Positions 1-64,000 of a stretch of DNA of 64,000 nucleotides are shown here, piece by piece (the stretch's first letter is position 1; each line of letters begins with the position of its first letter). The translations under genes were made by a program, and so were the position numbers. This DNA is from Nannochloropsis salina CCMP1776 (lineage: Eukaryota; Sar; Eustigmatophyceae; Eustigmatales; Monodopsidaceae), in assembly GCA_004565275.1 (NCBI GenBank), contig SDOX01000017.1:521585-585584 (forward strand). Reading direction: 5' to 3'. A model generated the notes under the pieces. It ran no database searches and had not been told where the DNA came from. It was given only the letters and a program-made list of their open reading frames with translations.

Positions 1-1435
1 TCATTGATCCCACACGCATGGAGCGGGCGAGGACTGCTCGGATGTCATCTGACAGCCATGTCGTCTTGAGGGTCCTGGCAGGGGGGGGGAGGCTGGGAAC
101 AAAGCGGGATGTGACACGGGGAGGATGTTGTACAGGGGCACGTTGTCGAAAAAGGGCCGTCTGGAGGGGAGTGGAAGTAGTTGGAAGGGTCCTCAATACC
201 ACGTTTTCCCAGCTCGAAGCAAGGAATTGTGCACGCCTGTCATGGAGGCCTTACTTTTCCTATGTACGAGAAGTTTGTGGAGACGAAAGGGCCTCGGGAC
301 GCACCAGGAGAGACCGAGACGTAAGGGAACAGCAAAATAGGTCCATGGGTGCTTTGACTACCCCACAAGAGCAATAAAAAGTCTAAGGCAGCATAACTAG
401 ACAGCCCAGACCGACATTAAGTTGCTTTTGAATTGTGCTTTCTTCCTTGCTCATTTTTGATATGATACATTTTCTCAATTTCAAGCCACTGACCCCACTT
501 TCACGGTGTTTGACCAAGCCCCGCCGCTTGATTAGTGCAGATGGTGCGTGCGGTTGAGGGAATCATGCAATTAATCCATCGAGGAACACTCCAAGGAAAC
601 TCTACGTTTTTAGCTTCCTTTTCCTCACACGATGCCCCTCTTGACATGCACTCTAATCAATACATCCTAAAGTACCCACATTTTTTTGGTCCGTTTGTCA
701 TTGTCCAAAGAATTTTGAGGTTTCCAGGTTCGTGCTCACAACCTACCCCTTTCCCCTGCTTTTGCTGTTAGTCACCAATGGGGGGGCTGCGGCTGACGTA
801 CACGTCCATCCGACCACGCATTCGAGGGCTGTAAGGGTCTGATTCGCACGCAATGGAAGTGTCGCGTACAGGCCAATGAAAGAGCACACACACTGCACCG
901 GCATTTCCATTGGGGGCCATGAGAGTGCATAAAAAGTGCAGCATCCTCCGCGACGGAAGTCATGGGGCGTTTCCTCCCGGATCGCCAGCCTGAGAATGCC
1001 GAACCCAAGTTATCACAAGGAATACATCCAAGAAATATACAAGCCCATACCATACATATTGATTGCTGCAATCATCACTAGACGCGTATCACTTGGTAGC
1101 GTATAGAGGAATCTAGACCATGAATTTTGGTTCCCTCAGGTACGCACTATACAATTAGATAGATAAAACTTGCAAGAGATCAGGAACGAATAATCGTGCC
1201 GTGCCACAGTGGGTGAGTGGATTGAGTTGGAAAGAATGCAGAAATTGTGCACCTCGCCGTTGGAAACAAAGCAGAGTGCAGACTGTGGTGCCGGATCGGG
1301 CGGGCTCGGCAAAGAGTACAATGTATGGTCTAGCGCATGAAGAGAGCGTGGGCTTGGTGGTGTGTTAGGTCAAGAGTGCGTTCTGAGCACACGCGACTGC
1401 TTTCTATGGGAGGCATGTTGATCCGTTCCCGTTCC
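1..1435. other. No gene recognised (left edge)
   Basis: Only short open frames occur here and none resembles a known family. Base composition is lower in GC than the coding parts of the window, which fits intergenic DNA. A G run lies near 81-88. No tRNA or rRNA was seen. Confidence 0.4.
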
Positions 1436-1491
1436 ATCTACCTCTCTGTGCTGTGTGCGTTCAATCTACCTCTCTGTGCTGTGTGCGTTCA
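1436..1491. repeat. 28-bp direct tandem duplication
   Basis: Two identical, adjacent 28-base copies (1436-1463 and 1464-1491) beginning ATCTACCTCTCTGTGC. The unit is not a multiple of three, so a frame crossing it would shift with copy number. It lies about 90 bases before the inverted duplication at 1582-2017. Confidence 0.9.
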
Positions 1492-1581
1492 ATCTTGTTT
1501 GTATTGGCAAGACACTGTGCCAGGGTGCTCACGCACAAGTACATGCACGCAGGCCGACGTATGGGAGGTGCGCTGCGGGAG

Positions 1582-2017
1582 GCGTTCCTCTCGACCGGCA
1601 TCACGGGACGGGCACGAGCAGTGGAGGGGGGTCGAGAAAGCAGTGCATAGTAGACTACGCGGCTGTGTGCCTGGTGGTGGCAGCTGCTAGTGCCATGGCT
1701 TACGCGGTCTCGATCTTCGACGAGAGGGAGATCGCGCGCATCAAGGCTCTGGCGGTGACGGAGAACACTCATGCCCCGGCAGCGGAAGTTGAGTGCGTCG
1801 AAAGCGAGTGCAATTCGGAAGTTTCGCCTGGGCGCTTCCGTCACCGCCAGAGTTTGGATGCGCACGATCTCCCTCTCGTCGAACTTCGAGACCGCGTAAG
1901 CCGTGGCACTAGCAGCTGCCACCACCACGCCAACCGCCGGGTAGTCTACTATGTACTGCTTTCTCGACTCGCCTCCACTGCTCGTGCCTGTCCCGTGATA
2001 CCGGTCGAGAGGAACGC
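1582..2017. repeat. Inverted duplication of a coding-like segment (180-bp arms)
   Basis: Positions 1582-1761 and the reverse complement of 1838-2017 align end to end with no gaps and about 17 mismatches by hand count, roughly 91% identity. The spacer is 76 bases. Each arm is open over 60 codons in the same frame when read outward from its own 5' side, giving related peptides with a shared hydrophobic stretch (VVAAASA, then AYAVS) followed by FDEREI. Many differences change the amino acid, yet none shifts the frame, which suggests two diverged coding copies, probably exon fragments of a multicopy family. A shorter, weaker match continues near 2132-2180. No full gene could be assembled and the family is not recognised. 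Between 2018 and 2770 nothing else is supported. Confidence 0.8.
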
Positions 2018-2770
2018 CCCCCCCAGCACACCTCGCTTCCCTGTCGGCGTCCCCTCTACTGCCAATGACCGCACCCAGGATGCTCATCATGCTGGATGTG
2101 CCAGAGCGATCTTTGTAACCGCCTAATCCTGGATGCGCGCGATCTCCGTCAAGCAGAAGTTGTTCTCGTCGAGGTCGAGCGGATGTTATTCTAGCAATTC
2201 GTAAAATCGGAGGCGAAGCTATACAAGCGTCTCTTTCCATTTTTGTAGACCGCAATTCGGTCGCGGTACCCCTGTCAACGATCGAACGCGCGGAACGTAC
2301 GACGCGTCGCAGCAAAAAAGAAGAGAATAGCTGTCCAGGGATCAATGTAAGGGATCATTTCCCGATTTTAAAGAGAGATACTCGGTAAGTCGCGTGTTCC
2401 AAGATATGAAAAAAGAAGCGAAGATGGCTCCAATCGCCGGCAGCCCGTCTTGATCAACCGCATGCATGAAACCTACGCAAGAAGAGTATTCACCATCGGT
2501 ACCTCCTTTTATATTTTCCGTTTCTTTTTCACTCTTTTTTCATCAAAACGGGTTCATAAATATAATAAACGCCAACCTTCTACATGTATACCTTTTCAAC
2601 TTGTCGTTTTCAGCGATCGTATCGCCTTTCAATGCCATTGACTAAAGTAGTGCGCAGACATTCAGGCCGACATGAGAGCTCCCGATTTGATGTATTCAAA
2701 GCCCGATTACCCTTTCCCTTATTTCAAGCCAGCTCTTTCCAACGGTTCCCCCTTTTCAAGCCAGCTCGGT

Positions 2771-4014
2771 TCAGCGGAAAGGATTGATCCTAGAGAAAAT
2801 GGCCTGTCCCCGCGCCATGTGTGCACCGGCCGCCCCCATGTGCAGAGGGATCAGGTACTTGCCGTACGTCCCCATCGTCTTGTGGATGCTGAACGCCTGC
2901 TTGGCCACCTCGCCGTTCGCGGTCGCGGCACCGTCGAATTTCGTCCAAAAAAAGGGAAGCCCCTTTCCGCCGTAATAGCTGTGCGATGTCGGAGGGATCG
3001 AGAGGCACGCATGGTAATCAGTGTATGCCCGCGTCGTCAGTAAAAATTTATGGAGAGTCATGCGATGTTCCCCAGATGGATACGTTTGAAGACACTGCAA
3101 TCACGCTTAACCCAAAGCCACCTCCTACTCTCTCACACAGCACAATATCGCCCCGTGCTATCGTCCTGTCTGGGTCCTGCTTAGACACGCTTGTCACTTC
3201 AATCCTAAACAGGGGGGATGCCACCCACCGCACCATTGATATTTCCTCATGGGCGGTTTAAAGAATCGTCATGTAAACTAGGCGGATCATCTCAAACAGA
3301 CTTGGAGCAATGGGATAGCCAAGGCGTTCAAATTACTTCCCTTCACCATTATCATTCAAATTAAGAGGAAACCCATGAAGCTCCGATCTCGCGCGCCACT
3401 CACCCCATCGCAATCCCCGTCGCCGGCATCCCCACCATCAGGCCGTACAAACTCAAATGTGTGAATTTGCTGGCCAGCTGCTCCATGGTCGACCATTCTT
3501 TCATAGGCGCTGGGACCTTGGACGTCAGGCGGAAGATAAACCGAGGAGCCACCAGCATGCCTGCCAAGAGGCCCAGGGACTTGTGCCTGTGCATCCACAC
3601 ACCTTTCTCCTTGCCTTTGACTTGCTGAGCTTGCAGGACCTACATTGTGTGTGTGAGATGTCACAGGATCGGATGATGAGGGAAATAATACTCATAGCGC
3701 CATTGTAATGGTGAAGGGAGGGATTCACCGAGGCCAGGGAGGGCGGGATACGAGCAACAACATCCCGGTCAGACGCGAAAAGAGAGAAGAAATGGCATTC
3801 GACTTACCGCGCCAACACTCCCGATCATCGTAAATCCAACCAGCCAGTGGAAGAGCGACAGGGCCTTGCTGTAAGCTATAGGACCGGCTAATATCGTCCC
3901 GGCAGCACCGGGTTCGCTCGGCGGAGGCGGCGACGAGGCTGCCGTAGAAAGCGGACGGCGAGATACGAATGACCGCACCCGGGGCGCCATGGAGATCCGG
4001 TGAAGCATTGCCAC
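2771..4014 (-). CDS. Cytochrome b561, bacterial CybB-type, probable mitochondrial protein
   Basis: Three exons, complement of join(2771..2978, 3404..3639, 3808..4014), giving 216 residues. Junction phases agree and the donors are GTGAGT and GTAAGT. The N-terminus (MLHRISMAPRVRSFVSRR and STAAS) is basic and Ser/Ala-rich, like a mitochondrial presequence. Hydrophobic helices follow, carrying His residues typical of two b-hemes: LFHWLVG in exon 1, MHRHKSLGLLAG and THLSLYGLM in exon 2, and HKTMGTYGKYL with HMGAAGAHM in exon 3. Bacterial CybB proteins are small integral b-type cytochromes that pass electrons between quinol and other partners, for example against superoxide. The eukaryotic role is not established. 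Family assignment is good; compartment is inferred. Confidence 0.8.
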
Positions 4015-4646
4015 GGGTGTAGGACGGTAAGGGCGGAGTATGCAGGCGATTTCCTGCTAATTCGGGAGTGAATTGCGTGAGACGGCGGGATATTGATGAA
4101 CAAAATTCGCGTCGTGAAAATGAGGCGAGAGCGAAGACGTGCGACTAAGCGATCGAAGCATGCTTCACACCATGCTCCCTTCAGAAAGACACAGGCATCA
4201 TTTCCGTCGCAGTGCGTCGCACATATGAGGTAAATAAGTTAGCCGTCAGACAGGCCCAAGTATCGTCAACGAATTCGCAGACGTGTAGCTTAGATGTAGA
4301 ATTTCGGGGAAAAAAGAGTGGGGAGGTTCACTAATCATCTACCAGGAATTGACGGCTTCACTCACAAGGTCACGCCAGGGTTAAGCAAACTATTTACATG
4401 AATAGCAACATAGTGTATACAATGCGTGCAGTAGAATATCGAGCGGGCTTTTCTTTACTTTAGATGTTAAATGAGGAAACGTTTAAACAATCGTTTACGA
4501 AATTCCCTCGTCCTACAATCCCAGCACGACGACGAACTTTGGTTATCAATGTGATCATCAGGATTTCAATCACCTATAAATCTACACCTGTGTCACTGCA
4601 ACGTTGTGTGGATTTTTCGGACTAAAACAAAACTTATTGAATCCCC
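4015..4646. other. Intergenic: upstream of cytochrome b561, downstream of ARD
   Basis: Relatively AT-rich, with no supported gene. It lies between the b561 start codon at 4014 and the acireductone dioxygenase stop codon at 4647, so it should hold the b561 promoter and the ARD 3' end. Confidence 0.5.
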
Positions 4647-5801
4647 TCATGCGGCCATTTGCTGCAGCTGCTGAAGAAAGCTCTGCGAGTACTTAGTTCG
4701 GCTAGGGTGATTTTCTTGCGGCCTGTAGGTATCAAGCACTTTCTTATGAGATATGTCGACGTACTGAAGTTCGGGAGAGAGATTATAAAAAGGGAAAGAC
4801 GACAAATGCTGCACAGATTGGGTACAAAAACAGTCGTTCTGTATGGAACTACTCACGCACCTGTTGTAAGGAGTCCAGATCGGTACGCCTTTGAAAAGGC
4901 GCAGAGCCTTGATATAATTTTTGTTGTCAAGTGTGAATCGGTGGTAGATGCCCTCCGGAAGAACAATCAAATCGTTCTTTTCGACCTTGATGCGAATCCA
5001 TCGGTCTTGGCCGTCTCGCACGTCAAAGTATCCAGACCCGTCCAGACAGTAACGAATTTCCTGTAGACATGCAATGTAGTGACAGTCTGCCAGTTAAATG
5101 GAAAAGACTAGACCAAATGGAGGGGTGAAATGCACACAAGCGTTTCTCTGGTAGAGAGGTCAGAAAGTAAGTACCACACAGTCTTCCCCATCTGCCTTAG
5201 CCTACCATCCATCGCCACCCTACAACATTGCGTACGATCATCTCTATTCTTGTGATGCATCCATCTCTGTTAACTATCTCACCCAGCGAATTCACCCCGT
5301 ACTGCTGACGTACCTCATCCGAATGAATATGCTCCTCATAAAAACTCTTGATTTTTTCTTCATAATTTGGCATGGTCTCACGCGAGACAGTGCAAGTATC
5401 TTCATAATCGTATCCCCGCTCGGCCCGCATTGCCTAATGTTGGGAAAGAAATGTGTTCATGTGAGCGAGATAGTTCCCCAACTTCGAGGGGTCACCCGAA
5501 ACAAGACTCCTGCCTCTCCTTTTCATGTAAGGCTCCTTAATTATATACAATGTGAACATCTACAATGCCTATTCAGCTCGCTAGCACTGTGCCATCCTTT
5601 TTCTGTCCATGTCCGGACATTCCTTGCATCAACACGTACAGCAAACTCAGGGCTGTCTTTGTACGAATCTGCGTCAAAGGTCCAATGCAGGACGCCCAAT
5701 GTTTGAAGATCCTCCAACGTCGCCGGCTTATTTGGCTTTAGACGGTGCTCTTCCCGTTGATCCATCGTAGTATCATCATCCATGTACCAAGCATCCAGCA
5801 T
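4647..5801 (-). CDS. ARD1: Acireductone dioxygenase (methionine salvage)
   Basis: Four exons, complement of join(4647..4722, 4861..5060, 5314..5433, 5640..5801), 185 residues, the normal family length. All phases match: the last junction splits an Arg codon as AG|G. The protein oxidises acireductone to the 2-oxo acid precursor of methionine and formate in the 5'-methylthioadenosine salvage cycle, using Fe2+ (Ni2+ in the off-pathway form). The cupin metal ligands are visible: two His and a Glu in [12 protein letters not shown] across the exon 2/3 junction, and a fourth His in PEGIYHRFT. The N-terminal AWYMDD and LGVLHW blocks, and the PYNR|PQ end, are typical. The start at MLDAWYM was chosen because ARD proteins begin there; the frame stays open upstream. 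Confidence 0.93.
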
Positions 5802-6437
5802 GATTGATCTGTGCGCAGGGGCTGAGTAGACAGCAACGAAGGCTGCGGAAAGGTGGGGTGATGAGCTGTACGTGAGATCAAGAACAAACTTGTCGATGGC
5901 GACGTACGAGTGGAACACAACGGATGCAACAGCACCGAAAGAGGGTCCGCAAGAACGTTCCTTTCAACGATATGAAAGGTTGGGTTCATGGACTGGAGGC
6001 GTATTTTACTTCCCCAGGCACATCCGGGGCTCCCAAATATGGCGCGAAAGCGTTGCTGGGGCCATGGCCCATATCCACCTTCCTTCCCGGCATCCCTCTG
6101 CGGCGCTCGTGCGGCACGGTCCTATCACCCTCTTCCCGTCGTCGATTCTTTGTCTTGAAATTTTGAGGTACCTTGAAAGGATTGAATGGATGTGTGTCGC
6201 GTTGTATTTTTGCCTTTTTTGGCTTGTGCAGCCTTCTTTAATCGGTAAAGAGACAGTCGATCAGATTTTTACTTCTAGCCCCCCGCTCGCTTCCCTTCCT
6301 TCACTTTCGGATTAATTCCAACGCGCAACCAAATTCGACACACAGGCAGGGCGCCGTGCCGGTTGTCAGGCCTGTAAGAGCCCGGCAAAACCTTACTGGT
6401 TCATTTTATCCTTTGCTGGACTCTCACCCCCAGGGGC
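5802..6437. promoter_or_regulatory. Divergent intergenic region, ARD / PPTase
   Basis: 636 bases separate the start codons of acireductone dioxygenase (minus strand) and the phosphopantetheinyl transferase (plus strand), so both promoters must lie here. Open frames inside it resemble nothing known. No specific element was identified. Confidence 0.45.
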
Positions 6438-8708
6438 ATGTCGAAACCGGCTGTGTCGCCTGTCGCACCTCCCCCCACGTCTTGTTTCCCCCTGCTCTTC
6501 ACCGCCACCTCCATCCGTCGCGCCCGGCAAAGGATCCGTGCCCGGACGATAAATACACTTTATGCCTACAAGAAAGAGTTGGACGGGTCACTAGAAGCGA
6601 CATCCACGACTTGCACTGCAACGACGACGACCACAGTGGGCACCATTATCGAAGGCAGCAGCACAGCTACATGTGCTGCCACGAATCAAGTAGCAGCTTC
6701 GCAAGAACGCACCAGTTGTCGCAGGCTTGACGTCGAATTTCTGCCCCAAACTTCCGCAACTATAGCGATCCCCCCATCCTCCCCATCCACTGTAGCCCTT
6801 CCGCACGACCAGAGCGTGGGCACGACTGCCGCCCCTCCCGCCATCTCCTCACCCGGGAAGAGAGGTGCGGACACGAGCTTGGGCCTGATTCCGTCCGAGT
6901 CGAGCGAAGACCCACCCTCCCACGCACAGGCTAGCAAGCAAGAAACGCAAGAGACGGAAAAGCCCGCCTCTTTAGTCGTGGCACCCAGGTCGGCGACCGG
7001 CACGCACGCCCCCACCCTCGGTGCAGGCCTCGACCCTCCCAACACAGCGGCCGCTGCTCCCGAGCCCTTGCCTACCGCCGCCCCTCCCTCCAGCCGTGCT
7101 CCTCTTCGCTCCCTTTCCATGGGTGGGAAGCCCCGTGCCCCTAACTCTGCCTCTTGCCCTCCCTCTCGCCCGCCCTACATGCCCCTCACTGGGAATGACC
7201 GCTTCTATCACCCGGCCCTGCGGCGCAGCGGCAGCAGGAGCCTGACTGCGATTCCAAGCTTGGGATTAAGCGGAAGTAGGTGCGGCAGGGGCCTCGAGTC
7301 GGGGGGATTGGACTCGTCCCTCTCCTCCTCCTCCAACCCCCAGCACGTCCCCACCCTGGGAGCGCTCAAGGCGCATTTTGCGTCCTCTACCACCTCCTTC
7401 TCCGCCTCTTTCTCCGGCCGTAGACGCGCCTCCTTCACCGCGGGGACAATGGGGGGCCGCCACAACCCTCCCCCCCTGACACGGCGCCTGAGCTTGCAAG
7501 AGTTGTTGCAAGCTCGCGAAGACTATTCCTACCGCGCCGACCCCTCTGCTCCCACCCTCCCGCCCCGTCTCCTGCCCATGATCAGCAACGGCATGGCCCG
7601 CCTTGTCGTCAACATGAAGGAGGCCTACATGACCCCCGCTACCTGGAAGCTCTGCTACTCTCTCTTCCGGGCCGAAGACGCCGCCAAGATTCAACGCTTC
7701 CGTTTCGAGAAGGACCGGCGCCTGTCCTTGGGCAGCCAGCTTTTGCAACGGGCAGTGATCGCGTGGACGTTCGGGGTAAGCTACTCGGAGATTGTGATCT
7801 CCAGGACGGAGAAAGGGAAGCCCTTCTTCAAGTACACGCCGACGCACCCGGGGGAGTTGCCGGGGGAGGGGGAGGCGGCCCAGGTGCCGTTCCCCAACTG
7901 GAACTACAACGTCTCGCACCACGGAGACTTCGTGGGAATTGCCTCCGAGCCCGTCTGTCTGGTGGGCCTGGACATCATGAACGCCAAGGAGAAGCCTCGG
8001 GGGGGCGGGCGAGAGCGCGGGGCGCACGATTTCTTCAAGTCTTTCCATCGCCAGCTGAGCGCGACGGAATGGGGATCCATCTACGAGGCCCCCAGCGAAG
8101 AGACCAAATTGGAGCGTTTTTATCGGCAGTGGGCGTTGAAGGTAGGTCGAAGGGGGGTGTAAAGCGGCAGTGGAAGGGCGTGGGTTGTCCTGGTTCTAAT
8201 CAGGGGGCCCAAGGACTCATTCCCTCCCATTCGATGCTCCATTTTGCCCTGTGGCGCCGCACAGGAGGCCTATATCAAGGCCATCGGCAGCGGACTCTCC
8301 TTCTCCCCCCGTCGCATCGAGATCACAGGCTTGGACCATGAGCAGAGACCGTACACAGAAGAAGCATACGACCCTTCCATGCTCCGGATCGATGGCGCCG
8401 AGCGCCCCGATTGGAAATTTAAATTCTCGGCCCTGGACTATGGCCACGTGGCATGCGTCTCCCGCGGGCCCCCCTCGGACGCCATCGAGGACTACCGTAA
8501 AAACCTTCTAGAACCCTGGCTGCCCAACAGTCCGTTGCAATACGGCTTGGAGAGCGTGCAGCCGGAATTTGAGGTGCTCAGTCTTCGCGAACTGATCCCG
8601 GTCCACAGGTTGGAAGAGTTTGACCGATCGGTGGCGGTGGGGAACGGGGAGGGTATCGAGGAGGGATTGGTCCTGGGGCTCTCGGAGAGGTGCGCATCGC
8701 AGCCATAA
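6438..8708 (+). CDS. 4'-phosphopantetheinyl transferase, Sfp/AASDHPPT type, with long disordered N-terminus
   Basis: Two exons, join(6438..8141, 8265..8708), 715 residues. It transfers phosphopantetheine from CoA to a conserved Ser of carrier proteins (fatty-acid, polyketide or aminoadipate systems). Family motifs lie in the C-terminal part: NYNVSHHGDFVGIAS, VGLDIMNAKE with the metal-binding Asp, and the W..KEAY..A.G.GL block. That last block is split by the intron as QWALK|EAYIKAIGSGL. Donor GTAGGT and acceptor CGCACAG join in phase 0. The first 370 residues or so are Ser/Pro/Thr-rich low complexity, while Sfp-type enzymes are usually 220-330 residues. The start used is the first ATG of the open frame; a later ATG (for example the MGGKP Met near 7119) could be the real one. 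The catalytic part is secure, the N-terminus is not. Confidence 0.85.
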
Positions 8709-9101
8709 AGTGCCTCGGAGACTGAAGGCAGGAGTAGGAGGGGCGAAGGCGAAGGATGACCACAGAGGTGGAAGTCTATGCTCCCTCCGTAGGTCGGAGG
8801 AAGGGACGAGTCGGCGACATAGAGGGGCCTGGCGGGGGAGGGTGTTTGGGAATGTACACATGGGTTCTGCTTGGTCTCTCTTCCCGCCGCCCAACACGTG
8901 CAGAATGGGGAAGGGGTGGGGTAGGGCGAGGGAAAGCGAGTCAAGGAGGGCATATCAGGGAGTGAATGAACGCCAGAAGGTAGGAGACGCACGGGGACGC
9001 CCAGGGCCAAGACGCCTGAAATTATTGATAGCACACATTTTTTACCCCTTCGCGTTCCGACGAGAGCTTTCGTGTCCCCTTACTTTCCTATTCTCCTGCT
9101 T
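8709..9101. other. Convergent 3' intergenic region
   Basis: Holds the 3' ends of the PPTase (plus) and the RP9-like gene (minus). Nothing else supported. Confidence 0.4.
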
Positions 9102-10139
9102 TCATGAGTCTGGTCGCAATTTGGGGGGGGGGACCTTGTCGTTATTGGTATCGCTAGTCTTCGCATACTCCTCGGGACTGCTCTTGAGGCTCGCTCCACT
9201 ACACCTGCTGCTGCTCCTGCTTTCGCTCCTGCGTCGCCTTTTTGTGGGTGGGCTGTGAACGCGTGACCGCTTGCGATGCTTTCTGTCCCGGCCCCGCGCC
9301 TCCTTGTCCTTGCCTTCTTTTTTATCTCTCTTCTTTTTTCTTTTTTCCTCCTTCTTTCTCTTTCTTTCCCGTTTCTTTGCCTTCTTTTCCTTCACTTCCT
9401 GACGAATGTCTTGTATCAGCCTCTCGAGCTCGGCGCGCCGGGCATTTTTTACTTCCGCTTGCAACACTTTCTGACCCATGATCGCCGCCATGGGATCCTC
9501 GCGTGCTTGGCGAGCCGCATCGGATGACAAATTGCCTGGGGGGGGGGTAAAGACGTGTGTCCACGCTTGCGGTCTATTTCATACTCTCAATTGGAAAATG
9601 AGAAAAGTACCTCTCATGCGAAACTTGGCATCCGATACGCACCTGACAAAAAGAAAGGGCAGTCTCTATCCCCTGTCCTGTGACCATACTGAGGTGAGGT
9701 AGAAACAGAACAAGTTATAACGCCTCGTGCCCACTCAATTCTTCATATCCACTCTCCATTCACACACAAGACGCAGCCAGCGCTTGGCGATCTATCCATC
9801 CTCGGACAATATCCACGATACGTTCGATCACCCACGTACTTGTTTGCAACGCCAACATTGCATGACTTTGACCTCCTTGCCGAGTGGCATGTACAATCCT
9901 GTCCTCGGTGCTTTCCTTAAGAATTCTCGAGCGGCCCGATTCTCAGGTAAGTCCGGAATCGCGTCTTCAGGGTGCTCCTTCTCTTCTTCCTCTCTTTCCT
10001 TTACATGATTGCCTGGACCTCCGTCTTCGTCGTATAGAAAGCCTACTCCCATTTCATTGGCCTTCGAGAGAGAGACTCCGCCCTGCCGGAAAAATGCTGC
10101 CTGCTCGCGCAGAAGTCGTGTTTTTGGGTCTTCCTCCAT
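9102..10139 (-). CDS. RP9 / PAP-1-like pre-mRNA splicing-associated protein
   Basis: Three exons, complement of join(9102..9535, 9643..9688, 9840..10139), 259 residues. The 46-base middle exon carries most of a CCHC zinc knuckle. Spliced, it reads CWRCKQ|YGHRTGDRDC, preceded by the hallmark block TGLYMPLGKEVKVMQ and followed by CPFFLSGN and ARQAREDPM. This order matches human RP9 (retinitis pigmentosa 9 protein, PIM1-associated), a nuclear protein linked to U4/U6.U5 snRNP splicing factors. The C-terminus is a Lys/Arg/Glu-rich tail with an RS-like SESRSSSR segment, as in RP9. Phases 0 and 1 agree at the two junctions, and the last acceptor follows a run of C. Confidence is high because the knuckle appears only after splicing. 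Confidence 0.88.
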
Positions 10140-10536
10140 CCGTCACACTGAATTACAGGTTTGTAGGGGGAAAATGTCGAGGGCAGGTATCACACGCCCT
10201 ACTTTTGCAAAATCGAACACACTTGAATAGGTAAAGATCGAGGGATTCATGTTTCGGGGGAGCCTCGGAGCTGCATCCACGACGTGCAAAACGTTTCCAT
10301 GGACCCTAACACCTGACCACTTGGCGCACATTATGACTCTCCAAAATCATGAACTATCCAATACAAGACATTATTGAAAGTTGCCGCGGCTAAATCGATG
10401 TAACCCCCCCAAGTTGCAGCCTCGCCGACAGGGGAACAGCGACGGTCTCCCCTATAACCACGCGGCCACCTTGGAGGAGGAAAATGAACCCGAGCAAATA
10501 TGTTGACGATTATTCCTAACCCATTCAGAAAAGTGC
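10140..10536. promoter_or_regulatory. Divergent intergenic region, RP9-like / PNKP
   Basis: 397 bases between two divergent start codons, the shortest such spacer in the window. It must contain both promoters; no motif is assigned. Confidence 0.4.
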
Positions 10537-12814
10537 ATGAGAATGGCACCGTCATCGGGAGAATCACCGTTGTTTCTCAAAGGTGTTCATGCTTATTTTT
10601 TGGGGCTGAGCAGCAAGATAGCTGCAGCTGCCCGGCAGGCCGTGGAAGCACAAGGTGGCAAAATTATTCCTCCCCGGGCGAAAATACCGCCCATGTTTCA
10701 GAAGGCCAAAGCCGCGGCGGATAATGTCGGCAAATCACTTCCACAAGGCGTGACGCATGTTCTCTGCGACCCTGACATATGCCGGCAGTCCTCACCGGAC
10801 TCGATCCTCCAGGCCCTAGACGTGCAGGGGCCTCTCCCTTCTTCTGTTGTCCTAGTCCGCCTGCCCTGGCTCTCCGAATGTCTGCGTCTGGGACACCGCG
10901 TGGACACGGGACCTTACGAGGTCGACATGAACGCGGCTCCCACTCGGCTGCCAGAGGACGGCCTCACGCCGGGCCCCGGCGTTACGGGTAAGCACAAGAC
11001 CTGTCCCGACGAAGCCACCCAGGGTACGGAGGAGGACGAAGGGGCCACAGCACCGCGTCACAAGCGTCCCCGCATCGTAATACGCCAAGACGCCACCCTC
11101 CCTCCTGCCCCGCCCCTGTTGGAAAGCCGGGACCCCCCCCGGCGGTTGTCCTTCCCTTTCGTGCCTCCCAACCAGATCTGGTCCCTCCACGACCTCGGTC
11201 TCCTCCATCTCCGCGTCCAAAACGCCGACACGGAAGCCCCCCGCCCAGCAATGGCACCGAGGGAAGCTGCTGTCATGCCTCCGTCGCTGACTTCCCCCGC
11301 CTCTCCCATCGCCTCCTCCCCCGCCTCCCTGCCTCGGCCCGCCGCTCCCTCCCCTCCTTCCCTCCCCGACGCCCGCAGTGGGCCTATTTCTCCGGCCACA
11401 CCCAGGGCTCAAACGTCGTCCGTGTCTGCACCTCCCGTCCGTATTGCTGCCTTCGACCTCGACTCCACCCTCATCAAGACCCGCTCCGAGAGCGCCTTTG
11501 CCTCCTCCCCTACCGACTGGCAATGGTTCGCTCCCTCCGTTCCTGCCTCCCTTCGCTCCCTGCACGAGCAGGGCTACAAGATCGTCATCGTTTCCAACCA
11601 GCGTGGGATTGAGAGCAAGAAGACGGACCTCTCCTCCCTCCTCCAGCGCCTCTCTTCCGTCGTGGACGCCCTCCACCTTCCCGGCCTGGAAGGCTTCTTC
11701 GCTACCCATACCAACGTCTTCTACAAGCCGGCGCCCGGGAGTTGGTACCTTCTGGAAGAAAGATACCCGGAGGGCATCGACGTAAGCCGGAGCTTCTTTG
11801 TGGGCGACGCAGCGGGGCGGCCGAAGCAAGGCCCTTTCCGTCCGCGGGACCATGGGGACGGGGACCTGAAGTTCGCCGTGAACGTGGGCATCGCCTTTCA
11901 GACTCCGGAGGAATGCTTTCACAAGAGTCGTAGCCCCCGGGACGCGGGCGCGGAGGCGATGGAGAGGCTTCGGCGCGCCTGGGTTTCGCCGGTCCGGGGC
12001 TACCTGAGGGAGGCAGGGATGGGAGGCTCTGAGGCAGTGATCGCCGCCTGTACCAGTCGATGTACCGAAGAAAGGGAAGGCCGACGTGTGGATGCCCCAA
12101 TTCCCACCCCGCCGAAGGACGGCGGCCCTACATGCTCGGAGACAGGCCCTGTGAGCGGCGATTCTGTCCAGCCTTGTCTGCCCATTCCCCCGCCATCCCA
12201 CCTCCCCTCCCCCCCCCCCTCCTGGCCTGGAAGCCATCCTGTTGGTCGGGGCCCCTGCCAGCGGGAAATCCATGTTTTGCCGCACGACCCTCCCGCACCA
12301 CACCCGCGTCAACCAAGACACCCTCAAGACTCTCGGAAAGTGCCGGCAAGCCGCCGCCCAGGCACTGGGTGAGGGCCACTCCATCGTCATCGACGCCACC
12401 AATGCTCGGAAGGAGCTTCGTAAGGACTGGGCGAGATTTTTGCGCGAATGTCCTCTCTCGGCCCCTCCGTCTTCCCCTGCCTCCTCTTCCTCTTCCTCGC
12501 CCTCGCCCAAGGCCTCGATGCCTTCCCTCCTCCTCAAGCTTGTGGAGTTTCTCCCGCCCAAATCCGCCGTTCTCCACCTTAACGCCTTCCGCGGTGTGAA
12601 CTTGGACGGCGCGCGAAGGACAAGCGAGGCCCCGCGCCGTGTCCCCGACGTGGTCATTCACTCCTACTACAAGAACGCGCAGCCCGTGGGGGAGGCTTGG
12701 AAGGAGGAAGGCTTCGACGCGCACTCGGTTGTCAAGGAGCTGGTGTTGGAGAGGTTCCAAAACCGACGAGAAGCCCATCTGTTCGGGTGTTTTTTACCGG
12801 CGGGGGGGAGGTGA
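10537..12814 (+). CDS. PNKP: Polynucleotide 5'-kinase/3'-phosphatase with N-terminal BRCT-like domain
   Basis: A DNA end-cleaning repair enzyme. Residues about 10-130 look like a BRCT domain (FLKGVHAYFLGL; LPWLSECLRLGHRV). A Ser/Pro linker follows. The HAD phosphatase has AAFDLDSTLIKT with the nucleophile Asp, VIVSNQRGI, YKPAPGSW and FFVGDAAGR. The kinase, from about 12221, has Walker A GAPASGKS, the substrate loop VNQDTLKT and DATNARKELRKDW, ending at the stop near 12812. The phosphatase frame (10537 to about 12150) and kinase frame (about 12221-12814) differ. Between them is an 11-C run at 12209-12219. A short intron is possible, but no donor/acceptor pair is convincing, so an indel in the C run is the simplest reading. 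Animal PNKP carries FHA, not BRCT, at this place. The neighbour is convergent. Confidence 0.85.
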
Positions 12815-13293
12815 TGGGGGGCAACCAGGAATGGAAAGAGGAGGGAGGAAGACGGGCGAGGGCGCGGCTGTTCTTTGGGTGCGAGCAAGGAAGGCGGCTA
12901 GTCCGGGAATGGAAGTGGGAAGGGGGATAGTTTCAAGGGGTGGGTACGGCATGATATGCGGTGGACCATGGCCAGGGGGAGGTGGCACGCAATGTAACGA
13001 AGTAGGAATCAAAGACTGCTGATCCGGAGCGCTCTCTTGTCTTTCCCACGCAAAATCATCCTGTTGGACAGTGTTTCCCCACGTCTTCTTCTTCTTATCA
13101 TTCTTTTCCTGCTCTTTTGATTCACGCCCTCCGCATCCCTCCCGCCCCTCCACTAGCCGCTACCCCCCCGAGTCTGTTCCCTCCTTCCCCCTCAAAGCGT
13201 CGCCTCGCTCGCACAAGCTCATCATGCCCTCCTCCGCTACCTATTGAGCGGTTCAAAACCCGAGCACGCTCCTCTGAGGCGCCCTCCACCCTC
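12815..13293. other. Convergent 3' intergenic region
   Basis: Between the PNKP stop codon and the stop codon of the oxidoreductase-CacyBP gene. Purine-rich then pyrimidine-rich; no gene supported. Confidence 0.4.
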
Positions 13294-15231
13294 CTAGAAA
13301 TCGTCCTCTCCCAGGCCCCCCTTCCCAAACTCGGGCAATCCGCTCCCGCTTCTGTCCCCTCGCTGCACTTTCATCATGGACTCCGCGATCGTCTTTCGCA
13401 TCGTGTCGTCGCCTTCCTCGTACATCTGCTTCATCATGTCCATTAATCCGCCCATGGGGTCCCCCTTCCCCAGCCCGGCCCCCCCCGTTCCCCCCCCTGG
13501 CTTCGTCTTGGCTGTCAACCCCATCCAATGATCGTACGACCCGAACTCCCCCTTCTTCTTCTTCAACAGCACCGTCACCCGTCCTTCCTTGACCTTAAAC
13601 TTGCTCTCGCCCGCCACGATCTCCTTCTCGAGGTTGTCCTTCAAGAGCCGGTAGTTCTTCCCTGCCAAGCCCTCCACCTTCAGGTCGAAGGACGTGGGGC
13701 CGAAGGAGCAGGAGACCCATTCCTTAACCTTGCCCACCCCAGGAAGGGTCACGTAGACGGACACCCAGGGACTGTTGTACTCCCCCTGGTCCCAGCCGTA
13801 AGTATCGATGGCAGTGTACGTGGGCGCCAGGCCCGTCACCAAGTCGGAGGGCGACGCGCTCCCCCGGGAGACAGGCTCCTTGGCTGGAGCCGCCGCGGCG
13901 GGGATGGAAGAGGCGGGCGGGGCGGAAACGCTGGCCAGGTCCTTCTCCAAACGCGCGCCTAAGGCGGCCAGGGCGGCTTTCACTTGGGCCCCATGGGCCA
14001 GACCCGCCATCTCCCGGACCTCGACCAATTCCTTTTCGAGCCCCAGCCTCCCAGGCTCCAAAGCCCTGCTGCGCAGCCCTGCCTCCCTGGCTTCCTCCTC
14101 TTTGTCCGCCTCCTTGTCTTCTCCCGGGCCTGTGGGCGTCGAGGGCTCCGCGACTTGGATCAACATCTTTCCCAGGTTGTTCCCGGAAAAGAGGCCGATG
14201 AAAGCTTCTGGAACTTTCTCCAGTCCCTCCCACACCGTCTCCAAGGCCCTTATCTTTTTCTCCCGCAGCAGTTTCCCCAACTTGAGGAACAATTCGTCCG
14301 ACCGCCCGACGTAGTCCGAGGCGAGGAAGCCTTGCCATTTTAGGCAGGAGGCCACCACTTTGAAGTAATTTTTCACCCCGTACGCGGCCTCCGAACCCAA
14401 CACGTGGTACTGGGAAATGCTTCCACAGGCGACGATTCGACCCTGGCGCTTCATTTTGGTCAAAACCGTGTCCAGCGTCGCCCCCCCCACATTGTCCCAG
14501 TACAGGTCTAAGCCCTCCGGGGCCCATTCCTCCAAGGCCGCCGCCACGGTCTGTGTCCGGTAGTTGAAGACGTGGTCGAAGCCTAAGGCCTTTAGGGCCT
14601 CCGCCTTGTTGTCCGAGCCTGTCGATCCGATTACTCTGCATCCCCACAGCTTGCAGAGCTGGCCCACCAGGGAGCCGACGGCTCCGGCCGCGCTCGAGAC
14701 GTACACCGTCTCCCCTGCCTTGGGCTGCCCGATTTCCACGAGGGGGAAGTAGGTAGAGAGCCCGATCAACCCCAAAACATTGAGGTAGGCCGAAGGTGGG
14801 AGGTCAGAGGGCACCTTGTGAAGAGTGTTGGCCTCAAAAGCTGCAAAAGTCGCCCAGACGCCAAGGCCCGAGACGCGGTCCCCGGCTGCAAGACCCGTCA
14901 CATCAGAACCTGTGCTGACGACCTCGCCGATAAACATGGAACTTAAGGGCTTATTTAGCTTAAACGGCGCAAATTCACTCGTATCCTCCTCGTCCTTACT
15001 GTTCGCATTTTGCCCCTTCGTAGCCGCCGTGTCGGTGCTTGAATCAGTAGGCACGGGGTACAGCTTCAGGCGCAGGTAGGGGTCCACACTTAAACACAAA
15101 GTTTTGACCAGCACTTGCGAAGGACCGGGCACAGGCATCGGGCAGATTTGTTTACGGAAGTTGTCAGGCGTGGGTACACCTTCGGGGTAGGACGCCAGGA
15201 CCCACTCCTCATTGCTGCGGCTTGTGGTCAT
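13294..15231 (-). CDS. Zinc-independent MDR oxidoreductase fused to CacyBP/SIP
   Basis: One uninterrupted frame of 645 residues. The frame is open upstream to 15432, but the Met at 15231 fits where MDR proteins begin. Residues about 8-361 are an NADPH-dependent medium-chain reductase of the prostaglandin reductase/2-alkenal reductase type: LSVDPYLR, VSSAAGAVGSLVGQLCKLWG (cofactor loop), YWDNVGG, RIVACGSIS. No structural-zinc Cys cluster is visible. After an acidic linker come all parts of calcyclin-binding protein: the N-terminal helical hairpin (LEKELVEVREM, about 397-435), the CS domain (about 472-560; IDTYGWDQ, FDLKVEGLAGKNYRLL, VLLKKKK) and the SGS tail (GGLMDMMKQMYEEGDDTMRK). CacyBP links SIAH and Skp1 in ubiquitin ligases. 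One frame over 1.9 kb argues for a true fusion; a merged gene pair would need an unseen intron. Confidence 0.85.
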   Translation of the reverse strand: MTTSRSNEEWVLASYPEGVPTPDNFRKQICPMPVPGPSQVLVKTLCLSVDPYLRLKLYPVPTDSSTDTAATKGQNANSKDEEDTSEFAPFKLNKPLSSMFIGEVVSTGSDVTGLAAGDRVSGLGVWATFAAFEANTLHKVPSDLPPSAYLNVLGLIGLSTYFPLVEIGQPKAGETVYVSSAAGAVGSLVGQLCKLWGCRVIGSTGSDNKAEALKALGFDHVFNYRTQTVAAALEEWAPEGLDLYWDNVGGATLDTVLTKMKRQGRIVACGSISQYHVLGSEAAYGVKNYFKVVASCLKWQGFLASDYVGRSDELFLKLGKLLREKKIRALETVWEGLEKVPEAFIGLFSGNNLGKMLIQVAEPSTPTGPGEDKEADKEEEAREAGLRSRALEPGRLGLEKELVEVREMAGLAHGAQVKAALAALGARLEKDLASVSAPPASSIPAAAAPAKEPVSRGSASPSDLVTGLAPTYTAIDTYGWDQGEYNSPWVSVYVTLPGVGKVKEWVSCSFGPTSFDLKVEGLAGKNYRLLKDNLEKEIVAGESKFKVKEGRVTVLLKKKKGEFGSYDHWMGLTAKTKPGGGTGGAGLGKGDPMGGLMDMMKQMYEEGDDTMRKTIAESMMKVQRGDRSGSGLPEFGKGGLGEDDF

Positions 15232-16265
15232 GAGACTGCGGCATGCGAGACGATTTTCAAGGAAAAATCGGTGAGGCTTGGTATGAGTTTGGAAAGAAGT
15301 CAAGACGAAAATGACTGCTAAATCCCCATACATGGCGCTGTATTCTACACACAGAAAGATCGTGCAATTGTCCAGAAACCTGGTCACTTCGTCGTCACAC
15401 AAATGCCATCCTACAAAGACACATTGTTCCATGGAAGTATCGAGAACACTCGCTCCAACGTGCGTGACGTGACGTTTTTCCTGTCTTTTGCCCCAGACAA
15501 AAAGGGCTGGCCGTCCTTGCGCACAATCAAGCCAGAGCTGGAGCTTCTACGCCTGTACTATGGCTTTTTAACGTGTCTTAAAAACATGTGGATGACTTGA
15601 CGTACTGTAACTATTCCGGGCATCATATTTTGGTCTCCAGCGCCGCATTCGCCTGAGGTCTCTCGACCTCCTGCATCAAAGAGAGATGATGATATGTCGC
15701 AAGGCGTAAGAGGAATGTATAGAAAATGTTAACAGGCACAGAAGAAATGCGGACATGGCTGAATCAACGAGCAAATGTAGTGTTTACAGATGGGGGGGGG
15801 GGGACCTTGACAGTGGCATCCCACAGGGCATAATTACGTTCGAGTATGCCAAGTTACCAACCCGATGTGTCTGACATGAATGTACCTCCGTGACATCAAG
15901 GATACGGTTATTTCTTTGAATTTGCCTGTAAGACGGAGCAAAAATGCTGTATTTGCCAGATTTTATTTGACAGGCTCTGAGGCAAGCAACCGTTCACCAG
16001 TGTCTTGTCTGCCTTGAAGGACATGCCCTTAGCATGTTAGCTTTTCCCCCTTTGCTTTTCTCTTCTACGCTTGCCATCCTCATGTCTGCTTCAGGGATAG
16101 AGTCTCCTCTCACCCTTTGTGTTGTATTTTTTTAATCACACCATGCGGACTTCAAAAAGAGATAGGGCCTGGCATATACCTCCTCTTTTGTGACTCAATG
16201 CCTTTACTTAATACTTTGTGCTTCTTTTCAACCCGACCTGGCTGTTTCCTGTTCTCTCTTTTCCC
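15232..16265. other. Intergenic, no gene recognised
   Basis: Upstream of the oxidoreductase-CacyBP gene and downstream of the ankyrin gene. The region is AT-richer and has a run of 10-11 G near 15791. No RNA gene or family match was seen. Confidence 0.45.
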
Positions 16266-18136
16266 TCACGCCACCGAGGCAAACGTGGCAAACGTATCAA
16301 TGATACACAAGGCCGCCGCCATGCCCCCTGCAGCTGCTATATCCCTGGCCGTCAACCCCTCCGCATTTCGGATTGAGGCGTCTGCCCCATTCCGAAGCAA
16401 AGCCTCGAGGCAGCCGACCTTCCCTTCCTGGGCCGCACACATGACAGCCGTCATTCCTTTATCGTCTTGCGCATCCAACAGCCGTTGCCTGTTCAGGCCA
16501 AAGGTGCACCCCACCAGCACTTCCAGGGCGTCAACGTGTCCGCACTGTGCTGCCCAATGCAGGGTGGTGCGTTGCCTACCCCATAGCGGGTTGCCAAGAC
16601 GAGGACAGGCGCCATTTTCCAACAGCAACCGGACCATCTCCATGCACCCTTGGGTCTCTGCCCCGTTCCCGATCCGACTCGCTTCCAGCAGGCATTCCAA
16701 AGCCACGTGCAAAGGCGTCTTGCCCGCCCGATCCGTCAGGTCGGGGGCCGCGCCACGGGCCATCAGGAACTTAGCCATGGGCACTCCTCCTTTCCGAACG
16801 GCTACGTGCAAGGCAGTCTCATGCTCGGCGGCCGTCACGCTCTTGTACTCTTTCCGACTCCGGGGAGAAGGCTTTCCCTCGGCGCCGCCGTCCCCCACGT
16901 CCCTGTCCATGCCAAAGGCAGGAGAGGACAAGGCTCCACGCGAGGACGGGTCCGGAGACTCCACCCAGTTTTGACCTTTTGAGCTGTATTCGTGGACCAG
17001 AAAGCTCTTTCCATCGATGGCCGCCCCAGCCTGCAGGAGCAGATCGGCGATTTCCTCGCTCAACACATTGGCTGCCGTGTGCAAGCCCATGGTCCCGTGT
17101 TCATTTCGCTCGTTCGGATTGGCTCCTGCTTTAAGCAGGGCTGCCACGGCTATCGGACAGGCAATGGAAGCAGCCACGTGCAGGGGGGTATTCCCGTCAG
17201 GACCCACCGCGTTCAGTTGCTCGGAGGAATCGAGAGTTTGTAACAATTGTCTCAAGGCCGCCTCGTCACGGTTCAAAATTGCCTTGTGAAGCTTAAAGTC
17301 GGGCCCTTTCATTGCTAGCCGCATGACTTCGTCGTGCGCGTAGTGCCACGGTTGACTCTGGTAGCGGTCTTCTATGAAACAGTCCGCGCCAGCGGCGACT
17401 AGCGCAGAAATGACTTGAAGTTTGCGCTCGCGCGTACCCCTTCCCATAGCTGTGCATTAGGGCAGTCAGGTATGTGGTGAGTGACCTCGTATGAAATCCT
17501 CCTGCGGAACTGTATTGTCTCACTTCTACTTACCTGCCAAATGTAACGGTGTTGCAGAGCTGATGTCGTTGACCTTGTTGACGGAGGCACCCAAATCGAT
17601 CAAGCACCGTACCGCATCTACATGTCCAGCGATCGCCGCCAAATGGAGCGCCGTCTGTCCACCGCCGCCTAGGGCATCTGCCCAATCAACTGAGACTCCT
17701 CCCTGAACAAAGTTAGGGAAGAAATAAGGTAAAAGAATATTTACCATCCGTGGATAGCACATAGAGCCAACACGAAAGGCGAGAGGAAATCTCGGCGTGT
17801 TAGGCAACGTTGAGGGGGAAAAAGAGGAAAATCAAGCAAGATATGGAACAACTTGTCAATCGCCATAGTTGACCTGAATCCATGAGGGATCGTCTTGCAG
17901 AGTTGCGCTTGTTCAGAACTCACCTGTACAAGATCTCGAATCGTTGCGGCATCATTATGAGAGGCCGCGCTTAATAACGCCTCCCCCTGCAATTGCTCCG
18001 AGGAGCGCTTCCGGCCTCTTCTCCTTCCCGTATCACCGTTGCTTTCCTCTTGTGGCGTGCGTGCCTCACTATCGTACACACCGCCGACCGGCACGGACAC
18101 CGCGAGGCTCGTAGGTGCTTCTTCTGAATCACTCAT
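16266..18136 (-). CDS. Ankyrin-repeat protein
   Basis: Three exons, complement of join(16266..17449, 17534..17702, 17924..18136), 521 residues; phases 0 and 1 agree and the donors are GTGAGT and GTAAGT. After an acidic, Arg/Lys-containing N-terminus (GRRRGRKRSSE), ankyrin repeats run to the C-terminus. Clear examples are QTALHLAAIAGHVDAVRCLI, NTPLHVAASIACPIAVAALL, GLHTAANVLSEEIADLLLQA, KTPLHVALECL, TTLHWAAQCGHVDALEVLV and MTAVMCAAQEGKVGCLEALL. The repeat array is crossed by both introns, and the spliced product restores the repeat spacing, which supports the model. Ankyrin arrays bind protein partners. No catalytic or membrane domain is seen, so a specific role cannot be given. Confidence 0.85.
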
Positions 18137-19192
18137 CGCATGGTATCTTGTAAAAAATGGAGACGAAAAAAATCTCTCGTTCCCTGGTTCGTTGTAGTGA
18201 GAGGAGAATGATTGGAAAGAGAGCTTCATGGTACGTGCTTGCAATTGAGCTTCCTCCATCATAAATCGTTGATGGAGTATCACGTCCATCAAAATGCAGT
18301 TTTAAGGTATTGACTATCATTTTTGTATATTTTTCTTACCAAGATTGATGTTTGTGCCGTTAACGGCGCCTTTTTACGGAGCATAAGGGCAATCCACTTG
18401 GGTCAGATGCCGCAGACAAGGGCATGGCGCGTGCCTCTGCCCTTGTAACGTTTTTTCAAACATACAGTTGGAAACTTGAGACGTGGCGCTACGTGGAGCT
18501 GAAACACAACGCGGGCAGTGAAGTCCCGTGATTGGAGAAGGTGTCGGTACCACGAGGTTGTTTCAAAATCGATGATGAAGGGAACGAATAGATAGTGAGG
18601 AGGTAGACGTACGCTCCAATCCATCTCTCCGTGATTTGCTCGGCTCTCGGCTTCATGCCCTCTCTTAGACTTGTCTGGATCAACTGTGAGAAATTCACCG
18701 CTCATACCATCACTTAGGAATTTCGAATGGTCTGTAAGGTTATAGAATGACAATTTCCTACTCTTACTGACATTCAGATGTCGTGCGAACGCCGCATTTA
18801 CCTGTGTGATGGACGTGCAAGATCGAAAGATACGGCAGGGCGGACAGCGTGCGGTAGACCGACCACAGTGGCAACATGCCTCGTATGAACTTGAAGCGTC
18901 ATTCGACCGTTGTGGAGAAAGGGAAAAAAACGAAAACGAGAGAACATACGCCTGTAGCAATAGAGAGACTGAATGCTTGCTCTCTTATCTTCACGCTCCA
19001 TTTATTATTTTCCTTTTTTGCGAAACTCTGAAGTGCGATTGCCTTCAGAAGCCTCTTATTGCCTCAACCTTATCTCATGAACGGACGGAGCTTTCAAACC
19101 ATTCTTACGTGCAAACTTTGCAGCCCGCAAAACACCTCGCCCGATGCGCCCGCCCCGTGAGCAATTCAGACATGTGGCGACTACGCCTGTCC
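18137..19192. other. Intergenic, one doubtful minus-strand open frame
   Basis: Between two minus-strand genes. A 185-codon open frame (18403-18960, minus) crosses the region but has no recognisable domain and no family-like composition. I treat it as unsupported. Confidence 0.4.
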
Positions 19193-21724
19193 TTACATCT
19201 CCACCAACACCGAATTTTCCAAGTAACGGCCAGCTGTTGGCATGGGGGACCCTCCTCCATTCATCGAGGATATGGGCCCTAAATTGACAGCGGGCAGAAC
19301 ATGAGGGACTACCTCCTCCGCACCTTGTCGCCCCACGTCGTCGGCCCGCATGATCAGGGGATGGATAGCGGGGGGATCCCCGAGGGAGGATGGCGTGGTC
19401 GACGCGGCGGGAATGAAGACAAGCTGTGCATCTAGAGAGCTCTTCCCGTTCTGGGTCGTCACCGAGGCCCGCGCATGCTCCCCTCCACACTTTCCTCCTT
19501 TTTTACCTCCCACCCTTGCGGCCTCTGCGTCGCTCGGTCGTTTCCGCTTTCGGCCCCCTCCTGAGGCCTTTTTCCCCCTTCCATTAGGACCTGAGAAAGA
19601 ACCCGTGGCATCCGCATCCGTGAGGTGAGCCTCCCCGCCCCCATGCCCACTGAGACCGGCGCCCCCGGGCTTTGAAGGGTCAAAAGTACGAGACGCAGCC
19701 AGCTTGTGATGGGAGGAGGGGAGCAAATGGCTCAGGGGCAAGGCCTCATGCGACTCCCACAACGTCCTGTAGGCGTTCATGGCTTCTTGGTAGCGGTCCC
19801 GAGGGAAGGTCGGGGCGATGCGCTGAATTGCGTCCGCAAGGGCCGCCTCCAGTTCGGGTCCGGGGGGTCGAAGCGTGATGCCCGTCAAGAACGTTCCGCG
19901 AACTTTCCTGACGTCGGCAACTGCAAAGGAAGATTCGCAGGCAGAGGAAGCAGCGGCGGTGGTGGTAGGCGGCAGGGGATGTGTCGAGGGATCGCTGTCT
20001 GGGGCCCGCGGCAACGAGGGGGGGGAAGTAAAGGGAAGGGAAGAGGAGCGTCCAGGAGCCAGGGCCTGCCCCACCCCATTCTTGCCGCTTGCGCTCTGAC
20101 TCCCGACATCCTCCGTCGATCTTCCTCCCTCCAACTCCTCTTTCTCCCCCTCCCCGCCCATCCGAGCTATCTCTCCTCCCAAGCCTCCCGGCCCCAGGCC
20201 TGCCCGCCCCCTTCTCGGCACCCGCATCGGGTGAATGCGCACCGTGCACTCCCTCCGCCACTCTCGGCCCTGCTTCAACGCTCGAAGCCCCGCTTCGTCG
20301 ACTTCTTTCATCCGCGTCATTCCTTTGGCGACGGCGAACCAGGTGTTCGCCTCGGTGAGGGGCTTAAGGCCCAGGCAGGGGGGTCCGAGCAGCTTCAGGA
20401 TGAAGGTCCAGATGCTGTGGCCGCCCGCCTGCTGCGCATCCGTGACCACGTACCCATCCGGGTCGGTTTCTGTCACTGCCACCAATACCCGGAGGAAGGC
20501 CTCCACGTCCACGCCCGTCCCCCTCCCTCCCTCCCTCTTCCCTTTCTTTCCCCCTTTCCCCGCCTTTCCTCCAAGCCCCCCCTCACCCTCGACCCAACCC
20601 TCCACATTCTCTCCCTCCCCCATCGCTCCCTGCGGCGTCGGCGGCCCTCGGGGCTGATAGTGCGGATGGAGCAAGCCACTGTCTCCCCTCACCTGCGCCA
20701 CTGCCTTCACCAGGGCTTGAAAGGGGTTCTCTTCCTTCTTCGCCAGCGCCTCCTCCGCGGCCGCCGTCCTCCACAAATTCCGGCGCCGGCCTCCGTGCGG
20801 GCCCGTCAGCCTATTGTGCACGCATATGGGCCTTTGAATATCCAAGGGTTCGTGAGACATCCAGACGGTCGAGAGATACTCCTCCACCACTACGGCAAAT
20901 TGCGCCGGGCTTAGACCAGGGGCGACAGACGCGACGGCGGCCTGGAACTGGGGGTAGAAGGTGGGGTCGCGCATCGGGTCTTTCAAGGAGACGCCCACGA
21001 TGAAGGTACCCCGGACGGACACGGGCCCTCCCGAGGATCCCCTCGGGACCCGCATGAAATACTCGCTGCTCCGACATTCCCGCTCCCAGCGTATGGGCCC
21101 CAGGAGGGCGTTCAAACGCTCCGCTTTCTTTTCTCCCCACTGGCTCAAGGCCCGGGTCAAGCTCCGCCAGGTCCCGCTCTCGTTGGCTTCGGACCGGCCC
21201 AGGCAGGAAGAGCCAAAGAGACGGACGAGGTAACGCCATAGACTGTGCCCTCCCACCAGGGTTTCGTCCGTGACTATAAAGCCCTTAGGGTTCGGGACCA
21301 CGAGGGCCCCGACAACGAGGAGGAGGGAGTCGATATCGACGGGCAGCCGGAGCGGACGGGGTTGGTAGTTGGGGAAAAGCAGGTAGCACGTGGAGTGCCG
21401 GTCGGGCAAGGCTGTAGAAACGGCGTGCGACGGGGGAAGCGTGCCCGCGCTTGTTCCTGAAGGTGGCCCTCCTTCTCTCGGATTGCTTTGAGAGCTCCAT
21501 GGGGTCTCTACCTCCGAGTTCGTGCTGCCTTCTGTCGTGACTGTCGGTAGGGGTGGGCCATCGGATCCTACTTGTGCTGCCTGCGCCACAGTCGAGGCAG
21601 TGGTGTGGTCATGGACATGTCTGCCAGCGACATCTTCATGCTTGGCTATTTCCGACGTCTTCTCTGCATCCTTTGTCATCCTGAATCTGGTGTGTTGCAA
21701 AAGGGGGGGTTGAGGAGGGTTCAC
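19193..21724 (-). CDS. Orphan protein with a tandemly duplicated unknown domain
   Basis: A single frame of 843 residues, or 828 from the second Met (MTKDAEK). It carries the same unknown domain twice, at residues about 130-296 and 406-663. Matching blocks are GFIVTDETLVGGHSLWRYL / GYVVTDAQQAGGHSIWTFI, then SSCLG / PPCLG, then TWRSLTRALSQ / TWFAVAKGMTR, then WEREC / WRREC, then FMRVPR / PMRVPR. A low-complexity insert follows in the second copy, then VRGTFIVGVSL / VRGTFLTGITL and TVWMSHEPL / TLWESHEAL. The C-terminus has a strong basic cluster (GRKRKRPSD, GGKKGGK) like a nuclear signal. I do not recognise the family. Conserved Trp, Cys, Gly-Gly-His and Arg positions suggest a folded, possibly DNA- or protein-binding module, but that is inference. 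The start is divergent from the WAPL gene. Confidence 0.75.
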   Translation of the reverse strand: MNPPQPPLLQHTRFRMTKDAEKTSEIAKHEDVAGRHVHDHTTASTVAQAAQVGSDGPPLPTVTTEGSTNSEVETPWSSQSNPREGGPPSGTSAGTLPPSHAVSTALPDRHSTCYLLFPNYQPRPLRLPVDIDSLLLVVGALVVPNPKGFIVTDETLVGGHSLWRYLVRLFGSSCLGRSEANESGTWRSLTRALSQWGEKKAERLNALLGPIRWERECRSSEYFMRVPRGSSGGPVSVRGTFIVGVSLKDPMRDPTFYPQFQAAVASVAPGLSPAQFAVVVEEYLSTVWMSHEPLDIQRPICVHNRLTGPHGGRRRNLWRTAAAEEALAKKEENPFQALVKAVAQVRGDSGLLHPHYQPRGPPTPQGAMGEGENVEGWVEGEGGLGGKAGKGGKKGKREGGRGTGVDVEAFLRVLVAVTETDPDGYVVTDAQQAGGHSIWTFILKLLGPPCLGLKPLTEANTWFAVAKGMTRMKEVDEAGLRALKQGREWRRECTVRIHPMRVPRRGRAGLGPGGLGGEIARMGGEGEKEELEGGRSTEDVGSQSASGKNGVGQALAPGRSSSLPFTSPPSLPRAPDSDPSTHPLPPTTTAAASSACESSFAVADVRKVRGTFLTGITLRPPGPELEAALADAIQRIAPTFPRDRYQEAMNAYRTLWESHEALPLSHLLPSSHHKLAASRTFDPSKPGGAGLSGHGGGEAHLTDADATGSFSGPNGRGKKASGGGRKRKRPSDAEAARVGGKKGGKCGGEHARASVTTQNGKSSLDAQLVFIPAASTTPSSLGDPPAIHPLIMRADDVGRQGAEEVVPHVLPAVNLGPISSMNGGGSPMPTAGRYLENSVLVEM

Positions 21725-22636
21725 TCGATAATATCCGACGCCCTACTTACAAGAACGTCCCCGCCACACAGGCGCACGACAGCGCAGACACACGGACACA
21801 AGACCAAAGATATTGAACCTTTCGAAATTTGTCTACAAACTATATCCCGAAAGGGTGGAAACAGGCCCCTAGGACGGAACACTCCCGCGGCACCAGGGCA
21901 ATCCAGCGTCGGGTGTAGCCAACGTGAGGGGACAGCATTGGGGGGCCGCTACCAAACTGCCACTGTAAGGGAAAAGACATGTCTCAAAACGTGCAATGAC
22001 TCGTCCGCACGGTGTGTAACCGTTGTATGTCTATACTCTGTGGACGGTGGTGTCCTTCGTTCTACGCAAGGCGAGATGCGTGCATTTTTCACCTTCGAGC
22101 AGGAGGGCGGGAATGATTCCGTAATCCTTTTCGTGGCAAGAGGGCTACATTTTGTCATGTCCAATCATAATCTATTTTGATTTTACGCTGCCGCACGAAA
22201 TAAATGATTTTTATTTCATGTTACTGAATACGATGGCATTTGAAATTGTGGAAGTCCTAGTTTCAGACGGTATTGCAGGAAACAGGACTATGCACGGGGC
22301 GTGAGCACGGCGATGCTTGCGCCCGTCTCGACCCCAAAAATAGCTTTGGTCAAAGAGCTGTCCGATAAGCGAGCATTCAGCTCACACGACGTAATGGTGA
22401 ACGTGTGGCGAAGGGCTGTATGTACATTTTCGTGAGTTGCGCAGGTTTTTGACTTGTCCATGGTGCACCTTTGTTTGTTGCTTCCCTAACGGCGAGTGTT
22501 CCATGGGAACGTCACTATGCTTGTCTTTTTGTTCCTGGAGAACGTGTTGCGAACACAACCGCCCTCCATCTCACAGACTCGTGAACTCACACATTATCAC
22601 ATGCTCAGAAGGGAATCCTGCAGTTGCGCAGGGGCC
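21725..22636. promoter_or_regulatory. Divergent intergenic region, duplicated-domain gene / WAPL
   Basis: About 0.9 kb between divergent start codons. Open frames here, including the N-terminal extension from 22496, have no family features. It should hold both promoters; no element is assigned. Confidence 0.4.
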
Positions 22637-25600
22637 ATGGATGCCTTTGAGTTTGTGGAGGACGAGGGAGGCAGGGCGCCGAGTGCTGTTGCTCCGGCGA
22701 CGGAGGATAGAGGTAGGGTGAGAAATGACCCCGCATCTGCAGGCATAACATCGACTGTCGTCGAAAATACCGAGCAGACCATTGACCTTCCTCCCATGGG
22801 CGCCGCCACTGCTGTTTTGTTTCGACGAAAACGTGCCAGAGCATGCGCAGCCAGAACCAGGGAGGGAGGTGAGGAGGAAGAAGTCGCCCTTGGAGGGCCA
22901 GGAACAAAATGTGGAACAACCCTGTCTGCACCTCCAGTCCTGAAACAATACACATCTTCTGCTCTTCGACACGCGGTCAAGTCCTCCCCCTCGTCGCCCC
23001 GCCCCCGTGGTTTCTCCCCTACCCCTGCCAAGGGGGAGATTACCTCTTCAGCGTCCAAACGTCAGGCTCGGGCCTTCGATGCGCTTCGCGCAAATTTCGT
23101 CACCTCGCACCGGCCAGCACGTCTGCAACCCTCTACAGGCCGCTTGGTTTCCACGCCTCCTTCCTCCGCCCCTTCCATCGCCATCACTTCCTCCGCTCGT
23201 GCCCCCGCCCCGGTGCCGAACCTCCTCGCTTCCTCCCCGCCACCCACCCCTCCCGTGAAGCCCTCCAGACCCACCCTGGCCTCCACCGCCGACAATCCCA
23301 AGACCGACGCAAAACATGAAGCGACGGTCACCACCCCCTTTCTCGCTGTGCCCAGATTTCCCCGCTATCCGAAGCCCGCATTCCACCCCCCACCCACCAC
23401 CAGCAGCCTTCCCTCCTCCTCCCCCTCGCACACTTCCTCCCAGCCTTCCTCCGCCTCCGCACCTCCCACCGCCGCCCTCGGGCCAGGTGTCCCCCCCCTG
23501 TCCCTCCCCTTCGCAACCCCTCCTCCCCCCCCTCCTCCTCCCTCCCTCCCGCCCAGTCCCTTCGGGGCCCACCCCTCCCCCCTCCCCTCCCGGTCCACAT
23601 GAACCCCCTGGACGACCCTCTCCCCGACCTCCTTCGCCTCCTGGACGCAGCCGGTCCTGGACAAGCCAGTCGCGCCCTCCGACGGACCAAGGCCCTCGAG
23701 TTCCTGAAGACGGTGGGTTCCCCCCTCGTGCGGGCTTACTTCCACCAACACCCTTCCACAGGACTCGGGAGGGCGAAAGCATTGCCCGCTTGCGGATACG
23801 TCGGGCGGGGAGCGGCCGTGGCCCAGCTGTTTGCTGCGCTGGGCGCAGCGATGGCGCCGAGGGGGAAGGGAGGGAGGGAGGGAAGGAAGGAGGACCGGGA
23901 GGAGGAGGAGGTGCAGGCGTGCCTGGTGGGCGGGGTTTTTTTCCTCTTGAAAAATGGCGCGAACCGGGAGCAGGTGCCACGGACGGTGGTGGCGGGCACC
24001 GTAAGGTTGCTCCGGGAGTCGGGGGAGGGGGAGGAGGGGAGACGGAAGCGGGGAGGACGGGGAGGAGGGGAGGGAGGGGGAGGAAGGGGAGGAGGAGGAA
24101 GGGGAGGAGGAGGGGGAGGAGGCGAAGGAGGAGGAGGGGGAGGAGGCGAAGGAGGAGGAAGGGGAGGAGGAGGGGGGCCTCGGTTTGGGAGACGAAAATT
24201 TGCGGCGGTTCGGTCAAGTCTGTGGGAGGAGGTGAAAGCGCTAATAGCGGAGGAGGAGGAAAAGACGATTGAGGAGCTGGGAGGGGTGGGGAAATTAGGG
24301 GTGGGGCAGCTGGCCTTGATGACGATGCGACGGTTGCTGAGAGAGGAAGGGAAGGAGGACGAGGAGGAGGACGAGGAAGAGGGAGAAGAGAGGGAGGAGG
24401 GCGATGTGGAGGGGGAGGATGAGGAAGCGGAGGAGGAGGGGGAGGAGGACGAAGTGGTGGATGTGGAGGAGGAGGGGAGAGACTTCGAGAGGCAGGGTTC
24501 TAGGAGCGGGGGGGGTCGCCAAGGAGGGAGCGGTGCTCCCGGACGAGGGGCAGGGAAGGAACGGGGCTGGCGGCAGGCGAGAGGGAGAAGGGGGGCAAAG
24601 GAGGGATGGGGAGAAAAGGCAGAGGGAGGGGAAGGGGAGGAAGGGCCCGGGTCGGCGGTCTGGCGGATGAAGGAATACCTCCGAAGCGAGGGAGGGCTCC
24701 CGTTACTGGAGAGAATGGTGCGGGAGGGGATCCAGACCTGGAGGGTGGGCCTGGGGCAGGCAGGACGAGAGGGAGGGAGGGCGGGGGAGCTGTGTCTTCG
24801 GTTGGAGGTGGTGGAGTCGGCAGTGTACCAGAACGTGGACAACCAGGCCTACATGGGGAAGCCTCGAGGGGGGGGGGGGGAGGAGGGAGGGAGGGAGGAA
24901 GGAAGAGAGGGAGGGAGGGGGCGGGGCCCCTCCTCCTCAGAGTCCTTGGTCGAGACCTTGATGGCTGTGGTGCAGGTGTGCCTCGAGGGAGGGAGGGAGG
25001 GAGAGACGGAGGGAGGGAGGGCTGGAGCAGAGGACCAGGATGACGTCGTGGAGGAGGGAGGAGGGAAGGAGGGAAGGAGGGAGGGAGGGAGGGAGGGAAC
25101 GTCGAGGGACGCATGCGGGGAGGAGGTGTTGCTGAGCACGCTTCGGGTACTCGTCAATTTGAGCCACCTTAACCCCCAAGTCGTGCGTCAGGTGGCGGGA
25201 AACAAGGGCGTGGAAACGCTGGTCACCTGCTGGCTCTCCCACACGCGCCTTTCCTTCCTGAGGGAGGTGCGCGAGGCCACTTTACCCGAACCTCCTGCCT
25301 TTTCTCCATCCTCCTCACCCCGGGGCTCGCCGCTTCCTCCTTCCACCGCCACCGCTTCGGGCAATTCTTCTCCCTCCAGCGAAAAACCCCGACCGTCCCC
25401 GAGAAGGTCCTCAAGGAACACCCTCCCTCCCCCTCCCTCTCCGCCTTCCCCTCCGTGCTCCTCCGCCCAGGCGGGCCCGGGAAACGCTTCCTTTGACGTG
25501 CAGTTGCTGACGCTGACGGCCCTGACCAACTGCCTGGAAAAAGATGGGGAGGCGCGGAGATTGGTAGGGAGGCTGCGGGTGAAGCAGGGGGGAAGGTGCT

Positions 25601-27093
25601 GGCAGGTCGTGGAGGGGGTCGTGGCGGAGGAAGGGTCGATGGAAGGGAGGGAGAAAGACGTGCCTTTGGTAGGTTTCTTGACGCAGTGTTTGTTATTGTT
25701 GGTGAGGCCCTTCGCGGGGCAGCTGGCGAAGGCGTTGAAGCCCGAGACGACGAGGAGGGAAGGAGGAGGGGAAGAGGAGGAGGGGGAGGAGGAGGAAGAG
25801 GAGGCTTTCAGCAATAAGCAGGCGGAGGAGCTGGTGTTGGCGGGTTACACGGCCTTGCTCCTCGGGTGCATGATGAGGGAAGACGCCCCCAACCGGAACG
25901 CGATCCTCTCCTTCCTTCCTCATCACTGCCCCCACCTCCTCGTCCGCGTCTTGAAGGCCTTTCTGGCTTTCCAACAGTCCCTCGGCGTGCTTACCTCCTC
26001 TGTCATGGCCCCGGTGCTGGAGATGATCGCCGAGTTGGAGGCGCCCCCTATCTCTTCCCGCCTCCCTCCTTCCAGAAGCTCCACGTCTTCCTCCGACGAC
26101 GGCATCACACCGGCCCGAACCTCCTCCTCGTCCTCCCCTGCCCGCCCTTTCCCTGCCGCCGCGGCCCCCCGGTCCTTCCCTCCCCTTCCCCCTCTTCTCC
26201 TTCCTCCATCACCATTCTCCTCCTCGGTCCGTCTCCCCTCCTCGACCGTCCCGACCTCCCCCCCCCTTTCCTCCACGACCCTTCCCCCCACTGCCGCCAA
26301 GCCCGCTTCCAACCGCGGGCACCTCCGAAGTTCTTCCCCTCCCTTTCCCCCTCCTGCCTCCTCCCCTCCTTCCTGCTCTGCCCGGACGCGCCCTCTTTCA
26401 ACCTCACTCCCGTCGGAATCAGGGCCGGCGAACAGAAGCCTCCTTCCTTCCTCCTCCAACTCTCGAACCTCCCCCTCTTCCAACGGTCCACGAGGAGGAG
26501 GAAACGACACGTCCACGCCTGCATCGCAAGTCTCTGCGAGCTCGCGGGTGATCGGCCTGGAAGGGCGCCAAAAGCTGGCTTTGAAAGAAAAGAGGATCGG
26601 GGAGGTGGATGAGCAAGGGGGAAAGAAGAAGGCAGAGGAGGAGAAGGAGGAGGAGGAAGAGGAGGTGTTAGTGTTGGGAACAGTCAAGGTCCGCCGTGGA
26701 GGGCAAAAGGGTGGGCAGGCGAGCGGGACGAGGATGAGGAGAGGAAGAGGGGGAGGTACCAGGGGAGGGGAGGAAGGAGTACGGGGAGGAGGAGGGAAAG
26801 AGGGGCTGGCGGGGGGAGGAAGTCGTGATGGAAGCCCTTTCTCAAACCGGGGTGCTGGCGGGAGGGGGAGGCAGAAAGAGGGGCGTGGTTCTGCTCGGCT
26901 CGGTCGGGATGAAGGTGGAGGTGATGAGTGTAGAGGCACCTCGAGGGGGAGATCCCGGAAAGAGAAGAAGAGGAAGGAGGAAGGAGGGAGGGAGGGGGGG
27001 GGGGGGACCTCAAGGTGTTTGATTTCGATGGATAGGAGGGCGGAAAGAAGCCTCAAGAAGGTGCGTGAGGCAGAGCTTGCGAGGGACGATTGA
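22637..27093 (+). CDS. WAPL-like cohesin-release factor (reading frame broken in a C-rich tract)
   Basis: The N-terminal part (22637 to about 23590; MDAFEFVEDEGG, then a disordered Ser/Pro region) and the main part (from about 23557 or 23599 to 27093, 1164 residues from ATG 23599) are in different frames. They are joined either by an intron ending at CCCGCCCAG (acceptor before 23557) or by an indel in the C runs at 23490-23545. The main part follows the WAPL helical-repeat pattern: DDPLPDLLRLLD near its start, RTKALEFLKTVGSPLVRAYF, LRLEVVESAVYQNVDNQAYM, LSTLRVLVNLSHLNPQVV, VQLLTLTALTNCLEKD, LAGYTALLLGCMMREDAPNR and LLVRVLKAFLAFQQSLGVL. WAPL with PDS5 opens the cohesin ring during the cell cycle. 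Large Gly/Glu/Arg and Ser/Pro tracts interrupt the fold. Family is likely but not certain. Confidence 0.65.
23860..25110 (+). repeat. Purine-rich, strand-asymmetric tract with (GGA)n and (GGGA)n
   Basis: The plus strand is overwhelmingly G and A, with nested runs such as GGAGGAGGGGGAGGAGG around 24050-24170 and (GGGA)n around 25075-25100. It lies inside the WAPL coding frame and gives Gly/Arg/Glu-rich insertions. Polypurine mirror tracts of this kind can form triplex or G-quadruplex structures and are prone to length change. Confidence 0.85.
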
Positions 27094-27559
27094 TAGATGA
27101 GGACAGGGGGGCCAGGTGCCGAGGGACGCAAGAGTCGGTGGCGCGAGACGTAAGGGTCTCAGAACGAGCATGGAAAGAGGGAGGGGAAGAACAGGACGCC
27201 GTGAAAGCCTGCCCTTCAGAATGTGAATAAACGTACAAACTGCGATCAAAGAAAGCAAAAATGACCCACGACCCGCTGACTTTAACTCCTTCTTTTTCAC
27301 TTTCTTCCCTCCTTGCCCCTCCTTGCCCCTCCTCGCCCTCGTCCCCCGCCTTCCCCCCGACCCATCCGCTCTGCCCTCGAAACGGGGCAGAATCGAGGCC
27401 GGTACGAGAAACACCCACGCTGCGGGGAAAAAACGGTCAGAGAAGGACGAAGAGGAAATGAAGGCAAACCGAGGACAGGGTCCTCCTCCCTTCCACCCCC
27501 CCACCTCGCCCTCCTTCTCACTCTACCCCGCAGCCCGTTTCCTCCTCCTTTTCCCCGCC
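27094..27559. other. Convergent 3' intergenic region
   Basis: Between the stop codons of the WAPL-like gene and RPL26. Pyrimidine-rich on the plus strand, no gene supported. Confidence 0.4.
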
Positions 27560-28072
27560 CTACGCAGATCCATCCAAAATAGAAGTTAAGGTGGTCTGGT
27601 ACTCCGCCCAGGCCGGGTCCTGCCCGGGCTCCGCAAGCTGGATGTTGTTCTTCCGTGCGGCAAGCTCGGCCCGCCCCTCCGCCCGGCGTTTCAAGATGGC
27701 TTCCCGGGATTTATCCAGGTACAGCTTGGTGATCCTGACGCTGGAAGCGCGGATGGGCACGGGGATGGTCGTGCTTGTCTTACCCGCTTCTTTCCCCCCC
27801 GCCTTCTCGCGCGTGATCCCTTCCACGTGGATGTAGTACTTCTTCCGGTCCACGCCAATCACCCTGCCCACTTTCTTTCGGTGGTCGCCCGCCGTCACCA
27901 CCACTTCATCCCCCGTGCGGACGGGAATGGATCGCACCCCGCCGTGCTCTGCCCGGAGTTCTTTGCTTAGAGGAGAGCTCATGATGGTGCGACGTTTGTG
28001 TAAGGGGGCCTTCACGTGCTTCAGGAAGGAGGTGCGCCGGCGTGCGGCTTGGGAGGAGCGATGGTTCCCCAT
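27560..28072 (-). CDS. RPL26: Cytosolic large-subunit ribosomal protein L26 (uL24)
   Basis: One exon of 170 residues. The eukaryotic L26 signature is clear: [19 protein letters not shown], the KOW segment [36 protein letters not shown], and [20 protein letters not shown]. It sits at the peptide exit region of the large subunit. The Met at 28072 puts 30 residues before MSSPL, as in other eukaryotes, so this start is preferred over the Met three codons upstream. There are two small differences: a short Lys/Gly insert ([10 protein letters not shown]) in the middle and a C-terminal extension of about 25 residues beyond the usual end. The start codon directly follows GGCAG, a possible acceptor site; see the leader exon at 28342-28473. 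Confidence 0.95.
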
Positions 28073-28341
28073 CTGCCACAAAAAAGTGCAAAAAAAGATT
28101 GTGAGATTTATCGTCTCGTGTCAAGTCTTGTGCATCGCTCTTCCCACCCGACAGACATTTCAATACGGGCACGGTGAGCCGCGCCAAACCAATTTGCCGC
28201 GACCTTGACATAACGCATGTGTGCACCTTGGATCACCCAAATCCCTTTCTACCATCTGTAAAGACATATCTGTATTTGCCATACATATCTATGTTTGCCG
28301 TACTCTGTTGCAGAGTCGTTGTTGTACTTTGATTCACTTAC

Positions 28342-28473
28342 CACAATCGTCTGACGTCTGCTAGTGCTCAAGCCCGAGTCGCAGCTGGGTAGAGGCGCGG
28401 AGGGGACGAAGGCAGTACAAAGACCCGCACATATGGCCGCCACGGTAACGAGGACAAGGGATCGTCGTCCCAT
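28342..28473 (-). CDS. Orphan first exon: signal peptide plus plastid transit peptide
   Basis: 44 codons from ATG 28473, ending in phase 0 at a consensus donor (GTG|GTAAGTG). The peptide starts MGRRSLVLVTVAAICAGL, a textbook signal peptide core, followed by CTAFVPSAPLPS, the Ala-Phe motif and Ser-rich stretch used for import into complex red plastids. The next convincing coding sequence on this strand is RPL26, whose possible acceptor (GGCAG before 28072) is also phase 0, but a plastid leader on a cytosolic ribosomal protein makes little sense. The exon may belong to a gene whose other exons I cannot find, be a remnant, or encode a short unspliced protein (about 76 residues). Confidence 0.5.
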
Positions 28474-28874
28474 TTTTGAACGCACTTCGTTCAGTGGGGG
28501 GGAAAGATTGAGAGATGAGACAAGACGTTGAGAGATGAGTGGCATGCCATTAGCGCACATGCGTAGCTGAACTTGATACACAAGAACGGCCGCAGACCCA
28601 GGCATAGACCCCAGGCTAATGCCGCCCTCCGCACCGACACTTGACACATCTAGACGTGAAATGCCTCAAAATTATGATATTATCCTCTGGATGTGGGATT
28701 TATATGAGACAAGAAGGCCATGTCTGACTTGAAAGCGGGGCAAGGCGACCAGGGCCGGCTTGGCTAGCTCGGAGGTGGGATGAATGGCCACCCCCAAATT
28801 CGTCGTTAACGGTACTCGAGAAGAGTGGCTCCCCTCTGATCTCAACAGCAAAAAGCACGCACATCCTCATATGA

Positions 28875-29258
28875 CTATTCAGGCATGCGATCGGGCCAAG
28901 GGAGGTGATTCGGACCGAAGGAGATCCCAAAAGCCTGGAGCCACTCGACACGTCTAGAGGCAACATCTCGCCCTCGCCCGAGTATCTTTAACGCCCTTGG
29001 ATTGCCATGCTTCACGCCCTTGACAAATACCAGTGCCTGTAAGAAAAGCAAAGGGACGGGCCGCAGGGAGGAGAGGCGTGACGCAAGGATGCTGTCGTGT
29101 AGGTTGAACTCGCTCTGCCGCGGTGTATTTTGCAGCGGAAATGTACCAAGAGAAAGGGAAGATGAGGGGGGGGGGGGCGAATACGTAACTGCGAAGCGAC
29201 TTAGTCTGACACACTTTACCCCGCCCACATGCGCATGTGCAAGCACAAAGGCTTGCAT
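28875..29258 (-). CDS. Candidate small two-exon gene, unknown product
   Basis: A strong acceptor (CTTTTCTTACAG) precedes an exon of 53 codons plus stop (28875..29036) reading ALVFVKGVKHGNPRALKIL and ending in DRMPE. A possible upstream exon (29220..29258, starting MQAFVLAHAH, donor GTAAAG) joins in phase 0, for 66 residues in total. More 5' exons are possible. The exon could instead be the terminal exon of another minus-strand gene; the RRVEWLQAFG segment is only vaguely RAP-like. No family is recognised. Confidence 0.3.
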   Translation of the reverse strand: MQAFVLAHAHVGGVKCVRLSRFAVTYSPPPPSSSLSLGTFPLQNTPRQSEFNLHDSILASRLSSLRPVPLLFLQALVFVKGVKHGNPRALKILGRGRDVASRRVEWLQAFGISFGPNHLPWPDRMPE

Positions 29259-29341
29259 TTTCTTCCCATTGTCTAATGATCTAGAATTTTGATTACTTCT
29301 AATGGCTATGCTATTTGTCCGCAGTATTTACACAAATTTGC

Positions 29342-31996
29342 TCAAGGACTTTCGATCCCCGCGCGTTTCCACATCCCCAACAACGCCTGGCAACGGGCCA
29401 GGTGAAACAAACTATCTCCCTCTTCCTCCCTATCCTCACTCCTTGCTCCCTTTTCAGCAAGATCCAATGATGCCTTCAGACGACGCTCGACTTCCTCTTT
29501 GAGAGTGTCCCATATCCCGTCAACTGGATAATGAAGGCGGGCGTAGATGAACAACAACTGGGCAAGTGCCAGGTCCGTGAGTGACGGCAGCCATCCTGGC
29601 ATCAAATTGCACAGGTGCTCCAGGAGCTTCTTCGTAGACGGCGAGACACAAGCAGAGGGCCCGTACAGTCTAGCAATGGCGGAAAGCGTCTGGACCATGT
29701 CCTGTGAGGAAAAGGTGGCGAGCTTGGGCCCCAGGTCCAAAATAAGGGCCTCCACCACCTCCTCCCTCAGACTTCTTTCCCGGGAGGAACCGTCAACGGG
29801 AGGGCTGCAGACATTTGCGGGCAATAGTTTTCCCAAGGCCCATAGCAACTTAACCTCCTCGCTAGGACGCATGGCATGGAGCTCCTCCTGCCTCTCTCTC
29901 GTCCACCCACCCTCCCCCGCTCCCTCCTTGCCTTCCTGTGTAAATGCTCTGTCTGCCGTGCCAAACCCGGGAAACAGAGCCAGAGAATCATACCCGGCAA
30001 TGCCAAGCGCCCACAAGGACAGCGCCAAGTCCTGAAGAGGGAGGCAGGCATGATGCGCTTCCAAAATCATCACAACCCTGTCGAAGAAGGTGGAACGGGC
30101 TTCCCCCATGGTTGCCAACGCCCAAGTCATCGTCGCGAGCTCAGGAAGGGAGAGCACCCCCAGGCCCATTTCTAGAAGGAAGGAGGTTATGACGGGGAGG
30201 AGGTCGCCGTCGGGGTGGGAGAGGGTAGCCAGGGACCAGGCAAGCTGGACGAGGAGGGCAGGAGGGAGGGCGGGAGGGAGGGAGGGCTCTTGGGGGATGG
30301 CGACGGTCGACAGGGCTTCGAGGGCACGCCCGCACGTCCAGCCCGCCAGTGCACTGAGCAAACGCTGGTGTTGCTGTTGCTCGCGCCCTCCCCCTCCTCC
30401 ATCTCCCCTCCTGCCTGCCTCAAGGCGGTGTATGACCACAAGAGCCGAATCCACTCGGCAACCGAGAACTCGTCCCCCCCGGCTTCCCACCCATTTCGCG
30501 CCAAAATCTCGGGCAGGGCCCGCTCCATGAACCCGGAGGCGTTCCGAAAGTTGTGGACCGCGAAGCAATGGAAGATCTCCACCAACGGCGTCCCCTGCAG
30601 GTCGGACCGTCTGGCCTCGGCGCATACCAGCATCTCCAGCAGCAGCACCTCCGTCTCCCCCGCTTCCTCCGTCCCGCCCTCCTTCCCACCCTTTCCCCAG
30701 AGGACGACAACTTCGGCCACGTTTGCCAAGTCCTTGACCTCCAAGCCGGCCAATTGACCCCGACAGGCCCGGAGCGCCCCCTCCCGCCACCATGCGGCCT
30801 CCCACCCCAGCCTCGACACGTGCTTCACCGTGTGGGCCAAGGCCTTTGCGTCCCATCCCTGGTGCACGGACAGGACCCGCTCGGCGAGCGCGGAGACCAG
30901 CGGGGTGGGGGGGGGGAAGGAGGGGGGGGGGGCGATGCGCGAGGATGGCGAGGGCGCGGGCCAGGCGCGTGAGGTCGGAAGGAGGGAGGGAGTCGAGGAT
31001 GGGTAAGAGACAGTGTTCCAGGGCATGGAGGAGGGGGGGGAGGGGGAGGGAGGGCGAAGGAAAGGGAGGAAGGGAGGGGTCAAGAAGGTGGGCGACGGAG
31101 CAGAGGAGGTCGACCAGGGAGGAAGGAGGGAGGGAAGGGCCGGCGGTGGTGGAGGGGGTGACGGCGGCGGTCGCAGCCACGATCACTGCCTCGCTTACTT
31201 CCGGGTCGCCTATCCGCAAGACCGCCAAGGCATGGACTAGTCGACTCAGGTCTGCGATTCCCAGGTCGGCAAGGTGACACGTGGCACACTCCCAGAGCTG
31301 TTCGGCGCGTCGGTCCTGGCCCGCCTCCTGTCTGACCGCCTCTCCTGCCGTCTGGCCGTCCGACGTCGGCATGTCCCCACCCACCGCCATGACCACGGTC
31401 GCCAGACGCTCCAGTGCCCGGGCGGCCAGCATGGCCTCGGAGAGGGAGGCGTGGGTGATCCTCATGTGGAAGTCTGGGATGTCGCGAATGCTCTCGATGC
31501 ATCCGGCCGCTTGGAGCACCTGGCCCCACGTCGAGGCCTTGTGGAGCTTGACAAGGACGATTTCCTCCCCTTCGGTCCACCCGCAGGCATCCATCCCGTC
31601 CTCGCCTGTCTCCTCTTCGCGAGGTCTCTCGCTCCACGCCTCGGTCGTGGGGCGGTCCGCGAGGCCGGGGCTGGGGGTAGAGGGTGCCGGGGGTGGAGCA
31701 CCGACAGGGTCCCCCCCCGGAGGTGTGGCCGAAGGGAACGAGTCATTTTCCCCGCTTTGTCCCCCGCGTACACCCCAGAGTCTTTTGCGCCATCGTGGTT
31801 GGACGGCGCGGGCGCGGGAGACACATTCGGTGGAGGAGCGGGGAAGGAGGCTAGCACGCGCGGGGGGGGGGGCGACGAGGACGAGGAGCGAAGCCCACAC
31901 GAGCAAAAAAGCGTCTCCAAGCGCGTGAGATGGGGCACGATGTCGTTTTGTCTTTCTACAAACAGTTATATTAATGGTTGGCCTCTTATAAGTCAT
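29342..31996 (-). CDS. Organelle-type helical-repeat protein (FASTK/OPR-like), two frame changes
   Basis: The N-terminus has a hydrophobic leader (GDAFLLVWASLLVLVAPPPA, then RASLLPRSS) compatible with a signal plus transit peptide. The rest is made of about 35-residue two-helix units with the pattern L..L.W.LA.L: LSRLVHALAVLRIGD, LLVQLAWSLATLSH, LPELATMTWALATMGEA, LQDLALSLWALGIAG, VKLLWALGKLLPA, MVQTLSAIARLYG. Such arrays occur in FASTK-domain and octotricopeptide RNA-binding proteins of mitochondria and plastids. The middle third continues in another frame (about 30390-30920; LVEIFHCFAVHNFRNASG, VAEWIRLLWSYTALRQ). The first switch lies in G runs of 10 and 11 (30907-30932) and the second in a purine tract near 30380. 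Without introns there, indels are likely. No RAP domain is seen. Confidence 0.6.
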   Translation of the reverse strand: MTYKRPTINITVCRKTKRHRAPSHALGDAFLLVWASLLVLVAPPPARASLLPRSSTECVSRARAVQPRWRKRLWGVRGGQSGENDSFPSATPPGGDPVGAPPPAPSTPSPGLADRPTTEAWSERPREEETGEDGMDACGWTEGEEIVLVKLHKASTWGQVLQAAGCIESIRDIPDFHMRITHASLSEAMLAARALERLATVVMAVGGDMPTSDGQTAGEAVRQEAGQDRRAEQLWECATCHLADLGIADLSRLVHALAVLRIGDPEVSEAVIVAATAAVTPSTTAGPSLPPSSLVDLLCSVAHLLDPSLPPFPSPSLPLPPLLHALEHCLLPILDSLPPSDLTRLARALAILAHRPPPLLPPPHPAGLRARRAGPVRAPGMGRKGLGPHGEARVEAGVGGRMVAGGGAPGLSGSIGRLGGQGLGKRGRSCRPLGKGWEGGRDGGSGGDGGAAAGDAGMRRGQTVRPAGDAVGGDLPLLRGPQLSERLRVHGAGPARDFGAKWVGSRGGRVLGCRVDSALVVIHRLEAGRRGDGGGGGREQQQHQRLLSALAGWTCGRALEALSTVAIPQEPSLPPALPPALLVQLAWSLATLSHPDGDLLPVITSFLLEMGLGVLSLPELATMTWALATMGEARSTFFDRVVMILEAHHACLPLQDLALSLWALGIAGYDSLALFPGFGTADRAFTQEGKEGAGEGGWTRERQEELHAMRPSEEVKLLWALGKLLPANVCSPPVDGSSRERSLREEVVEALILDLGPKLATFSSQDMVQTLSAIARLYGPSACVSPSTKKLLEHLCNLMPGWLPSLTDLALAQLLFIYARLHYPVDGIWDTLKEEVERRLKASLDLAEKGARSEDREEEGDSLFHLARCQALLGMWKRAGIESP

Positions 31997-34900
31997 CGGA
32001 TTTCAATATTCCTCCGTGTCGAGCCTCGCGCTCGGACAACCTTAGCCGCAGCGGGCTAAAAAACCTTGATGGGTGAGGATAACAAAATCTTTAAAAACCT
32101 CTAAATTTTGAATGAACTCGCTGCCAGCCGTTAGACGTGTATATATTCGGCGTGAATGTGATTGATAGCGCTTTTTCAGCCTTGAAAACGTTCACCGATC
32201 AGTTGAGGCCTCGACCTTCCCCCAAAAAATGCACGGATATTAATGAGATGCGTCATCAAAAATTACGTAGATTGGTCCATAGCATTACATATGATCTAAT
32301 GGGACATTTACAGCAGAAAACGCCTTTCTTTACACTCCGTCGACACTCCCTAGGGCGGGCAAAAGAACCATTCTGGGGCAGGGGGATGGGCGAGTACTGG
32401 GGGAGGAGGTTGGAAAGGGTGGACGGCACGCGAGGGCGCGCTCCCGCTTCGTCGTCCCGGGATACATGCCGCGTTTGGTCAAATAAGAAAGGATTTAACG
32501 CCTTACCATGGCGGGCATCAGCTTCATGCGGATTTGGTCAAGCGTATCTTTGGATTTCGCTGCTTGAATGGGACAAGGGGTTGTAATCCGCTGGGTCATG
32601 GTCAGTGGAGCACCGCAGTGGAGCACCGCAGTAGTATCTATTCAGATGCCCGTACTCTATCTTCGTCTTCCGGGGGACCCGCTTTGCAATTATTCCATCA
32701 CCCCTGCGACACTTTGAATACATTCATGCAAGGGTGAAGGCTGGTATTCCGGCGCTCACAGGTACGTGCACAAAAGCCAGTCGAATACTTCACCCTCGCC
32801 TTCTTCCCTGACTCTTATTTTCCCATTGGTGTATGTATGTAAAGCTCAAGTCATGGAACGTGGAGTGTTGTCGTGACTGTGGATATGGTAATGATTAGAC
32901 TAGATTCTTTCCCCGTAAGATCGACCATGGTTCGAAACCGAAAGAGCCCTGCTCTCACTCAAGCCAGAGATGCGGGGTTAATATGAAGCCACTACCACTT
33001 ACACACGCACTCCTGCACTAGACGCACGGACTGTCCTGAGGGTTCCCTCCCTTTTTATTCACAATGCATACCATTTGTACTTGCCCTATAAATTTCCAGA
33101 TTCGTGTCGCAGGGGAAGCGTCAGCCGCAAACTTGTTGGGGCCTCCATATCCATCCAAACGTGAAGGTAGGTTGTATCCGATCTTTTCCGTCTGAAATGG
33201 CTCCTCTTGCGTCATTAGTATGATGTGATGTATCAACAAGTTCTAGTTTGTGGTCAGAAAGAGAAGCATTAAAGGGAGAACGCCTTTGGCTGGCGTGACG
33301 GCTGTGTAGTGAAGGCGCCTCTCTTGGAATAGAAGCGGGCAGCGGTGTGTGTGTGTGTTGTACTGATGACCTAACCTCCTTAGGACACCTTCAGAGGCAA
33401 GAGCCCCTTGTCCATGAGAACAACCTGAGTTTTTCACAGTTTGCCTGAATCACCGCACACACACGGGTCCTTCTGAACCCCCCCGTGCCCCTTCTGGAAG
33501 GAATGTTGGACCAAACTTTCTGTCGATTCCCTCTTGCCATGCACAGAGCACCGTCGACAATGGTTGAGCACCGCTTTCCGAATTTAAGCAGTTCGAGCAT
33601 ATGACAAGAGTTGTCTCGAGGATGATGGAAATGCTATTCGCCTCCCTATCAGCTTCTCGCTCAAAACCGCCCCCCCTCTTTCAGAGGTCTTCACAACCCT
33701 TAGAGTGAGTGCTATTGATGTTGTGCTACATGTCGCATCATCGCGGCAGTATGTTCGTGACCTGTCTTCCCGCTTAAAAGTGGGAGGTTTGAGGGGATTC
33801 CTGCCTGAGCAGAACGCGTGTCTTGTATTCCTGCATCATCTTTCTTTCAATATCATGTTCGATTTCCGCCGCGGTTGTGGGGGTGCAAGCACTATACTGC
33901 TGCATGTGGGCGTGAGGCGGAGAAAAAAATCAGAAGATTAAGAAACTTTCAGATGACGAGTCCGACGGCCGCCTTGGTTGTCGTCGACTTGACGGCCCAT
34001 GTCCTCTGGAGTGTGCCTGCCGGGGCGGCGCTCTGTGCGTTTTGCGCATGGCGCCAGTCCTGGTGCCTCTCAAGCTTAAGAGGAGGCATGGGCCGGGTCG
34101 ATGCGTGGCCGGCTGGGGAACAATCGAGGCATTTGTATGATGATTTTCCGCCTTCGCACAGTCCGAGTGGGGTGTCTATACTCGAGACCCTTATTTGGCC
34201 GGTCTACCCGCTCTCAATTTTCCTCTTACTGTGTTCTTTGAACCAGGTTGCACCGGTGCCATTGCACTGGAAGGCTGAGCATAAGGCGTGCGAAATGGGA
34301 CGGGGTGGCATGGAAAGGCGGCCGTGGGAGGAGCCCGCCGAGTAAGCAGTGTCAAACAAGGAAGAACGGTACGAAGGAAGGAGGGTGATGCAGGAGTACA
34401 TGCCCGAGTCGTTTGTCCGGGTGTCAAGGCTTTTGTGCAGCCTTTTTTTTCCTCCTTGACGCGATTATCAGTCATCACTCAGGGGTGTATAGACTGGTTA
34501 GAGAGATCGATCCTACTGGGGGCCTCGTGTTTGAGTCTGAAGTCATTTTTTTGAGTTTTGTGGGGTGTGGACGACGCCGGGATCCACTGTGGATGCTAAT
34601 GGCATGGCGCACGACAAGGCGGACGGCCCTCGCGTCGGTGGCACGGGCCCAATGACGAAGACGCATGGATGTCCACACATCGTGTGGGTCTGACTATTCG
34701 TGATTGATCAACACATGTCTGCCTTCCTACTGAGAGCCCACGCAGCCGCGCGTTCGTTGTCACTTGCCTGTGTCTTCCCAGTCTTGTCGTCAGGAGGGAG
34801 CCTTAAGCGTTGCATCTGGTCCTGATGTTGGCAGCCTGTTGCTTTGTGCGTGACTCATGGTGGTCTCCGCGACCCTCCTCCCTCTCTTTTTTTCGCCCTC

Positions 34901-36260
34901 TTTGAATGAAACAGCAACAAGGGAAGTCGGTGCCATGGCCAGAGCAGCGGCCATTGGAGGCGACGAAGGAGAAGCGCCCCGTGCATTGGGGGCAGCGGCC
35001 TCGATTTCCGTTATAATGACAGTGCCCGTCATCCCTCAGACCCTCCCATCTCCGATCCCGCAGGCACGTAAGTCATGGTCGAGGTTGAGATGTCAGTGCG
35101 GTCGATAGACAGGGGACCGAAAGTAAACAGAGGAGGTCGGGAAGGAGACAGGCCTGGTGATGAAGAACAATGCACAATGGGAATCTCTCTGACTGCCTCC
35201 TAAGAAATGGAGAGCAGATCTCTGACGAGAACCGCTGTCATCCTTGAGCTGAAGGCACTTCTCCCGCGCAATTCTGGAAGATTGCGCCACTGGGGGGGAA
35301 GACGCGCGGATGCGGGGGAGGAATCAACGTAAAGAGTGCTTGGGGGTGGGGGATGTTCCATATAAGGCGCGTGTGCTCTCATTCGATCGCCTGACGATTA
35401 ATGTACCTGTCACTTTCTATTAGAAATTTGCGGAAGATGGCGTCAGCGACGCCTGAGGAGGGTATAGAGTGGTACACTGGGAATAGGAAAGACGCACCGA
35501 TTGTGCTTTAGAAGGAGATTTGTTAAAAGCTGGCAATGAATGCCTTGAAAGCAACTGTATAAGCACGTGACAACGCGTGGGACGTGGCATCAACACGTGG
35601 GCTCCAACGTGCTTTCTGCACCTTTTCCTGTTCCTTTCCTTTGACCGTCACGGCCGGATTATGTCGCCTGGATTCGTTCGGGTTAATTCTATGACGGGGA
35701 GCTGTTACTGGACCTCAACGCGATGTCTGCCCGATCCACGCATTCGCTTACTTGTTTGATTAGCTATGTCAATTTCCACATGTACAGAGGGGCCAGGCCA
35801 TCTTCGCCTTGGCGATCTACCCTTTGCCTCCAGGGGCCCCACCCCACAAATTCGTTTGGTACTACAATGCCGTGCACTTCTACTGGCATATTTACATCAT
35901 GAGACGTCTTCAAAACCCAGTCATTCTTCCAATATAGATCCTTGGCGCCTGCGCCATTCGCCCTCTCAAGCATTCCCTCTCATCGAGGAGCAACGAGCGG
36001 CTTGGGTAGATGAATGGAGCCATGAGCACGCTGGCATGTGTTTACATCCGTACACCCCCGCTGCGCAAATTGATGGCATTTTCATCATCGCTGTGGGCCT
36101 CCGTCTGTCAATGGTGGACGCAGAAAAGAAAAAAGACCTTTAGATCCGGAAGCCCTCATGCGGACGGAAACCAATTTCTCTGTGCTCCCTCGACGAGTCT
36201 GAAGACTCCCTTCCGTGACACTAACGAGTCTGCAGAAGACCTTGACACACATATACTTAC
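31997..36260. other. Gene-poor region of about 4.3 kb
   Basis: Lower GC, no recognisable family on either strand. A 13-base direct repeat (GTGGAGCACCGCA, two copies, near 32606) is present. The longest open frames (plus strand 32137-32586 and 33818-34345; several short ones on the minus strand near 33018-33600 and 35764-35973) have no domain features. The 33818 frame has a hydrophobic patch but nothing further. No tRNA could be folded convincingly. Confidence 0.45.
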
Positions 36261-36818
36261 GCTTGAACGGTGCTGTGCCCGCTGCTGGTACTGCTCTTGA
36301 GACGAGGGGGGCAGGGGCTCGTAGTAGGATTGATTGTCCAGGTTGGGGTTGTACCCCTGTCCTTCCGAGAGGACCTCCGACGCCGTCACAAGTCGGCGCC
36401 GCTGGAGAGTGTATGCGACAGAAATTGCGTTCACACGAAATGGTCAGTATGCACACCTTGAAAGGAATTTACGAGGGGCCTCGAGTCTGGAAAGACCATC
36501 TGCTTTGAGAGGGTAGCACTATGTACGAAGATTTCCCCAAAACCTGGGCCGATTACAGCGCATCCGGCCTCAGCACACTATCCATCCGGGCAAGCTCAAT
36601 TCGCACTCCTATTTGATAGTGACATCAAACTAGACATGCGTCTCACCAAACCAATCACTTACCAAGGCGCGGTGATTTACGAGGTTGAGCGCATCTGTCT
36701 CTCCTCCCAAGTCTTGCGTGGGGGGGCGGGCGTCACAGTTGCCATGTGCGAGAAGGAATACAACCAAGGCGGCTAAAAACTGCCACGACGCGGAAAAAGA
36801 CTGGTAGGCTTTGCCCAT
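36261..36818 (-). CDS. Candidate small secreted protein (3' end unresolved)
   Basis: Two exons fit well: 36663..36818 (52 codons) and 36261..36401 (47 codons), both phase 0, with GTAAGT donors after each and a CTCTCCAG acceptor between. The protein begins with a signal peptide (SASWQFLAALVVFLLAHG, likely cleaved after NCDA). The second exon is rich in Tyr, Gln, Asn and Ser (GYNPNLDNQSYYEPLPPSSQ). A further exon must follow. One option uses the acceptor after CATTGACAG near 36110 (TEAHSDDENAINLRSGG), but the ending is not settled. No family is recognised; a secreted or organelle-lumen protein is inferred only from the leader. Confidence 0.45.
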
Positions 36819-37596
36819 ACGGATCTGCGGGTGTGCTGGAGGAATGGGTCCGTGAGAACAATGCGGCGTGAATCTTCCCGTCTCAAGGATCTTTCGGACG
36901 GCACGTGCGGCCTTCAAACGAGTCGGTGAGGGGCGTGTCAGAGAAAAAGAAGCAAAGACTGGATTTTGTGGATAGTGGGAGAGCGGGGGGAGCGAAAGTG
37001 CGAGCTTCGCGGCCGCGGGGCGGAGGGCGGCTTTCCCACCACATGAAAAGCACGCACAATTGACAGAAGCGTGGCAAATTTTGTTGGACAGGTGTGTTAT
37101 ATTTGCCGGAGCAGGACAGAGGTGTCTCAGGCATGTTTTTTGAAAAATCGCCTGACACGAAACTCCCCTCAGAGATCGAAACGACAACGATCCCCTCCCA
37201 AGCCACGTCCTTTCCCGGGACTGCTAAATGCCGCCTTCCACGGCCATGCTCCGTGCAATTTCATTTTTTTTCGATTGGTGCCTTTTGGTTGACTTGTTAT
37301 GCACATGTTTTGACATCCGAGGAGGGTTGTTGGGTACGCACGAGGTTGCTTTGCGCTTTGATCGGGGGCCATGGCTTTTTCCCTGTTCCTGAAATACAGA
37401 TTATAATGTGTTGTATAAAACAACAAGTCCCCTGGTTTTTAATCACCCTGTCCTGAAGGCAATTTAAAAGTTAAAAACAAGATCGAGTGCTTAAAAGTGA
37501 TGCTTTCATTTTTCGAGTCCTGGCTCATTCAATCTTTAATTTGCACAGTTCCAGTCTTCTTATGAACTCCTCTTTCATGCTGCACTCCTCGCAAAA
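36819..37596. other. Intergenic, no gene recognised
   Basis: Upstream of the candidate secreted protein gene and downstream of the S4-domain gene. No family match on either strand. Confidence 0.4.
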
Positions 37597-39174
37597 TTAG
37601 ACAAATTTCGTCATCTTGACACGAAATTTCCCTTTGCTTGTCGTCTCCACCTCGTTCACTTCCAAACGCCCCTTCCCCCGAATGGTGACAATGTCCCCGC
37701 CCTTGAGCTGCGCGTTCGCAGAGGTGATTTCTTTCCAGTTGACTAGGACGTCTCCGCCTTCTATCATATCCTGAAGGAGGGGGGGACAAAGGAGAGATAA
37801 GAACACATAAGTGCGCGTCCAGGCCTGCTACACTGCTCTGTAGGTAGCTAATGCGTGCTCGCAGTTTGAGGTGCGTGCCGCCGACGCGCACTGGCTCCTT
37901 GATACCGAAACGAGAAACGCCCCCACGCCCCTCCAAACAGCGGCTCAATCACCTTCAATTTACTCCGGCTCATCCCCATCCCGGCGCTGGCAACAGCGTC
38001 CAGGCGCATGGAGGCCTCCACGGATTGCATCTACAGGGGTAGGTCAGGGTGTGACGAGGATAAGAAGGCAAGGCTTAAAAGGCGCGGGAGGCCGTCCTAC
38101 CATACCTCTCATCCAACAGCACAACTTGTGTGTCAATAGCCATCCATATTCACCGATTTTATCCCTCTCACCCCTCCTTGTCCTCCCTCCCCCTCGCCCT
38201 CTTTCCCTGACTCCCACACGAACCTCCTTCGTGACGGGCGGCCGCACTCCCAAGTCAGCCAAGGCAATGGGCTTGTTCTTGACAGGCACGCTTCGAACCG
38301 CGGCCAGAGAGAGCATCACATATTCGGCCACGTCAGGCGCCACGACCACATGCGCGCCGCGTTCGCCTTGGAGCAATATGTCTCCGACCTGTTCATGCCG
38401 AGCGCCGGGAAGCCGGGAGTAAGACAACCCCAGGGGCGTGCGTGGGGCTTCCTACGACACCAGAGGCCGGTGTTTTGTGCACCGGGCACCATGTCTTATC
38501 CGTTGGGCGACGTGACAAGCCCATCCGACCCCATCACAAGCCTTTCCAATCCAATCATCTGTCCGGCAAACCTCCTGTCCTGCACGCTCTTCTGAGCCCC
38601 GACCAGAGCTTACCTTTTCCCTTGCTATACCTGTCCCCAGCAATGCGCCCAGAAAATCCCGGTGGGTGGCCCGATCGAAAATAAAGTTACCTTCCACGGA
38701 AATGGCAGCTAGGTAGCCTCCCCGTTCCTTGCCTGCGTCTTCCTCGTCCACCGCATAGTCGAGCGCACGGGAGAAAAATACACGTTGCCGTTCAGCTTGG
38801 GGAAAGCCTCCGTCACAGGTGATAGACAGGTCGGCGACCCGACCAAGGACTCTGGTCATGGTCGCTACCTCGGGGGGCCGACAAAAGTCTATCACCTGCA
38901 TTTCCCAGATGCTGACGGCTTTGTCCGCTGCCTCCACAGCGCGTGCCGCCAAGATGTCGTCAACGCCTTCGGCAACCAGGCTTTTCCGGAATTCTTCCCG
39001 ATTTACGCTGTTGCCTCCGCCACCAGCATGTAGACGCGGCGCCCGAGGCGGAGCAGGAAAGATCGAGACAAACGCAGGCACGGGTACCATGATTGCCAGA
39101 ACGGTCAAGAGCAGGAGTCTCACATGGTTTAAGGGCCTTCTTCTCCTGACTGACCAATAACAGGGCTCTGACAT
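37597..39174 (-). CDS. YlmH-type S4 RNA-binding protein (photosystem II S4 domain protein family), plastid-targeted
   Basis: Four exons, complement of join(37597..37770, 37953..38030, 38224..38388, 38614..39174), 325 residues; every junction is phase 0. The leader HVRLLLLTVLAIMVPVPAFV with an Ala-Phe motif and Pro/Arg-rich follow-up predicts import into a complex plastid. The body has the YlmH blocks: DFCRPPEVATMTRVLG, HRDFLGALLGTGIAREK|VGDILLQG, RLDAVASAGMGMSRSKL (start of the S4 fold), GGDVLVNWKEITS and KGGDIVTIRGKGRLEV. Bacterial YlmH/RqcP binds the 50S ribosome in rescue of stalled nascent chains. Cyanobacterial and plant relatives are named photosystem II S4 proteins. A role in plastid translation is inferred. 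Two S4 exons become continuous only after splicing, which supports the model. Confidence 0.88.
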
Positions 39175-39574
39175 CTCTCGACGTCCGAACGAAAAAGAAA
39201 GCAGAAGCCTACTGCCTGTGTGGTTTAGCGGAAAGGGGGGTGGGGAGGTAAACTATCATGTCTTTGATAGCTCTCCGGCCAAAATTTTTACGAGAGCGAA
39301 GAGTCAAACTTGTCGTCTCACAACAAAAAACGACTATCCACGACATGCTTTAGTGCACATGCTGCTCGTCCGACGCGCCATGCACGGACACAGGCCAGCC
39401 TTTTCACCGGAGTATGATGTCGTCGGCCGTGGCGATTAATGTTCCACTCGATACAGCCTCCTTTCCCAAACCCGGACGCTTATTCCTTCCTGGTGATTAC
39501 CATGACAGGCGTAAGAAACATGCCATGACAAAGATTCGGCCTGCCTCTTGTCTTCACTCGGAAAGTTGACGTCC
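39175..39574. promoter_or_regulatory. Divergent intergenic region, S4 protein / Ycf29-like regulator
   Basis: 400 bases between divergent start codons of two genes that both carry plastid leaders. Shared regulation is possible, but no specific element was identified. Confidence 0.4.
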
Positions 39575-40659
39575 ATGCCGTCGTCGGTTCAAATTTGTGG
39601 ACGCGTTATCCCTTGTACAGCCTTCCTCCCCTACCTCCTCCTCCTCCTCCTCCTCTTTCCTATCCATTGCTTCTCCTTTGCCATTTCTTTACGTCCATGC
39701 CCATCTTCTTGTACAAAGACCTGTTTGCATGCGGGTCTTACCTGGCGGGCGGACGAAATTTATCATTCCCAACCCGACTTCCCCGTCCTTTTCTTGGCCA
39801 CGCGCAACGAGTCCTACGCCCGCGACATAGAAGGATATTTCAGCAGCCAAGGCTATTTCGTCCGCTCCTGCCGGACCCTCACACGCCTGGTAAAGATGGT
39901 TCAAAGCACACGACCGGAAGGAATCCTCATCAGCGACCATCTCTCCACGTCCCACATTCAAGGCTTCCTGACAAGCTTGAAGCGATTGCCAGATTTGTGG
40001 CTGATCCCCGTGCTCATTATTTGCGATTCTACCCCCACCCCGTCCCCAGCGCCATCTAAACTCATCCAGGAGGGCACTGTGAGGTCCGAGGAAGGGGGCG
40101 AATTGGAGGTAAGGATATTGGCCACGAAAGAGGATGGGTCGGGTGCCGGCCTGTCATGCTCATGCACGCAGTACCACGCACGTACCTCCCTGGTGACACC
40201 TCCACCGCTCCACGTCGCATCTGTACAACACAGGACCCCAACGACAGATCTCGGCGTCTGGCCATGCTGGAGCTAGGCGCCCGTGCTGTCTTTCCCCCCG
40301 ACCGGGCTACCTACCCAAGCATTCAAGCCACCTTCACTGGCGCGGCCCATACCCGGCAACGCGTGGAAGACCTGGTCAATACCCTGCAAGGTGCCGTCCT
40401 CCACTACGCGCAACATCAGCGCCGCCTCCTCCCGTCCACCGTGACCTTGGAAGGACCGCCGCCTTCCTTTTCCCCCACGGAACAGGCGGTCTTGAATTTG
40501 CTCTGTCGGGGCATGACGGATGCGCAGATTGCGTATTCCCTTGGGTGCAGCTCGGCGGCGGTGGGCAATGCAGTCCGGTCCTTGTTGGAGAAGCTGGAGA
40601 TGGACCTGCGGGGGGAGCTCATCCGGGTCGCCTTGGACAACGACCTGGTGACAGAGTAG
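39575..40659 (+). CDS. Plastid-targeted response-regulator-like protein with LuxR-type HTH (Ycf29/TctD-like)
   Basis: Two exons, join(39575..40108, 40234..40659), 319 residues, phase 0, donor GTAAGG, acceptor CAACACAG. The N-terminus is a hydrophobic signal (CTAFLPYLLLLLLLFPIHCF) followed by FAISLRPCPSSCTK, a plausible plastid transit peptide. A receiver-like domain follows: FPVLFLATRNESYARDIEGY, RPEGILISDHLSTS with an Asp at the phospho-acceptor place, LIPVLIICD, and, after splicing, DRSRRLAMLELGARAVFP. The acidic pair normally found in the first strand is replaced by ATRNES, and the usual Lys after strand 5 is not seen, so phosphorylation is doubtful. The C-terminus is a LuxR/GerE helix-turn-helix: FSPTEQAVLNLLCRGMTDAQ, IAYSLGCSSAAVGNAVRSLL. 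This order matches plastid-encoded Ycf29. A nuclear copy acting as a plastid transcription regulator is the inference. Confidence 0.75.
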
Positions 40660-40706
40660 GGGGCCGGCATCCCCGTTGGTTTCTTGTTGTCGGGGGGTGG
40701 GTGGAA

Positions 40707-40723
40707 GGGGGGGGGGGGGGGGG
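40707..40723 (+). repeat. Run of 17 G
   Basis: A perfect G homopolymer about 45 bases after the stop codon of the Ycf29-like gene. It is the longest homopolymer noticed in the window, with G-quadruplex potential in the 3' untranslated region. Confidence 0.9.
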
Positions 40724-41013
40724 TTAGGAAGGAAAGGAGTTCTTTAATCTTGAAGGACGGATGAAAGAGAGCCTTCATTTCCTCATTACCCGCGCATGCG
40801 TGGGGGGGTGATGGAGTCGTCTCTTTGTCGGCAGACAAAAGTACCCATGTGCACACGTGTCAGGTCTTGGCGCTGCACTTTTTTTCTTTGGCATCAATCT
40901 TATCTCTGCCAACAAATCTATATAAAAGGCTTCCCTCCTCTTTTCATTTTCATTTACATGGAACTATGCGCACGTCTGGCAAAGAGGGCTCATGCTTCTG
41001 GCCCCCTTTTTGT

Positions 41014-44000
41014 TCAGCGATTCAGATCCACGATCAAAACCCCGATGTTGTCCGTACTGCCCCGGACATATGCCTCCCACGTCAGAGCCCGCGCCAGGGC
41101 GTGCCAATCCACTCCCCATCCCTCTAGCCCTCCGGAGCCTCTTCCCTCGCTGCCCTCCCTCCCTTCTCCTCCCTCCCCACATTGCGACTCGCCCTCAATC
41201 CCCGCCTGGGCCATGCCCTCCCGTCCTCCCTTCCGCAAAACCTCGCTCATCTTCTCGTCCACAAAGGCAACCACATCCTCGTTCGACATGACATCCCACA
41301 GTCCGTCCGAGGCCAGCACCAAATACCGGTACCCTCCCCTCCCTCCCTCCCTCCCTCCCTCCCTCCCTCCCTTCCCATGTGCCAACGAAAAGAGGGAGAT
41401 ATGCGGATCCCGGGAAAGGAAGCGATCGTACTGAAAATCACCGAGGGAACGGGAGAGGGCCAACTCTCCCTCCAGTCGCCACACGTCCTCTCCGCCCCTC
41501 CCTTCCCCATCCCCATCCCTTCCACCGCCCTTCCTTCCCTCCCTCACCTGTAGCCGCCATACCCGGGCCCCCTGCGTCTCCAACACCCGTCGCTCCTCCA
41601 AGTTCGAGGCAGTATGGTCCACAGTCATCTCCACCGCCCGCTCTTTCCCTCCCTCTTTCCCTCCCTCCTCCCCTGCCTCGCAACATAGAACGGCCCGCGA
41701 ATCGCCGACGTTCGCGACCAGCAAGAGGCCCGCCTCCGGGAAGAGCAAGGCCAGGGTCGCCGTCGTCCCGCTCCGATCATACGCCTCTCCCTCCCTCCCT
41801 CCCTCCCTCCCTCCCTCCTTCCCTCCCTCCCTTCCTCTGCTCAACTTCAGCAGTGTCTTGAGATCCTCGTTCGTGCGCCAGAATGCTTCGCGCACGGCCT
41901 CCCTCAAGGCCTCCGGATCCACCCCTCCCTCCCTCCCTCCTTCCCCTTCCCCTTCCCAGATTGCCGCGAAGTGGGCGTGCAGCGTGGCGGATGCAAATTT
42001 GGCTGCTTTTGTACCCCAATGCCCGTCGTAAATCCCGTAGTACTGGTACTCTCCCTCCCTTCCTCCCACCCTTCCTCCCTCCCTTCCTCCCTCCCTCCCT
42101 CCCCCCAACCCATAGAATGGTAATCCTCCAACGTCCTCCTCCTTCCCTGCACATCACACCAGCCCGAATGCGGATCGACTGGTAAGAGGGCATGGGAACC
42201 GATGCAGGTGGGGAGGGAGGGCGGGAGGGAGGGCGAGGAGGAGACGTTGTAACGGCAGAAGCGACCGTGGCCCCGGGCCCGGACGTGGGCGTGGCAGGCG
42301 GACCATTCCGGGAAGGTACGGGCGCAAGACGGACAAGCGAAGGAAGAGGGGCCGGGGGGGTGTTGATGGGATGGGACGGAGAAGAGGGTGGAGGGAGGGG
42401 GCGGGGAGGGGGAGGAAGGGGGGGGGGAAGGGCGTGGCCAGGGACCTCCCGTCTCCCTCCTTCCTCCGGCTGCTGGGGCTGATGGCGCCCGAGTCCCCGC
42501 CCTTGGGCCCTGGACGGCTGGGCGCCAGAGAGGAGAAGAAGGAGGAGGAGATGTCCATGAGGGATCTCCCAACGGCCGTCACAGCGACTCGAGCCACCCC
42601 CCCCCTCCCTCCTTGCCCTGCTTCCTTTCTCGCGTGCCCCCCCTGGCCCGCCTCGCACCGCGCCTGCTCTTCTTGCGTCGCGTGCTCGGAGTGATCCACG
42701 GAACAGACGTAAGGTCCTTGGAAAAACGCGTGGGCAAGGGCGTCCCGGGCCCCGATCCGATCTTCCGGGCACCATTGCAACAGCCGCGACAGGAGGTGGA
42801 GGCCCCAAGGGTCGTCGAAACCCACGTCCAGAGGGTCTCGTTGTTGGAGGGCCCGACGGAGGTCGTCCAGGGTGCAGGTGTGGAAGGAGGGAGGGGGGGA
42901 GGGGGGGAAGGGAAGTGGGGGGGGGCATGGTGGCGCTGCCGCCAAAGGCCCTGCACGGCTTCGGCCCAGGCGCCCCTCCCTCGGCCCCCTTCCTCCTCAT
43001 CATTTCCCCATTCTCCGCTCTCCGGTGCCACCACGCAGAAATCCGCCAGGGCCGCCAGCACGTAGGCCTGCTGTCGGGTCGTCTCCGACTCCCGGCGAAG
43101 CTGGTGGCCCAATAGACTCCGGTCCCGCGACGAGAGGGTAAAGACGTGGGGGGTGCCCAAGATCAGCTCCAGGAAAATGACCCCAACCGACCACATGTCA
43201 TAGGCCACGGCCTGCCCCAGCGCGAAGGGGCGGGACGGGTGGAAGAGGGCCTCGGGCGGCATGTACTCCAAGGTCTCCTCCCCTTGCCCGGGCCCGGCGT
43301 CGCCGTACAGCCCGCCTTTGCCCTGCGTCGGTCCCTCCTCCAGGTCCACAGCGGACGAGAAATCTGCCAGTTTCAAGATTGCCTCCACGCCATCGGGACG
43401 CGCTTGGAAATTCAGGATCAAATTGCTGGGTTTCAGATCCCGATGGGCCGCCCCTGCCGCGTGGACTTCGGCGATTCCCTCCAGAAGCTGTCTAAGCAAG
43501 CCTTTGAGGACGTTGTCTCCTCCTGGACTCAGGCGGATACGGCGCCAAAAGGCAGAGGGTTCGAAGAGGAGGGCATCTTGGGGCAGGGGGGAAGGCGAGG
43601 AAGGAGGGGTCGAGGAAGGGGGGGGGGAGGAAGAGTCGCCGGGACGGGGGGAGTCGTGGGGAGTGAGGGAGGAGGAGAGGGGCGAGAGGGGAGAGGATGG
43701 GGAAGCAGGGGAACAGGTCGGGCTGTAGAGGTACCGACGCAGCGATGTCCCTTCATCGTGGAAGACAATCCAGAGCTCCAGCCCCTCCTCTTCCTCCTCT
43801 GCCGTGTCCTCGGTAGTGCCGCCCTCCCTCCCCTTCCTCCCCCCCTTCCTCCTCCCGCTCCGGTAGAAATGCTCCACGTATCGCGCCACGTGTGGGCGCC
43901 CCTGCAAGCGCCGGCCAAAAGCCACTTCCCGCAAACCACCCCGCCAAGCCTCCTCCAAGCCAGGGCCCACCGCCATCCGCTTCATCACGTACCGGTCTTC

Positions 44001-45454
44001 CGACAGGCCTAATCCTCCGTCCTCCACCTTAACAACCCGATGCGCCCGCCAAATTTCCCCGTTGGCGCCCCCTTCGAATTTCCGGCCCAAGCGCCATCGC
44101 TCTGCCTGCTCCCTTCCCGTCCCCTCCACATCTTCCTCGTCCCCGTCCTCCCCCCCGACCTCCCCCCCGACCTCCCTCCACACCGCCTCTCCTTCCCGTC
44201 TTGACCCCTCCCCCTCCCCCGCGCCCCACCCGGCCCGCCTCGCGAACCCTCCCTCCCCTTCCCCTACCTCTCCCTCCACCCCTTCCTGCCATTGCCGAAA
44301 GCCCCGGGCCAAGTATTCTTCCACCTCCAGCATGCTCATGCCCTCCTGCGCCCTCCCCGCCTCCCTCCCCCCGCCCTCCCTCCTTCCCCCCCCGACGAGA
44401 GGGGAGGAGAGATCAAAAAAGGAGGGAGAATAGCTCGACCCCGAGCCCCAGCTTTTGCCTCGCGCCGGCTGGGTCGCTGTCCCTGGCTGGAGACCAAACT
44501 CAGGCCTCTCCCCCCCACGAGGTCCAAGCCCTCCCCCTCCCCGTCCCCCTCCCCCTCCTCCCCCCCTTCCTCCCCTCCCTCCCACTCGTCCGTCCTCACG
44601 CCTGGATGCCTGAAGGAAGGAACGACCGCCCCGTCCCTCCTCGTTTCCAAGGCATCACCCTGCCTCTCTGTCATACCCGGGGCCACGCCCCTGCCGAGGG
44701 CATTCAGCCCCCGTGGGGAGGAGAGGAAGGGAGGAGGGCGGGGGGCGGGGGCGAGCTGTTTGAGCTCCGGCGTCACAAACGCCAAGTCATGCACGTGCTG
44801 ACGGACACCTTCCTCCAAATACGTCACTCCCAGAGGCTGGATGAAGTCTTGAAGAACGTAGCGGTTTTGAATCAGTTCCCCGCGGTGTAACGGTCGGGAC
44901 ATGCCGGGAACGGGTAGGGAGATGGCGGGGGTGTGTGTCTTCCGTCCCATGGTCACGGCCCAGGGGCTCTTTTCACGCAAAAGTCTCCAATCCTTGCCGC
45001 CAGGCCCGCTATTGCTGTAGCTGGGCGGGGAAACGGAGTGGGAAATGAGGAGGTTGGGCGCAAGAAACGCCCCTGGCTCTCCTATATCGATGTTGGTCCC
45101 CCTCTCCCCATAAGGTGAGGATTTGGATGGCGAACTTATCGACCAGACTCTTTGAGCGCCTGTGCCGTCGCTGCTCCACCCGTTGCCACTGATCTCTTCT
45201 TCCCCGTCGGTGCTTCCGATGCTTGTGGGTGAGCAAGGGCGCTTTTCTGGAGAAGGGTGATAATGTTGAGGCGAGAAGACTTGCCAATGCGTCCGGCTTA
45301 AAACAAGCAAAGCCCACGAAATAAGTGCACCCACGAGCACGTTGGTGTTGAAAATAGCCGCGTAGGAATCATCCTGGCCCTCGCCCTCTCCTTCCTCGTG
45401 ATAATCCTCTTGCGGGTAGGAATTTGACCTAGGCCGTGGTCGCGATGTGGGCAT
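41014..45454 (-). CDS. Membrane-anchored protein kinase / zinc finger / PP2C phosphatase (frame broken at repeats)
   Basis: Domains in order from 45454 leftward. First comes one membrane segment (NTNVLVGALISWALLVLS). Next is a protein kinase (about 44560-42700): GANGEIWRAH, YVMKRM with the Lys, REVAFGRRL, HRDLKPSNLIL, DFS in place of DFG, EYMPPEAL and AYDMWSVGVIFLEL, ending RIGARDALAHAFF. Then a U1-type C2H2 finger (FACPSCARTFP ... CHAHVRARGH). Last is a full PP2C domain (about 42200-41014): DVQGRRRTLEDYHSMG, YGIYDGHWG, LLVANVGDSRAVL, DHTASNLEERR, LASDGLWDVMSNEDVV and STDNIGVLIVDL, with the metal-binding Asp residues present. The frame changes near 44550, 42920, 42420 and 42100, always inside G runs or (GGGA)n; no AG acceptor exists in the 42900 tract, so introns do not explain it. 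Plants also have kinase-PP2C fusions (the At2g40860 type). Confidence 0.7.
41337..41371 (-). repeat. (GGGA)n microsatellite inside PP2C coding sequence
   Basis: About nine CCCT units on the plus strand, read on the coding strand as a Gly-Arg-Glu-Gly repeat between LFSLAHGKG and RYLVLASDG, a surface-loop position of PP2C. Similar tracts are at about 41787-41818 and 42055-42105. Confidence 0.9.
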
Positions 45455-46060
45455 GATATGGCCGGGGGCGAAGCCAGCTCCTCGATGTGCAGGAAGCTGC
45501 GGGCACCAAAGTCGATGTTGCGACCCTAGATTGACAAGATCATTTGGGATCTATGCATCGGCGGGACGGGAGTAGGAATGAATCAATGCACTGGGCAAGA
45601 CATTGCGCTGACTTGAAGTGAGCGATGTTTGAATTTCAACATGCGGCCGTTAGCCACATTCCTACGGCACAAGAATTGTGGCGTGGCCGAAAACAAATTT
45701 AGAGAAGGGATTTCTCAGACTATTTATGAACAATTTCGACTGCATGCGCAAAGATTGTGACGTTCTGGGGGAAATTGAGTTCCCTTTCCTGCCCAACTGT
45801 AATCAGAGAGAGGAGGTTACGTCATGGTCTCTGGTGGCTTGCAGAGAAGAGACACTGAAATAGTTTTGCGGGGGAACATTGAATGGTTTACCTCGCGTCT
45901 TAAATTGGATTTCGTGCGGCAGCGCTGAGCGTCGGGTTCCCGAAGAAAGCAATCACATAAGGCCAAGAGAGCCAATTTAATGTGAAAAAACATCATGATG
46001 TGACAATGCGATCTTTCTTTGTATCTGTAATATTACAAATTCGCGTTCGGCAAGACTTTA
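45455..46060. other. Intergenic: 5' of kinase-PP2C, 3' of ENY2
   Basis: About 600 bases, AT-richer, no gene supported. It should contain the kinase-PP2C promoter. Confidence 0.4.
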
Positions 46061-46909
46061 TCAATCATTCCCAGTCTCCAGGAACGCTCGGACCTCTTTA
46101 AGCGCCTCCACTTTGACACTGTCCGGCACGGCAGCTGTGGATGTTGTATGCATGCATCCGAGTGAGATTCAACCCAAATATAGCAAAAGTAAATTATTCA
46201 GCTCTTACTCCATATCCCTTTCTGTCTGTGCCAGCCACAGTCGGAGTCAGCGCGTTTCCATTCCGTGACCAGACGGAGCAATCGCACATGCTTCATGTGT
46301 TCGCTGATATTGACATTTTGACAACACCGACTGATGTTATGGGTTACTTATAGCAGAGGCTCATGCATTCTAGCATAAAAGTCCACGGTACAGGGGGCCA
46401 CGGAGACCTTTATGACCCCTGGGCACTCATCTGCTGCACAAATCCTGGTCCATGGCCCTTTCTGGAACGTAATGGCTTGTATTGTTTACTTACCTCTTGC
46501 TTTCGAAAGGACCTGCGCAACCAATTCATCGAGCGTGACGCTTTCTGTGCCTTTTATACGCATAACTTCCTTGCAAAATTCCTTGACCTGATCCTGCCAA
46601 CCCCATTCCTGGAGTCGTTCGCGCAGTAACGCCTTAATCCGGTCCTTCTCTCCCGATTCGATAAGTTGTTGAAGGATTGCCATTTGTTGCTGTTGAGCGG
46701 CGGCATCTTGCCGCTCTAGTTGCTCTCTCTCCTCGGTCACTCCACAGGAAACGCTTTGTACGGGTGAGTTGATCAGTCGGGCGTGTGCGGGAGTGAGAAC
46801 ACACCATCAAGAACAGCGGAACGGCGGAAAGAGTGGTGTGGTGAGATTTCACGCTCTCATCTTGAACTTACTCATCGGTTGGCGTACTTTCCCTGCTGCT
46901 CCCCGTCAT
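46061..46909 (-). CDS. ENY2: ENY2/Sus1, SAGA and TREX-2 transcription/mRNA-export subunit
   Basis: Three exons, complement of join(46061..46134, 46494..46753, 46872..46909), 123 residues. The family body is in exon 2 (LQQLIESGEKDRIKALLRER, GWQDQVKEFCKEVMRIKG, VTLDELVAQVLSKAR) and exon 3 (AVPDSVKVEALKEVRAFL). Junction phases agree: 2 at the first, 1 at the second. The exon 2/3 join is certain. The 38-base first exon (MTGSSRESTPTDE) and its AAAG acceptor are chosen because no ATG lies in frame in exon 2; they are less sure. ENY2 is a small all-helical protein in the SAGA deubiquitinase module and in TREX-2, linking transcription to nuclear pores. A Gln run (QQQQ) precedes the core. Confidence 0.9.
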
Positions 46910-47465
46910 GAAAAGGGCCGTGGATGGTGAGCTTCCTAAGGAAAAGATCGATCACGGCTGTTGGCTTTGTACATTAATACTTTCCACGTTGTAAGTAAGA
47001 GTCCCAGACATCCTTTTATGCCCGAGTGGTCTATGCATAAAGCGACATACAGCTCTCAAGGTCAATCACAACTAAAAAAAATGCGAAAAGAAAAGAGGGA
47101 CCTCGCGGCCATTCTCACCTTGTGGCATGGCTCTTTGCCTCCACATCGATACACCAATATACCGTACACAGGCTGCATCAATTAAGGCCATGATCGTCAT
47201 CTTCGTCAACTCGTTTATGTGACCTATTTATCCATGCACCAATTCCCCTACAACTGCAGTAAGATAGCAAGCTAAAGCCTCGAACCTCGCCGGCGTCGCT
47301 CAAGCTACTGGGGCGGAGACGGCGATCCCTTTCCGTGCCCTGCCGTCGTTTTTAAATCAGGCAGAAAGGCGCGTGTGCAGCCAAAACTCTGCGCGGAAGA
47401 TGAGATAAGTGTCTTCTGTGGGTATTTGCGTGCGTGTGGGCATACGTGCATGCAATTAAACCATC
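46910..47465. promoter_or_regulatory. Divergent intergenic region, ENY2 / membrane protein
   Basis: About 0.55 kb between divergent starts (longer if the downstream Met at 47733 is used). No element assigned. Confidence 0.4.
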
Positions 47466-49722
47466 ATGGCACGCTTCACGACGGCACGCGCAGTATCCTT
47501 CTCCGCCTTGCTGTTCGACCTGCAGCTTGCATTTGCTTTATTCTTCGTGTGTTTCATTGCGACATGGCAGGCCTCGGTCCAAATTTGGCTCGTTATGGAC
47601 GGAATCTGGAGAGTGTCTGCAGCCAGGATTCATTGCTTAGGACACATAGAAAGGTGTATCGCTCTTTGTTCACCTCCACGTCACGTCTTAACCACCCAGC
47701 CAGGAGGTCTTCCTTGTGCCCATTCAAGCAAGATGGATGCCGCAACCCCCTGTCCTGCGCCTCGTTCTTCTTCGGAAGCAGTCCCAGACATCGAGACCGG
47801 AATCGCACGGCCTCTCCCTCTACCTACAAATGCCCCCCAAGATCAAATCCGAGAGGAGGAAGAGGAGTTGTCCGGCAGGCCACCTACCATGGTCCCAGCG
47901 AGCACTAAGGACAATCCAGACGAGGACAAAGTTCCAGTCGGAGCCGGCGACGAATCCCCCATGCCGCGTTGTGGGCAGGGCGTGGCAAACACGGCCTTCC
48001 GTGCAAGCGATCCTCGGACGAGCGGCGTGCCCCTCCAGAAAGACAACGAGGAGGAGGAGGAAGAGGACCCGGTCATCGTCGCCACCCGGACGCAATGCCT
48101 GGGGCTCTTACGGAAGCTCTTCTACGTGGTCATGCCCCTCTCCATCGTCGCCTCCGTCTACGCTTGTTTGTACGGGTGGATATTTGTCAATACGCCAACC
48201 TACCTGCAGGATCCTACCAGCTGGCAACGCTGTATCGTCTACAACACAAACAATGCCAACGCCACGCCCCAAAACTTCGCCGTCAGTGCCTCCGCCTTCG
48301 GGGGAATGATGTTCATTTTCATGGGGCTGGGGTTCAAGGCCGGCTACCTGGGCTTGCAGGACATGGACCTGCTCCCGTACTCCCTCACAGTTACGTGCTA
48401 CACCCTGCTCGGGCAACTCGTCTACCGGCCGGTCAACCCCGTGGTCCCCGCCATCACCGAGCTCACCCCCACCCTCATCTCCCTCGCCTCTTTCCTCCGC
48501 CCGGGCATGTACGCCGACGTCCCCGACTCGGCGGGCGCCTGCCAGCACGCCCGCCGGGTCAACGTCTCCTTCCTCGCTTTTGTCCTCGTCCTCCTCGCTG
48601 CCAACTTCTGCAACCTCCTCCTCCTCCTCTACGCCACCTACCGCACCCGGCGCGTCCCTCGCTCGTCCCGCTACCTCTTGGTCTGGCACCGGCCGGCCCT
48701 TTGCCTGGTGGGCCTCGCCATCGCCGCCTACATCGTCACCATCGCCGCCAAGGAGGACGCCGCACTCAAGACGCTCTTCCTCCTCGACAAGGTGGGGCAC
48801 GGCTACCTCTTCCCTTTCCAACGCCCCACCCTGGACACGGTCGGGCTCTTCCTCCTCCTCACGGTGGCCAGCGTCGTCTACGGGGCCTGCAAACAGGAAC
48901 CGGAATCCTTCAAATGGGCCTCCTTTACCGCCTATGTCCATGTCCTCCTCTCCTACCCTATCCTGATCAGGTAGGGTTGCCGCAAAGGAGGCGGGGCAAT
49001 GGGAGCGGGGGGAACCCGGTGATGGGTGTGGGGGCACGGCCCTGGCTCCTCCCATGTCTGGCTTGACTTGTCGCCTCCCTTTCTTCCCGATTTCCCCATT
49101 TTCTTCCAGCAATTTTCAAGCCTACCACCTGTACGGTTTTTGGACGGACGCCGGCTGCACGCATTTCCTGGAGACAGACACCACTCACGCGGGGGGTGCA
49201 AACCGGCAGCTTCTCTTCTTGGTGGCCAAGAACAAGTACCCAGAGACGGAGCGAGGCTTCTGCCGGGACACACGGGTGGCCCTGGTCGGGCAATGCGCCC
49301 AATTCATCATCATGCATTTGGCGATTGGGGCCTGCCTGCTCGTGGTGGTGGCGAATTGGCGAATGGAGAGGCCTTCGATGCAGCTGTTTGGGAGCCAGGC
49401 TTCGTCCTTCCTCTTTCCTGACCCTCCGACAAAAGCAGACGGAGAGGGGGGAACGAGCGGGGAAATTCCGGCGGGGGGGGGACAGGGCGGGGAGGCCGGC
49501 GACCGCGTGATGTCTCTCACGCCCGGCATGGAGAGGCAAGGAAATGCCTTGGAAGAGCCCTTGCTCGCCTCGGGGATGGTGGCAGGTACTGGGCGAGGGG
49601 GAGGGGAGGGCGGGCGGCCCTTGCACCATCGGCGCCAAAGCAGCGGCGCCTCCAGTGCGCACCGGGGCCATATGCGAAGGAGCTCAGTGAATGACCATCT
49701 ACTGGGACCAGTCTTGGACTGA
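47466..49722 (+). CDS. Orphan multi-pass membrane protein
   Basis: Two exons, join(47466..48970, 49110..49722), phase 2; acceptor TTCTTCCAG. 705 residues from the first ATG, or 616 from Met 47733 (MDAATPCPAP), which I find more likely because the first 90 residues look untranslated in style. An acidic cytosol-type N-terminus (REEEEEL, DNEEEEEEDP) is followed by about eight hydrophobic helices: LFYVVMPLSIVASVYACLYG, SASAFGGMMFIFMGLGF, VSFLAFVLVLLAANFCNLLL, ALCLVGLAIAAYIVTIAA, TVGLFLLLTVASVVYGA and, in exon 2, CAQFIIMHLAIGACLLVVVA. Cys-containing loops (WQRCIVYNTNNAN, DAGCTHFLETD, ERGFCRDT) may be lumenal. The tail is Gly/Arg/Ser-rich. No transporter or receptor motif is recognised. Confidence 0.75.
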
Positions 49723-51015
49723 AAGATTCGGGGTGGGCGGGAGGAAGGAAGAAGGGCTTTTTTCGCTTAATTTCTTCATGACTATGGTAGAGATGCATTC
49801 AAGGTTTCCAATTACATACGAGATGAGGATTGAGTTCAGAGACTGGCATTTTTTTATGGAGAGGGGATTTGCATGGATAGATGGTCGGGTACATTTGGTA
49901 GAAATATGCGACATGTGATTGAGAAACAAGAAAGAACGTGATTTAAATGATTGCATATGTCAGCCACAAAGGCTGCTCGAGACACACAGCATCATGCATG
50001 TAAGTAGCGAAGAAAGCACGCGGCCTTGCACAATTCGATTCTCAGTTTTTCCATATTGATTACGCGCTCAATGGGCATGACTCCTTTCACCATCCTTCAC
50101 ATACATTTGAACGCTTTTCCTTTGCATGGCGCTTACAATTGAACGCAGAAACCAAAAAAATACCATATAATCTCACTCGTTGTTCATCTTGTTATCGGTC
50201 GCATTTTTTACTTTGCTTAGTTGTCCGTGCGGGCATATTTTTTTCTGAAAGCTAGGTTACGATACTGCATTGAGATCTCCCAGAGCAATCACAGACGCAC
50301 GTGAGCTTTGTTTTTCACCTGATTTACTTTCGCGAAAAAAAATGTTGCAGGGGGCAGTGGGTGGTACCGTATTCATGACGAATGCTTGTGATTTCGCCTT
50401 CGTCCTTGGAAAAGGAAGCCGCAAGTAACGGTATGTTTCAGCAAATGAGCGTTGACCACGATGTTGTGAGACCGTGATCGCGACAAATAATCAAAAACAG
50501 CAGCAGGCGTAAAAAAAAGGGGAAGTAAAACCGGCCGGGCAGAAACATACAGAAGACTACCATGACGCCTGCGCCTTCGCTCAAGCGGTCCCGGACATCG
50601 GCAAACCCTACAATCCATCTTGGACGCGCAAGCCTCTTTCACATGATCCATGCCGAGGAAGAATTACCCGAAATAGGTCACAAAATGGCGGTACTTTACG
50701 TATTTTGACGTCGTATTGGATATAAGACGCAGACATGCCGGCACCTGTGGCTCGGGTCTCCTTTTCTTCCTTGATAACGTCGGGTCCTGCGCCTGTGCCC
50801 AGAATTACAAGAATTTACGAACTGTTGACCGATTTGTCCTCCATGCAACCATACAGTCCAGCAAAGAGCCCTTAAGTGGTGTCCTTTTCTAGTCTGACAC
50901 TCGATAAGGCATCGGCGGAGGCCGCGTGTGAGAAGACAGCGCACCCTATTGTCACACTGACCTGCCCTCGTCTACTAAGTCCTTGCTCCTATCCTTCGTT
51001 GGGCTACTGGGCAAC
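49723..51015. other. AT-rich intergenic region, no gene recognised
   Basis: About 1.3 kb, the most AT-rich part of the right half, with A and T runs around 50150-50350. Upstream of the histone deacetylase, so its promoter should be near the right end. No RNA gene or conserved frame was seen. Confidence 0.5.
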
Positions 51016-52561
51016 ATGGCAGCCCCAACAAAACGTCGCATCTCCTACTTCTACGACTCCGACATTGGGAATTTCCATTATGGGCAAGGGCATCCCATGA
51101 AGGTAAGCACGGGATGTTTTGATGGGTGGTTAAACACCCTCCCTAGCTGATCGTCTACATCCTCGATCTCCTCTTTTTACCACTTCACAGCCCCACCGCG
51201 TCCGGATGACGCACTCCCTCGTCGTGTACTACTGGTTATATCGAAACATGGAAATCCTTCGCCCCAAGCCCGTGCTACTCAGTGAAATGACCCGATTCCA
51301 TTCGGATGATTACATCAATTTTCTCCGAGTGATCACACCCGACAACATGCAAGAGTACATGAGGCAGCTGCAGAGGTTTAATGTCGGGGAGGATTGCCCC
51401 GTTTTCGACGGACTATTTGAATTCTGTCAGCTGTACACAAGCGGATCCATCGGAGGGGCGGCTTTGTTGAACCAGAAAGAGGCCGATATCGTCATCAATT
51501 GGTCGGGAGGGCTGCATCATGCCAAGAAATCGGAGGCCTCGGGCTTCTGCTACGTGAACGACTGCGTCCTGGCTATTTTGGAGCTCCTGAAGCACCACCA
51601 CCGGGTGCTCTACATCGACATCGACATCCACCACGGGGATGGGGTGGAGGAGGCCTTCTACACCACCGACCGGGTGATGACGGTCTCCTTCCACAAGTTT
51701 GGGGAGTACTTTCCGGGCACGGGCGACGTGAGCGATTTCGGGCACGGAAACGGGAAAAATTACGCGATCAACTTCCCCTTGCACGACGGGATGGACGACG
51801 AAAGTTTTGTCTCGGTGTTTCGACCCGTGATTGGGAAGGTGATGGAGACCTTCGCGCCAGGAGCCATCGTCCTTCAATGCGGCGCAGACTCCTTGTCGGG
51901 CGATCGCCTTGGCTGCTTCAACTTGTCCTTGAAGGGGCACGCTGACGCGGTCGCCTTCGTGAAAAGCTTCGACGTGCCTGTTTTGGCCCTGGGCGGGGGG
52001 GGGTACACGCTGCGGAACGTGCCTCGATGTTGGGTCTATGAAACCTCCGTCCTCCAGGGGACGGAGATCAAGGACGACTTGCCTTTCCACGATTACTTTG
52101 AGTGTGAGTGGAGTAGGAGTGTAGGGGGGAGGGATGGGAGGGGGCTCCGGATTGTTGCTGCGGAATCTGGGGGCTGACGCTCGTGCTATGGAGGACGCTC
52201 ACTAACCTTTCCTCCCTCCCTCCCGCGCGTGCAATTGTACCTACCAGACTACGGCCCCGACTACAAACTTCACCTCCCCGTCTCCAACATGGAGAATCTT
52301 AACACCAAGCCATATTTGGAAACGATCAAACAGCAGCTGTTCACCATCCTCTCCCAGGTGAGCCCCACGGGCGCGCAGATTCAGACGGGCCAGCCAGGGA
52401 CGAGCATGACACCTCCGGACGCAGCCTTGCCAGAGACGGCGCGGGAAAGGGAAAGTGAAATGGAAGAGAGGGATCCAGATACGCGGGTGGGCGATGTGGG
52501 GGAAGGGAGGAAAGAGCATCCCTTGGAGATGATGCCGGAGGGGGACGGGACCCGGAGGTAG
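51016..52561 (+). CDS. Class I histone deacetylase (RPD3/HDAC1 type)
   Basis: Three exons, join(51016..51102, 51191..52103, 52248..52561), 437 residues, the usual class I length. It removes acetyl groups from histone Lys in nuclear corepressor complexes. Active-site blocks are intact: [20 protein letters not shown] with the tandem His, [17 protein letters not shown] with the zinc ligands, the third zinc Asp in [15 protein letters not shown], and [13 protein letters not shown] with the gating Gly-Tyr. The start ([18 protein letters not shown]) and the junction ..[13 protein letters not shown], restored by splicing T|AC, match the family. The acidic tail is diverged. The final stop codon is preceded by a possible donor (GGAG|GTAGGG), so a further exon cannot be excluded. 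Confidence 0.95.
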
Positions 52562-52988
52562 GGAGGGAGGGAGGAGGAGAGGTAGACAATTTTTGGGAAT
52601 GGATAGGCGAGGGAGGGGTGACGGGGTAAGGCGGGTGATGAATGGGGAAGGAAAAGGAGGTTTGGAAGGGCGCGGTGGGTGAATGCATCGCGGGGAAGGA
52701 CGGAAAGAGATCCGATGTCAGCGGCTGCCGCGAAAAGGAGGCATGTAAGGAGACGCATGGGGGCCTAAAGCAATGCATCAGGCCTAGCGCAGTGCGCGTG
52801 GATTTCTCCCCAGGGAGAGCAGGGCGCTGCTCCTGTCAACAGTTGCTTTGCAAAATAAGGCGTGATGGTCGGTGCGTCGGTCCACGGCGCCATACATACC
52901 TGGGTTTAGGGGGTACTTTCTTTAGTGCGCTTTGCGTCACATCTTTGCCAGGGCTACAGCGTCCTCCGCACTGGCCGTTGCCATCTCC
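52562..52988. other. Convergent 3' intergenic region
   Basis: Between the stop codons of HDAC and UBA5. No gene supported. Confidence 0.4.
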
Positions 52989-54215
52989 TTAGGATTGAAG
53001 CTGAGAGAGCTCTGCTGCCAATTCTTCCAAGGAGGCTTCCGTTCCTTCCCTCCCGCTTTGTTGTACGGACCCTGCGCTGCCCCTTTCCACTCCTACCTCC
53101 CCCTCCACATCAACCCCTTCCCTCCCAATCACCTCAATGCCCCATTCATTCGTCCCGTGCACCGGCCCCGCGCCCTCCCCCACCTCCCGGCAGTCCGTTT
53201 CCCTTCTATGCCAAGCCCTACCCTTCCCTCGCCAGGTTTCTTGCCGTCGCCGGCACCAGATATTGCCACAATCCGGGTTCGGCCACAGGGTGTGCCGAGG
53301 GAAATGATCGGTCAACGCGCTGTACCCCAGGTAGTACGACAGGTCGCCAAAATCTAAAAGGTATTTGAGGGCGTTTTGCACCAACAACCCTGCGACGATG
53401 CCCATGGTGGTGGGTAAGGAAGCGGCACAGACCCCTTCCCGTCGCAACGTGCTTTCCTCCCTGCCCGAGGCCACCAGGAGTGGGGGAAGGCACTCAAAAC
53501 ACGCGGTTCGACCGGGGAAAAGCGTCTGAATATGCCCAGAGACCGCGTCTTCGCTCACGCCCGACTCCATCCACGCCACGTCCGCTTCGTTGCAAGCCTG
53601 GTTAATGGCAGTGCGGGCAGCGTAATTGTCGACGCAGCTTAGGACCAAATGGACGGGTGACCTTCCATCTGGACCGCCACGGCGGAGGCGGTCCAAGAAA
53701 TGCTCAAAGTGCGGCACGCTTGTGACGTCGTAGGTGTGCCCCTCCAGGCACACGTCCGGATTGATGCTTTCCAAAGTGGCCATGGCGGCCTCCGTTTTGC
53801 GTAGGCCTGCATGTTCGGGCCGAAAAAAGAGACGGTTCATGTTGGCCAGCTCCACGACATCATAGTCAAACAGCAGAAGCTTCCCAATTCCGCATCGAGT
53901 CAACATTTCGGCCGCCACAGACCCTACGCCGCCCAGACCAACAATGAGGACGGATACCTTTCGGATGCGTTCATACTCCTTCACAACGCCCATGCGCTTG
54001 AGCGCCATTAGACGGCTGTACGGATTGCTGTCTGTGACCTCTGCAGACATGTGGTCGATTTTGACGCGGCCAGGCCTAAACACGGGGGAAGACGTGGTTG
54101 TACAAGGAGGAGGAGGCGAAGAGGCAGCAGTAACACTGTGGAGGGCTGCCCGGAGGGAGGTTATTTCAGCTTGAAGCGCCGCAATAACATCGGAAGAGGA
54201 AGCACACGGGTCCAT
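52989..54215 (-). CDS. UBA5: UBA5, UFM1-activating E1 enzyme
   Basis: One exon, 408 residues. It adenylates UFM1 and carries it as a thioester for the E2 UFC1 (ufmylation, ER-linked). Visible are the nucleotide loop [35 protein letters not shown], the crossover loop [18 protein letters not shown], the zinc Cys pairs ([16 protein letters not shown]) and the catalytic Cys in [14 protein letters not shown]. The C-terminus keeps both regulatory motifs of animal UBA5: the UFM1-interacting sequence (NEWGIEVIG) and a UFC1-binding last helix ([12 protein letters not shown]). The Met at 54215 gives a short N-terminus with a heptad-like helix before the core, as in other UBA5 proteins. Only the Gly/Glu/Val-rich spacer between the two C-terminal motifs is unusual. 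Confidence 0.95.
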
Positions 54216-54801
54216 GCTGATGACACGATGCCTTCTGGTGGTATTGAATACGTTTTTGGAGCGTTAAGCCCACGCGTCAAATACTTTGAAGTCCTTTCCA
54301 CCAATTAAATCCTTGTTGTCCCTGCTTCCACATTCAACGGGTGGTATGTCTGGAAGTTTGCGATTTGGCAGTCGACCTGATGGCCAGAACATGGCAATAA
54401 TAGGCAAGGCTCGCGTGAAAACAGGCTCATGATGAGGGATTTGGAGATGCTTTGTTGCCTTTTTTGTCGTCAAAGTGCTGCATGGGACCATGTCATTTCC
54501 AAACTGCGTGCCATCATGGTAGAAGCATCGGTGTCTCCCCTCGCTTCATCGCTGGGCTTGCGACATCAGCACACCGTGCGCCTTCCTAACTAATATTTAC
54601 GTCAGATTATTTCTTGTATCTACGGAAACCTATCCATACGGACTGTGCATAGACGGGGCAAGTGGATCAAGCGTCCCTCATTGCATGCCCGTACCTTTCT
54701 TGCACTCCTTCCCATCTCTGCCCCGGAATCCATCGCACGCGCTTCTGAAGCCCAGTTACTCAGCTTCCCTCCTTTTGTCTCCCACTCGCCCACAGAGATT
54801 C
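54216..54801. promoter_or_regulatory. Divergent intergenic region, UBA5 / CnoX-like
   Basis: About 590 bases between divergent start codons; the plus-strand frame is open from 54685, but the Met at 54802 is preferred. No element assigned. Confidence 0.4.
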
Positions 54802-56349
54802 ATGATCTCCCGCTTATTTGCTGTCAGCGCATGCAGGAGAGCTGTGAGTGCCAGGCAGCGGCAGCCCACTTCAACAGTATCTCGGATCGCCCTCCGCGGT
54901 TTAGCTTCCTCCAAACATCCTCCTTCCTCTCCTCCCCCCCCCCCAGGCATGGGTGCCAACGGTCTGATCGGCCTTCCTCCAAACCCCCGCCCACCGCCCT
55001 CTCGCAAACCACCGCAGCCGACACCGACTCCCGCAACTGCGCGCATGCCCTCTGTGATTGAAGTGGACGTTAAGAACTTCGTGGCCTTGCTCAAGTCCCC
55101 TGTCCCCGTCATCCTCGATTGCTACGCAAGCTGGTGCGACCCGTGCAAAAAACTGACGCCCGTGCTTGAACGTATCGTCGGTAAGTACCCGGGGAGGCTA
55201 ATATTGGCCAAGCTTGATGTGGACAACCACCAGGAGCTGGCGGCTCAATTGAACGTGAGCTCCCTCCCAGCCGTCTTCGGCCTGTGCGAAGGGAAACTTG
55301 TGGACCGATTCGTGGGGATGCCCACCGAGCCGGTACTGGCTGGGTTCTTGGACAAAATGCTCTCGATCGTCCCGATCTCGTCGGGGCAGGAAGGGAAGGG
55401 CGAGCCCTCCCCGGCGGAGAAACAGGAGGCGGTGTTGAAGCGGGCGGATGCGCTTCTGACCGAGGGGACAAAGGAGGGGGGAAGCGGGGAGACGGCGACA
55501 GAGGCAGGCGCACTCTACCGCCAAGTGTACGAAGAGCTGGGGAAGGAGGATACGCCGGCCACCTATCTGCAAGCGAGGTGCCTGGCAGGGTTGGCGCGGT
55601 GTGCATTGGGGGGAGGGGCGAGGGAGGAGGCCAAGGAGTTGGTGGGCATGCTCAAGAGGCAGCACAAGGCGGATATGGAGACGATGCCGGTAAGGAAGAG
55701 GGGTAGGGAGGGAGGGAGGGAAGGCTGGGTGGGAAGGAATCTTTGCGGGAATCATTCAAGGCAGCCCCTGCCCCGCAGGAGGTCCGCGCGGCCGTCTCCT
55801 TCGTCGAAGTGGCCTTGGAGGCCCCTGCGGAGGAAGAGGGGGCGTCCCTTGAAGACACCTTGACAAAGCTTCAAGGTAACGTCATGGCCAATCCTGGTGA
55901 TTTGGAAGCACGCTACAACTTGGCTTTGAAGAACTTTCAGCTGCAGCGCTTTGAAACCTCCATCGACGCCTGTTTGGAGGTAAGGGGGGGGGGAAGGCGG
56001 GAAGGAGGGAGGGAAAGAGGGGAGGAAGTGGAAAGACGCAAGAATAAAGGATCAAGAGGGAGGAAAAAGAAGCCCAAAAGAAAGGAAGGGCGAGGGTGGA
56101 AGTCGCCAGGGTGAGAGAGGAGTGAGAGCTGTGTAGGAGATTTTCAAAATATACCCGGCTTACCAACGACCCCCGCCTGTGTCCTCGGCCTTTCCTTCCC
56201 CTTCTTCCCCGCAGATTTTGAAACGGGACAAGGCCTGGAAGGAGGGGGCGGCCCAGGCCCTCTTGCTCAAGACCTTCGAGGCTCTGGGCCCGGAGAGCGA
56301 CCTGACCAGGAGAGGGCGCCAGCGCATGACCAACTACCTCTTTCTCTAG
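54802..56349 (+). CDS. Mitochondrial thioredoxin-TPR protein, CnoX/YbbN-like
   Basis: Three exons, join(54802..55689, 55779..55979, 56215..56349), 407 residues, phase 0 throughout, donors GTAAGG. The N-terminus (MISRLFAVSACRRAVSARQR, then STVSRIALRGLASS) is a typical mitochondrial presequence, followed by a Pro-rich linker. A thioredoxin domain comes next (VILDCYASWCDPCKKLTPVL, KLDVDNHQELAAQL, SSLPAVFGLCEGK) with the redox pair in WCDPC. Helical TPR-like repeats complete it (ALYRQVYEELG, DLEARYNLALKNFQLQRFET, KEGAAQALLLKTFEALG). This is the layout of bacterial CnoX, a redox holdase that passes clients to GroEL. CnoX in E. coli lacks an active CXXC, while other bacteria keep it; here both Cys are present. 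A partnership with mitochondrial Hsp60 is inferred. Confidence 0.88.
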
Positions 56350-57013
56350 GATACTCGTAGGCTTTTTAATAAAATACCCGCGTCGTTGGGCCCTTGTGCC
56401 CCTCCTCCTTCCCCACCACCCCTTCGTCCATCTCCTCCCTCTTTTCTCCCTCCTTTTTGTCTTCCTCCCCTTTGGCACCGCCAGTCCCCGGGCCGGTAGT
56501 AGACCCTCTCGTGGGCTCGCGAGGGGGACGGTTGGAGTCTGGTGGGGAATTCACCATAGAGTGAACGGGCAACGCCCGGGCGAGGCTGATCGCGTAATGG
56601 CTCCTCAGAAAGCAAGAAATGTCGATTGTGCATGCCAGCAGAAGAATGAGATGCATTGTTGTTGTGGCCGGTGTACTCCGGTAGCCCCTGTTTCCCCCTC
56701 GTCCTCCTTCCTGTCCTCGTTTCCCCCCTGCTCCAGCCTTCTCCTCACTCCCTCCTCCCGGTCGCACCCGCTTTCTCCCCGGGGACCGGCCTGCGGCCTG
56801 AGACATTGATAACATCTCCCTCTCCCCTCGTGCCTCCGGCCCACTTAATGTCGGCCTTCGAGAGGAGGATGACCATTCAGACACCCAACATGCCGGTCTG
56901 ACTGTCCCTTGCATTGCCACATTCCGGTACTTCACAGGACGTTTCGCACCCCAACCCGCCTTCGTGCGCACCCCTCGTTGCCTTCCCTCCCTGCCTCGTC
57001 CTTGCCCGGGGGC
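56350..57013. other. Intergenic between CnoX-like and cupin genes
   Basis: About 660 bases with no supported gene; a minus-strand open frame (56366-57031) is compositionally random. Confidence 0.4.
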
Positions 57014-57754
57014 ATGTCGCTCAATCACCACACAGCAGAAGCCATCGTCCGGCTCCTAGGCCTCCAACCTCGTAAGAAGGAGGGAGAGAGGGGGGGTAAC
57101 GTGCAAGGGAGGGACGGGACATGACGTCCCTCGCGCTTCCAGGGTCCGTTAAGTTCAACCCTCCGGGCTCTCCACGTCGCGATGTCCTGATGCCACCCTT
57201 ACTTACTTTCTCCCCTTTCTTCAGACCCTGAGGGCGGATTTTTCAAGGAAACCTACCGCAGTGGCGCCTGTCCAGGGGCTTCTCAAGGACTCACTGATAC
57301 AAGCGGCGCCCTCCTTCCCTCCTCACCCTCTCCCGCCTCCTCCCTCCCGTCCCCCCCCCGCAACATCTGCACCTCGATCTTCTACCTCCTCACCACCGAG
57401 GCACCCGTTGGGTTTTGGCACAAAAACCGCTCCAACATCGTCCACTACTATCAAGGAGGCGATCCCCTCACCTACTACCTCCTTCCCCCATCCACCGGAC
57501 GCCTGGAAAGACATGTCCTGGGGCCCGACCTGGCCCACGGGCACACGCTGCAGTTGATCGTCGAAGGGGGAGTGTGGAAGGCGACCGTCCTGGAGGGGGG
57601 TTCGGTGGGATGGGGTCTGCTGGGGGAAGCTGTGGCGCCGGGCTTCGATTACAGGGACATGACGTTTGGGAACGAGGACGACATGGCGAAAGAGTACCCG
57701 GAACTGGTGGGGAAGCTTCGGCCTTTTTTAAAGCCCAAAAAGGTGGGAGAGTAG
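57014..57754 (+). CDS. DUF985 / cupin_5 family protein
   Basis: Two exons, join(57014..57071, 57225..57754), 195 residues. The junction restores His in the family signature LLGLQP|H|PEGGFFKETYRS, so the intron is well supported. Other cupin blocks are TSIFYLLTTEAPVGFWHKN, DPLTYYLLPP, LQLIVEGGVWKA, GGSVGWGLLGEAVAPGFDY and DMTFGNEDDM. The family forms small beta-barrel proteins, found in bacteria, yeast and plants, and is thought to bind a ligand or sugar-like compound; a firm reaction is not known. An insert of about 25 residues rich in Ser/Pro lies between ETYRSGA and RNICTSIFY. The protein is probably cytosolic, as no leader is seen. Confidence 0.9.
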
Positions 57755-58445
57755 GGAAAGGAGGCGAACACGTGATAGGGGAGGGAGTGACAGGTGATGC
57801 CGCTGCGGTTGCTTGTTCGTTCTTTTGGGGCCGGTAGGTCCTCTTGCAAGGAGAGGAATGACGTGGACGACGGGGCGGCTATGCTAAATCGACGTGAGTA
57901 CGGTACACTAAAGATATAGTTGGGAGTTCGGCGCTTTAAGAACAGCCTCCCCCCCACATTTGATGCACACGACAAAAATCAAGCTTTGGAATGACAGGAA
58001 ATAGGCTGATTGTACCCGGAAAGGGTCGAGCCTCGGTCATATTTTGTTTTTCTCGTTCAAACAACTGCGCTTTACCGCGTGTGTCCACGTGACGATGCTT
58101 CGTCGTCAAGGCATTCTTTATGTGTTCCAGGACATTCTATGATAGCCACATGCGCCCCTCTGGTGATGCTCCCACCTACAAGACAGCCTTTGTGTTTTCA
58201 TTTGGGTGCCTGTTAATCTCGATGGTGTCACATCTTGACAGCGTTCAATTTGTTCAAGCTCCCTCGTCGAGTCGCTGACAGCCATGTCCCCACCCCCCCA
58301 CCCCCATGGTTTTTATTCAACCGCTTCCAGGGTAATGGCATGCCAGTACGCCAACGATCCAGGACTTTTTCCCTTTTTCGAACACGAGTAGGATGTGGGC
58401 AAAAAATATTCTACGTCATCTATCGTCTTGCTCTGACCACCCCCT
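57755..58445. other. Convergent 3' intergenic region
   Basis: No gene supported between the cupin and coiled-coil stop codons. Confidence 0.4.
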
Positions 58446-59530
58446 TTATCCCCTTGTATTTTCGATGTGTGTCCTACTGGCTGTGGAATCTTCGTCCTCT
58501 TCCCTCTCTTCTTTAATATATTTCTCGTTGCTTTCTAGAGCATTCCGCGCGCATGGCTTCACTTCATGTGCATGGAACGGGCCTGCACTCGTCTTCGGGA
58601 TCCGCCGCTCCCGTGGGTGTTTGTGAGAGTGCAGATCGGAGACACTATTGTCGTTGAAAGGGTGGAGGCCCCTTGTGTGCGTTTCAATGATGCCCTCTTC
58701 ATTCCAAACCTCGGACTTGCACCCCAGCACATTCTGAATACCCTCATTTTGACCTCTTCCTCTAACTTCATCGTTCCCTCTAATCGTTTCTTCTTGGTTT
58801 GTTTCGTCCCCTCCTCCGCCTCCCTTTCCTTCTCCTGATTCACCTCCCTCTTCTTCGCCCTCATAGACAGGGTCTATCAACAATGATGAGGTCACATTTA
58901 CTTCGGTTCCAAATGCTTGCGACAACGTCCTGATGGCCCCCAGGACTTGCTGGATCCGCTCTTTTTTTTCATCGATCTCCCTATTGAGCAGGGAGAGGAA
59001 TTCTACCTTTTTTTTAACTTCCGAGTGGTACTCAGTCTGGAGCTAAAGAAATAAATGTAGGATGTACATGAAGGAGAGACTTTAGTGTTGGCAGTGGATC
59101 GGTCAAAAGGGGAAGATATACTTCAGCAGAGAATTGGACAAAGTACCTTTGCCATCGTAGCAACGAGCAGCTGCTCGACCCCCATAGCGCTATCTCGAAG
59201 ATTTTGAGTGTGATGTGTGATATCAAAAACCTTTTGATCCTCCTGTATCCGCTGTTCCTCGCTATGAGTTCTGTCCGATACTTCTATCTCTCGCATCATA
59301 TCCGTGGCACGCTCTTTCCTCACTGCCGCTTCCTCCACTCCTTTCTTCTCTTCTGGGGTAATAGCCGCCCTTCGAGCGGTTGCAGTTGGCGAAATGCGTC
59401 CAATCACCTTGCTTATGTCTAAATGAAAGTTATCTTCGGCTAAAAGAAAAGTTTTCGCCTTCTTTCGTGCGCTCGGTCGATGACGTGCCGTTCCGGAATT
59501 GACGGGGAGGTGAAGACGGTCGTAAGGCAT
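58446..59530 (-). CDS. Coiled-coil protein of unknown function
   Basis: Two exons, complement of join(58446..59042, 59147..59530), phase 0, 326 residues. Acceptor TTTCTTTAG. The N-terminal 40 residues are basic, with KKAKTFLLAEDNFHLDISK. A long charged helix region follows (EEKKGVEEAAVRKERATDMM, EEQRIQEDQKVFDITHHTQN) and continues after the junction (HSEVKKKVEFLSLLNREIDE, KKERIQQVLGAIRTLSQ). Heptad-like hydrophobic spacing suggests a coiled coil. The C-terminal third is Gly/Glu-rich and then irregular, so the true end may lie earlier through an unrecognised intron. No family is recognised. Divergent from the protease gene. Confidence 0.55.
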
Positions 59531-59993
59531 TTGTTCCTTTTTGCGTAGCTATTCAGCAACTGTATGTATGCAAGGAAGACGTTGTTCAATGAAAAAGTCA
59601 GTGGGCAGGGATGTGAGGCATCCCCAGGAAATACACTGACCTTTCCAGGAGGAGGAGGAAGGGCAAGGCGGGCCGGGAAGGAGGAACCTAACCTCCTGCC
59701 TCATGGGCCAGCTTCAACCCGCCTGGTCGCTCTTTTTTCTTCCCGCGGCCCTGGTCGACGTGTCCAATGCTTCCCTTTCTGTCCCCTTGGGCGTGCGCGT
59801 CCATTACTTCGATGGCTTGTTCCCATGCTTCAATGGTGAATGGTGCGGTCGGACCTGGCCGTGCGATCCGGCACAAGTCCACAGCCCTGACACGTCGACC
59901 CTCTCTTCCCTGCGCATCGCTCAAACTTCGCATTTTAAATTCCAAACATCGAAACAGCCTCGACTCCATTTACACAGGGAAGACCTGTCAAGC
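59531..59993. promoter_or_regulatory. Divergent intergenic region, coiled-coil gene / cysteine protease
   Basis: About 460 bases. The protease frame is open back to 59703, but that extension precedes the signal peptide and is taken as 5' untranslated. Confidence 0.4.
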
Positions 59994-61685
59994 ATGCGCG
60001 TCCTCTTCCCCTTCTTTTGGGCCTTTCTTGCCACATGTGCAGCCTTGAACGACACAATTGTCGATGTCCAAGAAGAACGTGATGACATCTTGTCTTTGCG
60101 GCCCCTCTTCCGCGCCTGGATGAAACATCACAACATCAGTATTCCTCCCTCTAAAATTGCCCATCGACTTCGGATTTTCGCCGCCAACCATGCCTTCATT
60201 CTGTCCCACAATGCCCAACAACACCCTCGTCCATCATATACACTGGGGCACAACCGTTTTTCGCATTTAACTTTCGACGAATTCCGAGCCATGCACCTCG
60301 GCTTTACCCGCCCCACCACAGCATTTCCCCCCTCTTTTGAGGAAGCCGAGACGCCGCAGAACGATGTGCTCGCCACAAGTCGATCATTGCGCGGTCATCT
60401 TTCAACGACCGACAAAAATCATGCCATTGGAATGAACACTGAACGGTTTCCTCCTTACACCTTCCCTCGCCCAGCCTGGCTTCCCCACATCGAGAACCCT
60501 TCTTCCTCCCTCCCTCCCTCCATTGACTGGGTGGAGAAGGGGGCCGTCACGCCCGTTAAGGACCAAGGGCAGTGCGGATCCTGCTACTCCTTTTCCGCGG
60601 TCGGGGCCGTGGAGGGGGCGTACTATTTGCAGACGGGCGTCTTGTCCGAGTTCTCCATGCAAGAAATCGTGGACTGCGACGGCTTGGACGGGGGCTGTCA
60701 GGGTGGGGAGATGCAACAGACGTTCAAATGGATGCAAATGAACGGAGGTCTGTGCTTGCTCTCGGACTACCCCTACGTGAGCGGCACCACGGCGGAGGAA
60801 CAGGCCGTCTGCCTTCCCTGCCCAGTCGTGCCAGGCACGGCCCCCGAGAAATGGATTACGGTGCGCCGCAATTCTATGACCGAGCTCCAAGAGGCCGTGG
60901 CCGCACAGCCTGTTTCCGTGGCTGTAGGTGCAAGCCGCGCCTGGATGTTTTACGAGGCCGGTGTCTTCGATGGGAAGTGCGAGCAGGAACTGAACCATGG
61001 GGTGCTGTGCGTCGGGTACGGCGGGGGAGAGGGAAGTGAAGAGGGGCAGTATTGGAAGGTCAAGAACAGCTGGGGCCCAGAGTGGGGGATGGAGGGCTAC
61101 ATTCTCCTAAAGCGCGATGATTTCGACAAGCAGGCTGCGTGTGGGATCATGGAAGACGCTTCTTACCCGATCCTGCCCTCGGTTCCCGGGATGACTGGAA
61201 ACGAGCCCGCCCGCCCCCCCGTCATCTCTCAAGCAGGCCGCAGTAGCGGGAGTACTGTGGGGCTGAATCCCTTGCAGGGTTCTGCCACAGCCCGGGACTG
61301 CGGGGGTAGCACGGCCATTTTTTCGAACGTCCGCATTTCCCCGGACGCGGTGGAGAAGAACGAGCTGGTGACGGTGATGGCCGAAGGGACCTTGACGAAA
61401 CCCACCTTGAGCGGGACGTATACCCTCTCTGTGGTCTACGAGGGAGCCCAACTGTACTCCCATGCCGGCGACGTGTGCGGGAACGAGACGGTCGCCCTGC
61501 CTTTGAACGCAGGTACGGTCCACGTCTTTGGCTTCGCCTGTCCCGCGAACCCTGGCCCCGTCTCCTACGGACTGGACGTGATTTTGCCTTCGATTGCACC
61601 CTCAGGGGAGTACCTGATCTCCATTAAGGGCCACGATCAGGACAACGCCCAGCTTGTCTGTATAGAGGCCGACTTGAAATTGTGA
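59994..61685 (+). CDS. Papain-family (C1A) cysteine protease with C-terminal ML lipid-binding domain
   Basis: One exon, 563 residues from the Met that begins the signal peptide (VLFPFFWAFLATCAAL). An I29 pro-domain follows with an ERFNIN-like spacing (HRLRIFAANHAFILSHN, then YTLGHNRFSHLTFDEFRAMH). The mature enzyme starts near SIDWVEKGAVTPVKDQ. Catalytic residues are Cys 197 in GQCGSCYSFS, with the usual Trp replaced by Tyr, His 335 in LNHGVLCVGYG, and Asn 358 in VKNSWGPEWG. Residues about 432-563 form an ML (MD-2/NPC2-like) domain with paired Cys (RDCGGSTAIF, AGDVCGNETV, FGFACPANPGP, AQLVCIEADL). A secreted or lysosomal/vacuolar protease is predicted, with the ML part perhaps binding lipid or sterol. 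Oomycete proteases with the same two domains are known to me. Confidence 0.92.
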   Translation: MRVLFPFFWAFLATCAALNDTIVDVQEERDDILSLRPLFRAWMKHHNISIPPSKIAHRLRIFAANHAFILSHNAQQHPRPSYTLGHNRFSHLTFDEFRAMHLGFTRPTTAFPPSFEEAETPQNDVLATSRSLRGHLSTTDKNHAIGMNTERFPPYTFPRPAWLPHIENPSSSLPPSIDWVEKGAVTPVKDQGQCGSCYSFSAVGAVEGAYYLQTGVLSEFSMQEIVDCDGLDGGCQGGEMQQTFKWMQMNGGLCLLSDYPYVSGTTAEEQAVCLPCPVVPGTAPEKWITVRRNSMTELQEAVAAQPVSVAVGASRAWMFYEAGVFDGKCEQELNHGVLCVGYGGGEGSEEGQYWKVKNSWGPEWGMEGYILLKRDDFDKQAACGIMEDASYPILPSVPGMTGNEPARPPVISQAGRSSGSTVGLNPLQGSATARDCGGSTAIFSNVRISPDAVEKNELVTVMAEGTLTKPTLSGTYTLSVVYEGAQLYSHAGDVCGNETVALPLNAGTVHVFGFACPANPGPVSYGLDVILPSIAPSGEYLISIKGHDQDNAQLVCIEADLKL

Positions 61686-62521
61686 GGAGGTGTGTCGGGC
61701 ACGCATCGTCCGGCCCGTGTAGAGGCGCAGAAAACGAAGGCACGTACAAGGTGTGAGTAATTGCATGATGCTTTGTGAGCATGGTACTTTCCCCGGAAAA
61801 ACGGTGACGTGACATAATTTAATTAGTTTGAACCAAATGATGGCGGGAAAACGAGGTTAGGAGGAATGTACAGAGGCACGAAAAAAGTGATGGAGGAAGA
61901 TGGCTCCTATAGCGATGCTAGTATATGGCCAGGTGGTAGTTTAAGTCTTGGAAAGAGAAATGCGTGTACAGGGCATTAGCCACATTAAAAATGAAGCTGA
62001 GTAGTTCTAGGAATAAGGGGAGGTTTTGCTGCCGACTAGGATACAGATGCCAACCCTCCAAAATTCCTGGGAAAATATTCAGAGGAATTGAGCCAGGTGG
62101 GCAGATATTTTGAACAACAGCCTTTCAATAAAGCTTTGCTTTTCACAAAAGATGCGTCTTATAGCTTTCCACGTTGCAAAGATCCGTGACGTATTCCTAG
62201 CCCTAGGCACAAGCCCATTCACAGTACCAACTATGGTCCAAACAGAAAAAAGTACACATGCATGCGCCCACTCATACACGTTGACTTTGACGGCGGAAGT
62301 AAAGGCATTAGAAGGACATTTAAACCGTGGGAAAGGGTGGAAAACGGACCCGAAAGGCCTGACGAACACAGAGTTGAAGCGGGCCAATGGCCTCGGGCTC
62401 TTTCTCGTCTTGCGACATTTCCTCTAGCTTCTCCGCGTCACAAATCGATAATGCGTAGAGGGGCCCACAGCAAAGCATTCTGATTTTCGCACGTCATTCA
62501 CAGAGTACAGGTGTGCAGAAA
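61686..62521. other. Intergenic between protease and Obg genes
   Basis: About 0.84 kb, AT-richer. Short open frames around 62110-62480 on both strands look random. It should contain the Obg promoter. Confidence 0.4.
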
Positions 62522-64000
62522 ATGTGCTCCACGTCACAGCCAACACGGAGAAAAAAGAGATGGGGGGGCGGCAGCACATCAACTTCAGAGGGCCCTTTGC
62601 TCCTTCTCCTCCTCCTGACGGGCCTGTGCGGTCAAAGCATCGATGCTTTTCTTCAGGTTCCTTCACACAGGGGCTCTTTGTCTAGAAGACCAGCATCTGA
62701 ATGCGTGGCAGCGGTTACATTGCCAAAGCGGTGCGTGAAACTCAATGGGGATTAAAATATCTGCACTAGTACTTCGGAAACTACGTTACATTTTCCTTGA
62801 CATGGACTGAATCGAACGTGTTTTTGACGACTTATCAGGGATTTTCTCGCTCTTAACGACGACAGTAAATGTTCTAATTCAATGAACAGAAAAAGATGGT
62901 GTTTGAGAACCATATTCATCGCAATCCGTGCCTCCACCAAGGTCTATTCCTCATCTCATCCATCTTCTTTTTCTCTTTATAATATGACCTTTACACCCGC
63001 CAGTGAAATTATTTTAAAGGCAGGTAAGCGTGGAGGAGGTGGCGGCAAGTACGATAGTCCCAAAAGGAAGCAAGCACATCTTCAGCAGAAAGGGTTAGGG
63101 AGGAACGACCTTCCCCCTGCATCTTCCCCCTCCTCTTCCCCTCCGGCTGATCCTCCCGGAGTGTTGTGGGAAGGGGAGGAAGAGGAGGACAACGAGGACG
63201 AGGAAGAAATGGATGCGGAGATATTGGAGTTTCAGGGGTTGATGGAGCGGGGGGCATTTCAATTGTTGGACCCGGACGATGTGGAGATTGACGAGGCATA
63301 CGACGCGTTCGACGCTGAGGACGAGGACGAGGGGGAGGGGGAGGAAGGGGCGGAGGAAGGGGCGGAGAGAAGTGAAAGTCGGCCCAGGAACGACCCGGAA
63401 TGGCAGTTTTTCGACACGGCCAAGGTGTTTGTCAAAGGCGGGGACGGCGGCGACGGCTGTGTAGCGTTTCGGCGGGAGAAATACGTGGACATGGGGGGTC
63501 CGAACGGAGGGAGTGGGGGAGGAGGGGGCAGCATCTACTTCCGCTGCGACGAAGGCTTGAACACGCTCTCTGGCTTGCGGCAAAAAGTGCATTGGAAGGC
63601 AGGCGGGGGCGCGCGGGGGCAGGGCAAGAGTCGGACGGGGGCCACGGCTGCGGACGTGGTGGTGGACGTACCTCCGGGTACGATTGTGAGGACCCAAGAC
63701 GGGACCTTGGCGGGGCAATTGGTCGAGCACGGGGAGCAGGTGTTGGTGGCGCGGGGCGGGAGGGGTGGGCGGGGAAATGAGCAGTTCAAAAGCGTACGGA
63801 ATAATGCCCCGAAGTTGATGGAAAAGGGGGAACCGGGCGCGGAGCGATGGCTGCAGGTGGAATTGAAGCTGGTAGGGAGGGAGGGAAAGAGGGAGGGAGG
63901 GAGGGGGGGAGGAGGGAACAAGAGGGGTGACGTGGGGAGAGGGCATGTAGGGCACTGGCCACAGGCCGTTTTTCCTCTCCTTCCTTACCCCTTCCTTCCT
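62522..64000 (+). CDS. Obg/CgtA-type GTPase, plastid-targeted (5' part, runs off the window)
   Basis: Exons 62522..62730 and 63004..63871 join in phase 2 (CG|T); a third exon after the GTAGGG donor lies beyond the window, so the GTP-binding domain is not seen. The leader has a hydrophobic core (EGPLLLLLLLTGLCGQS) and then IDAFLQVPSHRGSLSRRP, the AF motif of complex-plastid import. After an acidic region comes the Obg fold: FFDTAKVFVKGGDGGDGCVA, FRREKYVDMGGPNGGSGG, HWKAGGGARGQGKSRTGATA, ADVVVDVPPGTIV, VARGGRGGRGNEQFKS and EKGEPGAERWLQVELKL. Obg proteins assist large ribosomal subunit assembly; the plastid form (ObgC/CPSAR1) is needed for plastid ribosomes and thylakoids. Confidence in family is high, in the first exon moderate. 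Confidence 0.9.

Follow-up and report, generated by a model that had tools for sequence, protein, structure and literature searches.

The prostaglandin/2-alkenal reductases and calcyclin-binding protein (CacyBP/SIP) belong to families that both form homodimers, and animal members of the CacyBP family carry P-x-A-x-V-x-P as their SIAH-binding motif. Dimerisation of CacyBP under oxidative stress is said to have been the subject of an earlier study, and to our knowledge the role of CacyBP outside animals has been little studied. The fusion of two domains is often a sign that the proteins concerned act together. A CS domain is found within an NAD(P)H oxidoreductase in NCB5OR, which consists of cytochrome b5, CS and b5 reductase and whose CS domain comes without hairpin and SGS parts. 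NCB5OR is treated as a b5/b5-reductase fusion in PMC9687028, which cites a work with the CS domain in its title. Human CacyBP is described as binding HSP90 and acting as a chaperone, with Skp1 and S100 proteins said there to be bound through its CS and C-terminal parts (PMC4889068). In Plasmodium, CacyBP is described as binding Skp1 directly and as a member of an SCF-like complex, and in the same source the homologues of p53, beta-catenin and ERK1/2 appear to be absent from this organism (PMC10927090); the Skp1 link would therefore be independent of the animal pathway. A calcyclin-binding protein of Phaeodactylum (B7FQH4) is tabulated in PMC5070409, in a table that is silent on whether the protein is fused.

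Within the 64,000-nucleotide stretch of DNA that was analysed (the window), positions 13294..15231 of the reverse strand translate as one frame of 645 codons plus a terminal stop, with zero internal stops, and the enclosing stop-to-stop frame in the assembly measures 750 codons. From its translation we read this frame as a real fusion gene that joins reductase and CacyBP parts. The initial annotation had proposed an in-frame fusion of these two modules without a stop: the 645-codon open frame bears out the fusion, and the names given to both halves are upheld by the comparisons with Pfam, the PDB and human CacyBP. We found no report of a reductase-CacyBP fusion in the open-licence literature, for which mostly the best-ranked matches were listed. 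Compared with CacyBP/SIP, the fused protein contains a putative hairpin, the CS domain and the SGS-type tail in identical order, but its version is not free-standing and has neither a start codon of its own nor the SIAH-binding motif. The placement of a CS domain inside an NAD(P)H oxidoreductase is shared with NCB5OR, which differs in belonging to another enzyme class than the MDR reductases and in the hairpin and SGS parts missing around its CS domain.

Residues 1-361 (14149..15231, reverse strand) are, as judged from their sequence, a full prostaglandin/2-alkenal reductase-type MDR enzyme. Within the first 358 residues, the Pfam families ADH_N_2 (63.4 bits), ADH_zinc_N (77.2 bits) and ADH_zinc_N_2 (42.7 bits) all scored above their cut-offs, and ADH_N, the fifth of the five families listed for the fused protein, scored below its own. 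In the PDB search, residues 5-361 aligned with 2j3h, a plant 2-alkenal reductase (6.1e-64), and this alignment stops at residue 361, the usual end of the free-standing enzymes. The best PDB matches were the oxidoreductase 4b7c, plant double-bond reductases and 2j3h, with prostaglandin reductase 1 ranking lower. In the PDB alignments, AAGAVG (at 181), Lys209 and Tyr275 of ISQY stand in register with solved family members; we take these to be the NADPH motif, the phosphate contact and the family's tyrosine, respectively. The NCBIfam equivalog models were scored at 251.3 bits for curcumin reductase (cut-off 440) and at 200.3 bits for LTB4 12-hydroxydehydrogenase/15-oxo-prostaglandin 13-reductase (PTGR1; cut-off 579.85), and since both scores fall below the equivalog cut-offs, the reductase family is clear but no substrate is claimed. 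The label "zinc-independent" was taken over from the family assignment. Both the plant 2-alkenal/double-bond reductases and mammalian prostaglandin reductase 1 share with the fused reductase the enzyme length, the ADH_N_2 and ADH_zinc_N domains, AAGAVG, Lys209 and Tyr275. It differs from the plant enzymes in an insertion near residues 60-86, and from the free-standing plant and mammalian reductases in the 284-residue C-terminal extension of the fused protein. A longer N-terminus starting from an in-frame ATG at 15432 was considered and rejected: the resulting 67-codon extension is not coding-like (GC 0.45, codon score -0.042), and we therefore claim no targeting peptide. The fused protein is predicted to be cytosolic, no coding-like N-terminal extension having been seen.

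The C-terminal half (residues 398-645) was called a complete CacyBP/SIP in the initial annotation, and its three parts fared differently. The CS domain (residues 477-558; 13558..13803, reverse strand), which is of CacyBP type and has a YGWDQ motif at its start, stands on all counts: Pfam CS matched it with 42.1 bits (cut-off 21.3), a PDB search with residues 357-645 alone matched the CacyBP CS structure 1x5m (2.4e-13), and none of 2000 shuffled versions of this segment scored as high against human CacyBP as the real sequence, the human reference sequence having been checked against PDB chains. The SGS-type segment (residues 591-626; 13354..13461, reverse strand) holds as well by pairwise comparison, with 0 of 2000 shuffles reaching the score of the C-terminal part against human CacyBP, so that this part and the CS domain both lie far beyond chance; Pfam SGS gave no match to the fused protein. 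The same PDB search also matched the S100A6-bound C-terminal peptide of CacyBP, 2jtt, at 0.0033. Its other 11 matches, of 13 in all, range from 0.00019 to 0.84 and bear the names of antibody-derived chains; we take them as chance matches, and an E value of about 0.003, as for 2jtt, is therefore not strong alone.

The claimed N-terminal helical hairpin (residues 398-432; 13936..14040, reverse strand) aligns without gaps over 35 residues to human 6-40, with a score that 12 of 2000 shuffles reached. The Pfam model Siah-Interact_N (PF09032) gave no match to the fused protein, and in one of the searches with it no control matched either. The hairpin match is thus modest and suggestive, its position and orientation fitting CacyBP. 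Because the Siah-Interact_N and SGS models both miss, the description of this half as complete rests on pairwise comparison. AlphaFold, run without an alignment, gave models of low confidence (mean pLDDT 48.4, and 39.9 for the full length); the first has helices at the expected place of the hairpin, beta strands across the CS domain and a pair of helices at the C-terminus.

SGT1 also combines a CS domain with an SGS-type tail, as in the fused protein. An SGT1-like gene with Pfam SGS and CS matches, whose TPR part was read by eye, lies on contig C72 of the genome, and Pfam SGS matches in the whole genome occur in this gene only. The TPR that precedes CS-SGS as the hallmark of SGT1 is absent from the five Pfam families listed for the fused protein. 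We rejected the reading of the tail as SGT1, given that the SGT1-like gene sits elsewhere and that the fused protein scores far nearer to CacyBP (246 against human CacyBP, compared with 58 for the SGT1-like gene).

The genome searched comprises 26.5 Mb in 103 contigs, with exons left unjoined and the best candidates scored. It returned, as matches to the fused protein, the locus itself, the sole full-length one found, and five more, four of them in open frames of 2781-2949 codons, which are PKS-like in our reading, and the fifth weak. Across the whole genome, Pfam ADH_N_2 matches at the fused gene only. Pfam CS matched ten times at E <= 0.1, once in the fused gene and nine times at eight other loci, whose best frames score 33-62 against human CacyBP, compared with the 246 of the fused protein. 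Two CS matches on contig C37 (L014 / L015) lie in one 343-codon open frame. No second locus of either module was found in the 26.5 Mb; a copy that is highly divergent or much split could have escaped them, because the searches leave exons unjoined and score the best candidates. Beyond this genome, two sets of 51 and 351 pattern matches in viral contigs contained 0 relatives of the CacyBP part, and 131 pattern matches in genome contigs contained one weak relative of the reductase (27% identity over residues 95-264); the patterns are narrow, and these low counts are therefore no evidence of rarity.

The light-harvesting family is represented by 27 matches in the genome, the one compared being closest to fucoxanthin chlorophyll proteins; we take the host to be a photosynthetic alga, and the match compared suggests the red lineage. 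Skp1, cullins, HSP90 and the SGT1-like gene are encoded elsewhere in the genome. We found no match to Sina or Sina_TRAF in the genome, although this is weak as an absence since the control genomes were silent too, and the motif P-x-A-x-V-x-P is absent from the fused protein. On these two grounds, the coupling to a SIAH ligase that the initial annotation had raised is unsupported and was rejected. The link to Skp1 and HSP90 that it had also raised fared better and is plausible, the partners being encoded and the CacyBP of Plasmodium being described as a binder of Skp1 (PMC10927090). Among the roles considered here for the C-terminal half, the predicted link to Skp1 has the most support.

Whether the locus yields one product or several depends on the junction, where an acidic linker (residues 362-397; 14041..14148, reverse strand), by eye probably disordered, separates the two modules. 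Its in-frame codon score of 0.163 is reached by 4 of 128 intergenic and 72 of 1180 wrong-frame windows, 52 of 236 true-frame windows lie at or below it, and one reverse frame across the linker scores 0.169; the score is weak evidence, compatible with coding and not decisive. The stretch between codon 356, in the final strand of the reductase, and codon 408, in the first hairpin helix, is free of ATG in all forward frames, so that a separate CacyBP including the entire hairpin would have no ATG nearby to start from. This lack of an ATG, together with the lack of a stop at the usual end of the reductase, argues against the locus giving rise to two products, be it the long fusion plus a shorter CacyBP from Met408, or two transcripts made by splicing or alternative poly(A). 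Met408 (14008-14010) does have a better start context (GAGATGG, with a purine at -3 and G at +4) than Met1 (CTCATGA, with neither), so that a shorter separate CacyBP product could be made, and introns occur in algae in general; starting at Met408, however, would remove about 10 residues of the first hairpin helix, and overall we regard two products as unlikely. An assembly or base error that erased a stop codon between two genes is more improbable still. A single substitution in the linker would suffice for it, and the locus is represented by one assembly only, but the start codon of CacyBP would still be missing under such an error, the frame is kept on either side, and the codon scores are coding-like.

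We consider it probable that this is a genuine algal fusion gene and that it gives rise to one 645-residue protein in which both modules work, the likeliest reading of the sequence being an NADPH-dependent enal reductase that is tethered both to Skp1/SCF and to HSP90. A serious rival, which accounts for the data about equally well, is that two housekeeping proteins were joined neutrally, for example when a stop codon between neighbours was lost in a compact genome, and now act as independent beads on a string. We judge its chances to fall only slightly short of even, and this estimate overlaps with that for the preferred reading, as a single protein is common to both. Consistent with neutrality, each module retains its own recognisable features, the linker is acidic and disordered-looking, and the titles and abstract starts in the open-licence literature gave no pathway common to CacyBP and the prostaglandin/alkenal reductases. 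Against it stands that both modules are known here in the joined form only, no second copy of either having been found, with which neutrality is nevertheless still compatible.

If both modules do work within one protein, as we prefer, the N-terminal half would be an active NADPH-dependent enal/enone reductase that clears lipid-peroxidation products, as its family and motifs suggest; we infer this activity from the retention of both the NADPH motif and the tyrosine typical of the family. The C-terminal half may dock to Skp1/SCF and/or HSP90 via its CS and SGS parts. The fusion could then form one stable dimer, bringing the detoxification of aldehydes to the machinery of protein quality control, or the enal or NADPH state might influence that machinery. 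We hypothesise, tentatively and with more doubt than confidence, that the two halves influence each other's activity. It seems unlikely that the protein is a lineage-specific enzyme-scaffold that builds a carbonyl-detoxifying reductase permanently into SCF/HSP90 quality control, with enal load or NADPH state deciding which proteins are refolded or ubiquitinated. Provided that the fusion is expressed as a protein, neither half exists in this alga outside the joined form, within the reach of our searches. The joined form would be a natural tether experiment on CacyBP that suggests a link between aldehyde clearance and SCF/HSP90 quality control, and the fusion would yield a concrete hypothesis that could be carried over to organisms in which CacyBP and alkenal reductases are free-standing.

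Several other open frames surround the fusion gene in the window. On the forward strand, a polynucleotide kinase 3'-phosphatase-like gene (10537-12814) is divided between two frames, with the PNK3P phosphatase in the ORF at 10537-12372 and the AAA_33 kinase part in the ORF at 12242-12814; the two join near a C-rich run, through either a frame slip or an intron. A 393-codon open frame with ankyrin repeats (16266-17447) lies on the same reverse strand as the fusion gene and upstream of it. Further along this strand, an open frame of 843 residues (19193-21724) has no Pfam match at E 0.01 and seems, by eye, to contain two related segments.
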